Shown: piece by piece, positions 1 to 64,000 of the stretch
How the letters are laid out: every line of letters begins with the position of its first letter
Position numbering within the stretch: the first letter of the stretch is position 1
From: Carallia brachiata
Taxonomy: Eukaryota > Streptophyta > Magnoliopsida > Malpighiales > Rhizophoraceae
Length of the DNA: 64,000 bases
Direction of reading: 5' to 3'
NCBI GenBank assembly: GCA_021464245.1
Contig: JADCRB010000077.1
Coordinates: 1,075,063-1,139,062 of the forward strand
Notes under the pieces: generated by a model
Databases searched by the model: none
What the model saw: only the letters and a program-made list of their open reading frames with translations
Told to the model about the DNA's origin: nothing
Made by a program: the position numbers and the translations under genes

Positions 1-1468
1 GCGTCTTACCATCAACGTGCTCGACAGCTAATGGATGAATTTGAAAGCATCAACTTGGAGCATGTGCCTCGACGCGTTGGCTAACTTGGCCACCTCTCTT
101 ACAAAATCAGAAATCCAAGCTACAGTTGTTACCGTATGCAAAAAATGGATAATGCCACAGAAGGATGATGAAGAAACTACAGCAGCCAATGCTGTATCTG
201 TACGTCTCGCAGAGGACGAAGATTGGCGCCAATCAATCATTGACTATCTACAGCACGGGAAGATACCCGAAGATCGTCGGCATAAGACAGAAATTCAACG
301 ACGAGCTCCCCGCTTCATATATCTCAAGGATGCTCTGTATCGAAGATCTTTTGATGGAGTTTTGTTTCGCTGCCTAGGCAATGAAGAGGCAAAACAGGCT
401 CTTGCTGAAGCACATTCTGGTGTTTGTGGCGGACATTAATCAGGGCCTAAGTTGCACTTCCAGCTCAGAAGAATGAGATACTACTAGCCAAACATGGTAC
501 GTGATTCCATTGAGTTTGCTAAAACTTATCAAGCTTGTCAAATTCATGCTAATTACATACATCAACCACCGGAGCCACTGCATCCAACTGTCTCATCCTG
601 GCCTTTTGAAGCTTGGGGTCTTGACTTAGTGGGACCCTTGCCAAAGTCATCCCTGGGTCACTTGTACATCATTGCAGCAACAGACTACTTCTCAAAATGG
701 GCTGAAGCTATTCCACTTAGAGAGGTAAAGAAGGAGCATGTTGCCAATTTCATCCGGACTCAACTGATCTATCGCTATGGAGTCCCTCGATTTATCATCA
801 CTGATAATGGCAAACAGTTCTACAACAGCTTGATTGACAAGCTCTGTGAGAAATTCAAGTTCAAGCAGTACAAGTCATCCATGTACAATGCCCCAGCAAA
901 TGGCTTGGCCGAAGTATTCAACAAGACCTTATGCAACCTATTGCGGAAGGTAGTCTCTAAATCCAAAAGAGATTGGCATGACAGAATTCCGGAGGCATTA
1001 TGGGCGTATCGTACAACTTACCGAACTCCAACACAGGCGACGCCATACTCCCTTGTCTACAGTGTCGAAGCAATACTACCGTTGGAAACACAGATTCCAT
1101 CTCTGCGCATGGCTGTTCTGGAAGGACTCACACAGGAGGAAAATGCTCGCCTACGTCTGGATGAGTTAGAAGCCCTTGATGAAAGGAGACTTGAAGCACA
1201 ACAGCAACTTGAGTGCTACCAAGTCCGGCTTACCAACACGTTCAACCGCAGGTTTCGCCCTCGATCTTTTCAAGTTGGAGACCTTGTTCTTGCAGTGCGA
1301 CGGCCCATCAACATAAAGCATCGGCCTGGTGACAAGCTTACTTCCAAATGGGACGGGCCATACTTAGTTCAGGAGGCCTACACTCACAACGCTTACATGC
1401 TGTCAGACCAAGAAATCGTCCGAATTAGCCCGATCAATAGTAAATTTCTGAAACAGTATTATGTGTAA
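1..1468 (+). pseudogene. gypsy pol 3' end: RNase H C-terminus and integrase, broken
   Basis: Frame 1 from base 1 reads the RNase H tail as far as HVPR near base 75. The conserved DALANLA follows in frame 2, so a few codons are missing and the frame has shifted. Integrase follows in the same frame 2. Its zinc finger spans about 405-540: the second His is in CGGH, and the first Cys of the CxxC pair is Tyr at 527-529. The catalytic triad is intact: Asp in WGLDLVGP, Asp in ITDNGKQF and Glu in NGLAEVFN, with 35 residues between the last two (DD35E). A TAA at 437-439 stands where related proteins have Gln, and a TAG at 485-487 where they have Trp. The reading continues in frame to TAA at 1466-1468. 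The enzyme would integrate the cDNA copy of the element, but this copy cannot make it. Confidence 0.88.
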
Positions 1469-1539
1469 ATATGTTTAAAAAAATCAAAAAATAGAAGAAA
1501 AAAATATAGAAAAAAAAATGAAAAAAAAAAGTTCGGAAG

Positions 1540-1862
1540 TCCCGATCTAAAAGTCCAAGCGAAAATCCAAACCTGAAAATCCAAGGCCAAACACTTGAGC
1601 CCAAACCCAGAAACTCAAGCTCAACTCAAAAGCCTGAAAACTAAGTCCAGAATCAAAATCCAAACACTCAACCCAAATCCAAAAATCCAAGTCCAAAACC
1701 CAAACACTCAACCCAAATCCAAAAATTCAAGTCTAGAAGCCCAAACACTCGACCCAAATCCAATCCAAAGCCCAAAATCCAAAAAATTCCAAATTCCAGA
1801 CACAGTCCAGAACCCAAGTTCAAAATCCAATCCAACTCCTGGCCCACATGAGTATAAACTGT
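1540..1862 (+). repeat. degenerate CCAAA-rich tandem repeat
   Basis: About 320 bases made of loosely repeated short units such as CCCAAATCCAAAA and CAAACACTCAACC, almost free of G on this strand. It lies between the integrase stop and the WUSCHEL-like ORF. An open frame through it (1595-1864) encodes only Asn/Pro/Lys/Gln-rich repeat and is not a credible protein. It separates the pol unit from a downstream TATA-like sequence. Confidence 0.6.
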
Positions 1863-1876
1863 GAACGGCCCAAAAA

Positions 1877-1884
1877 TATAAAAG
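1877..1884 (+). promoter_or_regulatory. TATA-like box before the WUSCHEL-like ORF
   Basis: TATAAAAG stands 95 bases upstream of the ATG at 1972, a normal distance for a plant core promoter. It could drive a separate transcript of the WUSCHEL-like ORF independent of the LTR. Only position and sequence support this, and a chance match in AT-rich DNA is possible. Confidence 0.35.
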
Positions 1885-1971
1885 CGATGGAGGGTTTGAG
1901 TCTGAAACCTAGCATGAGTCTTAATCGATCTTCACCACATACCAGACCTTTGCTCTTCTACCACAAGAAAT

Positions 1972-2583
1972 ATGGAACCAGTTGCAGAAGCTCAAGATAA
2001 GGGAGAAGAAAGGTCACCTCGCACAAGATGGCAACCAACCATGACACAACTGCAAATTTTGGAAGAAGTCTTCCACAACAATGGAGGTATTATGCCTAAT
2101 GCATCTCAGATTTACCAACTTTTCTCATGATTGCGCCCGCTCGGGGCAATCGAAGGAAAAAATGTGTTTTATTGGTTCCAGAATCAGAGAAGCAGGAAGA
2201 AACCAGTACTGAGAGCTGATTTTTCCAAAGAACAGTCTACCGTTCCGATGGTAGATCCCACCAGTACAACTTCGCCCTCAAATAAAGCAGGTCCGAGTTC
2301 TACCACTGCAATGGTCTCTTCAAGCTATAACAATCAAAGCAGTAGCCTGTGGGAGCATGCGTACTGGTGCTGGTGGTCTTATGGAGTCAGTCAAAGGTTC
2401 ATCCCTCCTAGGTACTTAAGTCTAGAAGGAATTTTTCTAGCAGAAAGGAGTCATTCCGGCGAAACTTTGCCTCTCTTTCCAGAATATTCCGGTAGCATCA
2501 ACTAGCCAGAAAGCGACGTCAACATCATCGGCCCACCAGACGAGGTCGAGCTTGACTTGGAGCTACGCCTTGGGCCCCGCTAG
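1972..2583 (+). pseudogene. WUSCHEL-like homeobox gene inside a gypsy element, two nonsense codons
   Basis: One frame from ATG 1972 to TAG 2581 spans 203 codons with two internal stops, TGA 2128-2130 and TAG 2503-2505. Reading through them gives the WUSCHEL (WOX) layout. An N-terminal homeodomain begins at TRWQPT and ends with IEGKNVFYWFQN then QRSRKK; the IEGKNVFYWFQN helix 3 is the signature of the WUS clade. A Ser/Thr/Pro-rich linker follows. A WUS box, TLPLFPEY, lies at 2464-2487, and an EAR-like repressor tail, LDLELRLGP, at 2551-2577. In plants WOX proteins are nuclear regulators of stem-cell niches; the WUS box and EAR motif recruit TOPLESS corepressors. No intron is visible, and at 203 residues it is shorter than Arabidopsis WUS (292). 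Position between integrase and the polypurine tract argues that it is element cargo. Both stops are single C-to-T changes from sense codons (CGA, CAG). Capture from a host WOX gene is inference. Confidence 0.85.
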
Positions 2584-3509
2584 GACGGCTGACAAAATAA
2601 GGTGCAACGACTTCTACAGCACACGGCAACGACTACTGCAGCATACGGTAACGACTTTCGTAACCCGCATCAGCCGCTGCCTCTTTTGTTTCTTATGGGG
2701 GAAAGGGACATAGAGGACCATACTCGATTCTGCGTACCTACTTTTTCACTTTTGAAAAAAAAAAATCTCTTTATATTATGTATATATATCCTGCATGTCC
2801 GAGTCATAATACTCACCCCTCAGTTCTTCTTCTTCTCAAAAGAAAATGACTAGTCTCTACACTTGTCCCAGGAAGTTCTTTGATCAAGAAGTTGGAAGCG
2901 CACGAGCTAAGAAAAGAAGGAGTAGTCTTCCTCGAGGGATCCCTAAAAGCCCTTGAAACTCAGTCTCCAACGTCATCGGTGTCATGGAGTTCCAACTACT
3001 CTCCTTAGTTCACATCTACCACAGAGAGATGAGAAGCTGCAATCATCCTAATCTTCCTTTGGATGCGGAAACGTACAGGGAAGTTCCAACTACTCTCCTT
3101 ACGTCGAAGTAGACTTGGGAATCATTACTACAGTCAGTCTCTCTGTGTGTCGGTCTTGAAGTTCCGAAGTGCTGGGCCTTCCTCATGAGAAGGTTCAAGT
3201 TCTTTGCCTACCGGATCATCGTCACCAGAGTTTTGGAACTTCAAAAAACCTTTGCCAGCCTTTGCGAGCTATGGAAGCTCGAACGCACCTGGAGCCAGAA
3301 TGTCAATTTTTATATTGGCTGGGTTGCTAACTTTCTCAAGATCGTATCGGGTTCCTATTGCGATCCAACAACAGCAGGCATAGTCAAAGATAGAAGATTT
3401 CAACATTCAATGTTCATCAAGACGTTTCAAACTTCAAGCTGGACTTCAAGACTCGGATCGGATTACGTTTGTAAAGTTCTTCCTTACCAACTCTTGAAGT
3501 GGGGGTATT
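2584..3509 (+). other. gypsy 3' untranslated region with polypurine tract
   Basis: No convincing coding frame. The stretch holds a 20-base exact direct repeat (2988-3007 and 3082-3101, containing TTCCAACTACTC) and repeated TTCAAGTTC-like motifs near 3195-3245 and 3425-3450. It ends in CTTGAAGTGGGGGTATT (about 3493-3509), the likely plus-strand primer immediately before the LTR. Confidence 0.6.
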
Positions 3510-4326
3510 TGTAAACAAAAAAAAAAAAAGAAGCTGCCACTGTGGTCGGCATTGCCGACCACAGTAAGTCAATGGCCACCAACGATTAAGTTGGTGGCCG
3601 AAATGGGCAAGGAAATTCTTCCTTTCCCATGTGATGTTCACATGGGAAAAGAACCCTATAAATAGGCCCCTGTCCCTCAGTTGAAGATAGATTCAGCAAA
3701 TCTGTAAACAGAAAAATCCAGAGAATTTGAGAGAAAAAGAAAATTTTGAAAATCTCTCAAGAAAATTTCTCCTTTTCCTACGTGCTTTTACTCTGCAGTA
3801 TACTCTCCTAACTCCTTTTTGAGAGATATTTCAGGGGTAAATCCCAAAAAATTTGCTGTTCCCATTTCTAAAATTATTTTTTAGATTTATATTCTCCGAT
3901 CGCCCTAAATCTGAATTTATAAGAATATAGATTTGAAAATATCAAAATATTACAAATCTGACTGGGATTAAGCCTCATACGGCCCTCAGCAAAATCCAGA
4001 CAGCTCATCCGAGAATAAGTCCCTTATAACCTCGGTGAAATTAAACCAGATCGGTTTAGATCAAGTCTCTGCGGTTCTTAACCGTAGTCTAAATGTCCAA
4101 ATCAGATCCGGTTTCAGTCTACCCAGTTCAAGAAAAAACTGTGGAAATTATTTCAGTCAATATGAAGCTCATGCAGCCCTTGACAGAGTCAAAAAGGAAC
4201 ACTAATCGGAGGATCTACGGAAATCGATCCCACGTAAATTTCTTTTTATTTCACAATTTTTTATTATAATTTATTTTTATATTTTTGAGTCTAATTGTTT
4301 TAGGCTCGAAATTTACTCATTACACA
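3510..4326 (+). repeat. 3' LTR of the gypsy element
   Basis: Starts TGTAAAC right after the G-rich polypurine stretch and probably ends in ...TTACACA near 4326, about 0.82 kb. The right edge is inferred, because the next bases already match the LTR of the neighbouring copia element. A TATA box (TATAAATA, 3657-3664) followed by GGCCCCTGTCCCTCAG marks the start of R. Three perfect inverted repeats lie in U3 within about 120 bases upstream of it. Confidence 0.7.
3540..3649 (+). promoter_or_regulatory. three consecutive perfect inverted repeats in the LTR U3
   Basis: IR1 3540-3564 has 12-bp arms (CTGTGGTCGGCA) and a one-base centre. IR2 3574-3599 has 10-bp arms (GGCCACCAAC) and a six-base loop. 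IR3 3623-3649 has 12-bp arms (TTTCCCATGTGA) and a three-base loop. All arms are exact. The set ends 8 bases before the TATA box at 3657. They could be dimeric factor sites or RNA hairpins; the sequence does not decide. Confidence 0.6.
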
Positions 4327-4833
4327 AGGCTGTGTGCCTTACCTAACTAGTTTGAAGCGATTTTGTGATGGCGCAACTTTAATATACTCGTGTCTTAAGA
4401 AAATTTTCGAAAAAAGGAAAAGTTGCACCTTGTGACCTTTAAACACATGACCTTTCATTTGAAACGAATAGTCACCAACACTTCTATAAATATAGGAGTT
4501 GTGAACTGAGCAGAAAATACAAAAACAATCTTCTTTCTTCTTTCTTTGGCGGCTTCAATCTTTACAAAAAGGGTCTATTATCTAAGATTTTGCTGTAGAA
4601 AATCTATAGATATTGAAAGTAATTCTGTAAAACTATAAAAGTTATTCTCAAGGGTTTGACTTCTGTAATACAAACTGCAATCAAGTGGGTTTTATTTTAT
4701 CCTGTGAGGAAATTCGCTATGATCTACTTGCACTGTATTGAGGACAAATTTTACCTTAAGGAGAGTAGCATCATTACACGACTTGAAACAATTCTACATT
4801 CAAAGACAGTCTTACAACGTTTGGTGTTCAACA
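4327..4833 (+). repeat. 5' LTR of copia element
   Basis: Aligns with 9514-10447 after removal of a 376-bp insertion from the latter. Shared anchors are ACAAGGCTGTG, GCGCAACTTTAATATA, CTATAAATATA (TATA box at about 4486-4496) and the terminal TACAA...TGGTG...CAACA. The left edge is uncertain because it meets the gypsy LTR. Confidence 0.7.
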
Positions 4834-4857
4834 ATCTTAAGGCAAAAATAATTACTA

Positions 4858-7800
4858 TGGCTGGGACTTTGACGGAATTTGCTTCAAACTTTGGGAAACT
4901 TGAAAGGTTTGATGGAGGAAACTTCCTAAGATGACAAAAATGTGTTCATTTCTTGTTGATGATTCTACAAGTGGCTTTTGTTCTAAATACTACAAAACTA
5001 GAATAGTCAAAAAATAAGACCTTGTTGATGCAAGGAAAAGGCAAACATAGGAAACAAATGATGAAATTTGCAGGGGACATATTCTGAATGCCATGAGCAA
5101 TTCACTTTTTGATGTCTACCACAACATCTCTACAGGAAAGGCACTCTGGGAAAAATTGGAGACAAAGTGCATGCAAGAGGATGCAACAAGTAAGAAATTT
5201 TTAGTCTCAAAATTTAATAATTTCAAGATGACTAATGCTAGGTAAGTTGTGGAACAATTTGTTGAAATTGAAAGGATTTTAAATCACTTCTTACAACACA
5301 ATATGTCAATATATAAAATTATTGTTGTGAGTTCCATCATTAATAAGTTGCCTCCTTTATGGAAAGATTTGAAGAGAAGTTTGAAACACAAAATAGAAGA
5401 TATATCTCTTGAAAGTCTTGCTAATCATCTTCACGTTGAAGAAGAGTTTTGCATGCAAGAATAAAACAAAGAACATGGCTCTAAAGTGCATGTGGTAGAG
5501 GAAGGACAATCTATTAAGTCCACAAAGAAGAGAAAGAATCAATCAAATGATAATACAAAGAAGGACAAAAGGCAGAAAAAGGGCAAATTCATTTTTGTCA
5601 AAAGGAAGGACACTAAAAATAAAAGTGTCATTTGCTCAAAAAGAAAAAGCAGGCATCCTCAGGAGCAGCGAATGGAAAAATGGTTGCAATGAACACAAGG
5701 ATCAATATAGTTGAGGATGACATTATTTAGTGGATTGATTCTGGTGCTACTCAACATATTTGCAAGAATAAAAATCTGTTTAGATATGTGAAACAAGTAA
5801 ATGATGATACTGTTGCATATATGAGAAATTCTACTGTAGTTCTAGGTATGGGAATTGAGGAAGTATAATTGCAATTCACTTCTAGAAGAGTTATCAGTCT
5901 TACTAATGTATTTTATATTCCAGAAGCTAGGAAAAATCTGGTTTCGGGTAGTCTTTTGAACAAATATGGGTTCAAACTTGTATTTGAGGACAATAACTTT
6001 CTCCTCTCTAAAGGAGGTGTGTTTGTGGAAAAAGGTTATCTATGTGATAGCATGTTTAAACTCAATATTGTTACTAATATTAATATGAAAGTTTCTGCTT
6101 ATACTATTGAGCATTCTTCTCTATGGCATAATAGGCTAGGATATGTAAACTTTAGAAATTTTATGACATGGTTAATATGGACCTATTACCATATCTTGGA
6201 AAATCTGAGAATAAATGTACTATTTGCAGTTGACAAAAATAACCAATAACACATTTTCAAGAATTGAAAGATCCTCAAATATTTTAGAATTAATACATAG
6301 TGATGTATGTGATTTACATAATACACCAACACACTAGGAGGAAAGAAATATTTTGTGACATTTATTAACGATTATTCAAGATTCTGCCATGTTTATTTGC
6401 TATATGCTAAAGATGAAGTTCTTGAAAGATTTAAAGTTTATAAAACTGAAGTTGAATTGTAATGTGCAGTTTTTATTAAATGCTTACGATCTGATAGAGA
6501 AAGAGAATACTATGATACTGTATTTTTTTTGTTCAAGGGAATCATATATCAAACAACTACTCCTTACACACCACAACAGAATGGTGTTGTTGAGCATAGA
6601 AATCGATCATTGATGGAAATGGTTAATGCCAAGCTGTCGAATTTCGACTTAAACTAGAGATTTTGGGGTAAGGCATTACTCACAGCATGCCACATTTTGA
6701 ATAGAGTTTCATCCAAATGGAACAAAATGACCCCAAATGGGTTCTGGAAGAAAAGAAAACCAAATCTTAGTTATCTAAAAGTTTAGGACTGTAGACCAAT
6801 TATTAGAGTTTCTGAACGCAAAAGGAAAAACCTGGATGAAAGGGGAATTAAGTATATCTTCTTGGGATGTGCTCAAAATAGCAAAGCCTATCGATTCACG
6901 GTCATAGAGCTTAATACCTTTATATCTGTTAACACAATAATTAAATCGAAGGATGCTATTTTTGATGAAAATAGGTTTACCTTAGTTTCTAAAAATCAAG
7001 AACACAAAGAAGTTACTTATGAGGAAAATAACGTGATGGCAACTACAAATAAAAATGATGAAGTCACTGAACTTTGAAAGAGCAAAAGAGAAAGGAAAGC
7101 AAAGACTTTCGGTTCTGATTTCTTTATGGTTCTAATTGAAGGAATAAGAGAATTAATGAGTAATCGAATCCCATATTGCTTCAATACTGAAGACAATCCC
7201 AAAACATTTGATGAAGCGATGAAATCGCAAGATGCTGTGCTTTGGAAGGAAGCAATAAACGATGAAATGGACTCAATTATGGGTAATAAAACTTTGAAAT
7301 GAGTAGATCTCCCACTTGGCTCAAAGCTAATGGGATGTAAATAGATTTTCAAAAAGAAAATGAAAGTTAATGGAACCATTGACAAGTTTAAAGACAGACT
7401 GGTTGCAAAAGGTTTTACACAAAAGCAAGGAATCGATTATTTCAATACATATGCACCAGTGGCCAGAATTGCCACAATCACGGTCCTCATTGCTCTTGCT
7501 TCAATTCATAATCTGTTAATTCACCAAATAGATATAAAAACAACATTCTTAAATGGTGAATTGGAAAAAGATGTGTATATGGAGCCACCTGCAGTGTTTG
7601 TTGTATCTGGTCAAGAGGAAAAGGTGCGTAAAATTATTAAGTCTTTGTATAGACTAAAACATACACCTAAACAATGGCACAAAAACTTTGATCAAGTGGT
7701 ACTTGCTAGTGGGTTCAAGATTAATGAATCAGAAAAATGTGTCTATAGTCAGTTTAAAGGAGGAAAAACTATCATTATTTATTTATATATGGATGACATG

Positions 7801-8735
7801 TTAATTTTTGGGAGTGACTTAGAACAAGTAGAACTTATCAAAAGGTTTTTTTCAAGTAATTTTCATATGAAAGACATTGGTGAGGCAGATGTCATCCTTG
7901 GAATTAGAATCTTACAAGATCAAAAGAGCATAATGCTTACTCAATTGCATTATATTGAGAAAGTTTTTAATAAATTCAATTGTTTAGATCGTATTCCTGC
8001 CTCTACCCCATTTGATCCCAACATAAATTTTACTACAAATGTTGGAAGTCTAGTACCAAACTGGAATATGCCAAGGTAATTAGATATCTAGTGTACACAA
8101 TGGCATGTATAAGGCCAGACATAGCCTATGTAGTTGGCAAGATGAGTAGGTACACTAGTAATCTGAGTAACATGCATTGGCATAGAATTAATAAAATTCT
8201 AAGGTAAAGAAAACAAAGAATTATGACATAAGTTATACAGGTTACCTTTCTGTACACTCAGATGCTAGTTGGATCATAAATAAAGGAGGATCATACCTCT
8301 ACTAATGGGTGGATATTCATGCATAGCGGGGGTACAATTTCTTGGGGTTCCAAGAAACAGACTTGTATAGCATATTCCATTATGATTATAGAATTTATAG
8401 TACTAGTTTCAACGAGTAAAGAAACAGAATAGTTAAGAAATTTACTTTACGATATTCCTTTGTGGTAAAAGCCAATAGCATTAATCTATATGTACTGTGA
8501 CAGTGCTGTGACTCTAGCAAGAGTGTATAGTCAAGTGTATGACAGTAAGTCCAGACACATTGGCCTTAAACATAGTTATGTGAGAAACTTGATCACAAAT
8601 AGAGTAATCACAATTGATTTTGTGAGATCAAGTGAAAACATGACTGATCCTTTAACAAAAAGATTAACAAGAGACTTGGTGAATAAAACATCAAAGAAGA
8701 TGGGTCTCAAGCCCACTTTTATTGATCACTCATAA
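4858..8735 (+). pseudogene. copia gag-pol polyprotein remnant
   Basis: Gag starts MAGTLTEFASNFGKLERFDGGN at 4858 and continues in pieces to about 5463. A degraded Lys-rich stretch follows without a clear CCHC knuckle. The protease core WIDSGATQHIC lies near 5732-5764 and the GAG-pre-integrase HSSLWHNRLGYVNF near 6112-6156. Integrase pieces cover 6280-6660, including HSDV, FINDYSRF and YTPQQNGVVEHRN. RT is the best-preserved part (7360-8079): LVAKGFTQKQGIDY, QIDIKTTFLNG and the catalytic YMDD near 7788-7799. RNase H ends around 8490-8735 with DSKSRHIGLKH and MTDPLTKRL. More than ten stops and several frameshifts show long decay. In life it would package and copy the element RNA; this copy is inactive. 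Confidence 0.85.
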
Positions 8736-9476
8736 TGGAACCTCAAATCAACGTTTGATATAACATTAAGTCTTGAGCTTTTAATGAGTCAAAGTACATC
8801 ATCAATGTGATTGAAGCACTATATTCAGTTTTTCATCCCAAGATTACATAGTGCTTGGTTTTCACAGTTCAATTGAGAGGTTGAGTTTTTACAATTTTTA
8901 ATGGACTTTGTAAAGTTGCTTTAGCACGAGGGCACTAAGTCTGCCTATATAAATGTACAATGCGGGTCATTCCAACAAGCTCAAGGGTTTGGCTTTAAAA
9001 TATCCATGAAAAGGATATGGACACATGACTGTTAAAATGTCATGTTAAATTGAAGAGATATTTATAATTGTAAGGTCAATTGTGTAAAGTAATTCTACAA
9101 CTTACTAATAAGAATAGTTGGTTTCAAGGTATAGTCTACCATATTATTCAGGTTTGTTATAATGTACATTTTACTATGTAGTGGTTTTAATCTTGAGACA
9201 CCACTGTTTATACAATTGACAATCAAAATTATTAAAGATCCATTACATTTTCACATTTTGAAAATGATAGAGGATTGTCAAAAAAATTTTCAAAATAAAA
9301 AATATGGAAAATCCAAATGTTGTGTATGGTGGGTTTTGAACCCAAGTGGCATAACTTTTCAAGAAGGGTTGTGACTAATTGGGCCAAATTACTCGTTAAG
9401 GTAGTTATGAGAAGTTTATTATATAACTGCTTCTAGAAGTCTCTTTCTGAAAAATAAAAGAAAAGGGTGGAAAGGA

Positions 9477-10447
9477 TGCATCTGTTCATATTCGAACTCA
9501 GGTGGCGCGCGGGACAAGGCTGTGCCTTAGCCAATTGGACTAAAGCACTTTCATGTTATTTGATAGCGCAACTTTAATATAGTCGTATCTTAAGATAAGT
9601 CCAAAAAAAGGGAAAAGTTGCGCCTCATGACCTTTAAACACATGACCTTGCATTTGAAAAAACAAGATCATTACCAATAGACGAAGGGCAACGCTTAACG
9701 AATAGTCACCAACACTTTTATAAATATAAGAGTTGCAAACTAGGCAGAAGATACAAAAATAATCTTTTTTCTTTCTTTTTTGGTCACTTCAATCTCTACA
9801 AAAAGGATCTATTATCTAAGATTTTTTTGCAGAAAAATCTATAGATATTGAAAGTAATTCTGCAACACTATAAAAGATATTCTCGAGGACTTGACTTCAG
9901 TAGTGCAAATTACAATCAAGTGGGCTTCATTTTATCCTATGAGGGAATTCGCTGTAACTTGCTTGCACTGTATTGAGGACGAATTTGACCTTATGGTTTG
10001 TTTGGATTGTGATATTTCTGTGAGAAAGAAAATAGTGAGAAAAGAAATGTTAGAAAATAGTGAGAAAGTGAAATTTTACATTTGAATCGTATAAACAATT
10101 GTAAGAAAAAATGTATTAACGAAGTTACAAAAGTATCCTTATAAATTAATTAATAGTAAGTTTAAATTATGGAGATAAAATTGTGGTTATTATGGTCATT
10201 ATACTCTCATTTGTTTTTTTTCTTTTCTTTCAACTGGTTTTAAATGTCTAACAAGTGACAACCTTTTGTTTTTCACATCCATTTCTCATGGTTTCCCAAA
10301 CGTTAGAATTTGCTTTGATCTTTGTGTTTTCATTCATTTTCTTTTCTCATGGAAAAAACAAACAGAAGATTAGAGAGAATGACATTATTACACGAGTTAA
10401 AGTAATTCTATATTTATAGACAGTCCTACAATCTCTGGTGCCCAACA
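9477..10447 (+). repeat. 3' LTR of copia element, interrupted by a MITE
   Basis: Homologous to 4327-4833 from ACAAGGCTGTG (9514) to CCCAACA (10447), with 376 bp inserted at 9994-10369. The bases 9477-9513 are probably also LTR, since they follow a purine-rich tract, but have no left-hand counterpart. Confidence 0.68.
9994..10369. mobile_element. Tourist-like (PIF/Harbinger-type) MITE in the copia LTR
   Basis: Interrupts the copia 3' LTR exactly where the 5' LTR is continuous (near 4750). It is flanked by TTA on both sides (9991-9993 and 10370-10372), the 3-bp duplication typical of PIF/Harbinger. The ends are imperfect inverted repeats: TGGTTTGTTTGG...GAGAAAAGAAATG on the left, and the reverse complement of CATTTTCTTTTCTC...AAACAAACAG on the right. 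It has no coding capacity. Confidence 0.6.
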
Positions 10448-11171
10448 TTCAACACATCAACTTGTTATGATACCAATTATTGGAAGGGCTCCATTATATG
10501 GTCATACGAAATTTTGTCCATACGGTATCTATATTATATAACAAACGGTATATTTTGTATAATTACAATAAAAAATGTGAAAAAATAATAATATTTTTTA
10601 TTATATATTTCATTATTACAATTATATAAAATATATTAATTATTATAATATAAATACTGTATAAAAAAATTTTAGTATGATCATAAACAATTACCTTTAT
10701 TGGAATCAAGCGACTATTGTAAACAAAACAAATTAAATTATTGATTAAAAGACAATTTTATTTTTTTTGAATTGAACTATCAAACTTAGAGTTCGAAAAG
10801 AGCTGACACATCAGCCAACAGTTTTGCTCTGTCAATTCTGATGGTCATCCCCCTGCAGCCATTCTGAGTTGGCTAATATCCTACAAAAAGACAAAATTAC
10901 AAAAACCAATCCAATGAGAATATTCTAAACCTGTCAATCCGTCGTAGGCCTTTCTTTTAATAAACGGAAAATGCTGAGTAAATATTTAGATATGATTGAA
11001 AGGCAGTTAAAGTTATATAAATCGTTGTATCTTTTAATTTAAAAAATAAAAAAAATTGTTAAATAAACTCTATATATATATATACCACCTAAAGGTGACA
11101 TTCATTGGTGCTCAAAAGAAAAAATTTTCTGGGAAGAAGGAATTTTTTTGGGGAATTGAAATATTTGTTGT

Positions 11172-11202
<31 letters not shown>

Positions 11203-12056
11203 TTGATCCAATAGAATTGCAATATTTTCTTTATGATAAAAACGGTTGGGCATGGCAATATACATTTTGGGCTAATTGCGCTTTGTAAAGTGATGCAGTC
11301 TGTCGTCCCATTTCAACACCATACATTTTCAAATGACATTTGCATATTTCATAAATAGAAATATAGAATTACATTATATAATCGATTCGTTTTGAATTGT
11401 CGTTCAGACTACTTTTTTATTTTAGCTCTTGTGGTACTCAGAGAAAATGACTTTTTTTTTTTATATAAGTGGCGAATAAAATGTTAAATTTTTGTTAGTT
11501 GTCTATGAGACTCAGCATGATGGTAAATTATTGGAATGAGAAATAAAATATCCCAACAATAATACCCACAAGAGTTAAATTTACATCTAAAGTTGTAATG
11601 AATAAATTTTAGTTGTGCTTGATTCGTTTTTTTTTTTTTTTTTTTAATATTAGAAGGCCAACTGGATATGATGATATTTCTTTTTCATTTCATGATACAT
11701 TTTCTTACTAATATCTTGTACTTTTAAAATAAAAATTTAAGTTCTTAGACACTGAGTTGCATTATCTGATTGCAGACATCATATAAAGGGCTTTCTTTAC
11801 CAGTTTAGACTCTGGAAGAACAGACAACCTCCAAGAGATGTAATTGGGAACCTGAATTATTTTCTACGAGGAAAAGTATACACAGTTGGGCAAGGCAAAT
11901 TATATTTTGGAGTAATTGGGGCCAAATTTTGGGCAGACTCTTTTGGTAATCCGATTCATTGCCGAAACAATTGGGCCTTCTAAAATGCTACGATCTCTCG
12001 TCCCATTTCAAGGCCCATAGGTTTTTTCAAAATGACTTTTGCTTATTTCAAGAACA
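10448..12056. other. AT-rich intergenic DNA with a local duplication
   Basis: No gene seen. A (TA)n microsatellite lies at about 11171-11200. The stretch near 11240-11350 (GTTGGGCATGGCAATATACATTTTGG, then CTGTCGTCCCATTTCAA, then AATGACATTTGCATATTTC) recurs with changes near 11885-12050, so a few hundred bases are locally duplicated. Long T runs at 11453 and 11625 add nothing codable. Confidence 0.5.
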
Positions 12057-12485
12057 GTTATAGGCTTCACTACCTATCCGAAGGACATGGGTTCTAGTAC
12101 TTGTTGGGGTAATTAGTAATGTTGGTGTCTCACGAATTTGATTAGAAGTAGATTCGCAATTGGCGATGCATGCACTTGAACAAGGTGTTCTGGATGCCCA
12201 CCCCTACTTCAACTTGGTTACTCGATGCAAGACTTTGATCTCCGAGAAATAGTCAGTACTAATCTCTGAAGGCAATTAGACTATAGATTGATTAGCAAAA
12301 TATGGCCAACAATTTTCTTTTGGGCTTCATGAACTCCCACTACCCCAAAAGCTCTCTGCTATATTTTAGAATATGATAAGATAGGGGTGTTATGGCCTCG
12401 TGCTATAGTTTCTTAAAATTTTGATTGTATTAGTTTCTTTTAATGGTATACCAACCTCCTTTATGACCAAAAAAAAAAAAAAAAC
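12057..12485 (+). mobile_element. 3' end of an L1-type LINE with poly-A tail
   Basis: Forward translation near 12135-12345 shows the plant LINE RNase H-like (RVT_3) C-terminus: RLEVDSQLAMHALEQGV, then a His/Pro segment, then DWLAKYG-like residues with internal stops. A pure A run ends it at about 12468-12484. It inserted into the second copy of the local duplication described for 10448-12056. Its upstream part is missing, as expected from 5' truncation during reverse transcription. The left edge is approximate. Confidence 0.65.
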
Positions 12486-12839
12486 ACTTATGCCAGATTT
12501 AGGTGTGACTTGTTATAATCATTTACATTGTACACTCCTTCCCTAAGATCATAGTGCAATATTATTTGGTGGGATTAACTAGGCACCATTCCTGCTCTCT
12601 TATTTTATTCACCAAAAGTAAAATAAAATAAAAAACAGGATTACATATGTTGCCATCTTTGCTTTCATTCTTCAGCTTTACCATACCAGACTTGTTGGAA
12701 CTAAACTGGGGCTCTGAAACTTTCAATTGATCCTCATCATTTTATCAGGCCGAGAAGAGGCGGCAAGGACCAAAATTAATTGTTCTTTAAGCAATATTGA
12801 ACCCAAAAAATTTTAACACGTGGAAAAAAAAATAATAAA

Positions 12840-13190
12840 GGAACTTGCTTACTACCATGCAGAGTACCTTCTAAAACAATTAATGATGTGGTGTAATAGT
12901 GAGTTTAAAGTTCGTTCACATCGAAATCAGATATGAGAAAGATCTATGTGGGCCCAATAATACTTGGGTGAAGATTTTTTCTATGGAAAAAAAATAGAAT
13001 GAGAATGTCAACGGATAACTCCGACTTCAACTTATAGATGTAATGATTCACATACTGAAAATAAATTTTTTTTGTTGTTCAAAAAAAAGAAAAAATTCTA
13101 GAACTATTTTGAAGAAACAAGGTTTGTTTGTCTCGAATCTCAAGCCTATATTCCTTATTTTCCAAGAAAACTCAATTGCTGAGCAGCCAA
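12840..13190 (-). pseudogene. B3 gene relic 1: exon 1 split by an insertion
   Basis: The minus strand carries the exon 1 equivalent of the intact gene at 17005-17112: FSWKIRNIGLRFETNKP then FFKIVLE near 13180-13098, matching the GLMFETKKPHFFKLVLEN region. The tail of the exon and a donor-like AGTAAG follow at 12881-12845. About 210 bases of foreign DNA separate the two halves. The start ATG has become ATT. Exons 2-4 are absent, though intron-1-like sequence continues to about 12780. Clearly non-functional. Confidence 0.7.
12882..13088 (+). mobile_element. SINE-like insertion in B3 relic 1
   Basis: Flanked by near-copies of the same 13-base target (TTCTAAAACAATT at about 12869-12881 and TTCTAGAACTATT at about 13096-13108) and ending in an A-rich run (CAAAAAAAAGAAAAA). 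A long imperfect target duplication plus poly-A fits retroposition. No convincing pol III A and B boxes were found, so SINE is a guess; a small 5'-truncated LINE is the alternative. Confidence 0.4.
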
Positions 13191-14460
13191 TCATGTATGG
13201 ATTTTTAAACCCAACTGATCTACAGCCTTGATTAAATCGGACCAAATTTTTTTTTTACTGAAAAAATAAAAAAACAAACGAAATAATTTTAAGGCATTTT
13301 AACATTAAAAAAAAAGTTTGTTTTTTGACAAAAAAAGAATCTTTTTTTTATTTGTGTTTACATGAAAAATTATAAAAAAAAAGAGGTTATAACTACATAA
13401 AAATATTTAAAAATTATCTTAACAAACAAATCATTAACTCCCTAATTAAATTAAAATAAATATTGGTATCTTGATAATTTGTGCGTTGAATTTTATATTG
13501 AGTAAAAATAAGACTGTTATTTTTAAAATTAAAATTAATATTTTTAAAATTATTGTTATTTTTAACTTTCAAAAATATTAATTATAATTTTAAAAATAAT
13601 AGTCATAATTTCGTCCAAGATAAAATTTTGAGATAAAATTTCTGAAATGTGTAACTGCAGTTATTAAATTAATAACTCACTGACTTAGTTTTTGTTGGCC
13701 AGCTTTAAAAACTTGGTGTACAGGTATCCTTTGTAAACACAGCTAATCAAATTTCGCAATGATGCCTGCTGGTTCTGAAGTACGATTCTTTTGAGGAGAT
13801 TCGTTTGCCTTCCCAAGATTTGATTAGCAGACAACCAGCAGAAATTTGAATAATCTTAATATCTCTTACTTAATTAACTTTTCATGTCTCTCTAATAACG
13901 CCCTTTCTAAAAAAGAAATTTACGAGGGCTTTACAAGTAATCTTTGCAAAACATTCTATCACCGTGTCATTTTAATGTTACATCAATTAAAAAATATTAA
14001 AAAAATTATAGTGCAATATATTTTTTATAATTATAATTATCTTTATAGTGCAATATATCAGTAACCATATTATTTAAGTGGACAAATTAATTAAAAAATG
14101 AGATTATTTTGATCTTGATATTATAGATATTATAATCAATATATCTGAAACTATTTTATTTTACTGATAAAAAAAAAGTGAACGAATTAAAGATAAATTT
14201 TTTATAAATAATTATATTTATGAAATATTAATGCACACCTTTTACTACAATCAAATAAAGTGGTTAAAGAAACAAAATATAGCTACATCGATCAATGGAA
14301 TCATTTTTGACAAGAATGTAACGTACCGTCTCGCCTACTCATTACATTCAAGTTTGATTGTCCTTGATCCTTTTATCCCCTTTTGCAACGCCAATTGTGC
14401 ATACTATGTGATGTTGCTCCCCTGTTTTATAACACATTTGTGTTAATATATTGAGTCTTC
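13191..14460. other. upstream flank of B3 relic 1 (shared spacer)
   Basis: No gene. 13250-13690 is very AT-rich. From about 13715 the sequence (CCTGCTGGTTCTGAAGTACGATTCTT and what follows) matches 19590-20200, the flank of B3 relic 3, showing that the upstream region of the B3 unit was duplicated with it. Confidence 0.55.
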
Positions 14461-15384
14461 CATAATATTACTTATCCCAAAAAATCACAAATTTTCTAAA
14501 ATAAAAATTTAAGTTCTTAATGGTTCGGTGATATTTATGTATTGAAATCCAATAAGTTATACTACAGGAAAAATCCTGAAAAGAGCAATTAAGAAGAAAT
14601 GACACCTTCAAAAAGATCTGTTCCTGATGGAAAAATCCTCGATAATTTTCCTCGAGTGTACACCACAATTGGACCTTGCTGCCTTCCCCTAGTGAATTCT
14701 GTTCACAGCTGAATAACTTAGAGGAATCCCCACCTACTTCGTTTTCCAGCCCAAAACGCTGCATAACCAACATGATTCTAATGTAAATGAAGATTAGAAA
14801 TCCCCGTAAATGAAACCAATTTGCATTGGGGGCAGCGCTGGGCACCGTTGGGCCAAAATAAACAAATAACGATTTGCATGCATTCGAAAGGAAGAAAAAA
14901 GCTGGTAAGATGAGGGAACTTTCCTAATTGATTGCTCTCAAGAAATCCATGTTCTTTTGGGAAGCTCTCTCTTGATAAAACTAGTTAATTATGCTGTAGA
15001 GCTGGTGGAAATTTAGCTGTAGCACCAGGATTCAAATCCTGCTACAAAAATATGAAAGTGAAACAAAAGAAAAGGGAAGCTCTATACCCCATGTCAATTG
15101 AAATGAAACTGGGTTTTGGGGGGTGGGGGGGGGGGGGGGGGAGTGGTACATTAATTTCTTGATGTAGTTATGGGAAAGAAGCAACGTACAAAAGACGAGA
15201 ACAAAAGAAAAATAATTAGGTAATGACACCGTCTCTGGGAAGAATCACACCAATTATGTCTATACAAAGTAAATTTTGGAGACTCAATAGAGGAGAGTCA
15301 CGCACTTAATGAGGTAGAGCCATAGAAAAACCCATAATAACCATGAAATCAGCACAAAAATTATTCTTCCTCAATGTATGTACA
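14461..15384. other. downstream spacer of the B3 gene, duplicated at 27460-29380
   Basis: This stretch recurs at 27460-27955, 28390-28500 and 29085-29380, interrupted there by insertions. The best-kept part (14590-14870; AAAAAGATCTGTT, GTGTACACCACAA, GGGGCAGCGCTGGGCACC) includes a minus-strand frame of 125 codons (14468-14845) without recognisable domains. The second copy does not keep that frame open (in-frame stop and indels), so I do not call it a gene. A G-rich tract lies at 15110-15141. Confidence 0.55.
15110..15141 (+). repeat. poly-G tract
   Basis: GGG TTTT G7 T G17, by far the longest G run in an otherwise AT-rich window. Capable in principle of forming a G-quadruplex. It is absent from the paralogous spacer at 28470-28500. 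Run length may be unreliable in the assembly. Confidence 0.7.
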
Positions 15385-17112
15385 TTAATTACCATCTTGA
15401 ACAACTCTGCAAATCACAACATTGAATGAAACTTGAGTGCTCTTCATCATTTCAAAGATGCAGACATCTCCAACTTCTAAATTGTTATCTTGCACGAATT
15501 TCTTCCAGCCCTTACTGAATTTGCTATGGTTGTGGCTAAGAGACCATTTTCTCCCATCCAAACCACGGACGATAAAGTCGCGAGGCTCCTTGAAATTTTT
15601 CCTGGCAAACTCTGATGGCATTCTCTGTTAAAAAAAAAAAAGAAAAAATGAAAAGAAAAGAAAAGAAAAGGAAAAGAATTATTGTGATAGAGCCTAAACA
15701 TTTTACAGTTGAAGACTTGAAAAAAGTCTCAAACTCAACTCCCTACCGCTGTTCCATTGCGACTAAGATATGATGGTTGCATGATGACCATGAAAAAGGG
15801 ATTATTAGATTTGAAAGTAGCTCTAGCTTTACCATAAACATTGATTTTATCATCCTTTGTCAATGTGTGTGTCCAGTTTTCACGAGTAGACATGCTTCTT
15901 TCTCCTGAATTTGCTACAAAATTAGGCCCTCCAAATGACAATTAAGAAGCAAATAGATTATAACAAACACACACCAAAACAAAAACATCAAAAACAAAGT
16001 CTTAATTCCAAATTTGATTTGAATTAGTAACGTAAATCTTTTATAGTCATTCCACTCTATTATGCACTTAGTCCTAATTATTCTAAATCATTCATAACCA
16101 AATATTTCTAAGCCGAGTGTTCCTCTTTCCGTCACTCAGGCCATCCACATGGATGATAACATGAAAAAAAAAAAAAAAAAAAAAAAAAACAATGCCCAAA
16201 GACCAAAAATATTGAGTAATTAACTAAGACACACCGTTAGATTTTTGTGCCGGATTGTAAACATTTGCATCAGTGGTTGCGTCCTCCAGCTTCACAATCA
16301 CCTCACCAGATTGATTGCCATTAGGATGAACTGAACTGTGACTCTGCAACTTTGAATGGCCCTCAAACTTGCTAGGAATTAAATCCTTTCTCACCCTCTT
16401 ACTAGGCCTAGGAGTTGAGGTAATTTCTTTTTCTCTCATTTTTCTGCTTGGATGGAAGTCATCCAAGATTTCAGTTTCTTCAATTCTTGCTTCTTGAAAA
16501 CTTCCCCTGCGATTAGGCCCCTTTTCTCCGTTTATTATGTATATAGGATACTCTATCTCTGTTGCACTTGTATCAAATATGAGCACTTGAAAATGGGAGT
16601 CCCCCTGGTATCGAAAAGCTAGCAGGTGACCATGGGCTAAGGAGTAAAACACGGAAAATTCCTTCCAGCCAGCTTGAAAGTGCCACATTTCGCCATCAGA
16701 TTTGGCCAATTCTACTTGCCATATCTCACCACTGGAAACTTTAAGAAGTGCTGGATTTGACAGATTATTGCCATATTTGGTAACAAACTTCTTCGGAATA
16801 CTCTGCAGAATTAAAAGTTCCAAAGTATTAAAAAAGAAAAAGAAAAAAAAAATGAACAACTTGACCAAAAAGGACAGCAAAAGGAGGGTTGCAAAAATCC
16901 TGCAGAAAATGAAGCAAAAGGAATGGAACCCACAAAATTTCACCATTCTAATTCCAGATGGAAATCATTTTAAGAAATGAAGAACGAAGAAAAAGAACAC
17001 TTACAAGCTTCCCATTACGCAAAGTATTTTCCAGAACTAATTTGAAGAAATGGGGCTTCTTTGTTTCAAACATCAAACCTGATCGATTGCCTCTTTCTTG
17101 GATAGTTTCCAT
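15385..17112 (-). CDS. REM-type B3 domain transcription factor, two B3 domains, intact
   Basis: Four exons on the minus strand: 17005-17112, 16235-16802, 15747-15928, 15385-15624. All junctions are GT-AG and phases agree, giving 365 residues. B3 domain 1 is residues 20-115 (PHFFKLVLENTL...IPKKFVTKYG...GWKEF...LLAFRY). B3 domain 2 is residues 268-365 (NPFFMVIMQPSYL...MPSEFARKNF...DGRKWSLSHN...GWKKFVQDNNLEVGDVCIFEM). The linker is polar with a basic cluster, PSKRVRKD, a plausible nuclear localisation signal. Proteins of this class bind DNA through B3 and many act in reproductive development; no target can be named. The start is the first ATG before the first domain; a TATA-like TATATAG lies about 75 bases upstream. 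Three relics of the same gene surround it, so this is the surviving member of a local family. Splice sites are inferred from sequence and the paralogue. Confidence 0.85.
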
Positions 17113-17181
17113 TGTTGAACAGCTCAAATACTGAAACTTTGAAATAGACTAACTCTACATAACAGCAGCTGCAATTTTGTG

Positions 17182-17192
17182 TAACTATATAA
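17182..17192 (-). promoter_or_regulatory. TATA-like box of the B3 gene
   Basis: The minus strand reads TTATATAGTT about 75 bases upstream of the B3 start codon, a usual spacing. Assigned on position only. Confidence 0.4.
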
Positions 17193-17724
17193 GTATACAA
17201 AATTGTTACTGTAGAAGGTTGCTAGCGAGAAGCTCAACAGGCAGAGAAACAAATTGCCGCCGCACTTTTATGAGAAGCACTCGTAATTAACCCGGAGCTC
17301 GAGATCATCAAACAGCTTTTGCATTCAGAGCGTCCTTATATGTTTCAGGTTTTTTGTCACAAAATATATTTCGAATAAAATTGTAACTGTTATTTTTAAA
17401 ATAGTAACTGATATTTTTATAATATGAAAATAATAATACTTCAAAAATATCAATATTTATTTTTAAAATATCAATATTTATTTTAAAAATATCAATTACT
17501 ATTTTCACCAAGATAAATCTTAAAACAAAAATCAGCCAAATATCAGACTTTTTTTCTTCCATTGATAATTTCTCCTGCAGGTCAACTTTAGCGGCCAGGT
17601 CCCCAAGCATTGGTTAAAATCACAGGAACAGAAGGATACACAGGGCGGAGGTACAAATAACATCGTGGTTAAATTAAACGTTTAGGATTAAATTGCAAAA
17701 AGGCCAAATGTATAAGGCCAATTT

Positions 17725-18910
17725 TTTGGTTTTTCCTTATACTTTGTTACAAACTTCGGGATAAAACGTTGCAGAATTAAAATATACAAAGCATTAAAGA
17801 AAATGAGCAACTTATGTACCAAAAAGGGTTTCATAAAAAACAAAGTTTAATGACTTTATTTAAATAATTTTAAAGTAATAAAAAAATTACTTGTACCATT
17901 TAATTATCAAATTCATAAAAAATAGATAAATTGTTAATATCCTTTAATAAACTTATATTGCTATTTGTTAATATTTATTTAAAATTATTTAATGTTATTC
18001 TTAACAAAAAAAATTGTCGACATAAGTTGGACATAGATGAGATAACCTGTGGATCTCAGGACATAAAAATTATTATTTTTTGTTCAGATTTTTAAGTCTT
18101 CCACCGAAAAATATCTTATCTGCAATAAGGATGATACTATCAGCAACAAATATAAACACAATTTGCAATAAACTTAAAATTAACCTTTTTGCAAGTTTGT
18201 TGCAAACTATGGTCATGCTCGTTACAAAATCATTTATTTTTTGGTGAAAAACTTCAAAATTTAAAAAACAAAGTTTAGTCTGCTGAAAAAAAAGTTTAGT
18301 GATGTGTGCATTCCACATACCATATCATCCTATACCTTTTGTATGAATATAATTTTCTATCTTCTTAACTTTTTTGTCCGAAAAAAAAAAAATGAACAAC
18401 TTGACCCAGAAAGGACAGAAGCAGAGTTGCAGATGCGAACATAAGAAATTGTTCAAAGCAAAATAGATTAAAGCTATGTTGAACCCAAAAAATTTTAACA
18501 TTTGGAAGAAAAAAAAAATAAAGGAACTTACTTATGGTCATGCAAAGTATCTTCTAGAACAATTTTGAAGTACATGAACGTAGACATAGTGAAACGTAGA
18601 AAAGAAAGAGATAAAGTCATTTATGTGCACAAATAAGTCTGTTATATATTTGATTTTAGCAGCATGCACACTATAATAAAAAAAAAAAGAAAAAACAAAA
18701 AAGATTATAAAACTTATAGTTAAGGTTGATATTTAACAGATTTATCGACCATATGCACGGAGTGGAACTCTGTATCTCTCTATGTTTTCACCCCTATGTC
18801 CACGTAATTTTGTTGTTTGAAGAAATGAGCAATGAGGTTCGTTTGTCTTGAATATCAAGCCTCTAGTCCCTCTTTCTTGAGAAAACTCCATTGCAGAATG
18901 GCTAACCATG
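17725..18910 (-). pseudogene. B3 gene relic 3: exon 1 and the start of exon 2 only
   Basis: On the minus strand exon 1 begins at about 18895 with ATG then EFSQERGTRGLIFKTNEPH, close to the intact gene. It is cut after CATTTCTTC-like sequence by a 245-base insertion (18571-18815) and resumes with FKIVLEDTLHD at 18570-18539. Intron-1-like DNA follows. At 17733-17775 the beginning of exon 2 is visible (IPKFVTKY, preceded by a TTGCAG-like acceptor). The rest of exon 2 and exons 3-4 are missing; the alignment ends near 17720. Non-functional. Confidence 0.7.
18571..18815. mobile_element. small insertion with imperfect terminal inverted repeats
   Basis: Interrupts exon 1 of B3 relic 3 and is flanked by TTTGAAG at 18564-18570 and 18816-18822. 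The ends pair imperfectly: TACATGAACGTAGACATAGTG on the left, and the reverse complement of CCCCTATGTCCACGTA on the right. It has no coding capacity. The 7-8 bp duplication suits a hAT-type MITE, but the class is uncertain. Confidence 0.5.
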
Positions 18911-19901
18911 CATAGGCATCGTTAGAAAACTTGGTGATGTCCGAACTATCGGACTGGTGACCAGATAAACTGACCTTTATTTCGGGATCGGTTAACCAAA
19001 AGAAAATTGTCTAGGCCATTACACCCAAAAAAAAGTCCAATAGATTTGTTGAACCCAAAAAATCAGGTTGATTTGGTCAAATTTTTTAAACCCACCTTAT
19101 TTTTTACTAAAAAATTAAAAAAGAAGCGAAAGATTTTAGAGTATTTTAACTTTAAAGAGATAAATTCCATCCTTTATTTGAATTTAAAAAAACTATAGAA
19201 AAAAAACTTATTATTATGTAAAAAAATTAAAAATTATTTTAAACATTATTTCAGTTGAGCCAACTATTAATATTGATTAAACTAATAATTTAATTTCAGC
19301 CGCCTTTTATTCGGATCAATACCTTTTGTTTTTATGCTTAGAACCGAATTTAATACCTTTGCGTAGAGGGTAAATGTTAATGGCTCGCTTGACGTTGTCC
19401 CGATAATGTTTTGTAATGTAATAATTGTCACATTTTGTGTAACAATAAAGATAAAATATAAAAAAAATAATAAAATTTATTTTATTATATATTTTATGTA
19501 TATGATTACAAAAAATTAATTATTTATTATATTATAAATAAATTCTTGAGATATTTTGTCATGCACCGTAATAGAACCGTCGTGTATAAGTATCATTTGT
19601 CAACACAGGTAATCAGACTTCGCATGCCTGCTGGTTCTCAAGTACGATTCTTCTGGTGAGATTCGTACTCCAACCCAAGATTCTTCTGCTGGTTTTTTGA
19701 CTTGTCAAAGGATTTTAACCTTTCCAGTATGTATTATTTCCCATACTGCAACCAAATTTCGGAAAAGGAAATTTACAAGCACCTTACGAGTAGTCTTTTT
19801 AAAATATTATATCAATATGTCATTTTAATGCCACATCAATAAAAAATATTTAAAAACAATACGTTAATACAATATATAATTTGACAATAATTATCTTTGT
19901 A

Positions 19902-19933
<32 letters not shown>

Positions 19934-20205
19934 TATTTTTATAATTTATCAGTAACCATATTATTTAAATGACAGATTATGTAAATTTTTTATGAATAAT
20001 TATATTCATGAAATATCAATATACAATTTTTACCATAACTAAATAAAATATTTAGTATAATATTTACTTACGGTAAGCTCAACACAACCAGGGAAACAAA
20101 ATGTAGCTTTACTTTGTGTCAGGTGCGAACATCTTTGACGAGAGTGTAAGGTATAATCCCTACTTTCTCCTTATATTCAAATTTGATTGTCCTTAATGCT
20201 TTTAT
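18911..20205. other. upstream flank of B3 relic 3
   Basis: No gene. 19590-20200 matches 13715-14380 (upstream of relic 1). 19400-19570 is an AT-rich stretch missing from that counterpart and is probably a small insertion. A CA/TA microsatellite lies at about 19902-19932. Confidence 0.5.
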
Positions 20206-20259
20206 CAGTTAATGTAAAAAAAAATTCACTTTTTTTTTATGTCTAATAATAAATTTAGC

Positions 20260-20734
20260 CAAGATTGTCAGCACCGGATTAGTTATCGAACTAGAAACAT
20301 TAGTGGGTCAAAGTTCAACTGGTTGAACCGGTCGAATTGATATTTAAACCGATATTTATTAATATATATATGTGTAAAAGTAATTTTAAAAAATATTACT
20401 TTTATATAGTAGTGATTAAATATTAATTTTTTTATTTTTAAGGATTAAATTGAAAGTTTTGATAAATTTAGAACTAAATTGAAAGTTTTAATTAAACTTA
20501 AAGTTCAAATTATAATTCAAATAAACTTTGAGATCATATTATAATTTATGAAACTTTTATTTGGTTTGAGCCGGTTGAACCGGTCCTATTTTTCACCAGT
20601 TTTGATCAATTCTTGACTGATTGTGACTAGTCCGAGTTAAGTTCAAAAAATTATCATGAACCGGCCCAAACCTTTGGCCGAGCACCGATTGAACCGGTCG
20701 GACCGATCAGTTCGATCCAGTTCTAACAACAATG
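20260..20734. mobile_element. hAT-like MITE rich in CCGGTT motifs, copy 1
   Basis: Inserted in the left TIR of the long-TIR element with an 8-bp duplication, AATTTAGC (20252-20259 and 20735-20742). The right TIR of the host element is uninterrupted at the matching place, confirming the insertion. Ends are imperfectly inverted (CCAAGATTGTCAGCACCGG against the reverse complement of CCAGTTCTAACAACAATG). Inside are repeated GGTTGAACCGGTC motifs near both ends and AT-rich DNA in the middle. A second copy lies at 50524-51024 in reverse orientation. Confidence 0.65.
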
Positions 20735-20999
20735 AATTTAGCATATTCTTTAAAAAATAACAAATTTAACACAATTGAATTATTTTATAACAAATTTAGC
20801 ACATTATTAATAAAACCTGTTAGTATACATAAGTGACACGTCTACGTGTAAGTAATTAATTACGTAACGTGTCATGTGTCATTTTACTTTAACATTAGCA
20901 GAAACTAAATAAAAGAAATAAACAAAAATATTTCAAAATTTCTCAAAATTTCTTCTTTCCTCTCTCTTTTCCTCTCTCCATCTTTCATCTTCACACACC

Positions 21000-21308
21000 A
21001 ACTCATTGCCCTTCTACCTCTCACAAAAATCAAACAACACCATCGTTTGCAAAATCAAACCTTGTATAGACACCTTAGATCAATTATTTTGTCCCAAGAT
21101 AATTAACCTTGTTCACCAGAAAATTATAACCAATAACCAAACAAGGAAACAAGGCCTTATCATGGACGATTGCTTGATATTTCAAGCAATTAAAAATAAA
21201 AGACCAATGATCTGTCTGGATGCCAAAGGATGAAGAGAAAAAGGAAAGTGGACTGTTGTGATGCACCAGGATTATTTGCCATTAATTGCTGTTGACTTGA
21301 TCGCAAAC
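21000..21308. other. unassigned interior of the long-TIR element, left part
   Basis: A less AT-biased segment than the arms around it. Frames on both strands reach 60-75 codons but contain no domain I recognise. It continues at 26017-26270 across the copia insertion. It could be an exon fragment carried by a MULE. Confidence 0.35.
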
Positions 21309-21643
21309 TATTGGCCCCAAAAATAAATAAATGGTGTTGGATTGAAATTGGTCAAGAAATAAGCAACGAGAGAGCGAGAGAACTTTTTTTCAACTTTGTT
21401 TTTTTTCTTTCTTTTTTGGTCATTTTCCAGACCTTTCTAACTTTGTTTTTTTTCTTTCTTTTTCGGTCATTTTCCATACCTTTCTACTATATATAAATCA
21501 AAAAGTTACATTTGTTTGTAGCCATACATGTGTTCTTCTAATGACCATTGGATCTACTTCTAACTTAGATTAGTTTAACTTCAGTTACTATTACAAGATA
21601 AATACACTATTTAACCATTTAACTTACATCACATTACTTTTAA
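21309..21643 (-). repeat. 3' LTR of the minus-strand copia element
   Basis: Matches 25725-26011. Its outer end reads TATTGG where the other LTR has TGCTGG, two transitions that destroy the terminal CA. It is about 48 bases longer than its partner because AACTTTG...GGTCATTTTCCA.ACCTTTCT is tandemly duplicated (about 21393-21486). Confidence 0.8.
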
Positions 21644-21655
21644 CTTCTTCCCCTT

Positions 21656-24600
21656 AATATGATGGTCTGCAACTCCATTACTGTTCTAAGTTGTTGGAAC
21701 CTCATCCTTGGCAATGCTTTTGTAAAAATGTCAGCTACTTGCTCCTTGGACCTGTAAAAAACCAACTGTACTTCTCCATCTTCCATTGCCTCTTTGATAA
21801 AGTGATGCTTTTATGGTATGTGTCTGGTTCTGTTATAAAAAACAGGGTTGTTGGCTATAGTAATTGTTGATTTGTTATCACAATAAAGCACAATAGGCTC
21901 TTTTTGTTTTTCTCCAATGTCTTCTAAAATTCTTCGCAACCAAATGGCTTAAGAAGTAGCCAGTCTAGCTGAAACATATTTAGCTTCTGTAGGTGATTGA
22001 GCTACTGATTGTTGCTTCTTTGAACACCATGAAAATACTCATGAACCCAAAGAAAATGCATACTCAGATGTGCTCTTTATATCATCAATACAGCCTCTCT
22101 AATCACTATCACAAAATCAAACCCACTTCAACTCAGAAATTCTTTCATACTTAAGGCCATAATTCAATGTTCCACAAACATATCAGAAAACTTTTTTGGC
22201 TGTTCCCAAATGTATGTGGCTTGGAGAATGCATAAATCTTGAAAGTAAGTTTGTTGTATGCATCAAATCTGGCCTTGTAACTGTGAGATATATCAAATTT
22301 CCAACCAAGCTTCGATACAAAGTTGCATCAACCTTGTTTCCACCATCTTCTTTCATCATCTTCTTATTGATAATCAAAGGTGTCTCAACAAAATACACCC
22401 TTCCATTCTGAATTTTTTGAGAATTTTCTCTACAAATCTCCTTTGGCAAATGACAACAGCATTTTCTTGATAAACTTCAATTCCAAGAAAATAATGTAAG
22501 AGCCCTATATCATTCATTGCATATCTTCTCATCATTTCATTCTTGAACTCTTAAATAAGCCTCTCATTGTTTCTTGTTATCACCAAATCATCAACATACA
22601 AAACAACAATAAGTAAGCCAGCAACTCCCTTATTTTTAACATATAAAGTTGGTTCACTTATACTCATTTCAAACCCTTTCTCTAGAAAATAGCCATCAAT
22701 CTGACTATACCAGACTCTAGGTACTTGTTTCAACCCGTACAAAGCCTTTTTCAGCTTGTATACTTTATGTTCTTCACCCTTGAGGTTGCTCAACATAAAT
22801 ATACTCTATTAGTTCTCTATTCAAAAATGCAGATTTAACATCAAGTTGGTATAACAACCAACCTTTATGAGCTGCTACTGTAATAATGGCTCTAACAGTA
22901 TCCAAGCGAGCTACTGGAGTGAATGTTTCATTATATTCAATTTCGGGTTGTTGTGAGTAGCCTTTAGCTACTAATCTCGCTTTACATATTTGTATGGAGC
23001 CATCAGGATTATGTTTCACCTTGTAAATCCATTTTAAACCAATCATTTCTTTGTCTTGTGGGTGGTCAACCAATTGCCATGTATTATTTTTCTTAATGGA
23101 ATCAATTTCTTCTTGCTTAGCTTTTCTTCATGATTAATCTTTCACAGCTTTTTCAAATTTTTTTGGTTCCACCATACAGAAATTGCTCTGGCATACACAT
23201 CACTCAAATTCCTCACTTTCTTAGGCGTTAAGCTAGGTAAAGTACTTGAAGAAGATAGCAAATCAGCCCCCATATCAAAATTTGGCTCTTTATTATTACT
23301 TTCCTCTTTTTAAATGGAATTTTGTTGAATAACATCCATTGAGACAAACTTTTTTTTCTACTTGGCTTGTTCCCCAATTCCAAATTTTCTTCTCATCGAA
23401 TACAACATCACAACTCACTATTATTTTGTTTGTTTTTAAATTAAACAGCCTTTATCCATTTGACTTGGAGTTATACCCAACAAAAATACACTTCTCACTT
23501 GTTTTATCAAGCTTATGCCTCTTTTCCTTTGGAGCATAAACATAGCACACACATCCAAATACTTTGAAGTGCTTTATTGATGGCTTCCTACCACTCCAAG
23601 CTTCAAATGGGGTCTCATTCTTTAATGGTTTAGTTGGACTTCTGTTTATCAAGTAAACAGCCATATACACAGCTTCAGCCCAAAATCTTCCAGATAAACC
23701 CACTTCAAACAACATGGATTTTGCCATTTCCATCACTGTTTGATTTTTTTCTCTCCAATACTCCATTTTGTTGTAGAGTATAGCTAACAGTAAGCTGTCT
23801 TTGCACTCCTTAAACTTCACAAAACTTCTCAAATTCATTTGGAGTGTACTCCTTCCCTCGATCATTCTTTGATATCTTTATGCTACAACCTCTTTGCTTT
23901 TCAACAAGACCCCTAAATTTTTTAAAAATACTGAAAACTTTAGATCTTTGTCTCATAAAATAAACTTATGTCATGCGACTATAATCATCTATAGACAAAA
24001 TAAAGTGCCTGTTTTGAGAGTGTAATGCGGTATTCATTGGACCGCAAACTTCAGTATGCACTAGTTCAAGTAACCAATGCAACTCTTTTAGGAAATGGTT
24101 GCCGGTGCTGCTTTTCTAGTACACAACCTCCACAAACTTCATTTTTCTCTTGTATGCTCAGCAAACCATGCACCAAATTTTATTGTTGCAACAATTTTAG
24201 ACTTCTAAAATTCAAGTGCCCAAATTTGCGATGCCACAATCAACTATCATGAATAAGACTAGCTTTCATAGCCACTTCTTTAGAGTACTTGAACCTTAAA
24301 AGAAAGCTCCACTGCAACCCCATTTTTATGTCAGCCACCTTCTCATTTCTTTGATAAAAAATCACACAACCAAGGTTTTTGAACAATACAGAATAGCTAT
24401 GCTTCAACAATTGTCTAAGGCTAAGTAAGCTTTGGTCTAAGCTTGGTACAAACAAAACATCATTTATAACTTTTGTTGCTCTTTTAGTTGCAACTCCAAT
24501 CCTCCCTTTTCTTTTTACTTCCATAGTTGTACTATTTCCGAGCCTTACTTTTGAATTGAAAGTTTCATCCATATCTAAAAAGATTTTCTCACACGGTGTC

Positions 24601-25694
24601 ATATGGTTGCTACAACCACTATCTAAATATAATAGATCTGTGCTCTCTTCCACGACTTCATGACCAACATAAAATAGATTTCCTTCACAATCTTTATCCT
24701 CTGTGAAATTTACTTGGTGGTCATTCTTAAACTTGCAATTCTTTTAAATGTGGTCAAATTTCTTACACTGATGACATTAGGGTTTTCTTTTAAACCAACA
24801 GTCTTTTGCAACGTGGTTAGCCTTATTACAAATATGACACCTCCTCGTGGAATCACCTTCAACTGGTCTACTTTCATTGTTGCTTCGACCTCTTTCTCTT
24901 GTGCGTCGGCCTCTACCTCTTCCATATGTACCACCTCTAGGTGACCAAATCCTTTGGTTTTCATTTATTGAGGGTCCTTTGTCTTGAGTTTTAAACATCA
25001 AGAGAGCTTAAATTGGAACGCGCTCTCAACTGGCTTTTCGAATCGTTGAGACAATCTTTGCTCAAATGATTTTAAGGAACCCATTAACTCTTGAATACTT
25101 ATTTCAGCAGTGTCTTTAGTTTGCTCTATAACAACCACCATTGCATCAAATTTTTCAGTCAAACAATTCATAACTTTCTCAACAATTTTCTTATCCTCAA
25201 TCTTCTCACGACATGTTTTCATTTGATTCACCACTTGTATGACTCTACTAAAGAATTCATCAATTGATTTATTCTCCTTCTTTTTCAAATTCTCATAATC
25301 TCTCCTTAAATTTTGAAGTTTGACAACCTGTACCTTATCATCTCCATAAAATTCCTGCTTCAATATATCCCATGCTTCTTTGGGTTTGGTTGATCGTATG
25401 ATTCTAGGGAAAACAGCATCGGCAACTCGTCTTTGTATCATTGACAATGCTCCTGTATTTAGGCTTCTTTTCTTACTCAACTCCTTCTTCTTGGCTTTTT
25501 TCAACCTCTTTTCTTATTATGGCTCCTCAAACCCAACATCAACTAACTTCCAAGCATCTATTGATCGAAAAAGTATTTTCATCTTTATGGCCCAGAAATC
25601 ATAATTCTCTCCTTAAAAAATGGGGACTTAAATATTGCTGAAATTGGTGGCATTTGTGGCTGCCATACCCAATACTTTTCAGACCCCACCATTT
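21656..25694 (-). pseudogene. copia gag-pol remnant
   Basis: Domains in order on the minus strand. Gag (UBN2-type) lies at about 25504-24998. A CCHC knuckle CHICNKANHVAKDC is near 24840-24800. Protease LDSGCSNHM is near 24625-24600. GAG-pre-integrase and the integrase core follow in pieces between about 24300 and 23452 (GLSGRFWAEAVYMAVYLINR, FKVFGCVCYVY). RT spans 23073-22551, with KARLVAKGYSQ, QLDVKSAFLN and catalytic YVDD, broken by a frameshift near 22790. RNase H is at about 22449-21660, ending KEQVADIFTKALP. Many stops and shifts make it non-functional. Confidence 0.85.
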
Positions 25695-25709
25695 TTTTTC
25701 AAAACACAC

Positions 25710-25721
25710 GCTCTAATACCA
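25710..25721 (-). other. tRNA primer binding site of the copia element
   Basis: The minus strand reads TGGTATTAGAGC three bases inside the 5' LTR, one change from the usual TGGTATCAGAGC complementary to initiator Met tRNA. Confidence 0.8.
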
Positions 25722-25724
25722 GAT

Positions 25725-26011
25725 TGCTGGCCCCAAAAATGAAGAAAATGGTACTGGATTGAAATTGGTCAAGAAATAAGCTACGGGAGAGCAAGAGAAC
25801 CTTTTTTTTAATTTTTTTTTTCTTCTTCAGTCATTTTCCAGACCTTTCCATTATATATAAATCAAAAGGTTACATTAGTTTGTAGCCATACATGTGTTCT
25901 TCTAATGACCATTGAATCTACTTCTAACTCAGATTATTTTAACTTTGGTTACTATTACAAGACAAATACACTATTTAACCATTTAACTTTATATCACATT
26001 ATTCTTCAACA
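25725..26011 (-). repeat. 5' LTR of the minus-strand copia element
   Basis: 287 bases, beginning TGTTGAAGAATAATG and ending GGGGCCAGCA on the minus strand. TATA-like TATATATAATGG lies near 25850. Shares long blocks with 21309-21643, such as CATACATGTGTTCTTCTAATG. Confidence 0.82.
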
Positions 26012-26602
26012 CAAACAAAAAATTGCTGAATCAGATAGTCGAGGTGAGAGTGGGCATAAACTGATAAACTAATTTGGAGTGGCCAATGTAGGTGCACCTT
26101 ACAACCTCAAGACAATCCCTGTTATGCTCACAAAGAGGATAGGGTGGCCTGGCAAGGATGGGCAGAGATCCAAATACAGGAACTCAATTTCACAACAAAT
26201 TAGAATTGCACAGTTAATATTTGAAAAGGGTATTAGGGCTTTAGGTTCTTGTGAGAAGATGAGAGCTGGAGAGAAGGAGATCGAGATAGAGAGAGAAAGA
26301 CAGATGAGAGAGAATTTTCGAAAAAATTTGAAATTTTTTTTGTTTTTTTATTTAATGTTTTATTAATTTTAAATTAAAATAACACGTGGCATTTACGTTG
26401 TCAATTATTTACACGTAGATGTGTCACATGTCCATATTAACGGATTTCGTTAGTATTTATTGACAGTATACTAGATTTATTACAAAATAATGCAATTATG
26501 GTAAATTTGTTATTTTTTAAAGGATGTGTTAAATTTATTATATGATACAAATGTGATGATTTTTTTTTTTTTATGTTAACCCCTAGTCTTATGACATTTT
26601 TT

Positions 26603-27438
26603 TAAGCATAAAACAAAAACCAAAATTTCATGTTAAGTGGTTTTTTGCTTTTTGTCAACCTTTTTTTTTTTTGAATTTCACTCTTCATGTTAATTTCTTA
26701 GTTGAAAATTGCCTTTGTTGTTAGTTTTATCACATGGCATTATGTGACATATCACCTTAGACTAAGTTTTACCACGTCATCTGTCACATCAGCAAATGAA
26801 TGCTAACATGACAGTTTTCAATTTTCAAAAAAAAGAAGGAAATTTGGAAAAAAATTTAAAAAAAGGTAAAAGAAAGAAAAATTTTTTAGAAAAACTATAC
26901 AAAAATTAAAAAATAATTATATATGTTTTCAAATTTCAAAAAAAAATTAAAATGAATTTTAGTTTAAAAAATAAAAATTGAGAATTTCGGTTTCTAAAAA
27001 CAAAAAAAGGAAAAATTTAAAATTTCTTTTTCTAAAAAATAAAAAATACAAATTTTGTTTTCTAAAAAAATAAAAAAAAACTTAGAATTTTGGTTTTAGA
27101 AAAAAAAAGTGAATTGTTTTTTTTTTTAAAATACAAATTTTAAATTTTTATTTTTTTTAGAAATCAAAATTTTGAAATTTTTTTGTTTTTTAGAAAATAA
27201 AATTAGGATTTTTTTAAAAAAAGAAAATTAAAAATTGTTACATCAACACTCTTTTGCTGATGTAGTAGATGACGCAGCAAACTTAGTCTGAGGTGGCATA
27301 ACACGTGGTGAAGTTAACGATAAAGGATCAATTTCAACTGCAGAATTAACGTGGAGGGTGAAATTTAATAAAAAAAAATGAAATAGGTAAAAAGTAAAAA
27401 AAGCCAGACATAGAAGATCGATTTTTGTTTTATGTCTT
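26603..27438. mobile_element. second long-TIR (MULE-like) element, nearly all inverted repeat
   Basis: The left arm (26603-26825) and the reverse complement of the right arm (27225-27438) align for over 200 bases: CATAAAACAAAAA, TTTTTGCTTTTTGTCAACC, AATTTCACTCTTCATGTTAATT, CCTTAGACTAAGTTTTACCACGTCATCTG and CACATCAGCAAATGAATG. The middle is low-complexity A/T built of AAATTTTGTTTTCTAAAAAA-like units. No coding. It starts about 20 bases after the end of the previous long-TIR element. Confidence 0.65.
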
Positions 27439-27955
27439 TTTTTTATTAAATATTAAGTCTTCCATTATATTAATTATCCAAAAAATAAAAAGTCTTTGCT
27501 TCTAAAATAAAAGCTTAAGTTCATAATAATTTGGTGATATTTATGGGTTGGAAAGCAATAAGTAGGTACTATTGCCAAAAAAAAAATTTTAAAAAGGCAT
27601 AGTTTAGAAGAAAAGACTACTTCAAAAAGATCTGTTTCCTCATGTAAAAATCCCTAGACAATTTTCCATGGGTGTACACCACAACTGGACTTTGGTGCCT
27701 TCCCCAGTGAATTCTGTTCACAGCTGCATAACCAACATGCTTCTAATGTAAATGAAGATTAGAAATCCCCATAAACGAAACCAATTTGCATTAGGGGCAG
27801 CGCTGGGCACCATTGGGCCAAGATTACAAATAATGATTTGCATGCACTCGAAAGGAAGAAAAAAAAAAGGAGGTAAGATGAGGAAACTTTCCTAATTGAT
27901 CGCTCTCAAGAAAATATCCAGGTTCTTTTGGGAAGCTCTCTGTTGATACAACTAA

Positions 27956-28386
27956 AGGGTGTTTGTGTTAGTTTTTAAAGAGGTATATTTGTATTTTATT
28001 TTCAAAAAGTTGAAAGATATGTATTTAGTAAATTTTGTTTTACTTCAAAGTTTTATTAATATTAACACTTAAAAAAATGTTTCAAACATTATAATTTTTT
28101 TTTACTTTTTAGTAAATATTAATATTTTTTTTGAAAAAATTAAAAATTAAGTGAGAAAATTATTAATATTATTTATAGAATATGTCTTCTAAAAATAAAA
28201 ATTATAAAATATAACCATAATTTTGTTAATATGATACATGAATATAAATTAAATGTTTAAATCAGTTATTTAATCATTTAACTGTACTAATAAGTACAAA
28301 ATTAATCAAACATTTTATTAATTTTTTTAGCAATTGGTAATAGCAATCAATAATAATAATATCAAATAAAAAAACCAAATAGGCTC
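27956..28386. mobile_element. GGGTGTTTG-type MITE, copy 1
   Basis: Interrupts duplicated spacer that is continuous near 14985. Flanked by CTAA (27952-27955 and 28387-28390), compatible with a 3-bp TAA duplication of PIF/Harbinger type. Ends GGGTGTTTGTGTTAG and the reverse complement of AACCAAATAGGCTC are weakly inverted. The interior matches 52141-52833 in several AT-rich blocks (ACAAAATTAATCAAACATTTTATTAATTTT). Confidence 0.55.
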
Positions 28387-28506
28387 CTAATTAGTTATGC
28401 TGTAGAGCTGTCTGTATTTTTAGCTATTGCTCTACAATTCAAATCCTGCTACGAAAGGTATGAAACAAAAGAAAAAGGAAGCGCTAACTTTTTTTTTTTT
28501 GGTTCA

Positions 28507-28998
28507 TTAAATGGGAAGATAGGAGTGGTGTCCTATAATCCTGCTTGAGAGTATTGCATCTACTCCAAAAATAACTTCTGAACTGCCTGAATAATTAAAA
28601 TATAACTCAATATTATAAATGAGAGAAATATATTTAATCTTATTAAATACCTTGACAGCCTTCAAACACTCTAGAAGCGCTAACTCTCCTGCCATGGCTG
28701 AAGCACTTGAACCAAGGGTAGCAGTCCAGCTTGCTACGAGATTCAGAGGCCTACCGACTACTTTAGAATTTGATTCGCGGGAGATTTTTTTTTTTTTTGT
28801 TGAAACAGGAGATTTTTGACCAGCTGTAAGGCCACTCCCCCCCTTTCCCCGTGCGCCCCGCGGGCCCAACAGTGGCATTGGGCTGTAGGCCCTAATTCTC
28901 ATGGATAATTCCATTATTTTGTCTTCACTACCCTTATGTACTGGTTGGGTGGCCCACCAGATTAGGATGGGTACAAGTCTACTAGATTGAGCAGACAA
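28507..28998 (-). other. open frame in a GC-richer insert, possible RNase H-like fragment
   Basis: 163 codons on the minus strand within sequence missing from the paralogous spacer at about 15080-15160. Residues ATLGSSASAMAGELALLECLKAV resemble the RVT_3 (plant RNase H-like) motif in which a Glu of (A/G)EL.AL...L is catalytic. The first part (GPRGARGKGGSGL) comes from a GC-rich patch at 28836-28870, unlike the neighbourhood. It could be a LINE or captured-gene fragment. No splice model is convincing and the product is unknown. Confidence 0.3.
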
Positions 28999-29384
28999 CT
29001 CACCATCGGGTTTAAGACAATTGTTGTGTCTTGATTATGTTAGAGCAATGAAAATATGAAGATTACTGGGTAAAAAAAAAAAAAAATATTCCCATGTTAT
29101 GGAAAAGAAGCAAAGTGCAGAAGGCAAAAGAGAATAAACGGAAAATAACTGGACAGCACTGTCTCTTGAAAAAGCCACATCAATTATGTCCGTACAAAGT
29201 AGATTTTAGAGATCCGACAGAGTAGAATTCCACATTTAAAGAGATAGAGCTATAGAAACACACAGAGTAGCTATAAATTCAGTACAAAAATTACTTTCCC
29301 TTAATGTATGTTGCAACCATAGAAGCACTTACAGCACCCATGAAATCAATACAAAAATTACCGTTCCTCAGTGTATGTACATTA

Positions 29385-30462
29385 ATTCCCATCTTGAACA
29401 ACTCTGCAAATCACAACATCGAATGAAAATTGAGTGCCCTCAATCAGTTCAAAGATGCAGACGTCTCCAACTTCTAGGTTTATCGCGTACGAATTTCTTC
29501 CAGCCCTTACTGAATCTGGTACAGTTGTGGGTAACAGACCAACGTCTCCCATCCAAACCATTGAGGACAGCATTGCCACTCTCCTTGAAATATTTACTGG
29601 CAAATTTTTATGGTATTTTCTGTTAAAAAAAAAAGGAAAAAGAAAATAATTATTGTGATAGAGCCCAAACAATTACAGTTGAAGACCTAAAAAAGTCTCA
29701 AATTCAACTCCCCGCCAATCTTCCTGCTGCTGGATCAAGATATGATGGTTGCATGACGATCATGAAAAAGGGATTATTAGATTTGAAAGTAGCTCTAGCT
29801 CTACCATAAGCTTTGTTTTTTTCATCCCTTGTCAATATGTGTCTCCAATGAGTAGACATGCTTCTTTCCTCTGAATTTGCTGCAAAATCAGGCCCTCCAA
29901 ATGACAATTAGGAAGCAAAATGATTATAAAATGCATTAAAAGAGTGACATCAAATAAAAAAAATTTAATAAAATTTAATTTGAATCGTTAAATCTTTTCT
30001 AGTCATTTCATTCTATTACATGCTTAGTCTTAATTGTCCTAAATCATTAATATCTAAATATTTTTAAGTCAAGTCAAGTCTCCCTCTTCTTTTACTCAAG
30101 GCATCCATCTGAACTTTAACATGAGAAAAAATAAAGAAAATGCAATGCCCAACAAACCAAAAATATTGAGTAATTAACTAGCTAGAAGATAGAACACCTT
30201 TAGATTTTTGTGTTGGACTGTAAACATTTGCATCTGTGGTTGCATTCTCCAGCTTCACCCTCCCAGATTGATTGCAATTAGGATGAACTAAACTGTGACT
30301 CTGTAACTTTGAAGGGCTCTCAAACTTGCTAGCAATTGAAACCATTCTCATCCTCTTATAAGGCCTAGGAGTTGCCGGTTTTTCTTTCTTTTTTCCGCTT
30401 GGTGGGAAGTCATCCAAGATTTCAGTTTCTTCAATTCTTGCTTCTTGAAAACGTCCCCTGTG
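29385..30462 (-). pseudogene. B3 gene relic 4: exons 2 (part), 3 and 4
   Basis: Paralogue of the intact gene. Exon 4 equivalent is 29385-29625, exon 3 about 29715-29890, and the exon 2 tail about 30195-30462 (FQEARIEETEILDDF, NATTDANVY). The first B3 domain and exon 1 are absent; sequence left of the exon 2 tail's acceptor-like CACAG is unrelated. Lesions are TAA in place of the third codon of exon 4 (CCA TAA), a 2-base deletion at the conserved DNN before LEVGDVCIFEL, and loss of the exon 3 donor (GT to GG). The fragment keeps B3 domain 2 features (NPFFMIVMQPSYL, GWKKFV), so duplication is moderately old. Confidence 0.8.
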
Positions 30463-30469
30463 ACACAAA

Positions 30470-33400
30470 CATGCTTATATTACCATTTGATATAGTTGTT
30501 TAAAAGTAAGTTGAAATATTTTCACATTAGAGGCTTGAATTCGAACACTTGTGACCACACTCTTCTAGCCAATGTACTAAGTTTCCTTTTCTCGCAGAAT
30601 GCATGTAATTCAGAGTCCAATGATTGATATATCTATAGTAAATTTTTTTTTTCTGTTAAAAAAAAAATACTCTTAAATTAAATGAATAAAATTCCCAAAA
30701 AGTTTTTCTCAATTTTAATTGATTTAAGTCCGGGAGTGAAAACACCTTTTCAGTACCTCACGGTAAAAACACTTTTTTCAAGGATGAGAATGCTTTTATC
30801 AAGGGGTGGAAAAAGTACTTTTTTTTTTAAATTATAGATTCAAATTTTATATTCAATGCCCCTAATTTCAATATTGAAAAAGAATATAAAGTTTATTTTT
30901 TTGATTTATTATAAAATTTATTGGACTATGAATTACAGTATTTAAAGCTGCAATACTGAGAGTAGCATTACTGGACAAAAAGTCGATTGGTGCAGTTTAA
31001 TTGATTTTCTTTCATTTTTTTGGTCAGATTTTTTTTTTATCAGATTAATTGATTTAGGTGCCTGCGCATGCGTACTCAATTTCTCAAACCACCTTATAAG
31101 CCCAACCATTCCAGTCAGAATGCTTCTTAAATTTTTCTGGTCTCAACCCACGGAATGATCATGGGCTTCAATCCACCAGAACTTGGCCCATTTTGCACTC
31201 ACCCAATAATCCGGCTCATTTGGAAAGAAAAGGAAAAGAAATTATGATCCCCTCAAAAAAAAAAAAAAAAAAAAAAGAGAAGAGAAAAGGAAAAGATATT
31301 ATATTTAGCCTCCCCCGATGATAATTTTGCACATAGTGATAGACTAATAGATAAAAGGAAAAAAAAAACATAAACACAAAATTTATATACAAAATGAAGA
31401 AATGAACCCATTATTTAAATTTTAATTATTGATTAAATAGTGAATTCAGTATAGTTAATAGTTTAAATTTAAAAATGGATTTGTGTCATTATTTGTATTT
31501 AATTTTTATATTTATATAGTGAGACTCTGGATAAAAAAAAATGCAAGATTTTCACCTGTGAGGGTTAATTTTTCATTAGGATCTCTGATATTTTCTACGA
31601 ATAACATGTGTTTAATTGAATTAAAAAGATAAATTATTAGATGTGCTCATTTGTATAAACTGTTCCAAACAGTATTTAATTGTTGTAAACATAATTTCCG
31701 TTCATGATCGAATAAAGTGATAAGAAAAGATAGCCGAATCTAACTCCTTCCCAATGTAATCCCAAAAAATAAAAGAAAAATCTAGTGACAAAGTTTTAAT
31801 TTTGATTGACTAATTAATTCGCGAATATCATGCATGGACGGGGTCTTCTTGATAATTGCTCCAACTACTAAGTCGGCTATATCATGTTTACTGGTTCAGC
31901 TTTGCTACAATTAACGACAATCATACTTTATAAACTTTGGAGTTGGTTCGAGTACGAAAAGTAAGAATAAGAAAGCGAGTATACTACGCGGAGGCTTTCA
32001 ATCCATAATTTATAATTTGCAAGTTTGCGGTCAAGCATTCTATTTGTGAACTGCATCTTGCAGTTGGGAAACCCCTTTTTTTGTTTTGTTTTCCATTTTT
32101 GCTTTTTGTTTTTTCAGGAAGAAAAATAAAAAGGTAGAGGTGATTCTTACAGTCCTACCAAAAAATATTGCGATTTTATACTTACAACCAAAAAATATTG
32201 CACAAACAATTTAATGGTTATCAATTGGTTGATTTCTGCATGCATGCGTTTGTATATAAATATATATAAGCACTACGTACTCATAACAACGTACATATGC
32301 CAATTATCAGTTTGAAAATAACACGTTTTGTAGAATGCAATAATTTGGATTAATAAAAATAAAAGTTAATACTCAAAAAATGCATTAACTTTTCAAAATT
32401 TTTCACACACATCATAAAATAATTTGTTTCAGAAAAAAAAGGAGGCATTCGTAGAATTTTGTCTGATTGAAGCATCAAAATGTAACAAATCTTAATTTTC
32501 TTTAATCATATTATTATTTTGTGAAACAACAAAATAAAGTGATAAAATATATTTCTTTTTTTTATATTACATTTTATTAATGTAGTTACAAAAAAAATAA
32601 AGATTTGTTGCACTTTTATGCGTCAATCAGATAAAATTCTCTAGATACGTACTTGCACCATTTACAAAAATACCGTGAACTTTACATTCAGTTTCAAATA
32701 TAATATACCATCAGTAGACTTTAATAGAAACTATTAAACTGTTTATGTGGTAATAAAAGTTCTATTGTATGATGCTCGAAAAACCAAAAATAAAACAAAA
32801 GAAAAATTAAAATTGTAGGCTTTTTTTTCTCAGAAAAAATTGTAGGTGTTTTTTGTTATTTTTTATTTTTTTAGGTGCTATGTAGCTCCACTTGGCATGC
32901 GACTTGGCTTATAATGCCACGCTTAGCATTCAATGTAAGTAGTTTAAAGGTTTCTGTTAAAGTCTACTAACGACGTGCTAGAATTAAAATTGAATGTAAA
33001 GCTCGTGATATATATGCAGAAAAAACTAGTTCATATTAGATTTGAAAAACAATTCAGAAAGTTCATGTATTTTTTAGGCATTTGCCTTAAAAGGACATCG
33101 CATTCTCATGTAATTTCGCGCAATCAGATGATGTATATTCATTCAATTATCTATATTGATCTAAAATTACAAGAAGGAATGAACAACACATCCTATAATT
33201 AGGAGGAAAAGGATGAACTTATAGCCAATTGTCTCTATTTTACTTTACTAGAACAGGCCAAAATCGATAATTTGTTCAGTAAAAACGTAATTGTTTCTAC
33301 ATGATTGGCTGTTATGATGGAATTTAGCACCTTGTTCACTTTGCTTTGTTTTAAATGGTGTTGGAAATCAACGAACTAGGGTTTTATATGATTGCTTTGT

Positions 33401-35480
33401 TGTCAACTGAGTGGGTAGACGATTTAATTTGTCGATGTGTATGCTTGAAGTCACTGTTGGGTTGTGATTGTTGGTTTGTTGCGCAGAGAGTAGAAGAGAT
33501 ATGAGCTTTCTTTTTAGCTTCTCTTCAGGTACCGGCTTGGCGTCTGAACAATATTTTGATCTTATATATGAAATGATATTGTTAAAAAAGATCTAGAGTT
33601 TTATGTACTTTATGCTTAAACGTTTAATTTTGCAATTGATTCATGCTAAACTTCTTTTTTTTTTTTTAATTTGCTTTTTATTCATAGCATCCTTATAAAC
33701 AAAAGGATGCTGGTTTACTAAAAACAAACCGACCATAGTAGTTAAAATGCATCATAAAGTGAAAAAGGCACTACAATATTAGCCTCTAAACAAGACACAA
33801 CTATTTAAGTCCTGTCTCTCAATTACGGCTTTGAATAATATAAAAAGTGTACTTGAAAATCTGGTTGTCACGTCTCTCAAATCACACTAAATTAAAAATT
33901 TAGACTTGTATATTTTTGAGATCTTGAAATTTAATTCTCATAAATGAGACATAAGATTTATGAGAGTATACAAATTTACTCTTATTATGTAGTCAACGGC
34001 TGAATGAACAGGCAAAACGAAAGAAGAAATCTGGTCGCCACATTTCTTCAGCCACCAAAGAGATGTTTAAATAGGAACAAGTTTTAAACTTGTTGAGATC
34101 AAGTTAATAACGCATGGCATATGGACCTTCGCAGAAGTACACAGTATATGAATACTTTCTTTGCCTCCTCTCTCAACCTGCAAGCCAAGCTAGGTGCTAG
34201 CTGTTGCAAGCCACCCCCAACTTCAAGGAATTGATGATGGTTCAGATGCCAAATTTTGAAACCACGGCCATAATCTCCAGAATTTCCCTTTTTTTTTTAA
34301 TAGATCTTGTGTTGACAAGATCATCGATGGCCTTATGTCAACCATCAATTCCATCCCGAAGATTCTCTTTTATGTTGAAAAGTTCAAAGTGATCCACACT
34401 AGAAAATGCACATAGAAATGCAAAAATAAACGCTTTTCTTTTTTTTTTGGCGCATAAAAAAAATTATAGTGATTAACTTTTTGAAAAGAAACGTTTTAAC
34501 TTTTAACATATGCAGGTCATCGCATTAATTAACTATTTGGCAAATTCAACATTTTGACTTTTGGCCTGGTGCATTGGGGACCAAATTGCACTTTACCTAT
34601 TCAAACATTATTTGATAATGGAAGTGACTATAGATTTTTTGAGAAAGAATGTCTTAATTATAACGGTAACTAGCTAGGCCACATAAATTGTATCTATTTC
34701 TCGAGCTCCAACTCCATAATTAAGCCTACGATAACCATGTTTTTCTTCCAAGTTTTCTTTTTCAATTGAAATGTTCCGACATTTCGCTTAAGTAAACATC
34801 GCAAAAGAACAGCAAAGTCATCAAGACGGCAGCCATGAAAATGCGCGTTATGACCCATGAGGGCACATGAGAAGTTCTTGGCACCACCAGCCTTGCAAGA
34901 TTCGAAATTAATGTGGTAGGAAGACTGGGAGTGCCAGCGAAAATAGAAAGGAAAACCAAAAAGAAAGAAACCCTTATCGAGACATATTTGTATTATAATT
35001 TCTTTATTTTGTATTCGTGGTTTTGTTTTGTTTTTTTTTATTATTTTTTTTTTGACTTTCAGCTTCCCTTGTAATTAACAAAATAAAACTATTATGTACA
35101 CAAAGATTATATACATACATACATATACATATATATATATATATTCATAAATCACATATAATAAAAAAAAACTCAAGGACCCCAAATCCAAAAAAATATT
35201 AATTCATTTCAATAAATTTTAATTATTGTTTTCTTGTATTCAAACTATGCATAATATTATAACATGATTATAATTAATTAAAAGGATGGTCAAAGGCCCA
35301 ACTATAAGCTAATATAACATATTGCAACACCGACTCTTCCCCCAAGATCTGGTAGCCCCATATTCCAGAGAGAATTCATTTCGTCGTTTCATTTATTCAT
35401 TTATTGCATGCCCAAAAGCCAAAGCCAAAGTATTCTCTTTTTTCGTTCTCCCTTCACAAAACTTGGGAAGTGGTCCTAAT
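30470..35480. other. about 5 kb of intergenic DNA without a recognised gene
   Basis: Both strands were read for domains and none found. Frames of 60-75 codons (32975-33202, 34204-34392, 34762-34959) have no recognisable motifs. A long A run lies at 31254-31276. A stretch near 34825-34900 (AGCCATGAAAATGCG...CATGAG) resembles 49795-49860, so a short repeat family is shared with the region upstream of the OMT gene. Confidence 0.45.
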
Positions 35481-35489
35481 TAAGTTAAC

Positions 35490-35620
35490 TCTCTCTCTCT
35501 CTCTCTCTCGTGAATTTCCGTGTGTGTTGACTTTATCGTTATTATTAAACAACTTGCACTCACTTCGTTATTATTAAACAACTTGCACTGACTTCAACTC
35601 TTATCTTGACGTATAAAAAA
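35490..35620 (+). promoter_or_regulatory. promoter region of the U-box gene
   Basis: A (CT)n tract lies at about 35490-35508. A 29-base unit CGTTATTATTAAACAACTTG... is directly duplicated (35537-35565 and 35566-35594, one difference). TATAAAAAA at 35612 is followed by a CT-rich leader. TTGAC cores (W-box type) occur near 35527 and 35606. PUB22/23 relatives are stress-inducible, so W-boxes would make sense, but the core is short and common. Confidence 0.45.
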
Positions 35621-35897
35621 CCATATCCCTCCCCTCTCTCACACATACATTCTTTCAATTCCGTTTAGAGGGACCTCCTAAATTCAAGTAAGTTCAATTT
35701 TTTGCCTTTTAGCCCTCCTTGTTGATTTCCCTTTTAGCCATTTTTTCGCCACGCTTATTGATTATGTCTCTGTAGTTCTCACCCGCATCCAAATCTAATA
35801 TTATTCACTTTAGAATCTTGTCTTGTTAACCAAAAGTTTTTGTTTGTATTTTAGCTGGGTTTTTTTTTTTTTTTTTTTTGGTTTCATCCATCAAAAA

Positions 35898-37153
35898 ATG
35901 GATGAAATTGATGTTCCTTACCACTTTCTTTGCCCAATTTCATTGCAACTCATGAGAGATCCAGTTACAATCTCAACTGGGATTACCTACGATAGAGAAC
36001 ATAGAGAAATGGCTATTTTCATGCAAGAACAAAACTTGTCCAGTCACCAAGCAAGCCCTGATGAATGATGAAGATCTAACCCCCAATCACACTCTCCGCC
36101 GTTTGATCCAATCCTGGTGCACCTTAAATGCCTCGCTTGGTATCGAGCGGATCCCAACTCCAAGGCCTCCCATTGACAAAACCCAGATCGCAAAGCTCAT
36201 CAGTGATGCTAAGAGATTTCCAGACAAGCAGCTCATCAAAACATTGAGAAGGCTTAAATCGATCGCCCTGGAAAGCGAAAGGAACAGAAGATTTCTTGAG
36301 GATGCCGGTGGGGTTGATTTCCTGGCTTCAATCATAAAGAAGGATAATTCAAGTTCAGTTGTTGAAGTGGATGTGAACGATGAATCCGAATTTGGAAAAC
36401 CAAGCGATGAAGCATTGGCTGTTCTTTGTCATCTCATGATCCCGGATTCTCAATTGAGGAAGCTCATCACGTCTAATGATGGTGGTGGGATTATAGAGCC
36501 ATTGGTGCTAATTTTGAAAAATGGGAATTATCAATCTAGAGCTTATTCAACAATGTTATTGAAGTCCCTTTTCGAAGTGGCTGATCCAATCCATTTGATT
36601 AACATTAAAACAGAAACTTTTATGGAAATAGTAAAAGTATTACAGGATCAGATTTCACAACAAGCATCAAAGGCAGCATTGAAGCTTCTTGTGGAGGCCC
36701 TTCCGTGGCGAAGAAACCGAATCAAAGCTGTAGAAGGGGGTGCAGTTACAGTGCTAATTGAGCTCCTACTTGATCATGAATTGGAGGACAAGAGATTATG
36801 TGAGCTTGTGCTAATCGTCTTGGATTTGCTCTGCGGCTGCGCGGAGGGGCGGGCGGAGATGTTGAATCATGGCGGGTCTTGCAGTCGTTGCCAAGAAAAT
36901 CCTGAAGGTGTCTCATGCAGCTAGCGACAGGGCAGTGAGAATTCTGTGCTCCATTTGCAAGTTCTCAGCTACTCCTAGGGTTCTTGAAGAAATGCTGCAA
37001 GTTGGTGTTGTGGCCAAGTTGTGTTTGGTGTTGCAAGTTGATTGTTGTTTGAAGAGTAAGGAGAGAGCTAGAGAGATTCTCAAGTTGCATTCTGGAGTTT
37101 GGTCCAATTCCCCTTGTATTCCTCCTCATTTGATGCTTTTTAATCCATCTTAA
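35898..37153 (+). pseudogene. PUB22/23-like U-box E3 ubiquitin ligase with two frameshifts
   Basis: Intronless, like PUB22/23/24 of Arabidopsis. Start MDEIDVPYHFLCPISL, U-box to about residue 80 (DPVTISTGITYDREH, then IEKWLFSCKNKTCPVTKQAL in another frame), then the family's LTPNHTLRRLIQSWC. Armadillo-like repeats follow (AVEGGAVTVLIELLLDHE, CAEGRAEMLNHG) and the tail VVAKLCLVLQV...REILKLH. The frame moves twice, inside the U-box at about 35999-36003 and after LNHG at about 36869-36873, each explained by loss of two bases. With both repaired the length would be about 419 residues against 435 in PUB22. Relatives ubiquitinate cytosolic targets and dampen drought and immune responses. Since all else is conserved, this is either a very young pseudogene or two sequencing errors. 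Confidence 0.85.
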
Positions 37154-39110
37154 ATTGTAGTTTTTTTTTTTTTTTTATGTGTAGATATACAGCAAAAAGG
37201 TAATAATAGATTAGCCCTTAAGTGATAACAAATTTGAATTTTTAAGCATACAATACAATTGGGTGTATAAAGTTTCCTAAGAGGAAAAAAATAAAGTTTT
37301 TGGAGTTTTCTTATGTAGTATGTTGTGCTTTTGTCTTTTATACTTGTTAAATGGCTGCAATTACGTTGCTCTAAATTAAAACCAACTCCTTGTTTTCTTT
37401 TTTTTTGGTTCTTTGGGGGCATTATGGATCTACTGCTATTCTCAGGGGCAGATCCACCGTAGAACTGGAGGACAATTGCCCCTCCCGACTTTTTGTTATT
37501 TATTGGCAATTTTTTGCTGGAATATAATTGAAGGAAAAGATTGGCTAGTGCAGCAGTGGGTTGGAGGGAAGTGCCTCCCCGGCCATGAGGGTTTAACTAG
37601 TAGTCCAGCTCACCCCAAGTGCCCTTTTTTTAACTTTATTGCTGCTTTTTTGCTTTTTTTTTTCTTTCATCAAATTTTTTCTTTTGTTTTTTCTTTGTAC
37701 AACTTCCTTTCTTCTTGCTTTTCGAGTTTCAAGATTTACAATTTATTTTTTAAAATTAAGTTTTATCAAAATTGGGATCACAGTTTAAATTTTATTTTCA
37801 AGATTTACATGATTTAAATTTTCATATAAATTAATTTTATTATTATAACCATACATAAAATTTGTCCCTTTATAAATTTTTTCTGTATCCACCCTTAACA
37901 ATTCTCATTGTGTGTAGAGCAATGCGATGTAGCACGATTAGAAGTTTGGGAGGAGTTTTGTTAAAAGAACAAATGAATTTTTTTTTTTTGAAATATGAAC
38001 AAATGAACTTGATACATTGTTGACACGGGCGGGCAAGACAGTTTTTAAAAGATACATACATGTCATTTTTTTTCCGAATAAATAGATATTCATAGATATA
38101 AATTATAGTACTTATTGTCAAAAACTAGTGTATTCCACCATTTTTATAATGTTTCATTCAAAAATTTTTAAAGAGCAAACTCACCATTTGAATATTATTG
38201 AACGTAGTAAGTATCGCTTCCTCGTTACCTCAATGTTAAAAAATAGGAAACCCAACAATGTGCACCCGAAAACAAACCTTATTCATTTAAGGGCAGGCAC
38301 TTGAATATAAGCCAATATGGGGGAAAAATAGATCAAATATCAACCAGACTACTATTTTAATTAGTTACATACATCTTCTTTTAACTTGGATGCATTTGTT
38401 GCATTTGTGTGTGGGTATATATATATTGGTACATATTCGTATATTATATGTATGCACATGTAATATTCCGTTATTTATATACATGCTTACTGTGGTTCAA
38501 AAAAGAAAAGAGCATGCTTGTTTCCATGGTCTTTTTTGTAAGTTACGTATTCTATCAAATAATTAAATACTTCGAATCTTTCTCGGAATAACATTTGTAT
38601 TAGGATTGTTGATTATATTGTACATTTATATTCATTAATTAAACTAAAAGCTATTATTTTTTATAAAAAAAAAGATATTCATTGCAAAAATATTAGTCAT
38701 CAAATTGCAGGTTAAGGGTAGCAACTATTATTTATTACTTTATTCAACCACGTCAAAAGGAGCAGATCTACTATTTAAATATTAATAAAATTGAGCATAA
38801 TTTTATTACTAAAGACTACGAAAATTATCAAATCTTAAACTTAACTTCTCATCACAATCTTTTTCAATTACAATAAATATTCAACCATTTATTAAAAAAA
38901 TATATAAATATAAAAATTTAAACTTAAATCGTCAATATAAAACATACATTAATTGTATACACACCATTGCAGTGGACACGCCATTATCATTCAATGCATG
39001 TTATCACCACGTCTGTCATTCACATTATTTATGTATAAAATACTCCATTGCTGGTATATTTTTCTATGTGGAAGATGACGCGGCTACTTAAGGCTGTTTT
39101 CCTCGTGAAC
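37154..39110. other. spacer block Y downstream of the U-box gene
   Basis: No gene. Matches 56204-57230: the 3' flank of the U-box gene (ATATACA.CAAAAAGGT, GTTTTTGGAGTTTTCTTATGTAGTA), then AT-rich DNA with ATATACATGCTTA and TTTCTCGGAATAAC. The first copy holds extra DNA at about 37440-37860 (CTATTCTC...), absent from the second. Confidence 0.6.
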
Positions 39111-39138
39111 ACGATTCGGTGGCCGCTTTTTTAGGTAC

Positions 39139-39391
39139 TTGTTAAGTAGTTATTATATACGATATAATAGAAAAATTTATATGATACAATGAAAAAATTA
39201 TAAAAAAATTATATGATGTGATAAAAAAATTTTATAATTTATAACCAATCAATAAAAACTAAAATTTTTTTGAATGGTTAGTTACACAGATTGTATAGTT
39301 TTCTTTAGTATATCGTATAATTTTCTTATAATTTCTTTACTATATTGTATAATTTTTTCTGTCACGTCGTATAATAACAGCTACTTACAAC
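39139..39391. mobile_element. small MITE between blocks Y and X
   Basis: Ends TTGTTAAGTAG.TATTATA and the reverse complement of TATAATAACAGCTACTTACAAC are inverted copies. The interior is AT-rich with repeated TATATGATA/ATTTTATAATT. The paralogous site near 57220 lacks it. Confidence 0.55.
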
Positions 39392-39438
39392 TCTTTAAAA
39401 TGACAGACAAATAGGTTTTTTCTTTTCTTATATAATAT

Positions 39439-40987
39439 TGTTAGGAATTATAGGATATATTTTGAATAAATACGTAGCGGAAACAAATATTTAAAATTTC
39501 AATTTCTAAAAAAAGATCAATTGCTTGTTAAATATAATTACAATCTAATTTAAGAAAGAGAATTATTAACGATGTACTCTTTAATTCTTCTTCTCTTTCA
39601 GGCCAATTGGCCATTTGTTATACACCACCACCATCCAAGCATCCAACCTCTAATAGTAACCACCACAGGACTTGAGAGAAACAATTTTCTTAACTTAAAC
39701 CTTTTAGGGAGAGAAGAGAGAGAGGAGGGCAAGCATAAGAAAGTGTGTTTGCTCTGAACATACAAAATTGTATGTTGGCAAGTCTTATGAGATTCTATTT
39801 ATAGAGATCTTGAGTTATATAAGCCTTAGAGTAATTTCTCATTATATTTTAGTCTCTATAAATTAAATGTTATATATGTGATCATAAAAATTCTTAAACC
39901 TTTTCAATCAAGTCCAACTTGAGTTGTTGTTATGTTTCTCACTAAATTCTCTAGTGTATGTGACTCATTAAGATTTGACATTGACACTGAGTTAAATTAT
40001 AATCCTAAAGGATTAGATACATTAATTTCTTTAATTTATCATTAATTCTTTAATTAATTAATTTATTCATAAATCAATAATGATATCTAGCAATATATTA
40101 TGACCACCCAAATGTTATGACTGTTAAATAAGTTTTACTAATTCCTTCAGTGCACAATTTTTCAGTTTAATTCAATACTTTTGTCATATTGATGTTCCAA
40201 TTAGACAGAGAGTATGAAATTAGTGTTTACCCTATATCGTTTAATCATATTCGTTCTCAAATATTAATAAGGAAATTGATTTTATGAATGAGATTATAAC
40301 TTCTTATAATCCTCATTCTACCTTACATAAGGATTTCATGAATCAACACTTAATAAGAACAGTTAAACATTCTCTTATAATTATTTTAGGGTAAAAAATT
40401 CTTTATTGATCACTCAACTATCTTCATATAGTTCATGACATACCCAATACAAACCCCCACAAGTGATCCTTAGTTAAGACAACAAAGAAGTAATATCAAA
40501 TATATTAATTCCTATATAAGACACTTTAGTGATTGCAAGTCTAACGATCACTTATACGACCGTCACATGAGAAATTTCTCAAATACACAAGTAATGTTCC
40601 ATTTAGAAATTTTCATAGTGAGTTAATTCAGTAAACTTATTCAACTAATAAGCACTTACATGTTTATTTAAGTATTTTTATATTTTGGTTATGAGATCAA
40701 CTGTTTCTTCACAAAAAAAAACATAATATGTGTCAATCTCATGACTCTATTAATGTCCTGTCTTGATGGAGTATCGACCAAAAATATTTAATAATACTTT
40801 GATGCAATAGGTACCTCTACAAATATATTTATTCTATTGACTTTAACTTTAGAGTTTATCGTTGATCAAATCGTGTATATAAACAATATTAAAGATAAGA
40901 ATGTCTTTAATTAATTAATAATATGTATGAAATTAATTTATCTCCGTTTATAACTAACACATTTGGCTATCAGAGATTACACTAACA
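39439..40987 (-). mobile_element. solo LTR of a copia-like retrotransposon
   Basis: 1549 bases bounded by TGTTAGG...TAACA, so both strands begin TGTTAG. A 5-bp duplication AATAT lies at 39434-39438 and 40988-40992. The paralogous locus at 57234-57238 has a single AATAT and no insert. On the minus strand a TATA box (TATAAATAG, near 39802-39794) precedes a CT-rich leader, setting the orientation. No internal coding sequence, so it arose by LTR-LTR recombination. The superfamily call rests on terminal sequence and length only. Confidence 0.8.
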
Positions 40988-40992
40988 AATAT

Positions 40993-42985
40993 GACTCAAT
41001 TACTCCGTCGTGGCTGGAAAGTATGAGAAAAAAAATTTAAATTTTTACATTTTAAGAAGGACCTACTTAAATTTATTTGTTTACCCCACATATTTGATAT
41101 TGTGTTGATTATATCTAATAAAATTAAAAATGTTGGGAGTAAACAAAGATTAAAATTGATGGAGCGACGTTAGCCAAATAAAAAATAAAATTTTAAAATT
41201 TTGACACCCTCCAAAGCATTCTCCGTGGCTGATAGGATTTTCAACAAATTATTGATTAAATCTTCTAAACTGTGATATTATGCGATATATTAAGTGAATT
41301 TAACATAACCATTTAACCAATGGATCTTATATGTGTATTATTGTTAATCAACTGTGTTAAATTAATTTAATATTGTAGTTATAAAATTTAATTGATAAGG
41401 TAGTACATCATGTAAAATCACAATGAACGTGGGGAAAAACTTAAATTCTAAAATTTTAAATATTTTGCTTTTTTTTTCAGCCCCATTTGTGACGTCTCCT
41501 TCTGCCAATTTATCTCTGATTTAACTTTTTTATCTTTTTTTTATCTATTAAAAAATAAGTTAAAATTTGAACTATATAATAAAAATAATTTTTCACAGAA
41601 ATTCTTTGTCCCAATGGAATGCTAAAAGCCTATTAAATCCAATTAATTTCATGCAAACATAGCGAGAAAGAACCAATCGGCCCATGGCTAGCGGATTTTC
41701 CACCATGATAATGGGCCCAAAGGGTAGTTAGAGAAGAGAAAGACCAACATCTTAAAATAATCTCACTGAGAAGGATTAGTGAAGGCCCAAGATCTTCGGG
41801 CCAAGGCCCAGAAGCCATGGCACTTGGATGACCCTGCACGAAGGTGGTCTTACCTGGGAAACGAGGGGATCACCCCAGGTTTTTTATGAATGTCCCAACA
41901 TTAGAAATCGGTAAATGTTAGTGGCCAAACTAACATGGCCAAAATGCGGCCAAATGAGAATAAGACAAAAAAAAAAAGTTTGAAATTTTTTTTTAAAAAA
42001 TTAAAGTTTAGAGGTAACACTAAATACGTTTAGTGTAACACTAAATACTTTTAAAGTTTAATTTTTAGAAAAAAAATAAAAGATGAGTATGGCCAAAATT
42101 TGGCTATGTGAGTATGACTATGTAATTGGACCCATAAAAAATATATTTTTCTTGTTACACCTTCCCCCAACTAATAGAATCTACTAAATTTTCTGTAAAT
42201 ACCTTAAGAATATTGTTTTCAAAGTAATTGCTTCATTCTTACTAAATTCTTAATTCTTTGTCCTTTTTATATCTTACTACCTTAAATATTGGCGTGTTAA
42301 TACTGGGATTAATCCTGGCACTTCACAACTTTGCCTTATTTTGCAGGAGGTTTAGCACACTCCACATCGGCCCACACTAAGCTTTTCAGATCAAACCGGA
42401 TCACTCACCATAAATGTCAGATTATTTTTGAAAGGTTATTAGTATCAAGGTAATTGAAGGGAGAATGTGGCGAACTTGTAATTATAGCTGGCGGAGACTA
42501 TCTTTTGGCGACTAAAACTCACCAAGCCTGGCCTGTGCAACACCGACATGCATACAGATATATGGTATCCATGTTCCGAGCTTATGAAGTCAAAGTTTTC
42601 AATATTTCATACTTTATTTACCAATGATCATCTACAGCTCAATTCATATTGGATTCATCTTAAGATTGATGGTCTCAAATTCGAGCTTCAGTCCAAGCCA
42701 ATTAAAAAAAATAAATCATGTTTTGTTGACTAGCTATTTCTCCAAATAATAATCCATCGCCTGCCAATTTATTTCCCTAAAATTAATAAGCAAATGGTAC
42801 ATATATATAGGCAAGGAGAATGAATGTGTCAAGGGTGCTGTGATTCCTTTTGTCATATTGTAGAGGTGGTTAGCTTTGGATATGTTTCGAGCTCAAACGT
42901 ATTAGTTTTGGTTTAACTCATGGCTTCTCTTTTCTCATCTTTGCTTAGTTTAATCTAAATATTTCCAATCAGGATTTTATGATGT
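40993..42985. other. spacer block X, copy 1
   Basis: Non-coding block repeated at 54655-56030, 57231-59240 and (short) 63205-63345. Anchors are ACCAATGGATCTTATATG, TTGGCCCATGGCTAGCGGAT, CTCACTGAGAAGGATTAGTG, TTTTGCCTTATTTTGCAG and TTGTCATATTGTAGAGGTGG. A MITE-like insert at about 41906-42137 is absent from the other copies. The frames in it (for example 41633-41839) are not kept open between copies. Confidence 0.6.
41906..42137. mobile_element. MITE-like insertion in block X copy 1
   Basis: Absent from the paralogous places near 58190 and 55490. Ends contain inverted TGGCCAAA motifs (TTAGTGGCCAAACTAACATGGCC on the left; GTATGGCCAAAATTTGGCTATG towards the right). About 230 bases, non-coding. 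Confidence 0.45.
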
Positions 42986-44089
42986 ATCCTACTCATTAGA
43001 CGAATAAAACATCTTTTTATGTTAAAATATAGTTCAATTAGCTTTGATATTACTGTTAAAGATTAATTAACTAAATATAATTTTATTAAACAGAAAAATA
43101 CCACAAGATAATAAGAGAAACACACACTAATTGTAACACACACTAAATAGAGACTCTTAACTCTTTAAATACTAGTCATTAACAATATTTACTCCTACTT
43201 AAATACTAAATCATAACATTTAATCAGTTTAAAGTTGGCCGTTGCAATCTAACACAAAAAAAAAAAAAAAAAAAGACAGATGATTTAGGAGGTTACACCG
43301 GCTGAGGCTAGCCCAAGTATGCGTTTATTGGAGGCGGTACAAAGAAAGTTGAAGGGATATGAAGAAACTAAAAAAGAGTAAACATACTCTTCCTAGAAGA
43401 TTTATCAGAAGATCTCATATCATCCCAGATCACCATTACTTAAAGATCTCCATAACACAGAGGTTATTGACAAAGCATACATAATTAATGCCTCGGAATC
43501 CAGCTCCAATTACCAGGGCCTTGAACTCATGTTGCGTTCGTTCCTTCCCCCCTTGGTGTTGAGCCATCATAACCACATCCATTTGACAAATGTTTTTGGC
43601 AGTAGAATTAACTTCGGGCACAATGGGAACAACAGAATCTACAACAATAACTTTTCCGTCATCTGGGATGGCTTTGTGGCAATTCTTCAACAACATCACA
43701 CATTTCTCGTCGTTCCAATCATGAAGTATCCACTGCCAAAATGAATATATATAGCTAGCTAATTGATTATGGTAGACAGAATAAAAAACGGTGCAAAATT
43801 TGGTACCTTCAAAAAAATGGAATCTCCTTTTGGAATGCTGTCAAACATGTCTCCCGCTATGTGTTCCACACCTACAACAATTCTTGTCATAGTGTGCAGG
43901 CATATGCAGCACACAAACACACGTACACATTGTTTAATATACAATTCATTCCTAAGTCTCATCTAATAGCTGAAGTTTTGGTTGAAATGGTTTTTTTAAC
44001 TAAGATTCCAACAATACTACTAGTGTTGTTCCTGAAAACATTTTCAGAGGGACAAACATTATCTGTATAAATATAATAACAAAAATTAA

Positions 44090-45670
44090 TATATATGATG
44101 AAAAGAAAAAATTATATTAATTATTATGAATAATAAATATCAGAACTATATCATGCGAATTCTAATGTTTTAAAACTTTTTTTTTATTTTTTACACTATC
44201 AAATATATATTTTTTATATAAGTAATCATTTAAAATTTAATTATTCATCTCTCATGTGATTGTTTAATAAATTCTTTATTATATTTATTGTAAAAAAAAT
44301 ATTTATTATAACTGTTATAATTAGTAAAATTGAAATCAATTTATAAACAAATACATGTTTAGATATATAATGTATTTTTAAATATTTTTTCCTTTTTATT
44401 ACCAATCATTACTAATAATTTGTTTTATTAAAAGATAAAATATATATATTTTTAAAAAGTGATAATATGAATGTAAAAAAATTATTGAAAAATTTTAGAA
44501 ATATATAAAAATAATTTTAGTAAATACATTATAAATAGATTGTCAAGGAACTTTTTAAAAAAAAAAAAAAGGAAAGAAACATGTTTCTTTGGAAAAAAAA
44601 AGAATGTGAACAAGAGAAAAAAACAGAGAGAGGGAAACTTATTTATTAAAGAAAGCGCAAAAGCAAAAGAGAAAGAAATCGGTTTTTTTTTTGCAACAAA
44701 AATAAAGAGAGTGAAGAAAAAAAAAAGGGAGAAAAGTTGGGATTGACAATGGGATGAGGTGGGGCAGAGACACCAATTCGATGTCCGTCCCATTTTTAAA
44801 TTATATTTTTATTATTGTCACCGCCTCCATCAAGGTTAGAATTTAAAGTATTATCTCTAAGAAATGAAAATCTCCATCCCTAAAAAAAAATTTGATCTAT
44901 TGCGATTTAATGTATAATCTAAGCTTTTATGGCAGAGCAAAGTAGAGAAATTTTTGGCTTAATTTAAATTTAAATAAGGTTAAATGTTGGAATTCAGATT
45001 GCTAAAAAATGTTCAACGTGAAAAACAAAATAATTCTTTCCACTAGAAGCGACTGTGTGTGAAGAGACAAAGACAGACCACAATTTAAACAATATTAAAA
45101 AGGGCCCAAATACATACCCCAAGGTGCATCACTGAGTGACGTACTGAGAGAATAAAAAAAATATTTTTTATATTTTTATTTTTTAAAAAAAAATTAAAAT
45201 TTGGATATGAATAAGTTTTATTTTAAAATATAAATTATAAATATTATATAAGATTCTCTATAAAAAAAATTTTTTTAAAAATTTTATTTGTTAAAATAAT
45301 ACAAAAATATTATTATTTTATTAAATTTATGTACTTTCTATATATAAATTTCGGTGTGTTTATCTTTTCCATATTAAAAATTGAAAGTTGCTAACTGGCG
45401 GCAACAAAAGTAAAACAAAACGAGTTCAAATCAAATTATAATTTTATTTATGAAAATATATATTATATAATTATTATAAAAAATAAAATTACAAATAAAT
45501 AAAATGAGTTGGGGGAGACATGGATGGGAGGGGCAGGAGCTTACCAATCTTATCCCGTCCCCCATCTACGCACGGAAAAAGAAAAAGGACATCACAGATC
45601 CACGTCCTAACCCCAGGTCAAAATTATTTGACCTGGAATCCATCGCAGGGGGACTGACGAATCTCCTTAA
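44090..45670. other. AT-rich body of OMT intron 2
   Basis: Part of the 2.8 kb second intron. It contains purine-rich low-complexity runs (44556-44740) whose 68-103 codon frames are repeat artefacts. No domain seen. Confidence 0.5.
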
Positions 45671-45677
45671 AAATCAT

Positions 45678-46310
45678 AGGTGTCAAAACAGGACATTGAG
45701 TCATATTTGAATTTAGTCATTTCAGGTTCAGGTCATTTCGGGTCGGATTAATTATGAGTTAAATTATCTTCGAGTCATTTTAGTTTGAATCACTTCGAGT
45801 TCGAGTCGGATTCGGATCAACTTACGTGTTGATCACGTCATAAAAAATGATGACGTGATATTTTTTATTAAAAATTTTAAAAATTTAAAAATTTCAAAAA
45901 TTTTATTAGAAATTTTTAAAAATCAAAGAAAATCATATGATTGAAAAATGATTGCAGAAATTTTTTTTAAAATATTTTAAAAAATTAAAATAAAATTTAA
46001 AATTGTATAAAAAATTTCAAAATATTCTTAAAAAATTTATAATTAAGATTTATATTAAAAATAGTATAATCTATACTTTTTATAATATAAAATATGTTAA
46101 ATTTTTTCATTTTAATTTTTTGTTTCCTTAATAAAAAAAAATTCGAGTCAAACGAATCGAGTTAGGGTTGGGTTGGATTTGACCCAAAGATTTTCGGGTC
46201 ATTCGAGTTCGGGTCATTTCGGGTTATGCCATCCTTCGGGTCGGGTTCGGATAGTATTTTTTCGGACGGGTCCGGGTCAACCCATCGGGTCAGATCAGAT
46301 TTTGATACCT
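45678..46310. mobile_element. MITE rich in GGGTCATTTCGGGT motifs, in OMT intron 2
   Basis: Ends AGGTGTCAAAAC and the reverse complement of GATTTTGATACCT are inverted copies. Next to each end are runs of TTCGGGTCAT/CGAGTTCGGGT, inverted relative to each other, with AT-rich DNA between. No target duplication is clear. It accounts for part of the unusual length of the intron. Confidence 0.55.
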
Positions 46311-48084
46311 CTAGTAGGAACATAGATTTTTGCCACATATAGAAGGGAAAAACAAAAAAAAAAAAACAAAAAGTGAAGAAGCCTGGTAGAGGATCCAGGG
46401 GGGCATAGGGCAACTATTACTGGGCTAAGCTCAATTTAGTAGAATATTTTGTTTACTAATAATATATAACTTAAAAGTAATTAAGGTAATTGTCACCTCC
46501 TCACCTCCGTCTGATCTACTAGTGAATATTACATTTATATTTAATTATGAATTTATACGATTAACATGAGTGTTTTTTTTTATTTGAAGCAGTTGTCATT
46601 ATTTTTTCTTTTCACGTTTACTGTTTAATTAACTTCACTTTAAGGGATAAATTTAACATTTAAGCTAAAAGCTCTAGAAAAAGGACGATCATATGTATAC
46701 CAGGGCAGGGTGGGGCGTGCTCGATGACATGAGGCAAGTCGAAGTTAATGCCCTTTATATGTGCATACATGGAAGTTATTTCCTTAAGTGCAAGTCCCAT
46801 TCCGCCACCCACATCCACCAGCTGCCTCAGCTGCTCAAATCCTTTGTATGATTCAAGAAGCTTTTTCATGACTATAGTTGTGGAATTCAACATCGCCTCG
46901 TTGAAAACTTGGTTAAATCGGTGGTCTATTGCGCAATACTCGAAAGGTTGCATTCCATATACCATGTCAAATGGAGTTCCTCCCTCAAGAACTGCATTCT
47001 TCAGTTGCGACCTGCCAGCAGAGAGAAAAATTTATTAAAAAAAATTACTTGCATTGGATGCATGCCTTCTCTTTTTTTTGTTTTTTTGTTTTTTTTTAAT
47101 CCGAATAGATTATTTTGCTTAAATTTGTTAGTATAAATGTTTAAACCCTGTCGCTGGTGCTAAAGTGTGGAAAATATAACATAATCTGATAAACAAATAT
47201 GCCATGCAATCTGAATTACCTGATGTTATGACAAAAATAAATTAAAAACAAAATTTTTTAAAGATCCGCAAGCAAGTTGTAACAGTGCAACAATAATAAC
47301 AAGTAATGACAGTTATTCTTCTTAATTACAACAAACTTTTCTATTAGTCTATACTTTACGAGTAAAGTAACAGCAATAACTAAATTTTTGATGAACTCAA
47401 CCGTGTGTCATGGATTGTTGAGGAAAGTTCTCCTGGCAAGAACACAAAAAAAAAAAAAAAAAAAACCTTATTTATATTAACTAAATCTTAATAGCATATA
47501 AATTAAGAAACATAAGATATAAATTCCAATGATAATAAACATCTAGTGCCATTACACTAAAAAAATGACTAACAACAAACAAAACGACTATTTTATTATT
47601 TAATAAAAATTAAATCTTTTAAAATATATATTAATTTGCAACAATGATTTCAATAAATCATTTGGTAATTACCAGCTCTCCAAGAAGACCTTATCCACAT
47701 TCAAGGCCAACAAGGGACCCAATGAAACTCCATCATGGTTTCGTACATAGTGTTTGGAGACAGGAGTTAGACTGTACGACCTTTCCAGGCCAGCAGCATC
47801 CGCTGAGCAACCTAGCACCCCATGGCAAGCCAAGAGCCTAAGAATGCGATCAAGCTTGAGGGCTGAATCTTCTGGGTTCCTTGCAGGAATCTTGGCCACA
47901 ATCTCGGATACGGATAGCTTGGTTGCCGAGAGGACCTGCTCGGCTATGATCTCGAATACCCGAGATCAACTGCCGCTTTCAGCGCCATGGGCAGCACCAC
48001 GCTGGTTGCAAGTTGCATTGCGTAGCCAAACGTCCCTTCTTTTGCTTCGTCAACTACCTGATTATACTGTGTCGGAAGAGCCAT

Positions 48085-48540
48085 TTTTGACGCTTCAATT
48101 GAAAAGTTCCCACTTTTCTTTTTGTTGTTGTTATTGGTGGTGGTAGTTTGGTGGGTAACAAGAAAGAAAAGAAGAAAGAAGATGGGAAGAAGGGGAGGCG
48201 TGTTGTGGCAGTGGTGTTGGACTTTTTGAATGTGTTTTGGGTACGTTTTCTTCTCCGACTTTTTCTTCTTGGTAAAGTAAACAAGTCAAGGAAATGGCAA
48301 TCCAAGGATGCATCGGATACTTTAAATTTAGGGCTGCGTGAGTGAAGATACATATTATATATGAATACGTGTTAAATATAATGTAAATATATGTTCAATA
48401 TATTAAAATATTTTTATTAAAAAAATTTTAAAAAAATTAAATATAATTTAAACACAGTAAAAATAGACTGAAAATACATCTTCAACACAAAAAGTACACG
48501 TCTTAAAAAAATTAAAATAAAACTGAAAAATCTGAAAGAA
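48085..48540 (-). promoter_or_regulatory. upstream region of the OMT gene
   Basis: The first 180 bases upstream of the OMT start are purine/pyrimidine-biased (CCACCACCAATAACAACAAC-type leader on the minus strand). A TATA-like TATATAATATG lies at about 48350-48362. The overlapping frames of 60-99 codons here are not genes. Confidence 0.3.
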
Positions 48541-48590
48541 GGGTGGCCTGTCGCCGTCATGCTGTCATGGGTGACGGCGACAGGCCATCC
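48541..48590. other. GC-rich perfect hairpin upstream of the OMT gene
   Basis: Arms 48544-48559 (TGGCCTGTCGCCGTCA) and 48572-48587 are exact 16-bp inverted copies around a 12-base loop. Three more base pairs (one wobble) extend the stem outwards. Flanks are purine-rich on the left and pyrimidine-rich on the right, so the whole palindrome may reach about 120 bases. It stands out sharply from the AT-rich surroundings. Confidence 0.65.
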
Positions 48591-48697
48591 GCCATCTTCT
48601 TCTTTTCTTTTTTGTTTTTTTTCTGAATTTTTTTTTCAAATCCAAATGGGAGGAGAGAGGAAAATTTTGAATTATTTTTTTTTTAATTTTATGTTTT

Positions 48698-49293
48698 GGG
48701 GTTAATATAAAAATTATTATCTTTATAATTTTTAATAAATTTAATATAATTTTTAAAAATTAATAAATTTTGTACAATTTAATTATTTTTTGATAAACTT
48801 AACATAATTTTTAAAAATTAATAAATTTAACATAATTTAATTATTTTTTAATAAATCTATAACACGTTATCATGTCAAAGCAATCGAATCTCCTAATATG
48901 CATGTATGATATTTAAGATTTTTAATAAAAGAAATATAAAGAAAAAAGAGTAAATAGAGAGATTAAACTATGCATAATTTAGACATAAACATATCATATG
49001 TATATATTAGGAGATTTGATTATTTTGAATTGACGGCATGCTAGATTTATTAAAAAATAATTGAACTGTATTAAATTTATAAGTTGTTAAAAGTTATTCT
49101 TAATTTGTTAGAAAACAATTAAATTGTATTAGATTTATTTGAAAATAATTGAATTATACTAGATTTACTAGTTGTTAAAAATTATTCTAAATTTGTTAGA
49201 AAATAATTAAATTATGTTAAATTTATTAGTTTTTAAAAATTATGTTAGATTTATTAAAAAATGCAAAGGTGGTGATTTTTTTAATATTAACCC
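48698..49293. mobile_element. third long-TIR (MULE-like) element
   Basis: Left GGGTTAATATAAAAA and right TTAATATTAACCC start inverted arms of over 200 bases made of TAATAAATTTAACATAATTTAATTATTTT-type units. The arms read outward as GGGTTAA..., then ATCACCACCTTTGC, close to the ends of the element at 20206-26583. Between the arms lies a short AT-rich centre near 48930-48990. Non-coding. Confidence 0.55.
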
Positions 49294-50035
49294 TTCTATT
49301 TTTTAGTATTGGTATTTACTATTTAATATAGTGTTTGTTAATTGTACTTCTTTATTTTTTTTAATGAAACTAACTAATGATTTAATATTATTCAAATATC
49401 ATTTTTAATTTTTTTATTTAAGTGGACCTTATTTATTATATAGTATATGATTATGAGTAAGTTATGCAGTATAAAATTATGTGTAAATTATACTCATTTA
49501 AAAAAAATCAAAATAAAAATTATTATTTAATATATATTGTGAGATCTTAAATATATTTTAAAAATATATTTTATACAATTTATTTTAACCATAAAAATTA
49601 AATTTATATATATATTATATTTTAAATTATAATTTATATTTTATTTTAAATAATATATATATATATATATACGTGTATTTATGTCGTATTATTATTTTAA
49701 TTTTTTTTAAAATTAATATATGATTATATCTCTATCTGTCACGTCCTTATTATTGTGTCAGTGTAACCTAACAGCAAACACTTTTAACATAGAAGCCATG
49801 AAAATGCGTGCTAAGACACGTGAGGCAAGCGAGTAGTTGTCGTCACCCGCCGTCCAAGAGCCAAAATGTTTCGAGGCTCGAGGCTCATAATTAAATATAT
49901 TTTGCTTAGCTTATAGTTCTGCCATTATTCTTACTTTTATCTGACACTCAAGTTAATCTCAGTCGCATGAACCATTATGTCTCACGTAGTTCTGATCTGA
50001 GTCCCTCCTCACTCTCTTCCCCTCTTTAGGCTTTG
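49294..50035. other. AT-rich spacer
   Basis: No gene seen. A TA-rich stretch lies at 49640-49670. A short stretch at 49795-49860 resembles 34825-34900. Confidence 0.4.
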
Positions 50036-50107
50036 GTATACAAAGAAAAATTTAGGGGAAAAGAAAATATAATTATTATTATTTATTTTTTTTTATTTTT
50101 ATTTTTT

Positions 50108-50400
50108 ATTTTCTACACCACTCTAAATAATTTTATTTTTTTTCTACTTTTTTTCTCATAAATTACTATTCACATTTTCTTTCATCATACTTTCTTTCTC
50201 TTACTTTTTTCTACCACTCCAAACAATTTTATTTTTTTTTCATTTTTTCTCTCACAAATTACTATTCATCTTTTTTTTCACTTACTTTCGTTCTCTCAAC
50301 TTTCTCTATCGCTTCAAATAATTTTATTTTCTCTTCGCTTTCTTTCTATTTCTCCTCTTTTCCCTTCATTTCCTCTCATTTCTTCGCACTCCAAATACAC
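50108..50400. repeat. imperfect tandem repeat, unit about 95 bases
   Basis: Roughly three units at about 50111, 50210 and 50304. Each holds CTAC.CACTC.AAATAATTTTATTTT, then TCTCACAAATTACTATTCA, then TTTCTTTC...CTCTTACTTT. The block is bounded by CTTTGGTATACAAAG on the left and CTCCAAATACACTCTTAAGG on the right, so it may be the body of a non-autonomous element. Confidence 0.5.
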
Positions 50401-50523
50401 TCTTAAGGCTGCCACTTTCCCTTTCAAACCAAAAAAATTATAAAAAATCATTTTTTTTTTCTAAAATCTATGTACAACAAAAGTAGGATTTGTTGCTGGT
50501 ACAAAATCTATTCTCCATTTTAC

Positions 50524-51024
50524 AATGTTTTCAAAACCAGTTCGGACCGGTCGGTCCGACCGGTACAACTGGTGACCGGCCAAAGGTCTGGACCGATTTA
50601 TGGCTACAGTTACCCATTAACTCGGACTGGTCAAAACCGGTTTGAACCGGTCAAAAATCGGTCAAAAACTGGACCCGGTTCAACCGGTTCAAACCGGTAT
50701 AAAGTTTTATAAATTATAATTTGATCCCAATGTTTATTTAAATTATAATTTGAGTTTTAAATTTAATTAAAATTTTCAATTTAATCCTAAATTTATCAAA
50801 ACTTTCAATTTAGTCCTAAATTTATCAAAATTTTCAATTTAATCCTTAAAAATTAAAAAAATAATATTTAATAATCATGTATAAGTATTATTTTTTTAAA
50901 TTATTTTTATAAATATACATATTAATAAATACCAGTTCAAATACCGATTCGATCGGTTGAATCGGTTGAATTTGACTCACTAATATTTTTGATTCGATGA
51001 CCGGTCTGATTCTAATAACCGTAT
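50524..51024. mobile_element. hAT-like MITE rich in CCGGTT motifs, copy 2
   Basis: Same family as 20260-20734 but in opposite orientation: CAATGTTTTCAAAACCAGTTCGGACCGG at the left, and ATTTTTGATTCGATGACCGG near the right, correspond to that copy read backwards. A 7-8 bp duplication CATTTTA(C/T) flanks it (50516-50523 and 51025-51032). Confidence 0.65.
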
Positions 51025-51216
51025 CATTTTATTGAAGTAAGGCCAAAGGCATTTGATTAAGTAAGTATTCATTCACACTGTATAGATAGATGAAGATTCC
51101 TTGCCAAATTAATTGGCTTTGATGCTGTACGCTGCCTGTCCTCCACACCAAAGCCAAACTACCAACAATCTAACGGCACTAATGCGTGGTGCTGCGAGCT
51201 GTTTTTCAACATTTTT

Positions 51217-51943
51217 TTTTTTTTTTGACAGCGAGCATATTTTATTAGATAAATTATTTTTTCCATCTTAATTTATAGCCATAATTATTGTTGATAGCCC
51301 ATATTTTTAGAAGTTACTTAAAACGATTATATGCAGTAACAAAATACACCTTCCATTAATTCACTATTAAAAAAAGTTATATTTAATTAAAAAATATCAT
51401 TATAAGTGGCTTAAAGAGTTTAAAATGGCCTTAAAGGTAAAATATCTATAAAAAAAAAAAAAAAAGTTTACTTCCTCCTCAACAACGACACAAGACTGTA
51501 GAAAACAAAAAAGACTGAATAAATAGCAAACTGAAGAGAATCAATGGCATGGATAGCAGCGCCCATCACCAACAAATCAGAATACCCATCATCAAAATTC
51601 AAGCCATCAAGATCTGACCCATAAAACCCATCACGGTCTTCATACAAAAACAGAGTCTTTTTTCTGTCAACATCTTTAAACCCCAAATTAGAATCAATGA
51701 AAGAAAATTTTTGGAAAAGATTCTTTGGATTGATTGCAATTTGAAAAGAGCTCAAAACCCAAACCCCACAAAAAGGAGGGATTGCTACCTTCATAGAGCC
51801 ACCGATTCTTTTTTAACGACTGCGAGGAACTGAAGTTACTATTTGGTGGTAGCCACCAGGCCAACGCTGACGTCGATGCTTATTGCGATCTTCCACGCTT
51901 CCAGCCACTCCAGCTCAAACGAGGCCGAAAAAACCTTGTCCTG
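51217..51943 (-). other. unassigned possible gene fragment or retrocopy
   Basis: On the minus strand a short exon-like piece follows a TTTGCAG acceptor (about 51943-51839: DKVFSASFELEWLEAW, ending in TAG). After about 45 bases a 108-codon frame starts at 51794 and ends at 51468. It is acidic in the middle (YEDRDGFYGSDLDGLNFDDG) and ends with a hydrophobic stretch (FAIYSVFFVFYSLVSLL) followed by RRK, like a membrane anchor. Downstream a T run on the plus strand (51211-51226) gives a poly-A tail on this strand, so a retroposed transcript is possible. I recognise no family. Confidence 0.35.
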
Positions 51944-52138
51944 CAAATTAATCTTGCAATTTGGTCAGCATACAACATTAATTGATTTTGGGCTTTTAAC
52001 ATTAGGGCCGTTTATTGTATCGAACAAGTTAGCAACGGAGAATTTGAAGCAATAATTCCCTTGAGCAATTTCCAATTATATATATATATATATACTGCCT
52101 TTTTTTTCGGAAGATACCAGTTAAAATTTTCAACTATT

Positions 52139-52833
52139 TGAGGGGTGTTTAAGTTAACTTTTAAAGTTATGCATTTGCGTTTCATTTCAAAAAAATAGGA
52201 AGATAGACATTTGGTAAATTTTTTAGTATTACTGTTTGATTCTCCTTATTTCTTTATTTGACTTTATAACAACAGTTGATTGAAAAACAGTTCTAAATTA
52301 CTTTTTAGATTACTTTTCACTTTTTAATATTTATAATAATTTATATGAACTAAATTACTCTTAAAGAATATTTATATAATTTTACTATTATTTTTTTACT
52401 TAACACATGAATTAAATATGCTAATTTATTTTATTAGTATTTATATAATTTCAATAATTTTTTTCAAGTATTCTTAAATAATATTTTTTTCACTTTAATT
52501 TTCTTTAATATTGACATTTATAAAAAAAAATTCAAATATAACAATTTTTATCATTTAATAAAAATTAATATTTTTTTATAAAAATTAAAAATTAAGTAAA
52601 ATAATTCTCAATATTATTCTAAAATATAAAATATAAAAATATAAAAATAAAATTTTTAATATGATATATCTACATAAATTATATGACTAAATTAAACATT
52701 TTATTATTCAACAGTAACAGTAAGTATAAAATTAACTAAACACTTTATTAATTTTATCAATAATCAGCAACAGTAAGAAGGAATCAAAAATCAACAACAG
52801 CAATATTTAACAGTTAACTCAAACATGCCATGA
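52139..52833. mobile_element. GGGTGTTTG-type MITE, copy 2
   Basis: Ends GGGGTGTTTAAGTTAACTT and the reverse complement of AGTTAACTCAAACATGCC are good inverted copies. The interior shares AT-rich blocks with 27956-28386. A TGA triplet on both sides would fit a 3-bp target duplication. Confidence 0.55.
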
Positions 52834-54654
52834 ATCTCCCAACAATTTTAAGCATGATAGCATCAGAGAGATCAAGGGTTTCAAAGAGAATTTGATAGAG
52901 AATGAGCGGCGCTCAGAATTATGATCTATAAATAGGGCTTTCGAAGTTTTAATATGTACGAGGATATTATGGTCTTTTCAATTTTCTATCTAAATTGATT
53001 AACATCTGATAATCAAAGTATATTTTTAGTAATTTTTTAAAACACAGAATATAAAAGGTAATTATGTCTCTAAGTTACGGTATAAAAGATAATTTATCCA
53101 CATTTTATTCACATTCAGCACCAAAATTGGACACCAGAGCAGTCAAATAGCTCCGTAGGAGCATAATCCAAAAACCAGTTACTAATTGCAACCCAAAAAG
53201 CTAAGACCTTCCAAATTAAGACCTTCTAGCACCAAAAATTGTATGTTGCTCTCAAGGAGCCGCTTTTCAACTCATCCCAAATCTAAGACCTTCCAAATTA
53301 ATCTTGTGAGTGACGCGCGAAGAAATCTCTATTTTATAAGTTTGTCATCCACGTTATGTCCAGTGTCTTTCACACCTTTTTTTTTTTTTCTTCTTTTGTA
53401 TTAATCACTTGCCTAACCCTACCACTAAAGCAATTATATATTCCAAACAATAGCAAGTGAAATTAGGATTAATTCATAATAGAAATATGGGAATGAATAA
53501 CTAAAGAATAATTTAATTAGAAAAAGTAAAAAATTTTACCTCTATTTAATAATTCAATAACACCGTAAGTTTATAATTCAAATAGAATTCACAGTATACT
53601 ACTAAAAGAGAAGTCAAAAAGCCCTTAACCTCTAATGTCTCTTTCTCAACCAATTAGTCTTAGCTTTAGATATCTCCCAAAAAAAAAAAAAAAAATCAAC
53701 AAAGCCTGCCTATTGAAATTAGGCTCAGTCCAAGATTTGCAGGCCCAAAATTTGTGGCCGTCATAATATACCGTCTCAGCAAGTGCGATAAAATCACAAT
53801 CACTTATGCGAATGAGATTACGAGACACAGGTCTACTCGAAAAAATCTTTCCAAGAAACTGATTTCTACAATTCTACTAAAACAATCTACGTAGCAAGCA
53901 ACCAACTTTTTGTTTAATTCTTCTTTTTTTTTTTCATTTTTTATTTTATATCTTTCGTGAATAGTCATCAATTAAGTTTCAAACCTAATTAATAAAGTCT
54001 GCTAAGATTATCCCAAGGGACGTACTTGGGTTCAGAACTTCATTAGATACATGTATAAATGAAAAGGTCAACAATTTTTTATTTTTTCAGCCATTTTCTT
54101 TTTGTTGGTAGGGTTGATCGACTTCTCCTGCCTAAACTTGCCCGCATTTATCTTCGAAACAACATAATTTTAAGCACAAAATCGTCTACAAGCCCATAAT
54201 TCCACAAGTCCAAAAACTTTTCTGTACCTAATACGCTAAATCAAAACTTTTTTGTTGTAGTCAGAAAGTAATATTTCAAGCCCAGAATCCCTTCAAGTCC
54301 ACAAGTATATATGTCCAAGATCTCTGCACTCCACAATCATTGTCACTTGTGACGTGATTCACGTGAATTTCATGTTCATTTGACGTTGACAAATGCAGAG
54401 TTTTTTTTTTTTTTGTTTTTGGATGGAGTTATTTCAGGTCTCTTGTCATTAAACTATTCAATTCAATTTCGAGCATTTAAAATCCATTTTATCTAGATTT
54501 AGGATCGTTTCTATTTTAGATCATGTCAGATTATTTTTCTCTTTAACTCAATTCAAATTAGGTTCAATTAGATTATATATATACTAAGTCGGGTTATTCG
54601 AATGGTGTTTTTGATTTTTCCACCCCTAAATTCATTATGTTGAACTAAAATTAA
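52834..54654. other. intergenic DNA without a recognised gene
   Basis: Frames of 60-72 codons (53186-53404, 53646-53828) show no motifs. AAGACCTTCCAAATTAA is repeated at about 53204 and 53285. Nothing else supportable. Confidence 0.4.
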
Positions 54655-56030
54655 GGGCAAAACGCATGTACACCTCATATTTGATATTGTGTTGATTTAT
54701 CTAATCACATTAAAAAATGATAGGAGCAAAGAAAGATTAAGAATTGATAGAGCGACGTCAAATATGAGAGCCAGATTAAAAATAGTAAAATATTTAAAAA
54801 TTTGAAATCTCTCCAAAACATTCTTTGTGGCTGATAGGATTTTCAACAAGTTGTTAATTAAATTTTATAAATGTAATATTATGCTATATATTAAGTGAAT
54901 TTAACATACCAATTAACCAATGGATCTTATATGTGTATTATTGTTAATCGACTTCGTTAAATTCATTTAATATTGCGGCTATAAAATTTAGTTGTTAAGG
55001 TTGTATATCATGTAAAATCACAGTGAACAAGGGCAAAAACTTAAATTCTAAAATTTTAAATATTTTATTTTATTTTTTATTTTAACCCCATTTGGGATCT
55101 CACCGTCTGCCAATTTCTCTTTGGCTGATTTTTGTCTTTTTTGTCTATTAACAAGACGTTAGATCTTAAACTATGCAATAAAAATAATTCTTCTCACTCT
55201 TATTAAGATTTTTTTTCCTAATGGGATGTTAAAATCCCATAAAATTCAATTAATTTCTAGCAAACATAACGAGAAACGACCAGTTGGCCCATGGCTAGCG
55301 GATGCTCCGCCATTATAATGGGTCCTAAAGGGTAGCTGGAAAAGAGAAAGATCTATATCTTAATATAATCTCACTGAGAAGGGTTAGTGGAGGCCCAACA
55401 AAAAAAAGAAAAAAAGAAAAATCTTACTGGGAAGGATTAGCGGACAGAAATCATAGCACTTGGATAACCCTGCCCCAATATCAGAAATATATTTCTCCTA
55501 AGACCTAAAAAAAAAAATAATAATATTTCCATTATTTACACATTCTCCCTACCATAAGCTTGTAACTCAAATAGTAGGTAGCATGTCAGTAAAAGAAAGG
55601 TCAGGAATTCAAACTTTTGACCTCATCAATTGTCTTTCTCTCTTAATTAATTGGTTTAAATTAAGAAAATGTCAAAAAACAAAAAACTTATACCATCTCC
55701 CAACCAATAGGATTCCACCAAATTTTTTATAAATACTCCAAGAATACTGTTCTTAAGCTAATAACTTAATTTTTACTAAATTCTTAATCCTTTACCCTTT
55801 TTACATCTTACTAACGTAAAAATTATAGTGCTAATGCTGGGACCAACTTTGACACTCTATAATTTTGCCTTATTTTGCAGGTCATAACTCCGATTTAGCA
55901 ACCGTATATTTTATGATCGGCCCATAACTAGCCTTCCCGATCAAACTAGATCACTTACCATAAATATCAAATTCTTTATAATAGGTTATTATATCAAAAT
56001 AATTGAAGGGAGAATGTGGCGAGTTGGATC
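54655..56030. other. spacer block X, copy 2 (partial)
   Basis: Matches block X from its left side to GAGAATGTGGCGA, where it stops and U-box gene sequence begins after a short link. The last 500 bases or so of block X are therefore missing here, marking a rearrangement junction near 56030-56041. Confidence 0.6.
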
Positions 56031-56041
56031 ACTCAACATAA

Positions 56042-56203
56042 ATGTTGCAAGTTGGTGTTGTAGCCAAGTTGTGTTTGGTGTTGCAAGTTGATGGTAGTTT
56101 GAAGAGTAGGGAAAAAGCTAGAGAGATTCTCAGGTTGCATTCTAGAGTTTGGTCCAATTCCCCTTGTATTCCTCCTCATTTGATGTCTTTTTATCCATCT
56201 TAA
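56042..56203 (+). pseudogene. 3' fragment of a U-box ligase gene
   Basis: 53 codons in frame, MLQVGVVAKLCLVLQVDGSLK to PHLMSFYPS and TAA, corresponding to the last part of the gene at 35898-37153 (only the C-terminal armadillo tail). No U-box is present. The reading frame is open, but a duplicated gene end without its promoter and ligase domain cannot make a working enzyme. Confidence 0.8.
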
Positions 56204-57230
56204 ATTGGAGGTTTTTTTTTTTGTTAAATTTTGTGTAGATATACATCAAAAAGGTGAAATTAGATTAGCCCTGAAGTGATAATAAATTTAAATTTTGAAG
56301 CTTTCAATTGGGTGTATGATGTTTCCTGATAGTAAAAAATAAAGTTTTTGGAGTTTTCTTATGTAGTAGGTTGTACTTTTTTTCTTTTATAACTGTTAAA
56401 TGACTGCGGTTATGTTGCTCCAATTTGAAAACTGTTTTTGACTTTTTTTTTTTTCTGGGGCATCATGGATCCGCTGCTATTCTCATTATGTACAGAGCCA
56501 TACGATGTACAATATTTAAGAAATACATGAATGTATCAATTTTTTTTTTTTGAATAAAAGAGTATTCATAGGTATGGTGGTTATATATAATATATGTAAT
56601 TTGAGACCGACGTTTTCTACTGTTTTTATAATATCTCATTTAATAATCACTAAAGGATTGATCCACCATCTAAACACTGTTGAATTGGAGTGAATTTTTT
56701 TTTACTTTTGACCTCAATGTAAAGAATCAGAAATCCAACACCGCACGCTCGGCAACAAACCCCATTTATTCAAGAGTGGACAACAGTGAGAGCACTCGAA
56801 CCTAGATAAATATATAGAGAAGTATACTGAATTTTAACCAGACTGTTACTTCGGCTGGTTATGTAGTCGTGTGCTTTTTTCTTTTTTTAAACTTGAATGC
56901 ATTTGTATATATATGGTATTTTTTAGTACATTTTTACATATATTATATATATGCACATTTAATATTCCATTATTTATATGCATGCTTATTTTCATGATCA
57001 TTTTTGTAAGTTACATTAAACAATTGAATATTTCGAATTTTTCTCGGAATAACTTTAGTGCTAAAATTATTGATTGTATATTCATATTCGTTAGTTAAAA
57101 AATAGTATCATTTAATGCATATTTTCACCGCGTCTGTCATTCATATTATTTATGTATATAGAAAAACTCAATTGCTGATAACATTTTTCTGTGTGGAAAA
57201 TCACGCACCAAGTTAAAGCTATTTTTCTCA
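56204..57230. other. spacer block Y, copy 2
   Basis: Follows the U-box fragment exactly as 37154-39110 follows the full gene. It lacks the MITE and solo LTR of copy 1. The single AATAT at 57234-57238 is the empty target site. Confidence 0.6.
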
Positions 57231-59240
57231 TGTAATATGATACAATTACTTCGACATGGCTGGAAAAGTATGAGACAAAAAATTTAAACTTTTATATCTC
57301 AAGCAAGGCCTACTTAAATTTTGTTTACCCCTCATATTTAATATTGTGTTGATTTATCTAATTAATTTTTAAAAAAATGATAGGAGCAAAGAAAGATTAA
57401 AAATAGAGTGACGTCAAATATGAAAGCCAAATAAAAAATAATAAAATATTTAAAATTTTGATATCTCTCCAAAACATTCTCAGTGGCTGATGAGATTTTT
57501 AACAAATTATCAATTAAATATTACAACTGTAATATGATGTGATATATCAATTATTAAGTGAATTTTAACAAAACTGATTAACCAATGGATCTTATATGCG
57601 TATTGTTGTTAATCAATTGTGTTAAATTCGTTTAATATTGCAGTTATAAAATTTAATTGATAAGGTTATACATTATGTAAAATCATAGTTCACAAAGTGA
57701 ACGTGGAAAAAAACTTAAATTCTAAAATTTTAAATATTTTATTGTTGAATTATTTTAGCTCCATTTATGACCTCTGTGTCTGGCAATTTCTCTCTAGTTG
57801 ATTTTTTGTTTTAATCTTTTCTTAGTCTCTTAAGAAGTCCTTTAGATCTTAACTACACAATAAAAGTAATTTTTTTTTATTTTTTTAAAGATTTTATTTT
57901 TTTCTAATAGGATGTTAAAAGCCTATAAAATTTAATTAATTTCTTACAAACATCAGGAAAAAGCACTAGTTGGCTCATGGCTAGTGAATGCTCCACCATT
58001 ACAAATGGGCCCTAAAGGGTAAAGGAAAAGAGAAAGATTATACATAATCTCATTTAGAAGGATCAGTGGAGGCCCAACACCTTTGGGTCATGGCCCAAAA
58101 ACCATGACACTTGGATGACCATAGAAAAAGGTGGTTTTACTCGTAAAACTAGGGGATCACCCGTGTTCTCAATGAATGCCCCAATATCATAAATATATGT
58201 TCCCCACTTATACCTTCCCCCAACAAAAAGGAATCCATCAAATTTTTTATGAATTCTCCAATAACACTGTTTTTAAGATAATGACTTCATTCTTACTAAA
58301 TTCTTAATTCTTTACCTTTTGTACATTTTACTAACTTAAGTATTAAAGTGCTAATTTTAAGACCAACTCTAACATTCTATAACTTTGTCTTATTTTTCAG
58401 GTCATAAGTCTAATTTTGCACATGTATCTTGTATGATTGGCCCACACCAAGCTTTTAAAATCAAACTAGATCACTCACCATAAATATCATATATATATAT
58501 ATAGATATATATATATATATTTTTCTCATTAGGAGACCCATTGGACCATGAACTGCACAATGAGAGTAGTTCTTCTCTCCATCAATCCCACTCTTTAATT
58601 TTCATGATTTAAACCCAAGACTTTTAGAATAAAAATTTGAGTTATAATTACTGGGGTGTCTCCTAAAGGACATATCAGATTGTTTTTGAAAGGCTATTAG
58701 TATCAAAGTAATTGAAAAGAGAATGTGACGAACTTATAATTATAGCTGGTAGAGACTTTCCTTTGGCGACTAAAACTCAATAAACCTGGCCTGTGCAACA
58801 CTGACATGCATATATATGGTATCCATGTTCTAGGCTTAAGAAGTCAAAGTTTTCAATATTTTATATTTTATTAACCAATGAACAGTTATACCTCAATTTA
58901 TACTGAAATTCTCTTTAAGATTGGTGGTTTTGAATTCGAATCTTGATCTAAGCCAATTAAAAAAAAAAATCATGTTTGGTTGACTAGCTGTTTCTCCAAA
59001 CAATAATCCATCACCAGCCAATTTATTTCCCTAAAATTAAGATGCAAATGGTACATATAGATAAAGAGAATGAATGTGCCAAGGGTGTTGTGACTCCCTT
59101 TGTCATATTGTAGAGGTAGTTAACTTTGGATATGTTGCATGCTCAAATGTATCATTTTTGGTTTGATTCACTGTTTTCTCTTTTCTCACTTCCCTCAATT
59201 TAATCTAATATTTCCAGTCAGGGTTTTAGGGCCTTGAGTA
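57231..59240. other. spacer block X, copy 3
   Basis: Joined directly to block Y, the arrangement expected before transposons entered copy 1. It contains one extra piece at about 58490-58675 (ends TTAGGAGACCC and GGGTGTCTCCTAA inverted, preceded by TA repeats), probably a small MITE. No gene. Confidence 0.6.
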
Positions 59241-59249
59241 TCCTATTTC

Positions 59250-62200
59250 TCTCTTGCTTCTCTGCAAGTGTCTGTTTCCCTATTGGAGATTGATAGCCTT
59301 ATAATACGGCTTTCTTTTTTTTCCTTATTCTCTATTTTGTTGTGCTTGTTTCTTCTTCTTTCTTCTAATCCCTACTCATATGTTTCTTCTTCTCTTCTAA
59401 CTCTCAAAACCCCACAATCATCTTTTGTACTTTCTCACCCTTTCTTTTTCCTCAAACACTTCCTAATTTTATTGAGTCTTTTTTGAATGTGAGCCTGGAG
59501 GAGGGAATTTTAGATCTTGGATTGGAGGATATGGGCCAGTCTGCTACGAAACATTCCTCTTGTTATCTTCTCAGTAGGCTCTAGACCGAGAAATCCTTCA
59601 ATGTTAGAGCTCTCCTCAATATAATGCATACCTTTTGGAAATTGAAAAGGGCGTTAGAGGCAAAGGAAATTGGGTTAAATTTTTTCAGTTTCCAATTTGC
59701 AAGCAAGTTGGATAAGGTTAATGTTCTGGCAAACAGTCCATTATGTTTTGATAAACAAGTCCTAATCTTGAAAAGCTTAATCTTTTATTTGTTCCATTCT
59801 GGATTAGAGTGTGTGATCTCCCTTTCAAGGCCATGAATGAGAAGAATGGCAGAATTTTTAGGAATAGAGCGGGCCCTTTTGTGCGGGCAGGTGACAAGAG
59901 TATGGATAGTGGAAGTAGATCTCTGCACTTTTAATATTTTTTTGATGTTTATAATCCTCTGGTTAAGGGTGTCTGGATTAAGCTTGGGGGTGATGAGAAA
60001 GCTTTGGTCCCTTTCAAATATGAGAAGTTGCCAAATTTTTGCTATCTGTGTGGTTGCTTGGGGCACATCAACAATGAATGTAAACTTAAGGACAATTCTA
60101 AGGATCCAGCACCCAATGTCCTTAGTATGTAGTTTCAATTTAGTAAATGATTGGAAGCATCACCAATTAAAGGAGTCGTTATGAAAGTCGACTTAGTGCC
60201 ATGCAAAAAAGGAGGATCTTTGACACAGTCGGTCCCTGGAAACAACTCTAGCTCCAATCGATCGTCATCACAAACCTTATTTAGTGATTCAGCCTCGACA
60301 ATAGCGGTTAATTTTTTGGAACGATTGGAGAAGAATTTGCGAGATTTTAATTTCTATAAAATTCAAGTTGAGAGGGTAACTGTTGATGAGAATGTTGTGT
60401 AAGATTTTTGGGGTTTTGAAATTAATGACCAATTTCCTCGGGATTATGCCTCTTATCGGAAGACTGTCGTTACTTTCTTTGAGCTACAATCATTGGCTAA
60501 TAATGTAATCTTGCATTATGGGTCTTAGTCTGGCAGTCAGTTATTACCTGTGAATTTACCTGCAATTAACGATGCAATCTGGACCTATAGAGGCCATCAT
60601 ATGAGTTAGTTTTTACCTACAGCTTTACCTGCGATGATATCATTTCAATTTTCAGGAAAAAATACTAATGGGCCGAGTAAACTTGAGAGGAAGAAAGTGG
60701 GCCCTAGCACTAAACGAGCTAAGAATCAGTAGGCTTTAGGAGAAAAGAAGATCATGGCAAGCAGGCTTCTTCTTCCAGGAAATAGGATTTGATGATAAAT
60801 TATATGAACATAACTTATATGTTGTGAAAAAACCACGCTCTGATAATGCGGAGCTTAGTCTTGTTCCTTCTTCTACAAATATTCTATCAACAGAGGCTGA
60901 GATGAAGCCTTACTGGTCGTCATAAAAGCCTTAATATGGAACTGTTGTGGTCTTGGGACACCACGGGCAATTAACAAACTTAAATGGCTCATATCTTTAC
61001 ATGTCTCAAGCTTTGTTTTCTCAATTAAAACAAGGCTCAAATCTTTTGAGATGTAGAAGTTGAAACAAAAGCTGGCATTCACCAATGGCTTGTTTGTAGA
61101 CTTTCGGGGTATCACAAAGTAGAGGTTGAGGGTTGGGTTTGTTTTGGCGAAGCGATTGCGTTATTAGTCTTCAAACATCCTCTAAACATCATATCACCGT
61201 GAATGTACTAGATGAAGAGGCTAAGTTAACTTGGCGCTTCATCGACATGTACGAGTGGCCAGAGGAGACAGATAAAGAGCTAACTTGGGAAAATTTCAAT
61301 CTGTGATTGATTGATGCAATTTTGTGGAATTACAATGGCATGGCCCCAACTTCACATGGACTAATAAAAGATCTGGCAGTGCTAATATCCTCAAGAAGCT
61401 AGATATAGCTTTTAGCAATAAGGCTTTCTTTGATTCCTTTCCTACCTCTAAGATCAATTGTCTTCCATGGTTTGGCTTCGATCATAATCCTATCGAGGTA
61501 CTTACTCTTTCTGATTATGTTTATTTATCTAACAAATAAAAGAGTATATTTCGTTTTAAAAACATGTGTCCTGAAGACCTTATATATTAAGCTGTGATCT
61601 CAAATGGCTGGCAAATAAAACACCCAAAGCCTCAGCAGAAGCCTTTTAGAATCTTCTCTCCGAATGTGGCCGTGCACTCCAAGCTTGGGAAAGAACAACT
61701 TTTGGCTCTATTAATAATCAGCTGAGATCCCTAAGACACAAACAATCTTTGCTTCAACAAAGCACTCCGTTCGATGAAAATTTTTCTTAACTGAAAGGCT
61801 TTCCGCATGAGATTGATAAACTTTTAACATAGAAGGAAATCATATGGGCACAGAGATCAAAAACCACATGGCTTAATGAGTGCGACAAGAACACTCGACT
61901 CTTCCACGCTGCAGCTACACAACGACGACAAAAGAATTAGATTAGGGAGATACTTAATGAAGCCGACCAATTGTGTGCTAGAGAAGAAGTCATTACGAAG
62001 GCTATGACTGGCTTTTTTCAAAACCTCTTCACGTCTCAAGGCGTTAGTAATATGGGGACAATCTTGACAAAGGGTGGATAAGAAGGTTATTGCACAAATG
62101 AATGATGGTCTATATCGGCATTATACAACTTTGAACATTCATTAAACACTTCAAAAAATTAACCCAACAAAGGCGCTAGGGCTAGATGGAATGTTTGCTT

Positions 62201-63026
62201 TTTTAAAAATATTGACATGTAGTTGGTAAAAGTGTGGTGGCTGTGTGCTTGCATATACTTAATGATGGAGGCGATCCTTCCTTTATCAATCGAACAAACA
62301 TCTGCCTTATACCAGAAGTGCAATCACCGAAGCATAACAAGGACTACAGACCAATAAACCTTTGCAATATGGTGATAAAAATTATAACTAAAGCAGCGGA
62401 CAACCGGTTGAAGGTAGTCCTTCCTCACATTATCTCTGAGACTCAGAGCGCCTTTATGCTAGGTTGCTTAATTACTGACAATGTGCTTGTTGCTTACGAG
62501 ACTTTCCATCATATGAACCATCGATATAGAGGCAAAACGGGTCATTTGGATTGAAGCTTGACATGAGCAAAACCTATGATAGAGTGGAGTGGCTCTTTTT
62601 GGAATCAATTATCGATTAATTGGGCTTTGCACAACAATGGATCTGTTTAGTAATGAGGTATGTCCAAATTATTTCCTACTCGGTGATTGTGAATTCTAGC
62701 TGGCGTAGCCCTTCTTAGCTTATTAAGGGACTTCAAGAAGGTGATCCTTTATCACCATACTTGTTTTTACTGTGTTTCGAAGGCTTATCTTCCCTCCTCA
62801 ATGTTGTGGCTAGGATAGAAGCTTGCAGGGAGTCAAAATTTGTAAAGTGGCCCCAGCCATCGCCCATTTGTTTTTTGCTAATGACACTCTAATTTTCTCA
62901 AAAGCTATAGTTCTTACTTGTATGGCTTGAAAGAGCAATTGTTGGCTTATGAGAAAGCCTCTGGGCAATAAATCAATATGGATAACACCCAAATTTTCTT
63001 TAGTGTAATGTTCCAGTTGATTTACG
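59250..63026 (+). mobile_element. degenerate L1-type LINE lacking its 3' end
   Basis: ORF1 remnant at about 59500-60400: DUF4283-like text, then a CCHC knuckle CYLCGCLGHINNEC near 60040-60082. Endonuclease remnant at about 60925-61540, beginning ALIWNCCGLG and including FTWTNKR and LDIAFSN. RT remnant at about 62160-62990: NPTKALGLDG, KDYRPINLCN, SETQSAFMLG, GDPLSPYLFLL. The catalytic FADD is FAND near 62875. Sequence stops after the RT motif GQ.INMDNTQIFFS, so thumb, RNase H and poly-A are missing. Stops and shifts are frequent. Non-functional. Confidence 0.8.
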
Positions 63027-63150
63027 AGATCAATTGCCGCTTTCAGCGCCATTGGCAGCACCAAGCTGGATGCAAGTTGATACGCGTAGCCAAACATCCT
63101 TTCTTTTGCTTCGTCAACCTAATGATTATACTGTGTCGGAAGAGCCATTT
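63027..63150 (-). pseudogene. 5' scrap of an O-methyltransferase exon 1
   Basis: The minus strand from 63148 reads MALPTQYNH, stop, VDEAKERMFGYAYQLASSLVLPMALKAAIDL, paralogous to the start of the OMT gene at 48084. A TAG replaces the codon after His. The homology ends at GATCTCG, where LINE sequence begins. About 40 bases of the OMT 5' flank remain on the other side before block X starts. Confidence 0.75.
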
Positions 63151-63204
63151 TTTATCCTCCAATTCTTATCGAAAGACTTTTTCTTTTTCTTTTTTTTTTC
63201 TCTA

Positions 63205-63345
63205 ATAGGATGCTAAAAGCCTATAAAATTCAATTAATTTCTTGCAAACATGATGAAAAAGAATGGGTTGGCCCACGGCTAGTAGATACTCCCCGATTAC
63301 AATGGGCCCCAAAAAAGAGTAGGAAAAGAGAAAGATTTATGTCTC
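63205..63345. other. spacer block X, copy 4 (short)
   Basis: CTAATAGGATGCTAAAAGCC, AATTCAATTAATTTCTTGCAAACAT and TTGGCCCACGGCTAGTAGAT match the central part of block X. It lies next to the OMT scrap, so OMT and X sequence were joined in some intermediate duplication. Confidence 0.6.
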
Positions 63346-63548
63346 ACTATACATATATCAGATTCTTCTTCTCCTTTTTAAAAAATAAAATAATAATAAA
63401 AAATATATATGGGATTCTTTTGAAAGTTACTAATATCAACAGAAAATGGAAAATATAATATAGGAGGACGGGCCCCAAACGGAGGATCCACATCTCCCTA
63501 ATGATACCCATTTGTTATGAGGTTGCTTTGGGTTTTGTGTGGATTAGT

Positions 63549-64000
63549 GGGATATTTTTTTTTTTATAACTTTTTTTGAATAGAAGGAAATTTCATTATA
63601 TTAAAATATAGTTCAGGTGTATAAAGGACCAGCCTTGGGAGCTTACTCACACAATAAAAGAAAATGAAATACAGGCCACCCTATACACAACATAGCCCAC
63701 CAAAGCATCAATCCTTTACAACAAACATACAACTCATAGCCCAAGAAACAAAAGACCTGTATGAAGGGAAAGGCCCAAAGCCCAAATAAGAGGGCCCGGA
63801 AGCCAGAAGCTTCCAAATCCACCATCACAGAAACCAACAGTAAGAACCCAGTGAACTAGAAAAGGCAAAAAGCCCCACAAGGGCTGATAGTGGTAAAGCC
63901 GCCAGAATGCCACAACGCCATCCACAAGATGCAAGAAGAAACCACAGCTGCAAGGCATGGATCGACCAAAAGAGGGTTGAAGCAAGCAATTAGAGGGGCT
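63549..64000 (-). mobile_element. 3' end of a LINE-like element, minus strand
   Basis: On the minus strand the sequence ends TATAATGAAATTTCCTTCTATTC followed by an A-rich tail (63549-63575 as T runs on the plus strand), a usual plant LINE 3' terminus. Open frames of 64 and 83 codons are present but show only Trp/Phe/Leu-rich text without motifs, consistent with a 3' untranslated region. The body lies beyond the window. Confidence 0.45.

Follow-up and report, generated by a model that had tools for sequence, protein, structure and literature searches.

A WUSCHEL-like accessory gene fixed in a Tat-type Ty3/gypsy retrotransposon family of Carallia brachiata

Angiosperm Tat elements, a group of Ty3/gypsy retrotransposons, are described with the domain order RT-RH-aRH-INT (Neumann et al., PMC6317226), and for Retand elements a DNA-binding protein encoded in antisense has been proposed to act on the element itself or on its RNA/DNA complexes (PMC11963269). 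A screen of 121 angiosperm genomes reported 15 extra domains in elements, among them LONELY GUY (PMC9289625), a domain that activates cytokinin and is related to the meristem. Here we describe a gene with the motif order of WUSCHEL (WUS), the gene by which plant stem cells are maintained, in a Ty3/gypsy family of Carallia brachiata, the state of its copies across the genome, the selection on it and the roles that may be proposed for it.

The locus lies in a 64,000-nt stretch of the assembly GCA_021464245.1 (JADCRB010000077.1), called the window below; coordinates given without a copy or contig label refer to it, and the features of the gypsy element from pol to 3′ LTR lie on the + strand. The 3′ part of a retrotransposon pol (1..1468; reading frames and rve profile match) includes an open integrase frame of 324 codons (494-1465, frame to 1468; Pfam rve, 42 bits), severed in the list of reading frames from the preceding frame at 35-439. 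Upstream of the window pol extends into the adjoining sequence (L082), with 92% identity over 1794 bp to a complete copy (L026); no 5′ LTR was found in the 8 kb searched there, where pol is seen with an unrelated stretch inside it. Integrase is followed by a spacer with degenerate 40-nt repeats (1570..1763; repeat family D3), a promoter-like block defined by identity among 23 copies (1852..1911), the WUS-like accessory gene (1972..2583; 203 codons plus stop), a polypurine tract (GAAGTGGGGG, 3496..3505; read directly, at an equal position in complete copies) and the 3′ LTR of the same element (3510..4324), which was read directly from its TGTAAAC start to its TTACA end and aligns at 89-91% to the LTRs of L026, L059 and L058.

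The gene contains a homeodomain at codons 18-79 (2023..2208; Pfam, structure match and alignment) and, as read in the translation, a WUS box TLPLFPEY at codons 165-172 (2464..2487) and a C-terminal EAR-type tail LDLELRLGP at codons 194-202 (2551..2577). A preliminary description of this DNA had named the homeodomain with its IEGKNVFYWFQN helix and both short motifs, and had placed them between integrase and a polypurine tract with LTR; all of these features are present in that arrangement. It had also spoken of one frame, and this part did not hold, because the window copy is broken by an in-frame TGA at codon 53 (2128-2130) and a TAG at codon 178 (2503-2505), so that the full protein could not be made from it; comparison of frames among copies gave no frameshift in this copy. 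Since a stop divides the homeodomain, it is matched as two halves (PF00046, 19.4 and 20.3 bits), each just below the cut-off of 22.9 bits.

Two further observations concern the surroundings of the gene. A second frame of ~144 codons lies between gene and 3′ LTR (L022 6886-7320; L024, oriented, 6879 onwards; window 3185-3514); some of the short elements have it open and others have it broken or shortened. It has no Pfam match and is possibly just a stop-poor stretch. Directly after the gypsy LTR stands a Ty1/copia-type element (4361-9996; RVT_2, 197.7 bits, on the frame 7360-8076), whose repeated ends (~4361-4761 and ~9556-9996) are 85-86% identical over ungapped blocks, which makes it probably old.

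A complete copy (L059 with L026) has LTRs 96.6% identical over 817 bp, the target site duplication (TSD) GGGGG and an intact 203-codon gene. Frames of L026 matched RVT_1, RT_RNaseH and RVT_3 (archaeal-type RNase H) by Pfam, with integrase behind them by blastn, and rve was also matched by frames of L058 and of the window. The archaeal-type RNase H lies between RNase H and integrase, which is the Ogre/Retand order of Tat elements, and paired LTRs with a TSD enclose the gene, as in an LTR retrotransposon. Both LTRs were within the fetched stretch in 11 of 20 copies, a twelfth pair being that of L026 with L059, and all five copies inspected for them (L020, L022, L024, L028 and L026/L059) had 5-bp target duplications. 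The host element is a Tat-type Ty3/gypsy retrotransposon with hundreds of copies, in which the gene stands in sense between integrase and 3′ LTR; we regard this anatomy of the gene-bearing family as nearly certain.

To obtain copies chosen independently of the gene, we searched the genome (a 337.5-Mb assembly of 164 contigs) with an integrase anchor (40 scored of 1000 candidates) and examined the first 20 matches outside the window. In all 20, integrase is followed by the gene or at least by its homeodomain part: 16 were fetched downstream and every one carried a nearly full-length gene (86-95% identity), and the other four were already among the gene matches, two of them by the homeodomain part only. 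A 38-nt block upstream of the gene (the core at 1863-1900, with letters as in the fetched copies) occurs at 753 places (362 + 391) at up to 3 mismatches, with 0 for the control, and an integrase 38-mer at 641 places (304 + 337; control 0). Searches with the gene itself gave at least 40 scored DNA matches to the window frame (93-100% identity, the window included) of 1217 candidates, and 151 protein matches, with 150 scored of 2295 candidates. Among these 150, 96 are free of stops and 54 have at least one, a share skewed to intact frames because the matches are ranked by score; 23 have the identical score of 386.7 bits. Two of these 23, L029 and L030, come from different contigs and share 621 identical bp, in keeping with a recent burst. 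The WUS-like gene is a fixed accessory gene of one Ty3/gypsy family, and not a one-off capture. Both possibilities had been raised in the preliminary description, and its second, a family of elements that has kept such a gene, is the right one: the order integrase, gene, polypurine tract and LTR of one gypsy family recurs, the 38-nt block stands at its 753 places rather than here alone, and the gene follows in 20/20 integrase matches.

Many of the copies are broken. For 20 copies selected by the gene and fetched as 10-kb stretches, integrase (at least 708 bp matched) lies ~0.5 kb before the gene in nine, a 188-bp integrase remnant was found in one, and ten had no integrase within 6 kb upstream. 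An unbroken gene frame was found in six of these 20 copies and in 1/16 of the integrase-selected copies. Many of the breaks are scattered single-base indels (L083-L098; integrase copies in L009-L028), which may in part be assembly errors rather than real decay; one such indel, at a run of T, is common to seven copies. Across nine gene-bearing copies 34 breaks were counted in 8.5 kb of integrase and 10 in 5.5 kb of the gene, a comparison that favours the gene since these copies were chosen by it. Some element copies lie in longer open frames of up to 366 codons (e.g. C72:609806-610420), and fusions of the WUS-like gene with neighbouring sequence may exist. In L058 (C132:1208769-1217768) two units, each with the gene, stand in tandem with an LTR between them and share 96% identity along 3.1 kb, an arrangement that unequal recombination between element copies might have left.

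Five short elements (L020, L022, L024, L025 and L028) have no integrase match. Nor was any of them hit by the complete copy when this was split into four successive pieces running from the gag side across reverse transcriptase, RNase H and integrase. Eight further frames of L020, L022, L024 and L028 hit no gag or pol family in Pfam, and a 249-residue frame of L025 gave a weak gag match (17.1 bits, cut-off 24.1). The internal regions of L020, L022, L024 and L028 measure 2.9-3.1 kb, and the WUS-like frame is the longest in each. This frame is intact in L022 and L028, and is interrupted by one frameshift in L020, one stop in L024 and one of each in L025. Their LTRs form a second class, which aligns to that of the integrase-bearing copies only in pieces of at most 211 bp (~72-85%); L018 and L021 have the integrase-bearing LTR type, yet lack integrase. 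The LTR pairs of the five elements are 98.2-99.0% identical. A commonly used plant rate is 1.3e-8 per site per year, at which these pairs are less than 1 million years old. The gene is thus retained also in short elements without any match to pol, and since its product would work in trans, such elements would have no strict need to carry it.

Descent from WUS was assessed on homeodomain, motifs and gene structure. An intact copy matches PF00046 at 47.0 bits (E 2.2e-12) and aligns without gaps to the solved Arabidopsis WUS homeodomain (6ry3; E 3.1e-18). The extra loop residue that makes a 61-residue homeodomain segment is present in 21/21 WUS-type proteins (19 from the database and two of the host) and in all seven element copies compared, whereas the seven other host WOX homeodomains have 60 residues and lack it. 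Between the element gene and either host WUS, 31 of 61 homeodomain residues are identical. The WUS box, defined as T-L-x-L-F-P (PMC9781121), is kept at T165 in 53, L166 in 62, L168 in 61, F169 in 60 and P170 in 55 of 62 copies, and the EAR leucines 194, 196, 198 and 200 in 60, 62, 61 and 61; codon 199, between the fixed leucines, varies (R in 35 and H in 22 of the 62). WUS box and EAR tail follow the homeodomain in the order of WUS, as claimed at the outset. The element gene has no intron (201-209 codons in open fetched copies), which fits capture from an mRNA. The host's own WUS genes lie elsewhere, on C90 (L049; WUS A, 308 aa, spliced from three exons) and on C65 (L050; coding matches also split). 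By these features of its sequence, homeodomain, WUS box and EAR tail, the intronless element gene is taken as derived from WUSCHEL.

A tree of the element copies, 51 WUS-type proteins from the database and both host WUS, proposed earlier in the form of a tree with host WOX proteins, gave a solid element clade (100/100). Its place within WUS is obscured by a long branch, in this tree (length 5.17 for the full protein) as in one of the homeodomain alone (3.13). The branch is so long that the neighbourhood to Juglans is meaningless and the trees are silent on which WUS was the source; a clade of the element gene with WUS was not rejected (p-AU 0.247). The host WUS genes group with Erythroxylum (98/89), which points to a probable place of the plant in Malpighiales near Erythroxylaceae. 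They are two diverged sisters (99/93), and Erythroxylum likewise has two. In the protein database the best 120 of 419 and the best 120 of 279 matches all contain PF00046 at up to 53% identity; many are named WUSCHEL, many hypothetical protein, one is named an oxygenase and a few are unnamed. None of these best matches is named as an element protein, a negative of little weight because annotation pipelines mask repeats and only the best matches were covered. Among IMG/VR viral contigs 48 stretches matched the search pattern, none of them encoding a relative.

Selection was assessed on an alignment of 62 copies, consisting of the window, 20 copies chosen by similarity to the window frame, 40 from the stop-free protein matches (L058 being the source of one) and the other gene copy of L058; this choice is biased against stops and not against nonsynonymous changes. 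Private changes (in one copy, mostly post-insertion) were compared with shared changes (in at least 3 copies, from lineages still multiplying). Nonsynonymous to synonymous counts (N:S) in the homeodomain were 41:11 for private and 5:12 for shared changes (p=0.0006), and those of the whole gene 138:44 and 64:39 (p=0.02), whereas outside the homeodomain and the two motifs there was no difference (85:29 and 51:21, p=0.61); the WUS box alone (p=1) and the EAR tail alone (p=0.13) gave no significant result, being too short for the test. The neutral N:S expectation from the private mutation spectrum is 2.7 (42 copies), and private changes look neutral. Among eight elements of the second LTR class the homeodomain pN/pS was 0.03, among ten copies with integrase it was 0.40, and in comparisons across the two groups 0.12 (pS 0.138); the remainder of the gene gave 0.30, 0.59 and 0.41. 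Pairs are not independent, since the copies share descent and have perhaps recombined. A first estimate on 25 frames (pooled pN/pS 0.49 overall, 0.22 in the homeodomain, 0.61 in the linker and 0.62 in the tail; L018, with compensating frameshifts, among them) has been superseded by the private/shared test. A comparison of substitution ratios among copies had been suggested when the locus was first described. By the contrast of 41:11 with 5:12 and the low pN/pS within the second LTR class and between classes, although the 0.40 among integrase-bearing copies speaks against it, the homeodomain protein sequence was very probably held by purifying selection at a time when elements still multiplied.

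For Arabidopsis WUS, residues R38, Q89, N90 and R94 are reported to read DNA bases (Sloan et al., PMC7203112). Of the 62 copies, 62, 61, 62 and 59 keep the equivalents of these residues; for K82, N83 and Y86, the backbone cluster, the counts are 62, 61 and 62. At the position of S36 the element has R in 57, H in 3 and P in 2 copies; in the S36R variant of WUS, binding to a TAAT probe is reported to shift to the form of a typical homeodomain with TGAA binding undisturbed (PMC7203112), and by this analogy the range of sites bound by the element protein may be wider than that of WUS.

The promoter-like block contains GGCCCA (1867-1872) and TATAAAAG (1877-1884), the TATA-containing part standing ~88 bp before the ATG. 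Read on the other strand, GGCCCA is TGGGCC, a motif in promoters of dividing cells. Across 23 copies of both LTR classes mean pairwise identity is 98.6% at 1852-1881 and 95.0% at 1882-1911, the former being the best-conserved non-coding 30-bp window over 1672-3051; within the gene, identity per 30 bp lies between 91% and nearly 100%, and within the spacer (1672-1821) it is 61-71%. Host WUS promoters were considered as a source of the block, and ~1.5 kb upstream of either gene showed no convincing similarity (best match 16 nt, E 0.011). WUS core sites were not enriched in the one promoter block counted. Judged by its conservation and position, the TATA-containing block would probably serve as the gene's own promoter.

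The best overall explanation, to which we assign a probability of roughly 0.6, is a selected, self-promoted, WUS-derived repressor carried by the Tat-type family. Transcription would start from the gene's own TATA-containing block ~88 bp before the ATG, and the product would be a small nuclear repressor on WUS-type TGAA sites that recruits TOPLESS-type co-repressors. In meristem or ovule cells, from which a new insertion would be heritable, it would influence the host programme in trans, and either favour a stem-cell-like state or weaken silencing or a WUS-linked antiviral defence. Such action in trans on the meristem or ovule programme is a tentative proposal, at somewhat less than even odds. 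More tentative by a shade is the wider notion that gypsy-like elements, including short ones with a self-promoted WUS mimic as their only recognised protein gene, live by manipulating stem-cell identity or defence; the element would then encode a master regulator of development that acts on the cells from which the germline forms.

Other readings were weighed against this one. The protein might instead be a self-regulator that targets the element or its RNA/DNA complexes, WUS ancestry being just the source of a DNA-binding repressor; other Tat accessory proteins are probably DNA-binding and maybe regulatory (PMC11963269), and the homeodomain is the constrained part of the gene, but TGAA/TTCA counts in three LTRs match shuffled expectation (12 against 13.1, 14 against 13.5 and 13 against 13.1, no enrichment), and the LTRs of the two classes align over at most 211 bp while the homeodomain is nearly unchanged, so that we consider this unlikely. 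Less likely again is a decoy that competes with host WUS for sites or co-repressors and blunts a WUS-dependent antiviral defence in stem cells. WUS has been reported to trigger antiviral immunity in stem cells (Wu et al. 2020, cited in PMC9781121), and base-contact residues and both short motifs are kept; the kept WUS box and EAR leucines, however, give the protein the look of a competent repressor and not of a dominant negative.

The conserved stretch could also be kept, not for its protein, but for a role in cis (RNA packaging, internal promoter or enhancer), and this would agree with the block at 1852-1881, which at 98.6% equals the best gene windows, and with retention of the stretch in the short elements; it is an improbable reading, since it predicts neither the shift from 41:11 to 5:12 in the homeodomain nor the variation of codon 199 between fixed EAR leucines. 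We hold it a little less probable still that a captured host fragment is carried as a neutral passenger, with recent amplification as the cause of its apparent conservation: broken copies are many and the private/shared test finds no constraint outside the homeodomain, but the homeodomain N:S contrast (p=0.0006), its pN/pS of 0.12 between LTR classes at a pS of 0.138 and the presence of the gene on all 16 fetched integrase-selected copies speak against it. An ordinary host WOX gene between two unrelated insertions has a negligible probability, and as a candidate it was rejected, because the gene recurs at hundreds of places with the same neighbours, with LTR pairs and TSDs in the examined copies, and the two WUS genes of the host, which have introns, are at other loci. 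Flanks contributed by different elements, the case in which the preliminary description would have failed, were likewise not seen in the copies examined, the order being recurrent and the LTRs of complete copies matched, with TSDs in the five inspected.

Kept even by short elements, the selected, WUS-derived DNA-binding protein of the preferred reading would make this family a tangible example of a stem-cell regulator borne by a plant transposon, and it raises the possibility of a genomic parasite that acts on the stem-cell programme of its host. Plants set aside no early germline, so that an insertion in shoot stem cells or their L2 descendants would be heritable. In these cells extra silencing factors are reported to be expressed and transient transposon activity to occur (PMC7560203). 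Whether plant transposons act on the host meristem programme becomes a testable question, and the LONELY GUY domain reported for Citrus and Populus gypsy elements hints that genes of the meristem may be taken up repeatedly. On the practical side, WOX gene counts from C. brachiata or related genomes may be inflated by element copies.

Among described systems the family resembles Retand/Ogre (Tat) elements in its RT-RH-aRH-INT order, its accessory gene between integrase and 3′ LTR, its non-autonomous relatives and its spacer repeats (PMC6317226, PMC11963269). Retand accessory frames are described as antisense, with TRP28 in 97% of clusters, whereas the Carallia gene is in sense and, by its sequence, WUS-derived; the 2019 survey counted extra frames of at least 250 codons only, so that a gene of 203 codons would have been missed. 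In maize Grande, too, the 3′ internal region is described as holding an accessory gene that has a promoter of its own and a nuclear product, but this gene is antisense, and the description consulted mentions no relation to WUS. Ty3/gypsy elements of Phalaenopsis with an AlkB RNA demethylase offer a parallel, in that one plant group has a gypsy lineage with a fixed functional domain of host type (PMC9289625); AlkB is an RNA-modifying enzyme, and the Carallia gene is of a developmental transcription factor type. Gypsy elements with YgdH (LONELY GUY) in Citrus and, unfiltered, in Populus, and with B3 in Aegilops, likewise carry developmental or DNA-binding domains, which are not homeodomain genes (PMC9289625), and the terms homeo and WUS occur 0 times in the main text of that paper. 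Our search of the openly licensed PMC literature, supplements aside, turned up no LTR retrotransposon described with a homeobox or WUS gene. With WUSCHEL itself the gene shares the homeodomain contacts and the order homeodomain, WUS box and EAR (PMC7203112; 6ry3), and it differs from host WUS A, with its 308 aa and three exons, in being intronless, 201-209 codons long and R or H at the S36 position. Accessory genes of Tat elements and host domains taken up by elements form a known class, within which a WUS-derived transcription factor, kept by the short elements as well, would be a new form.
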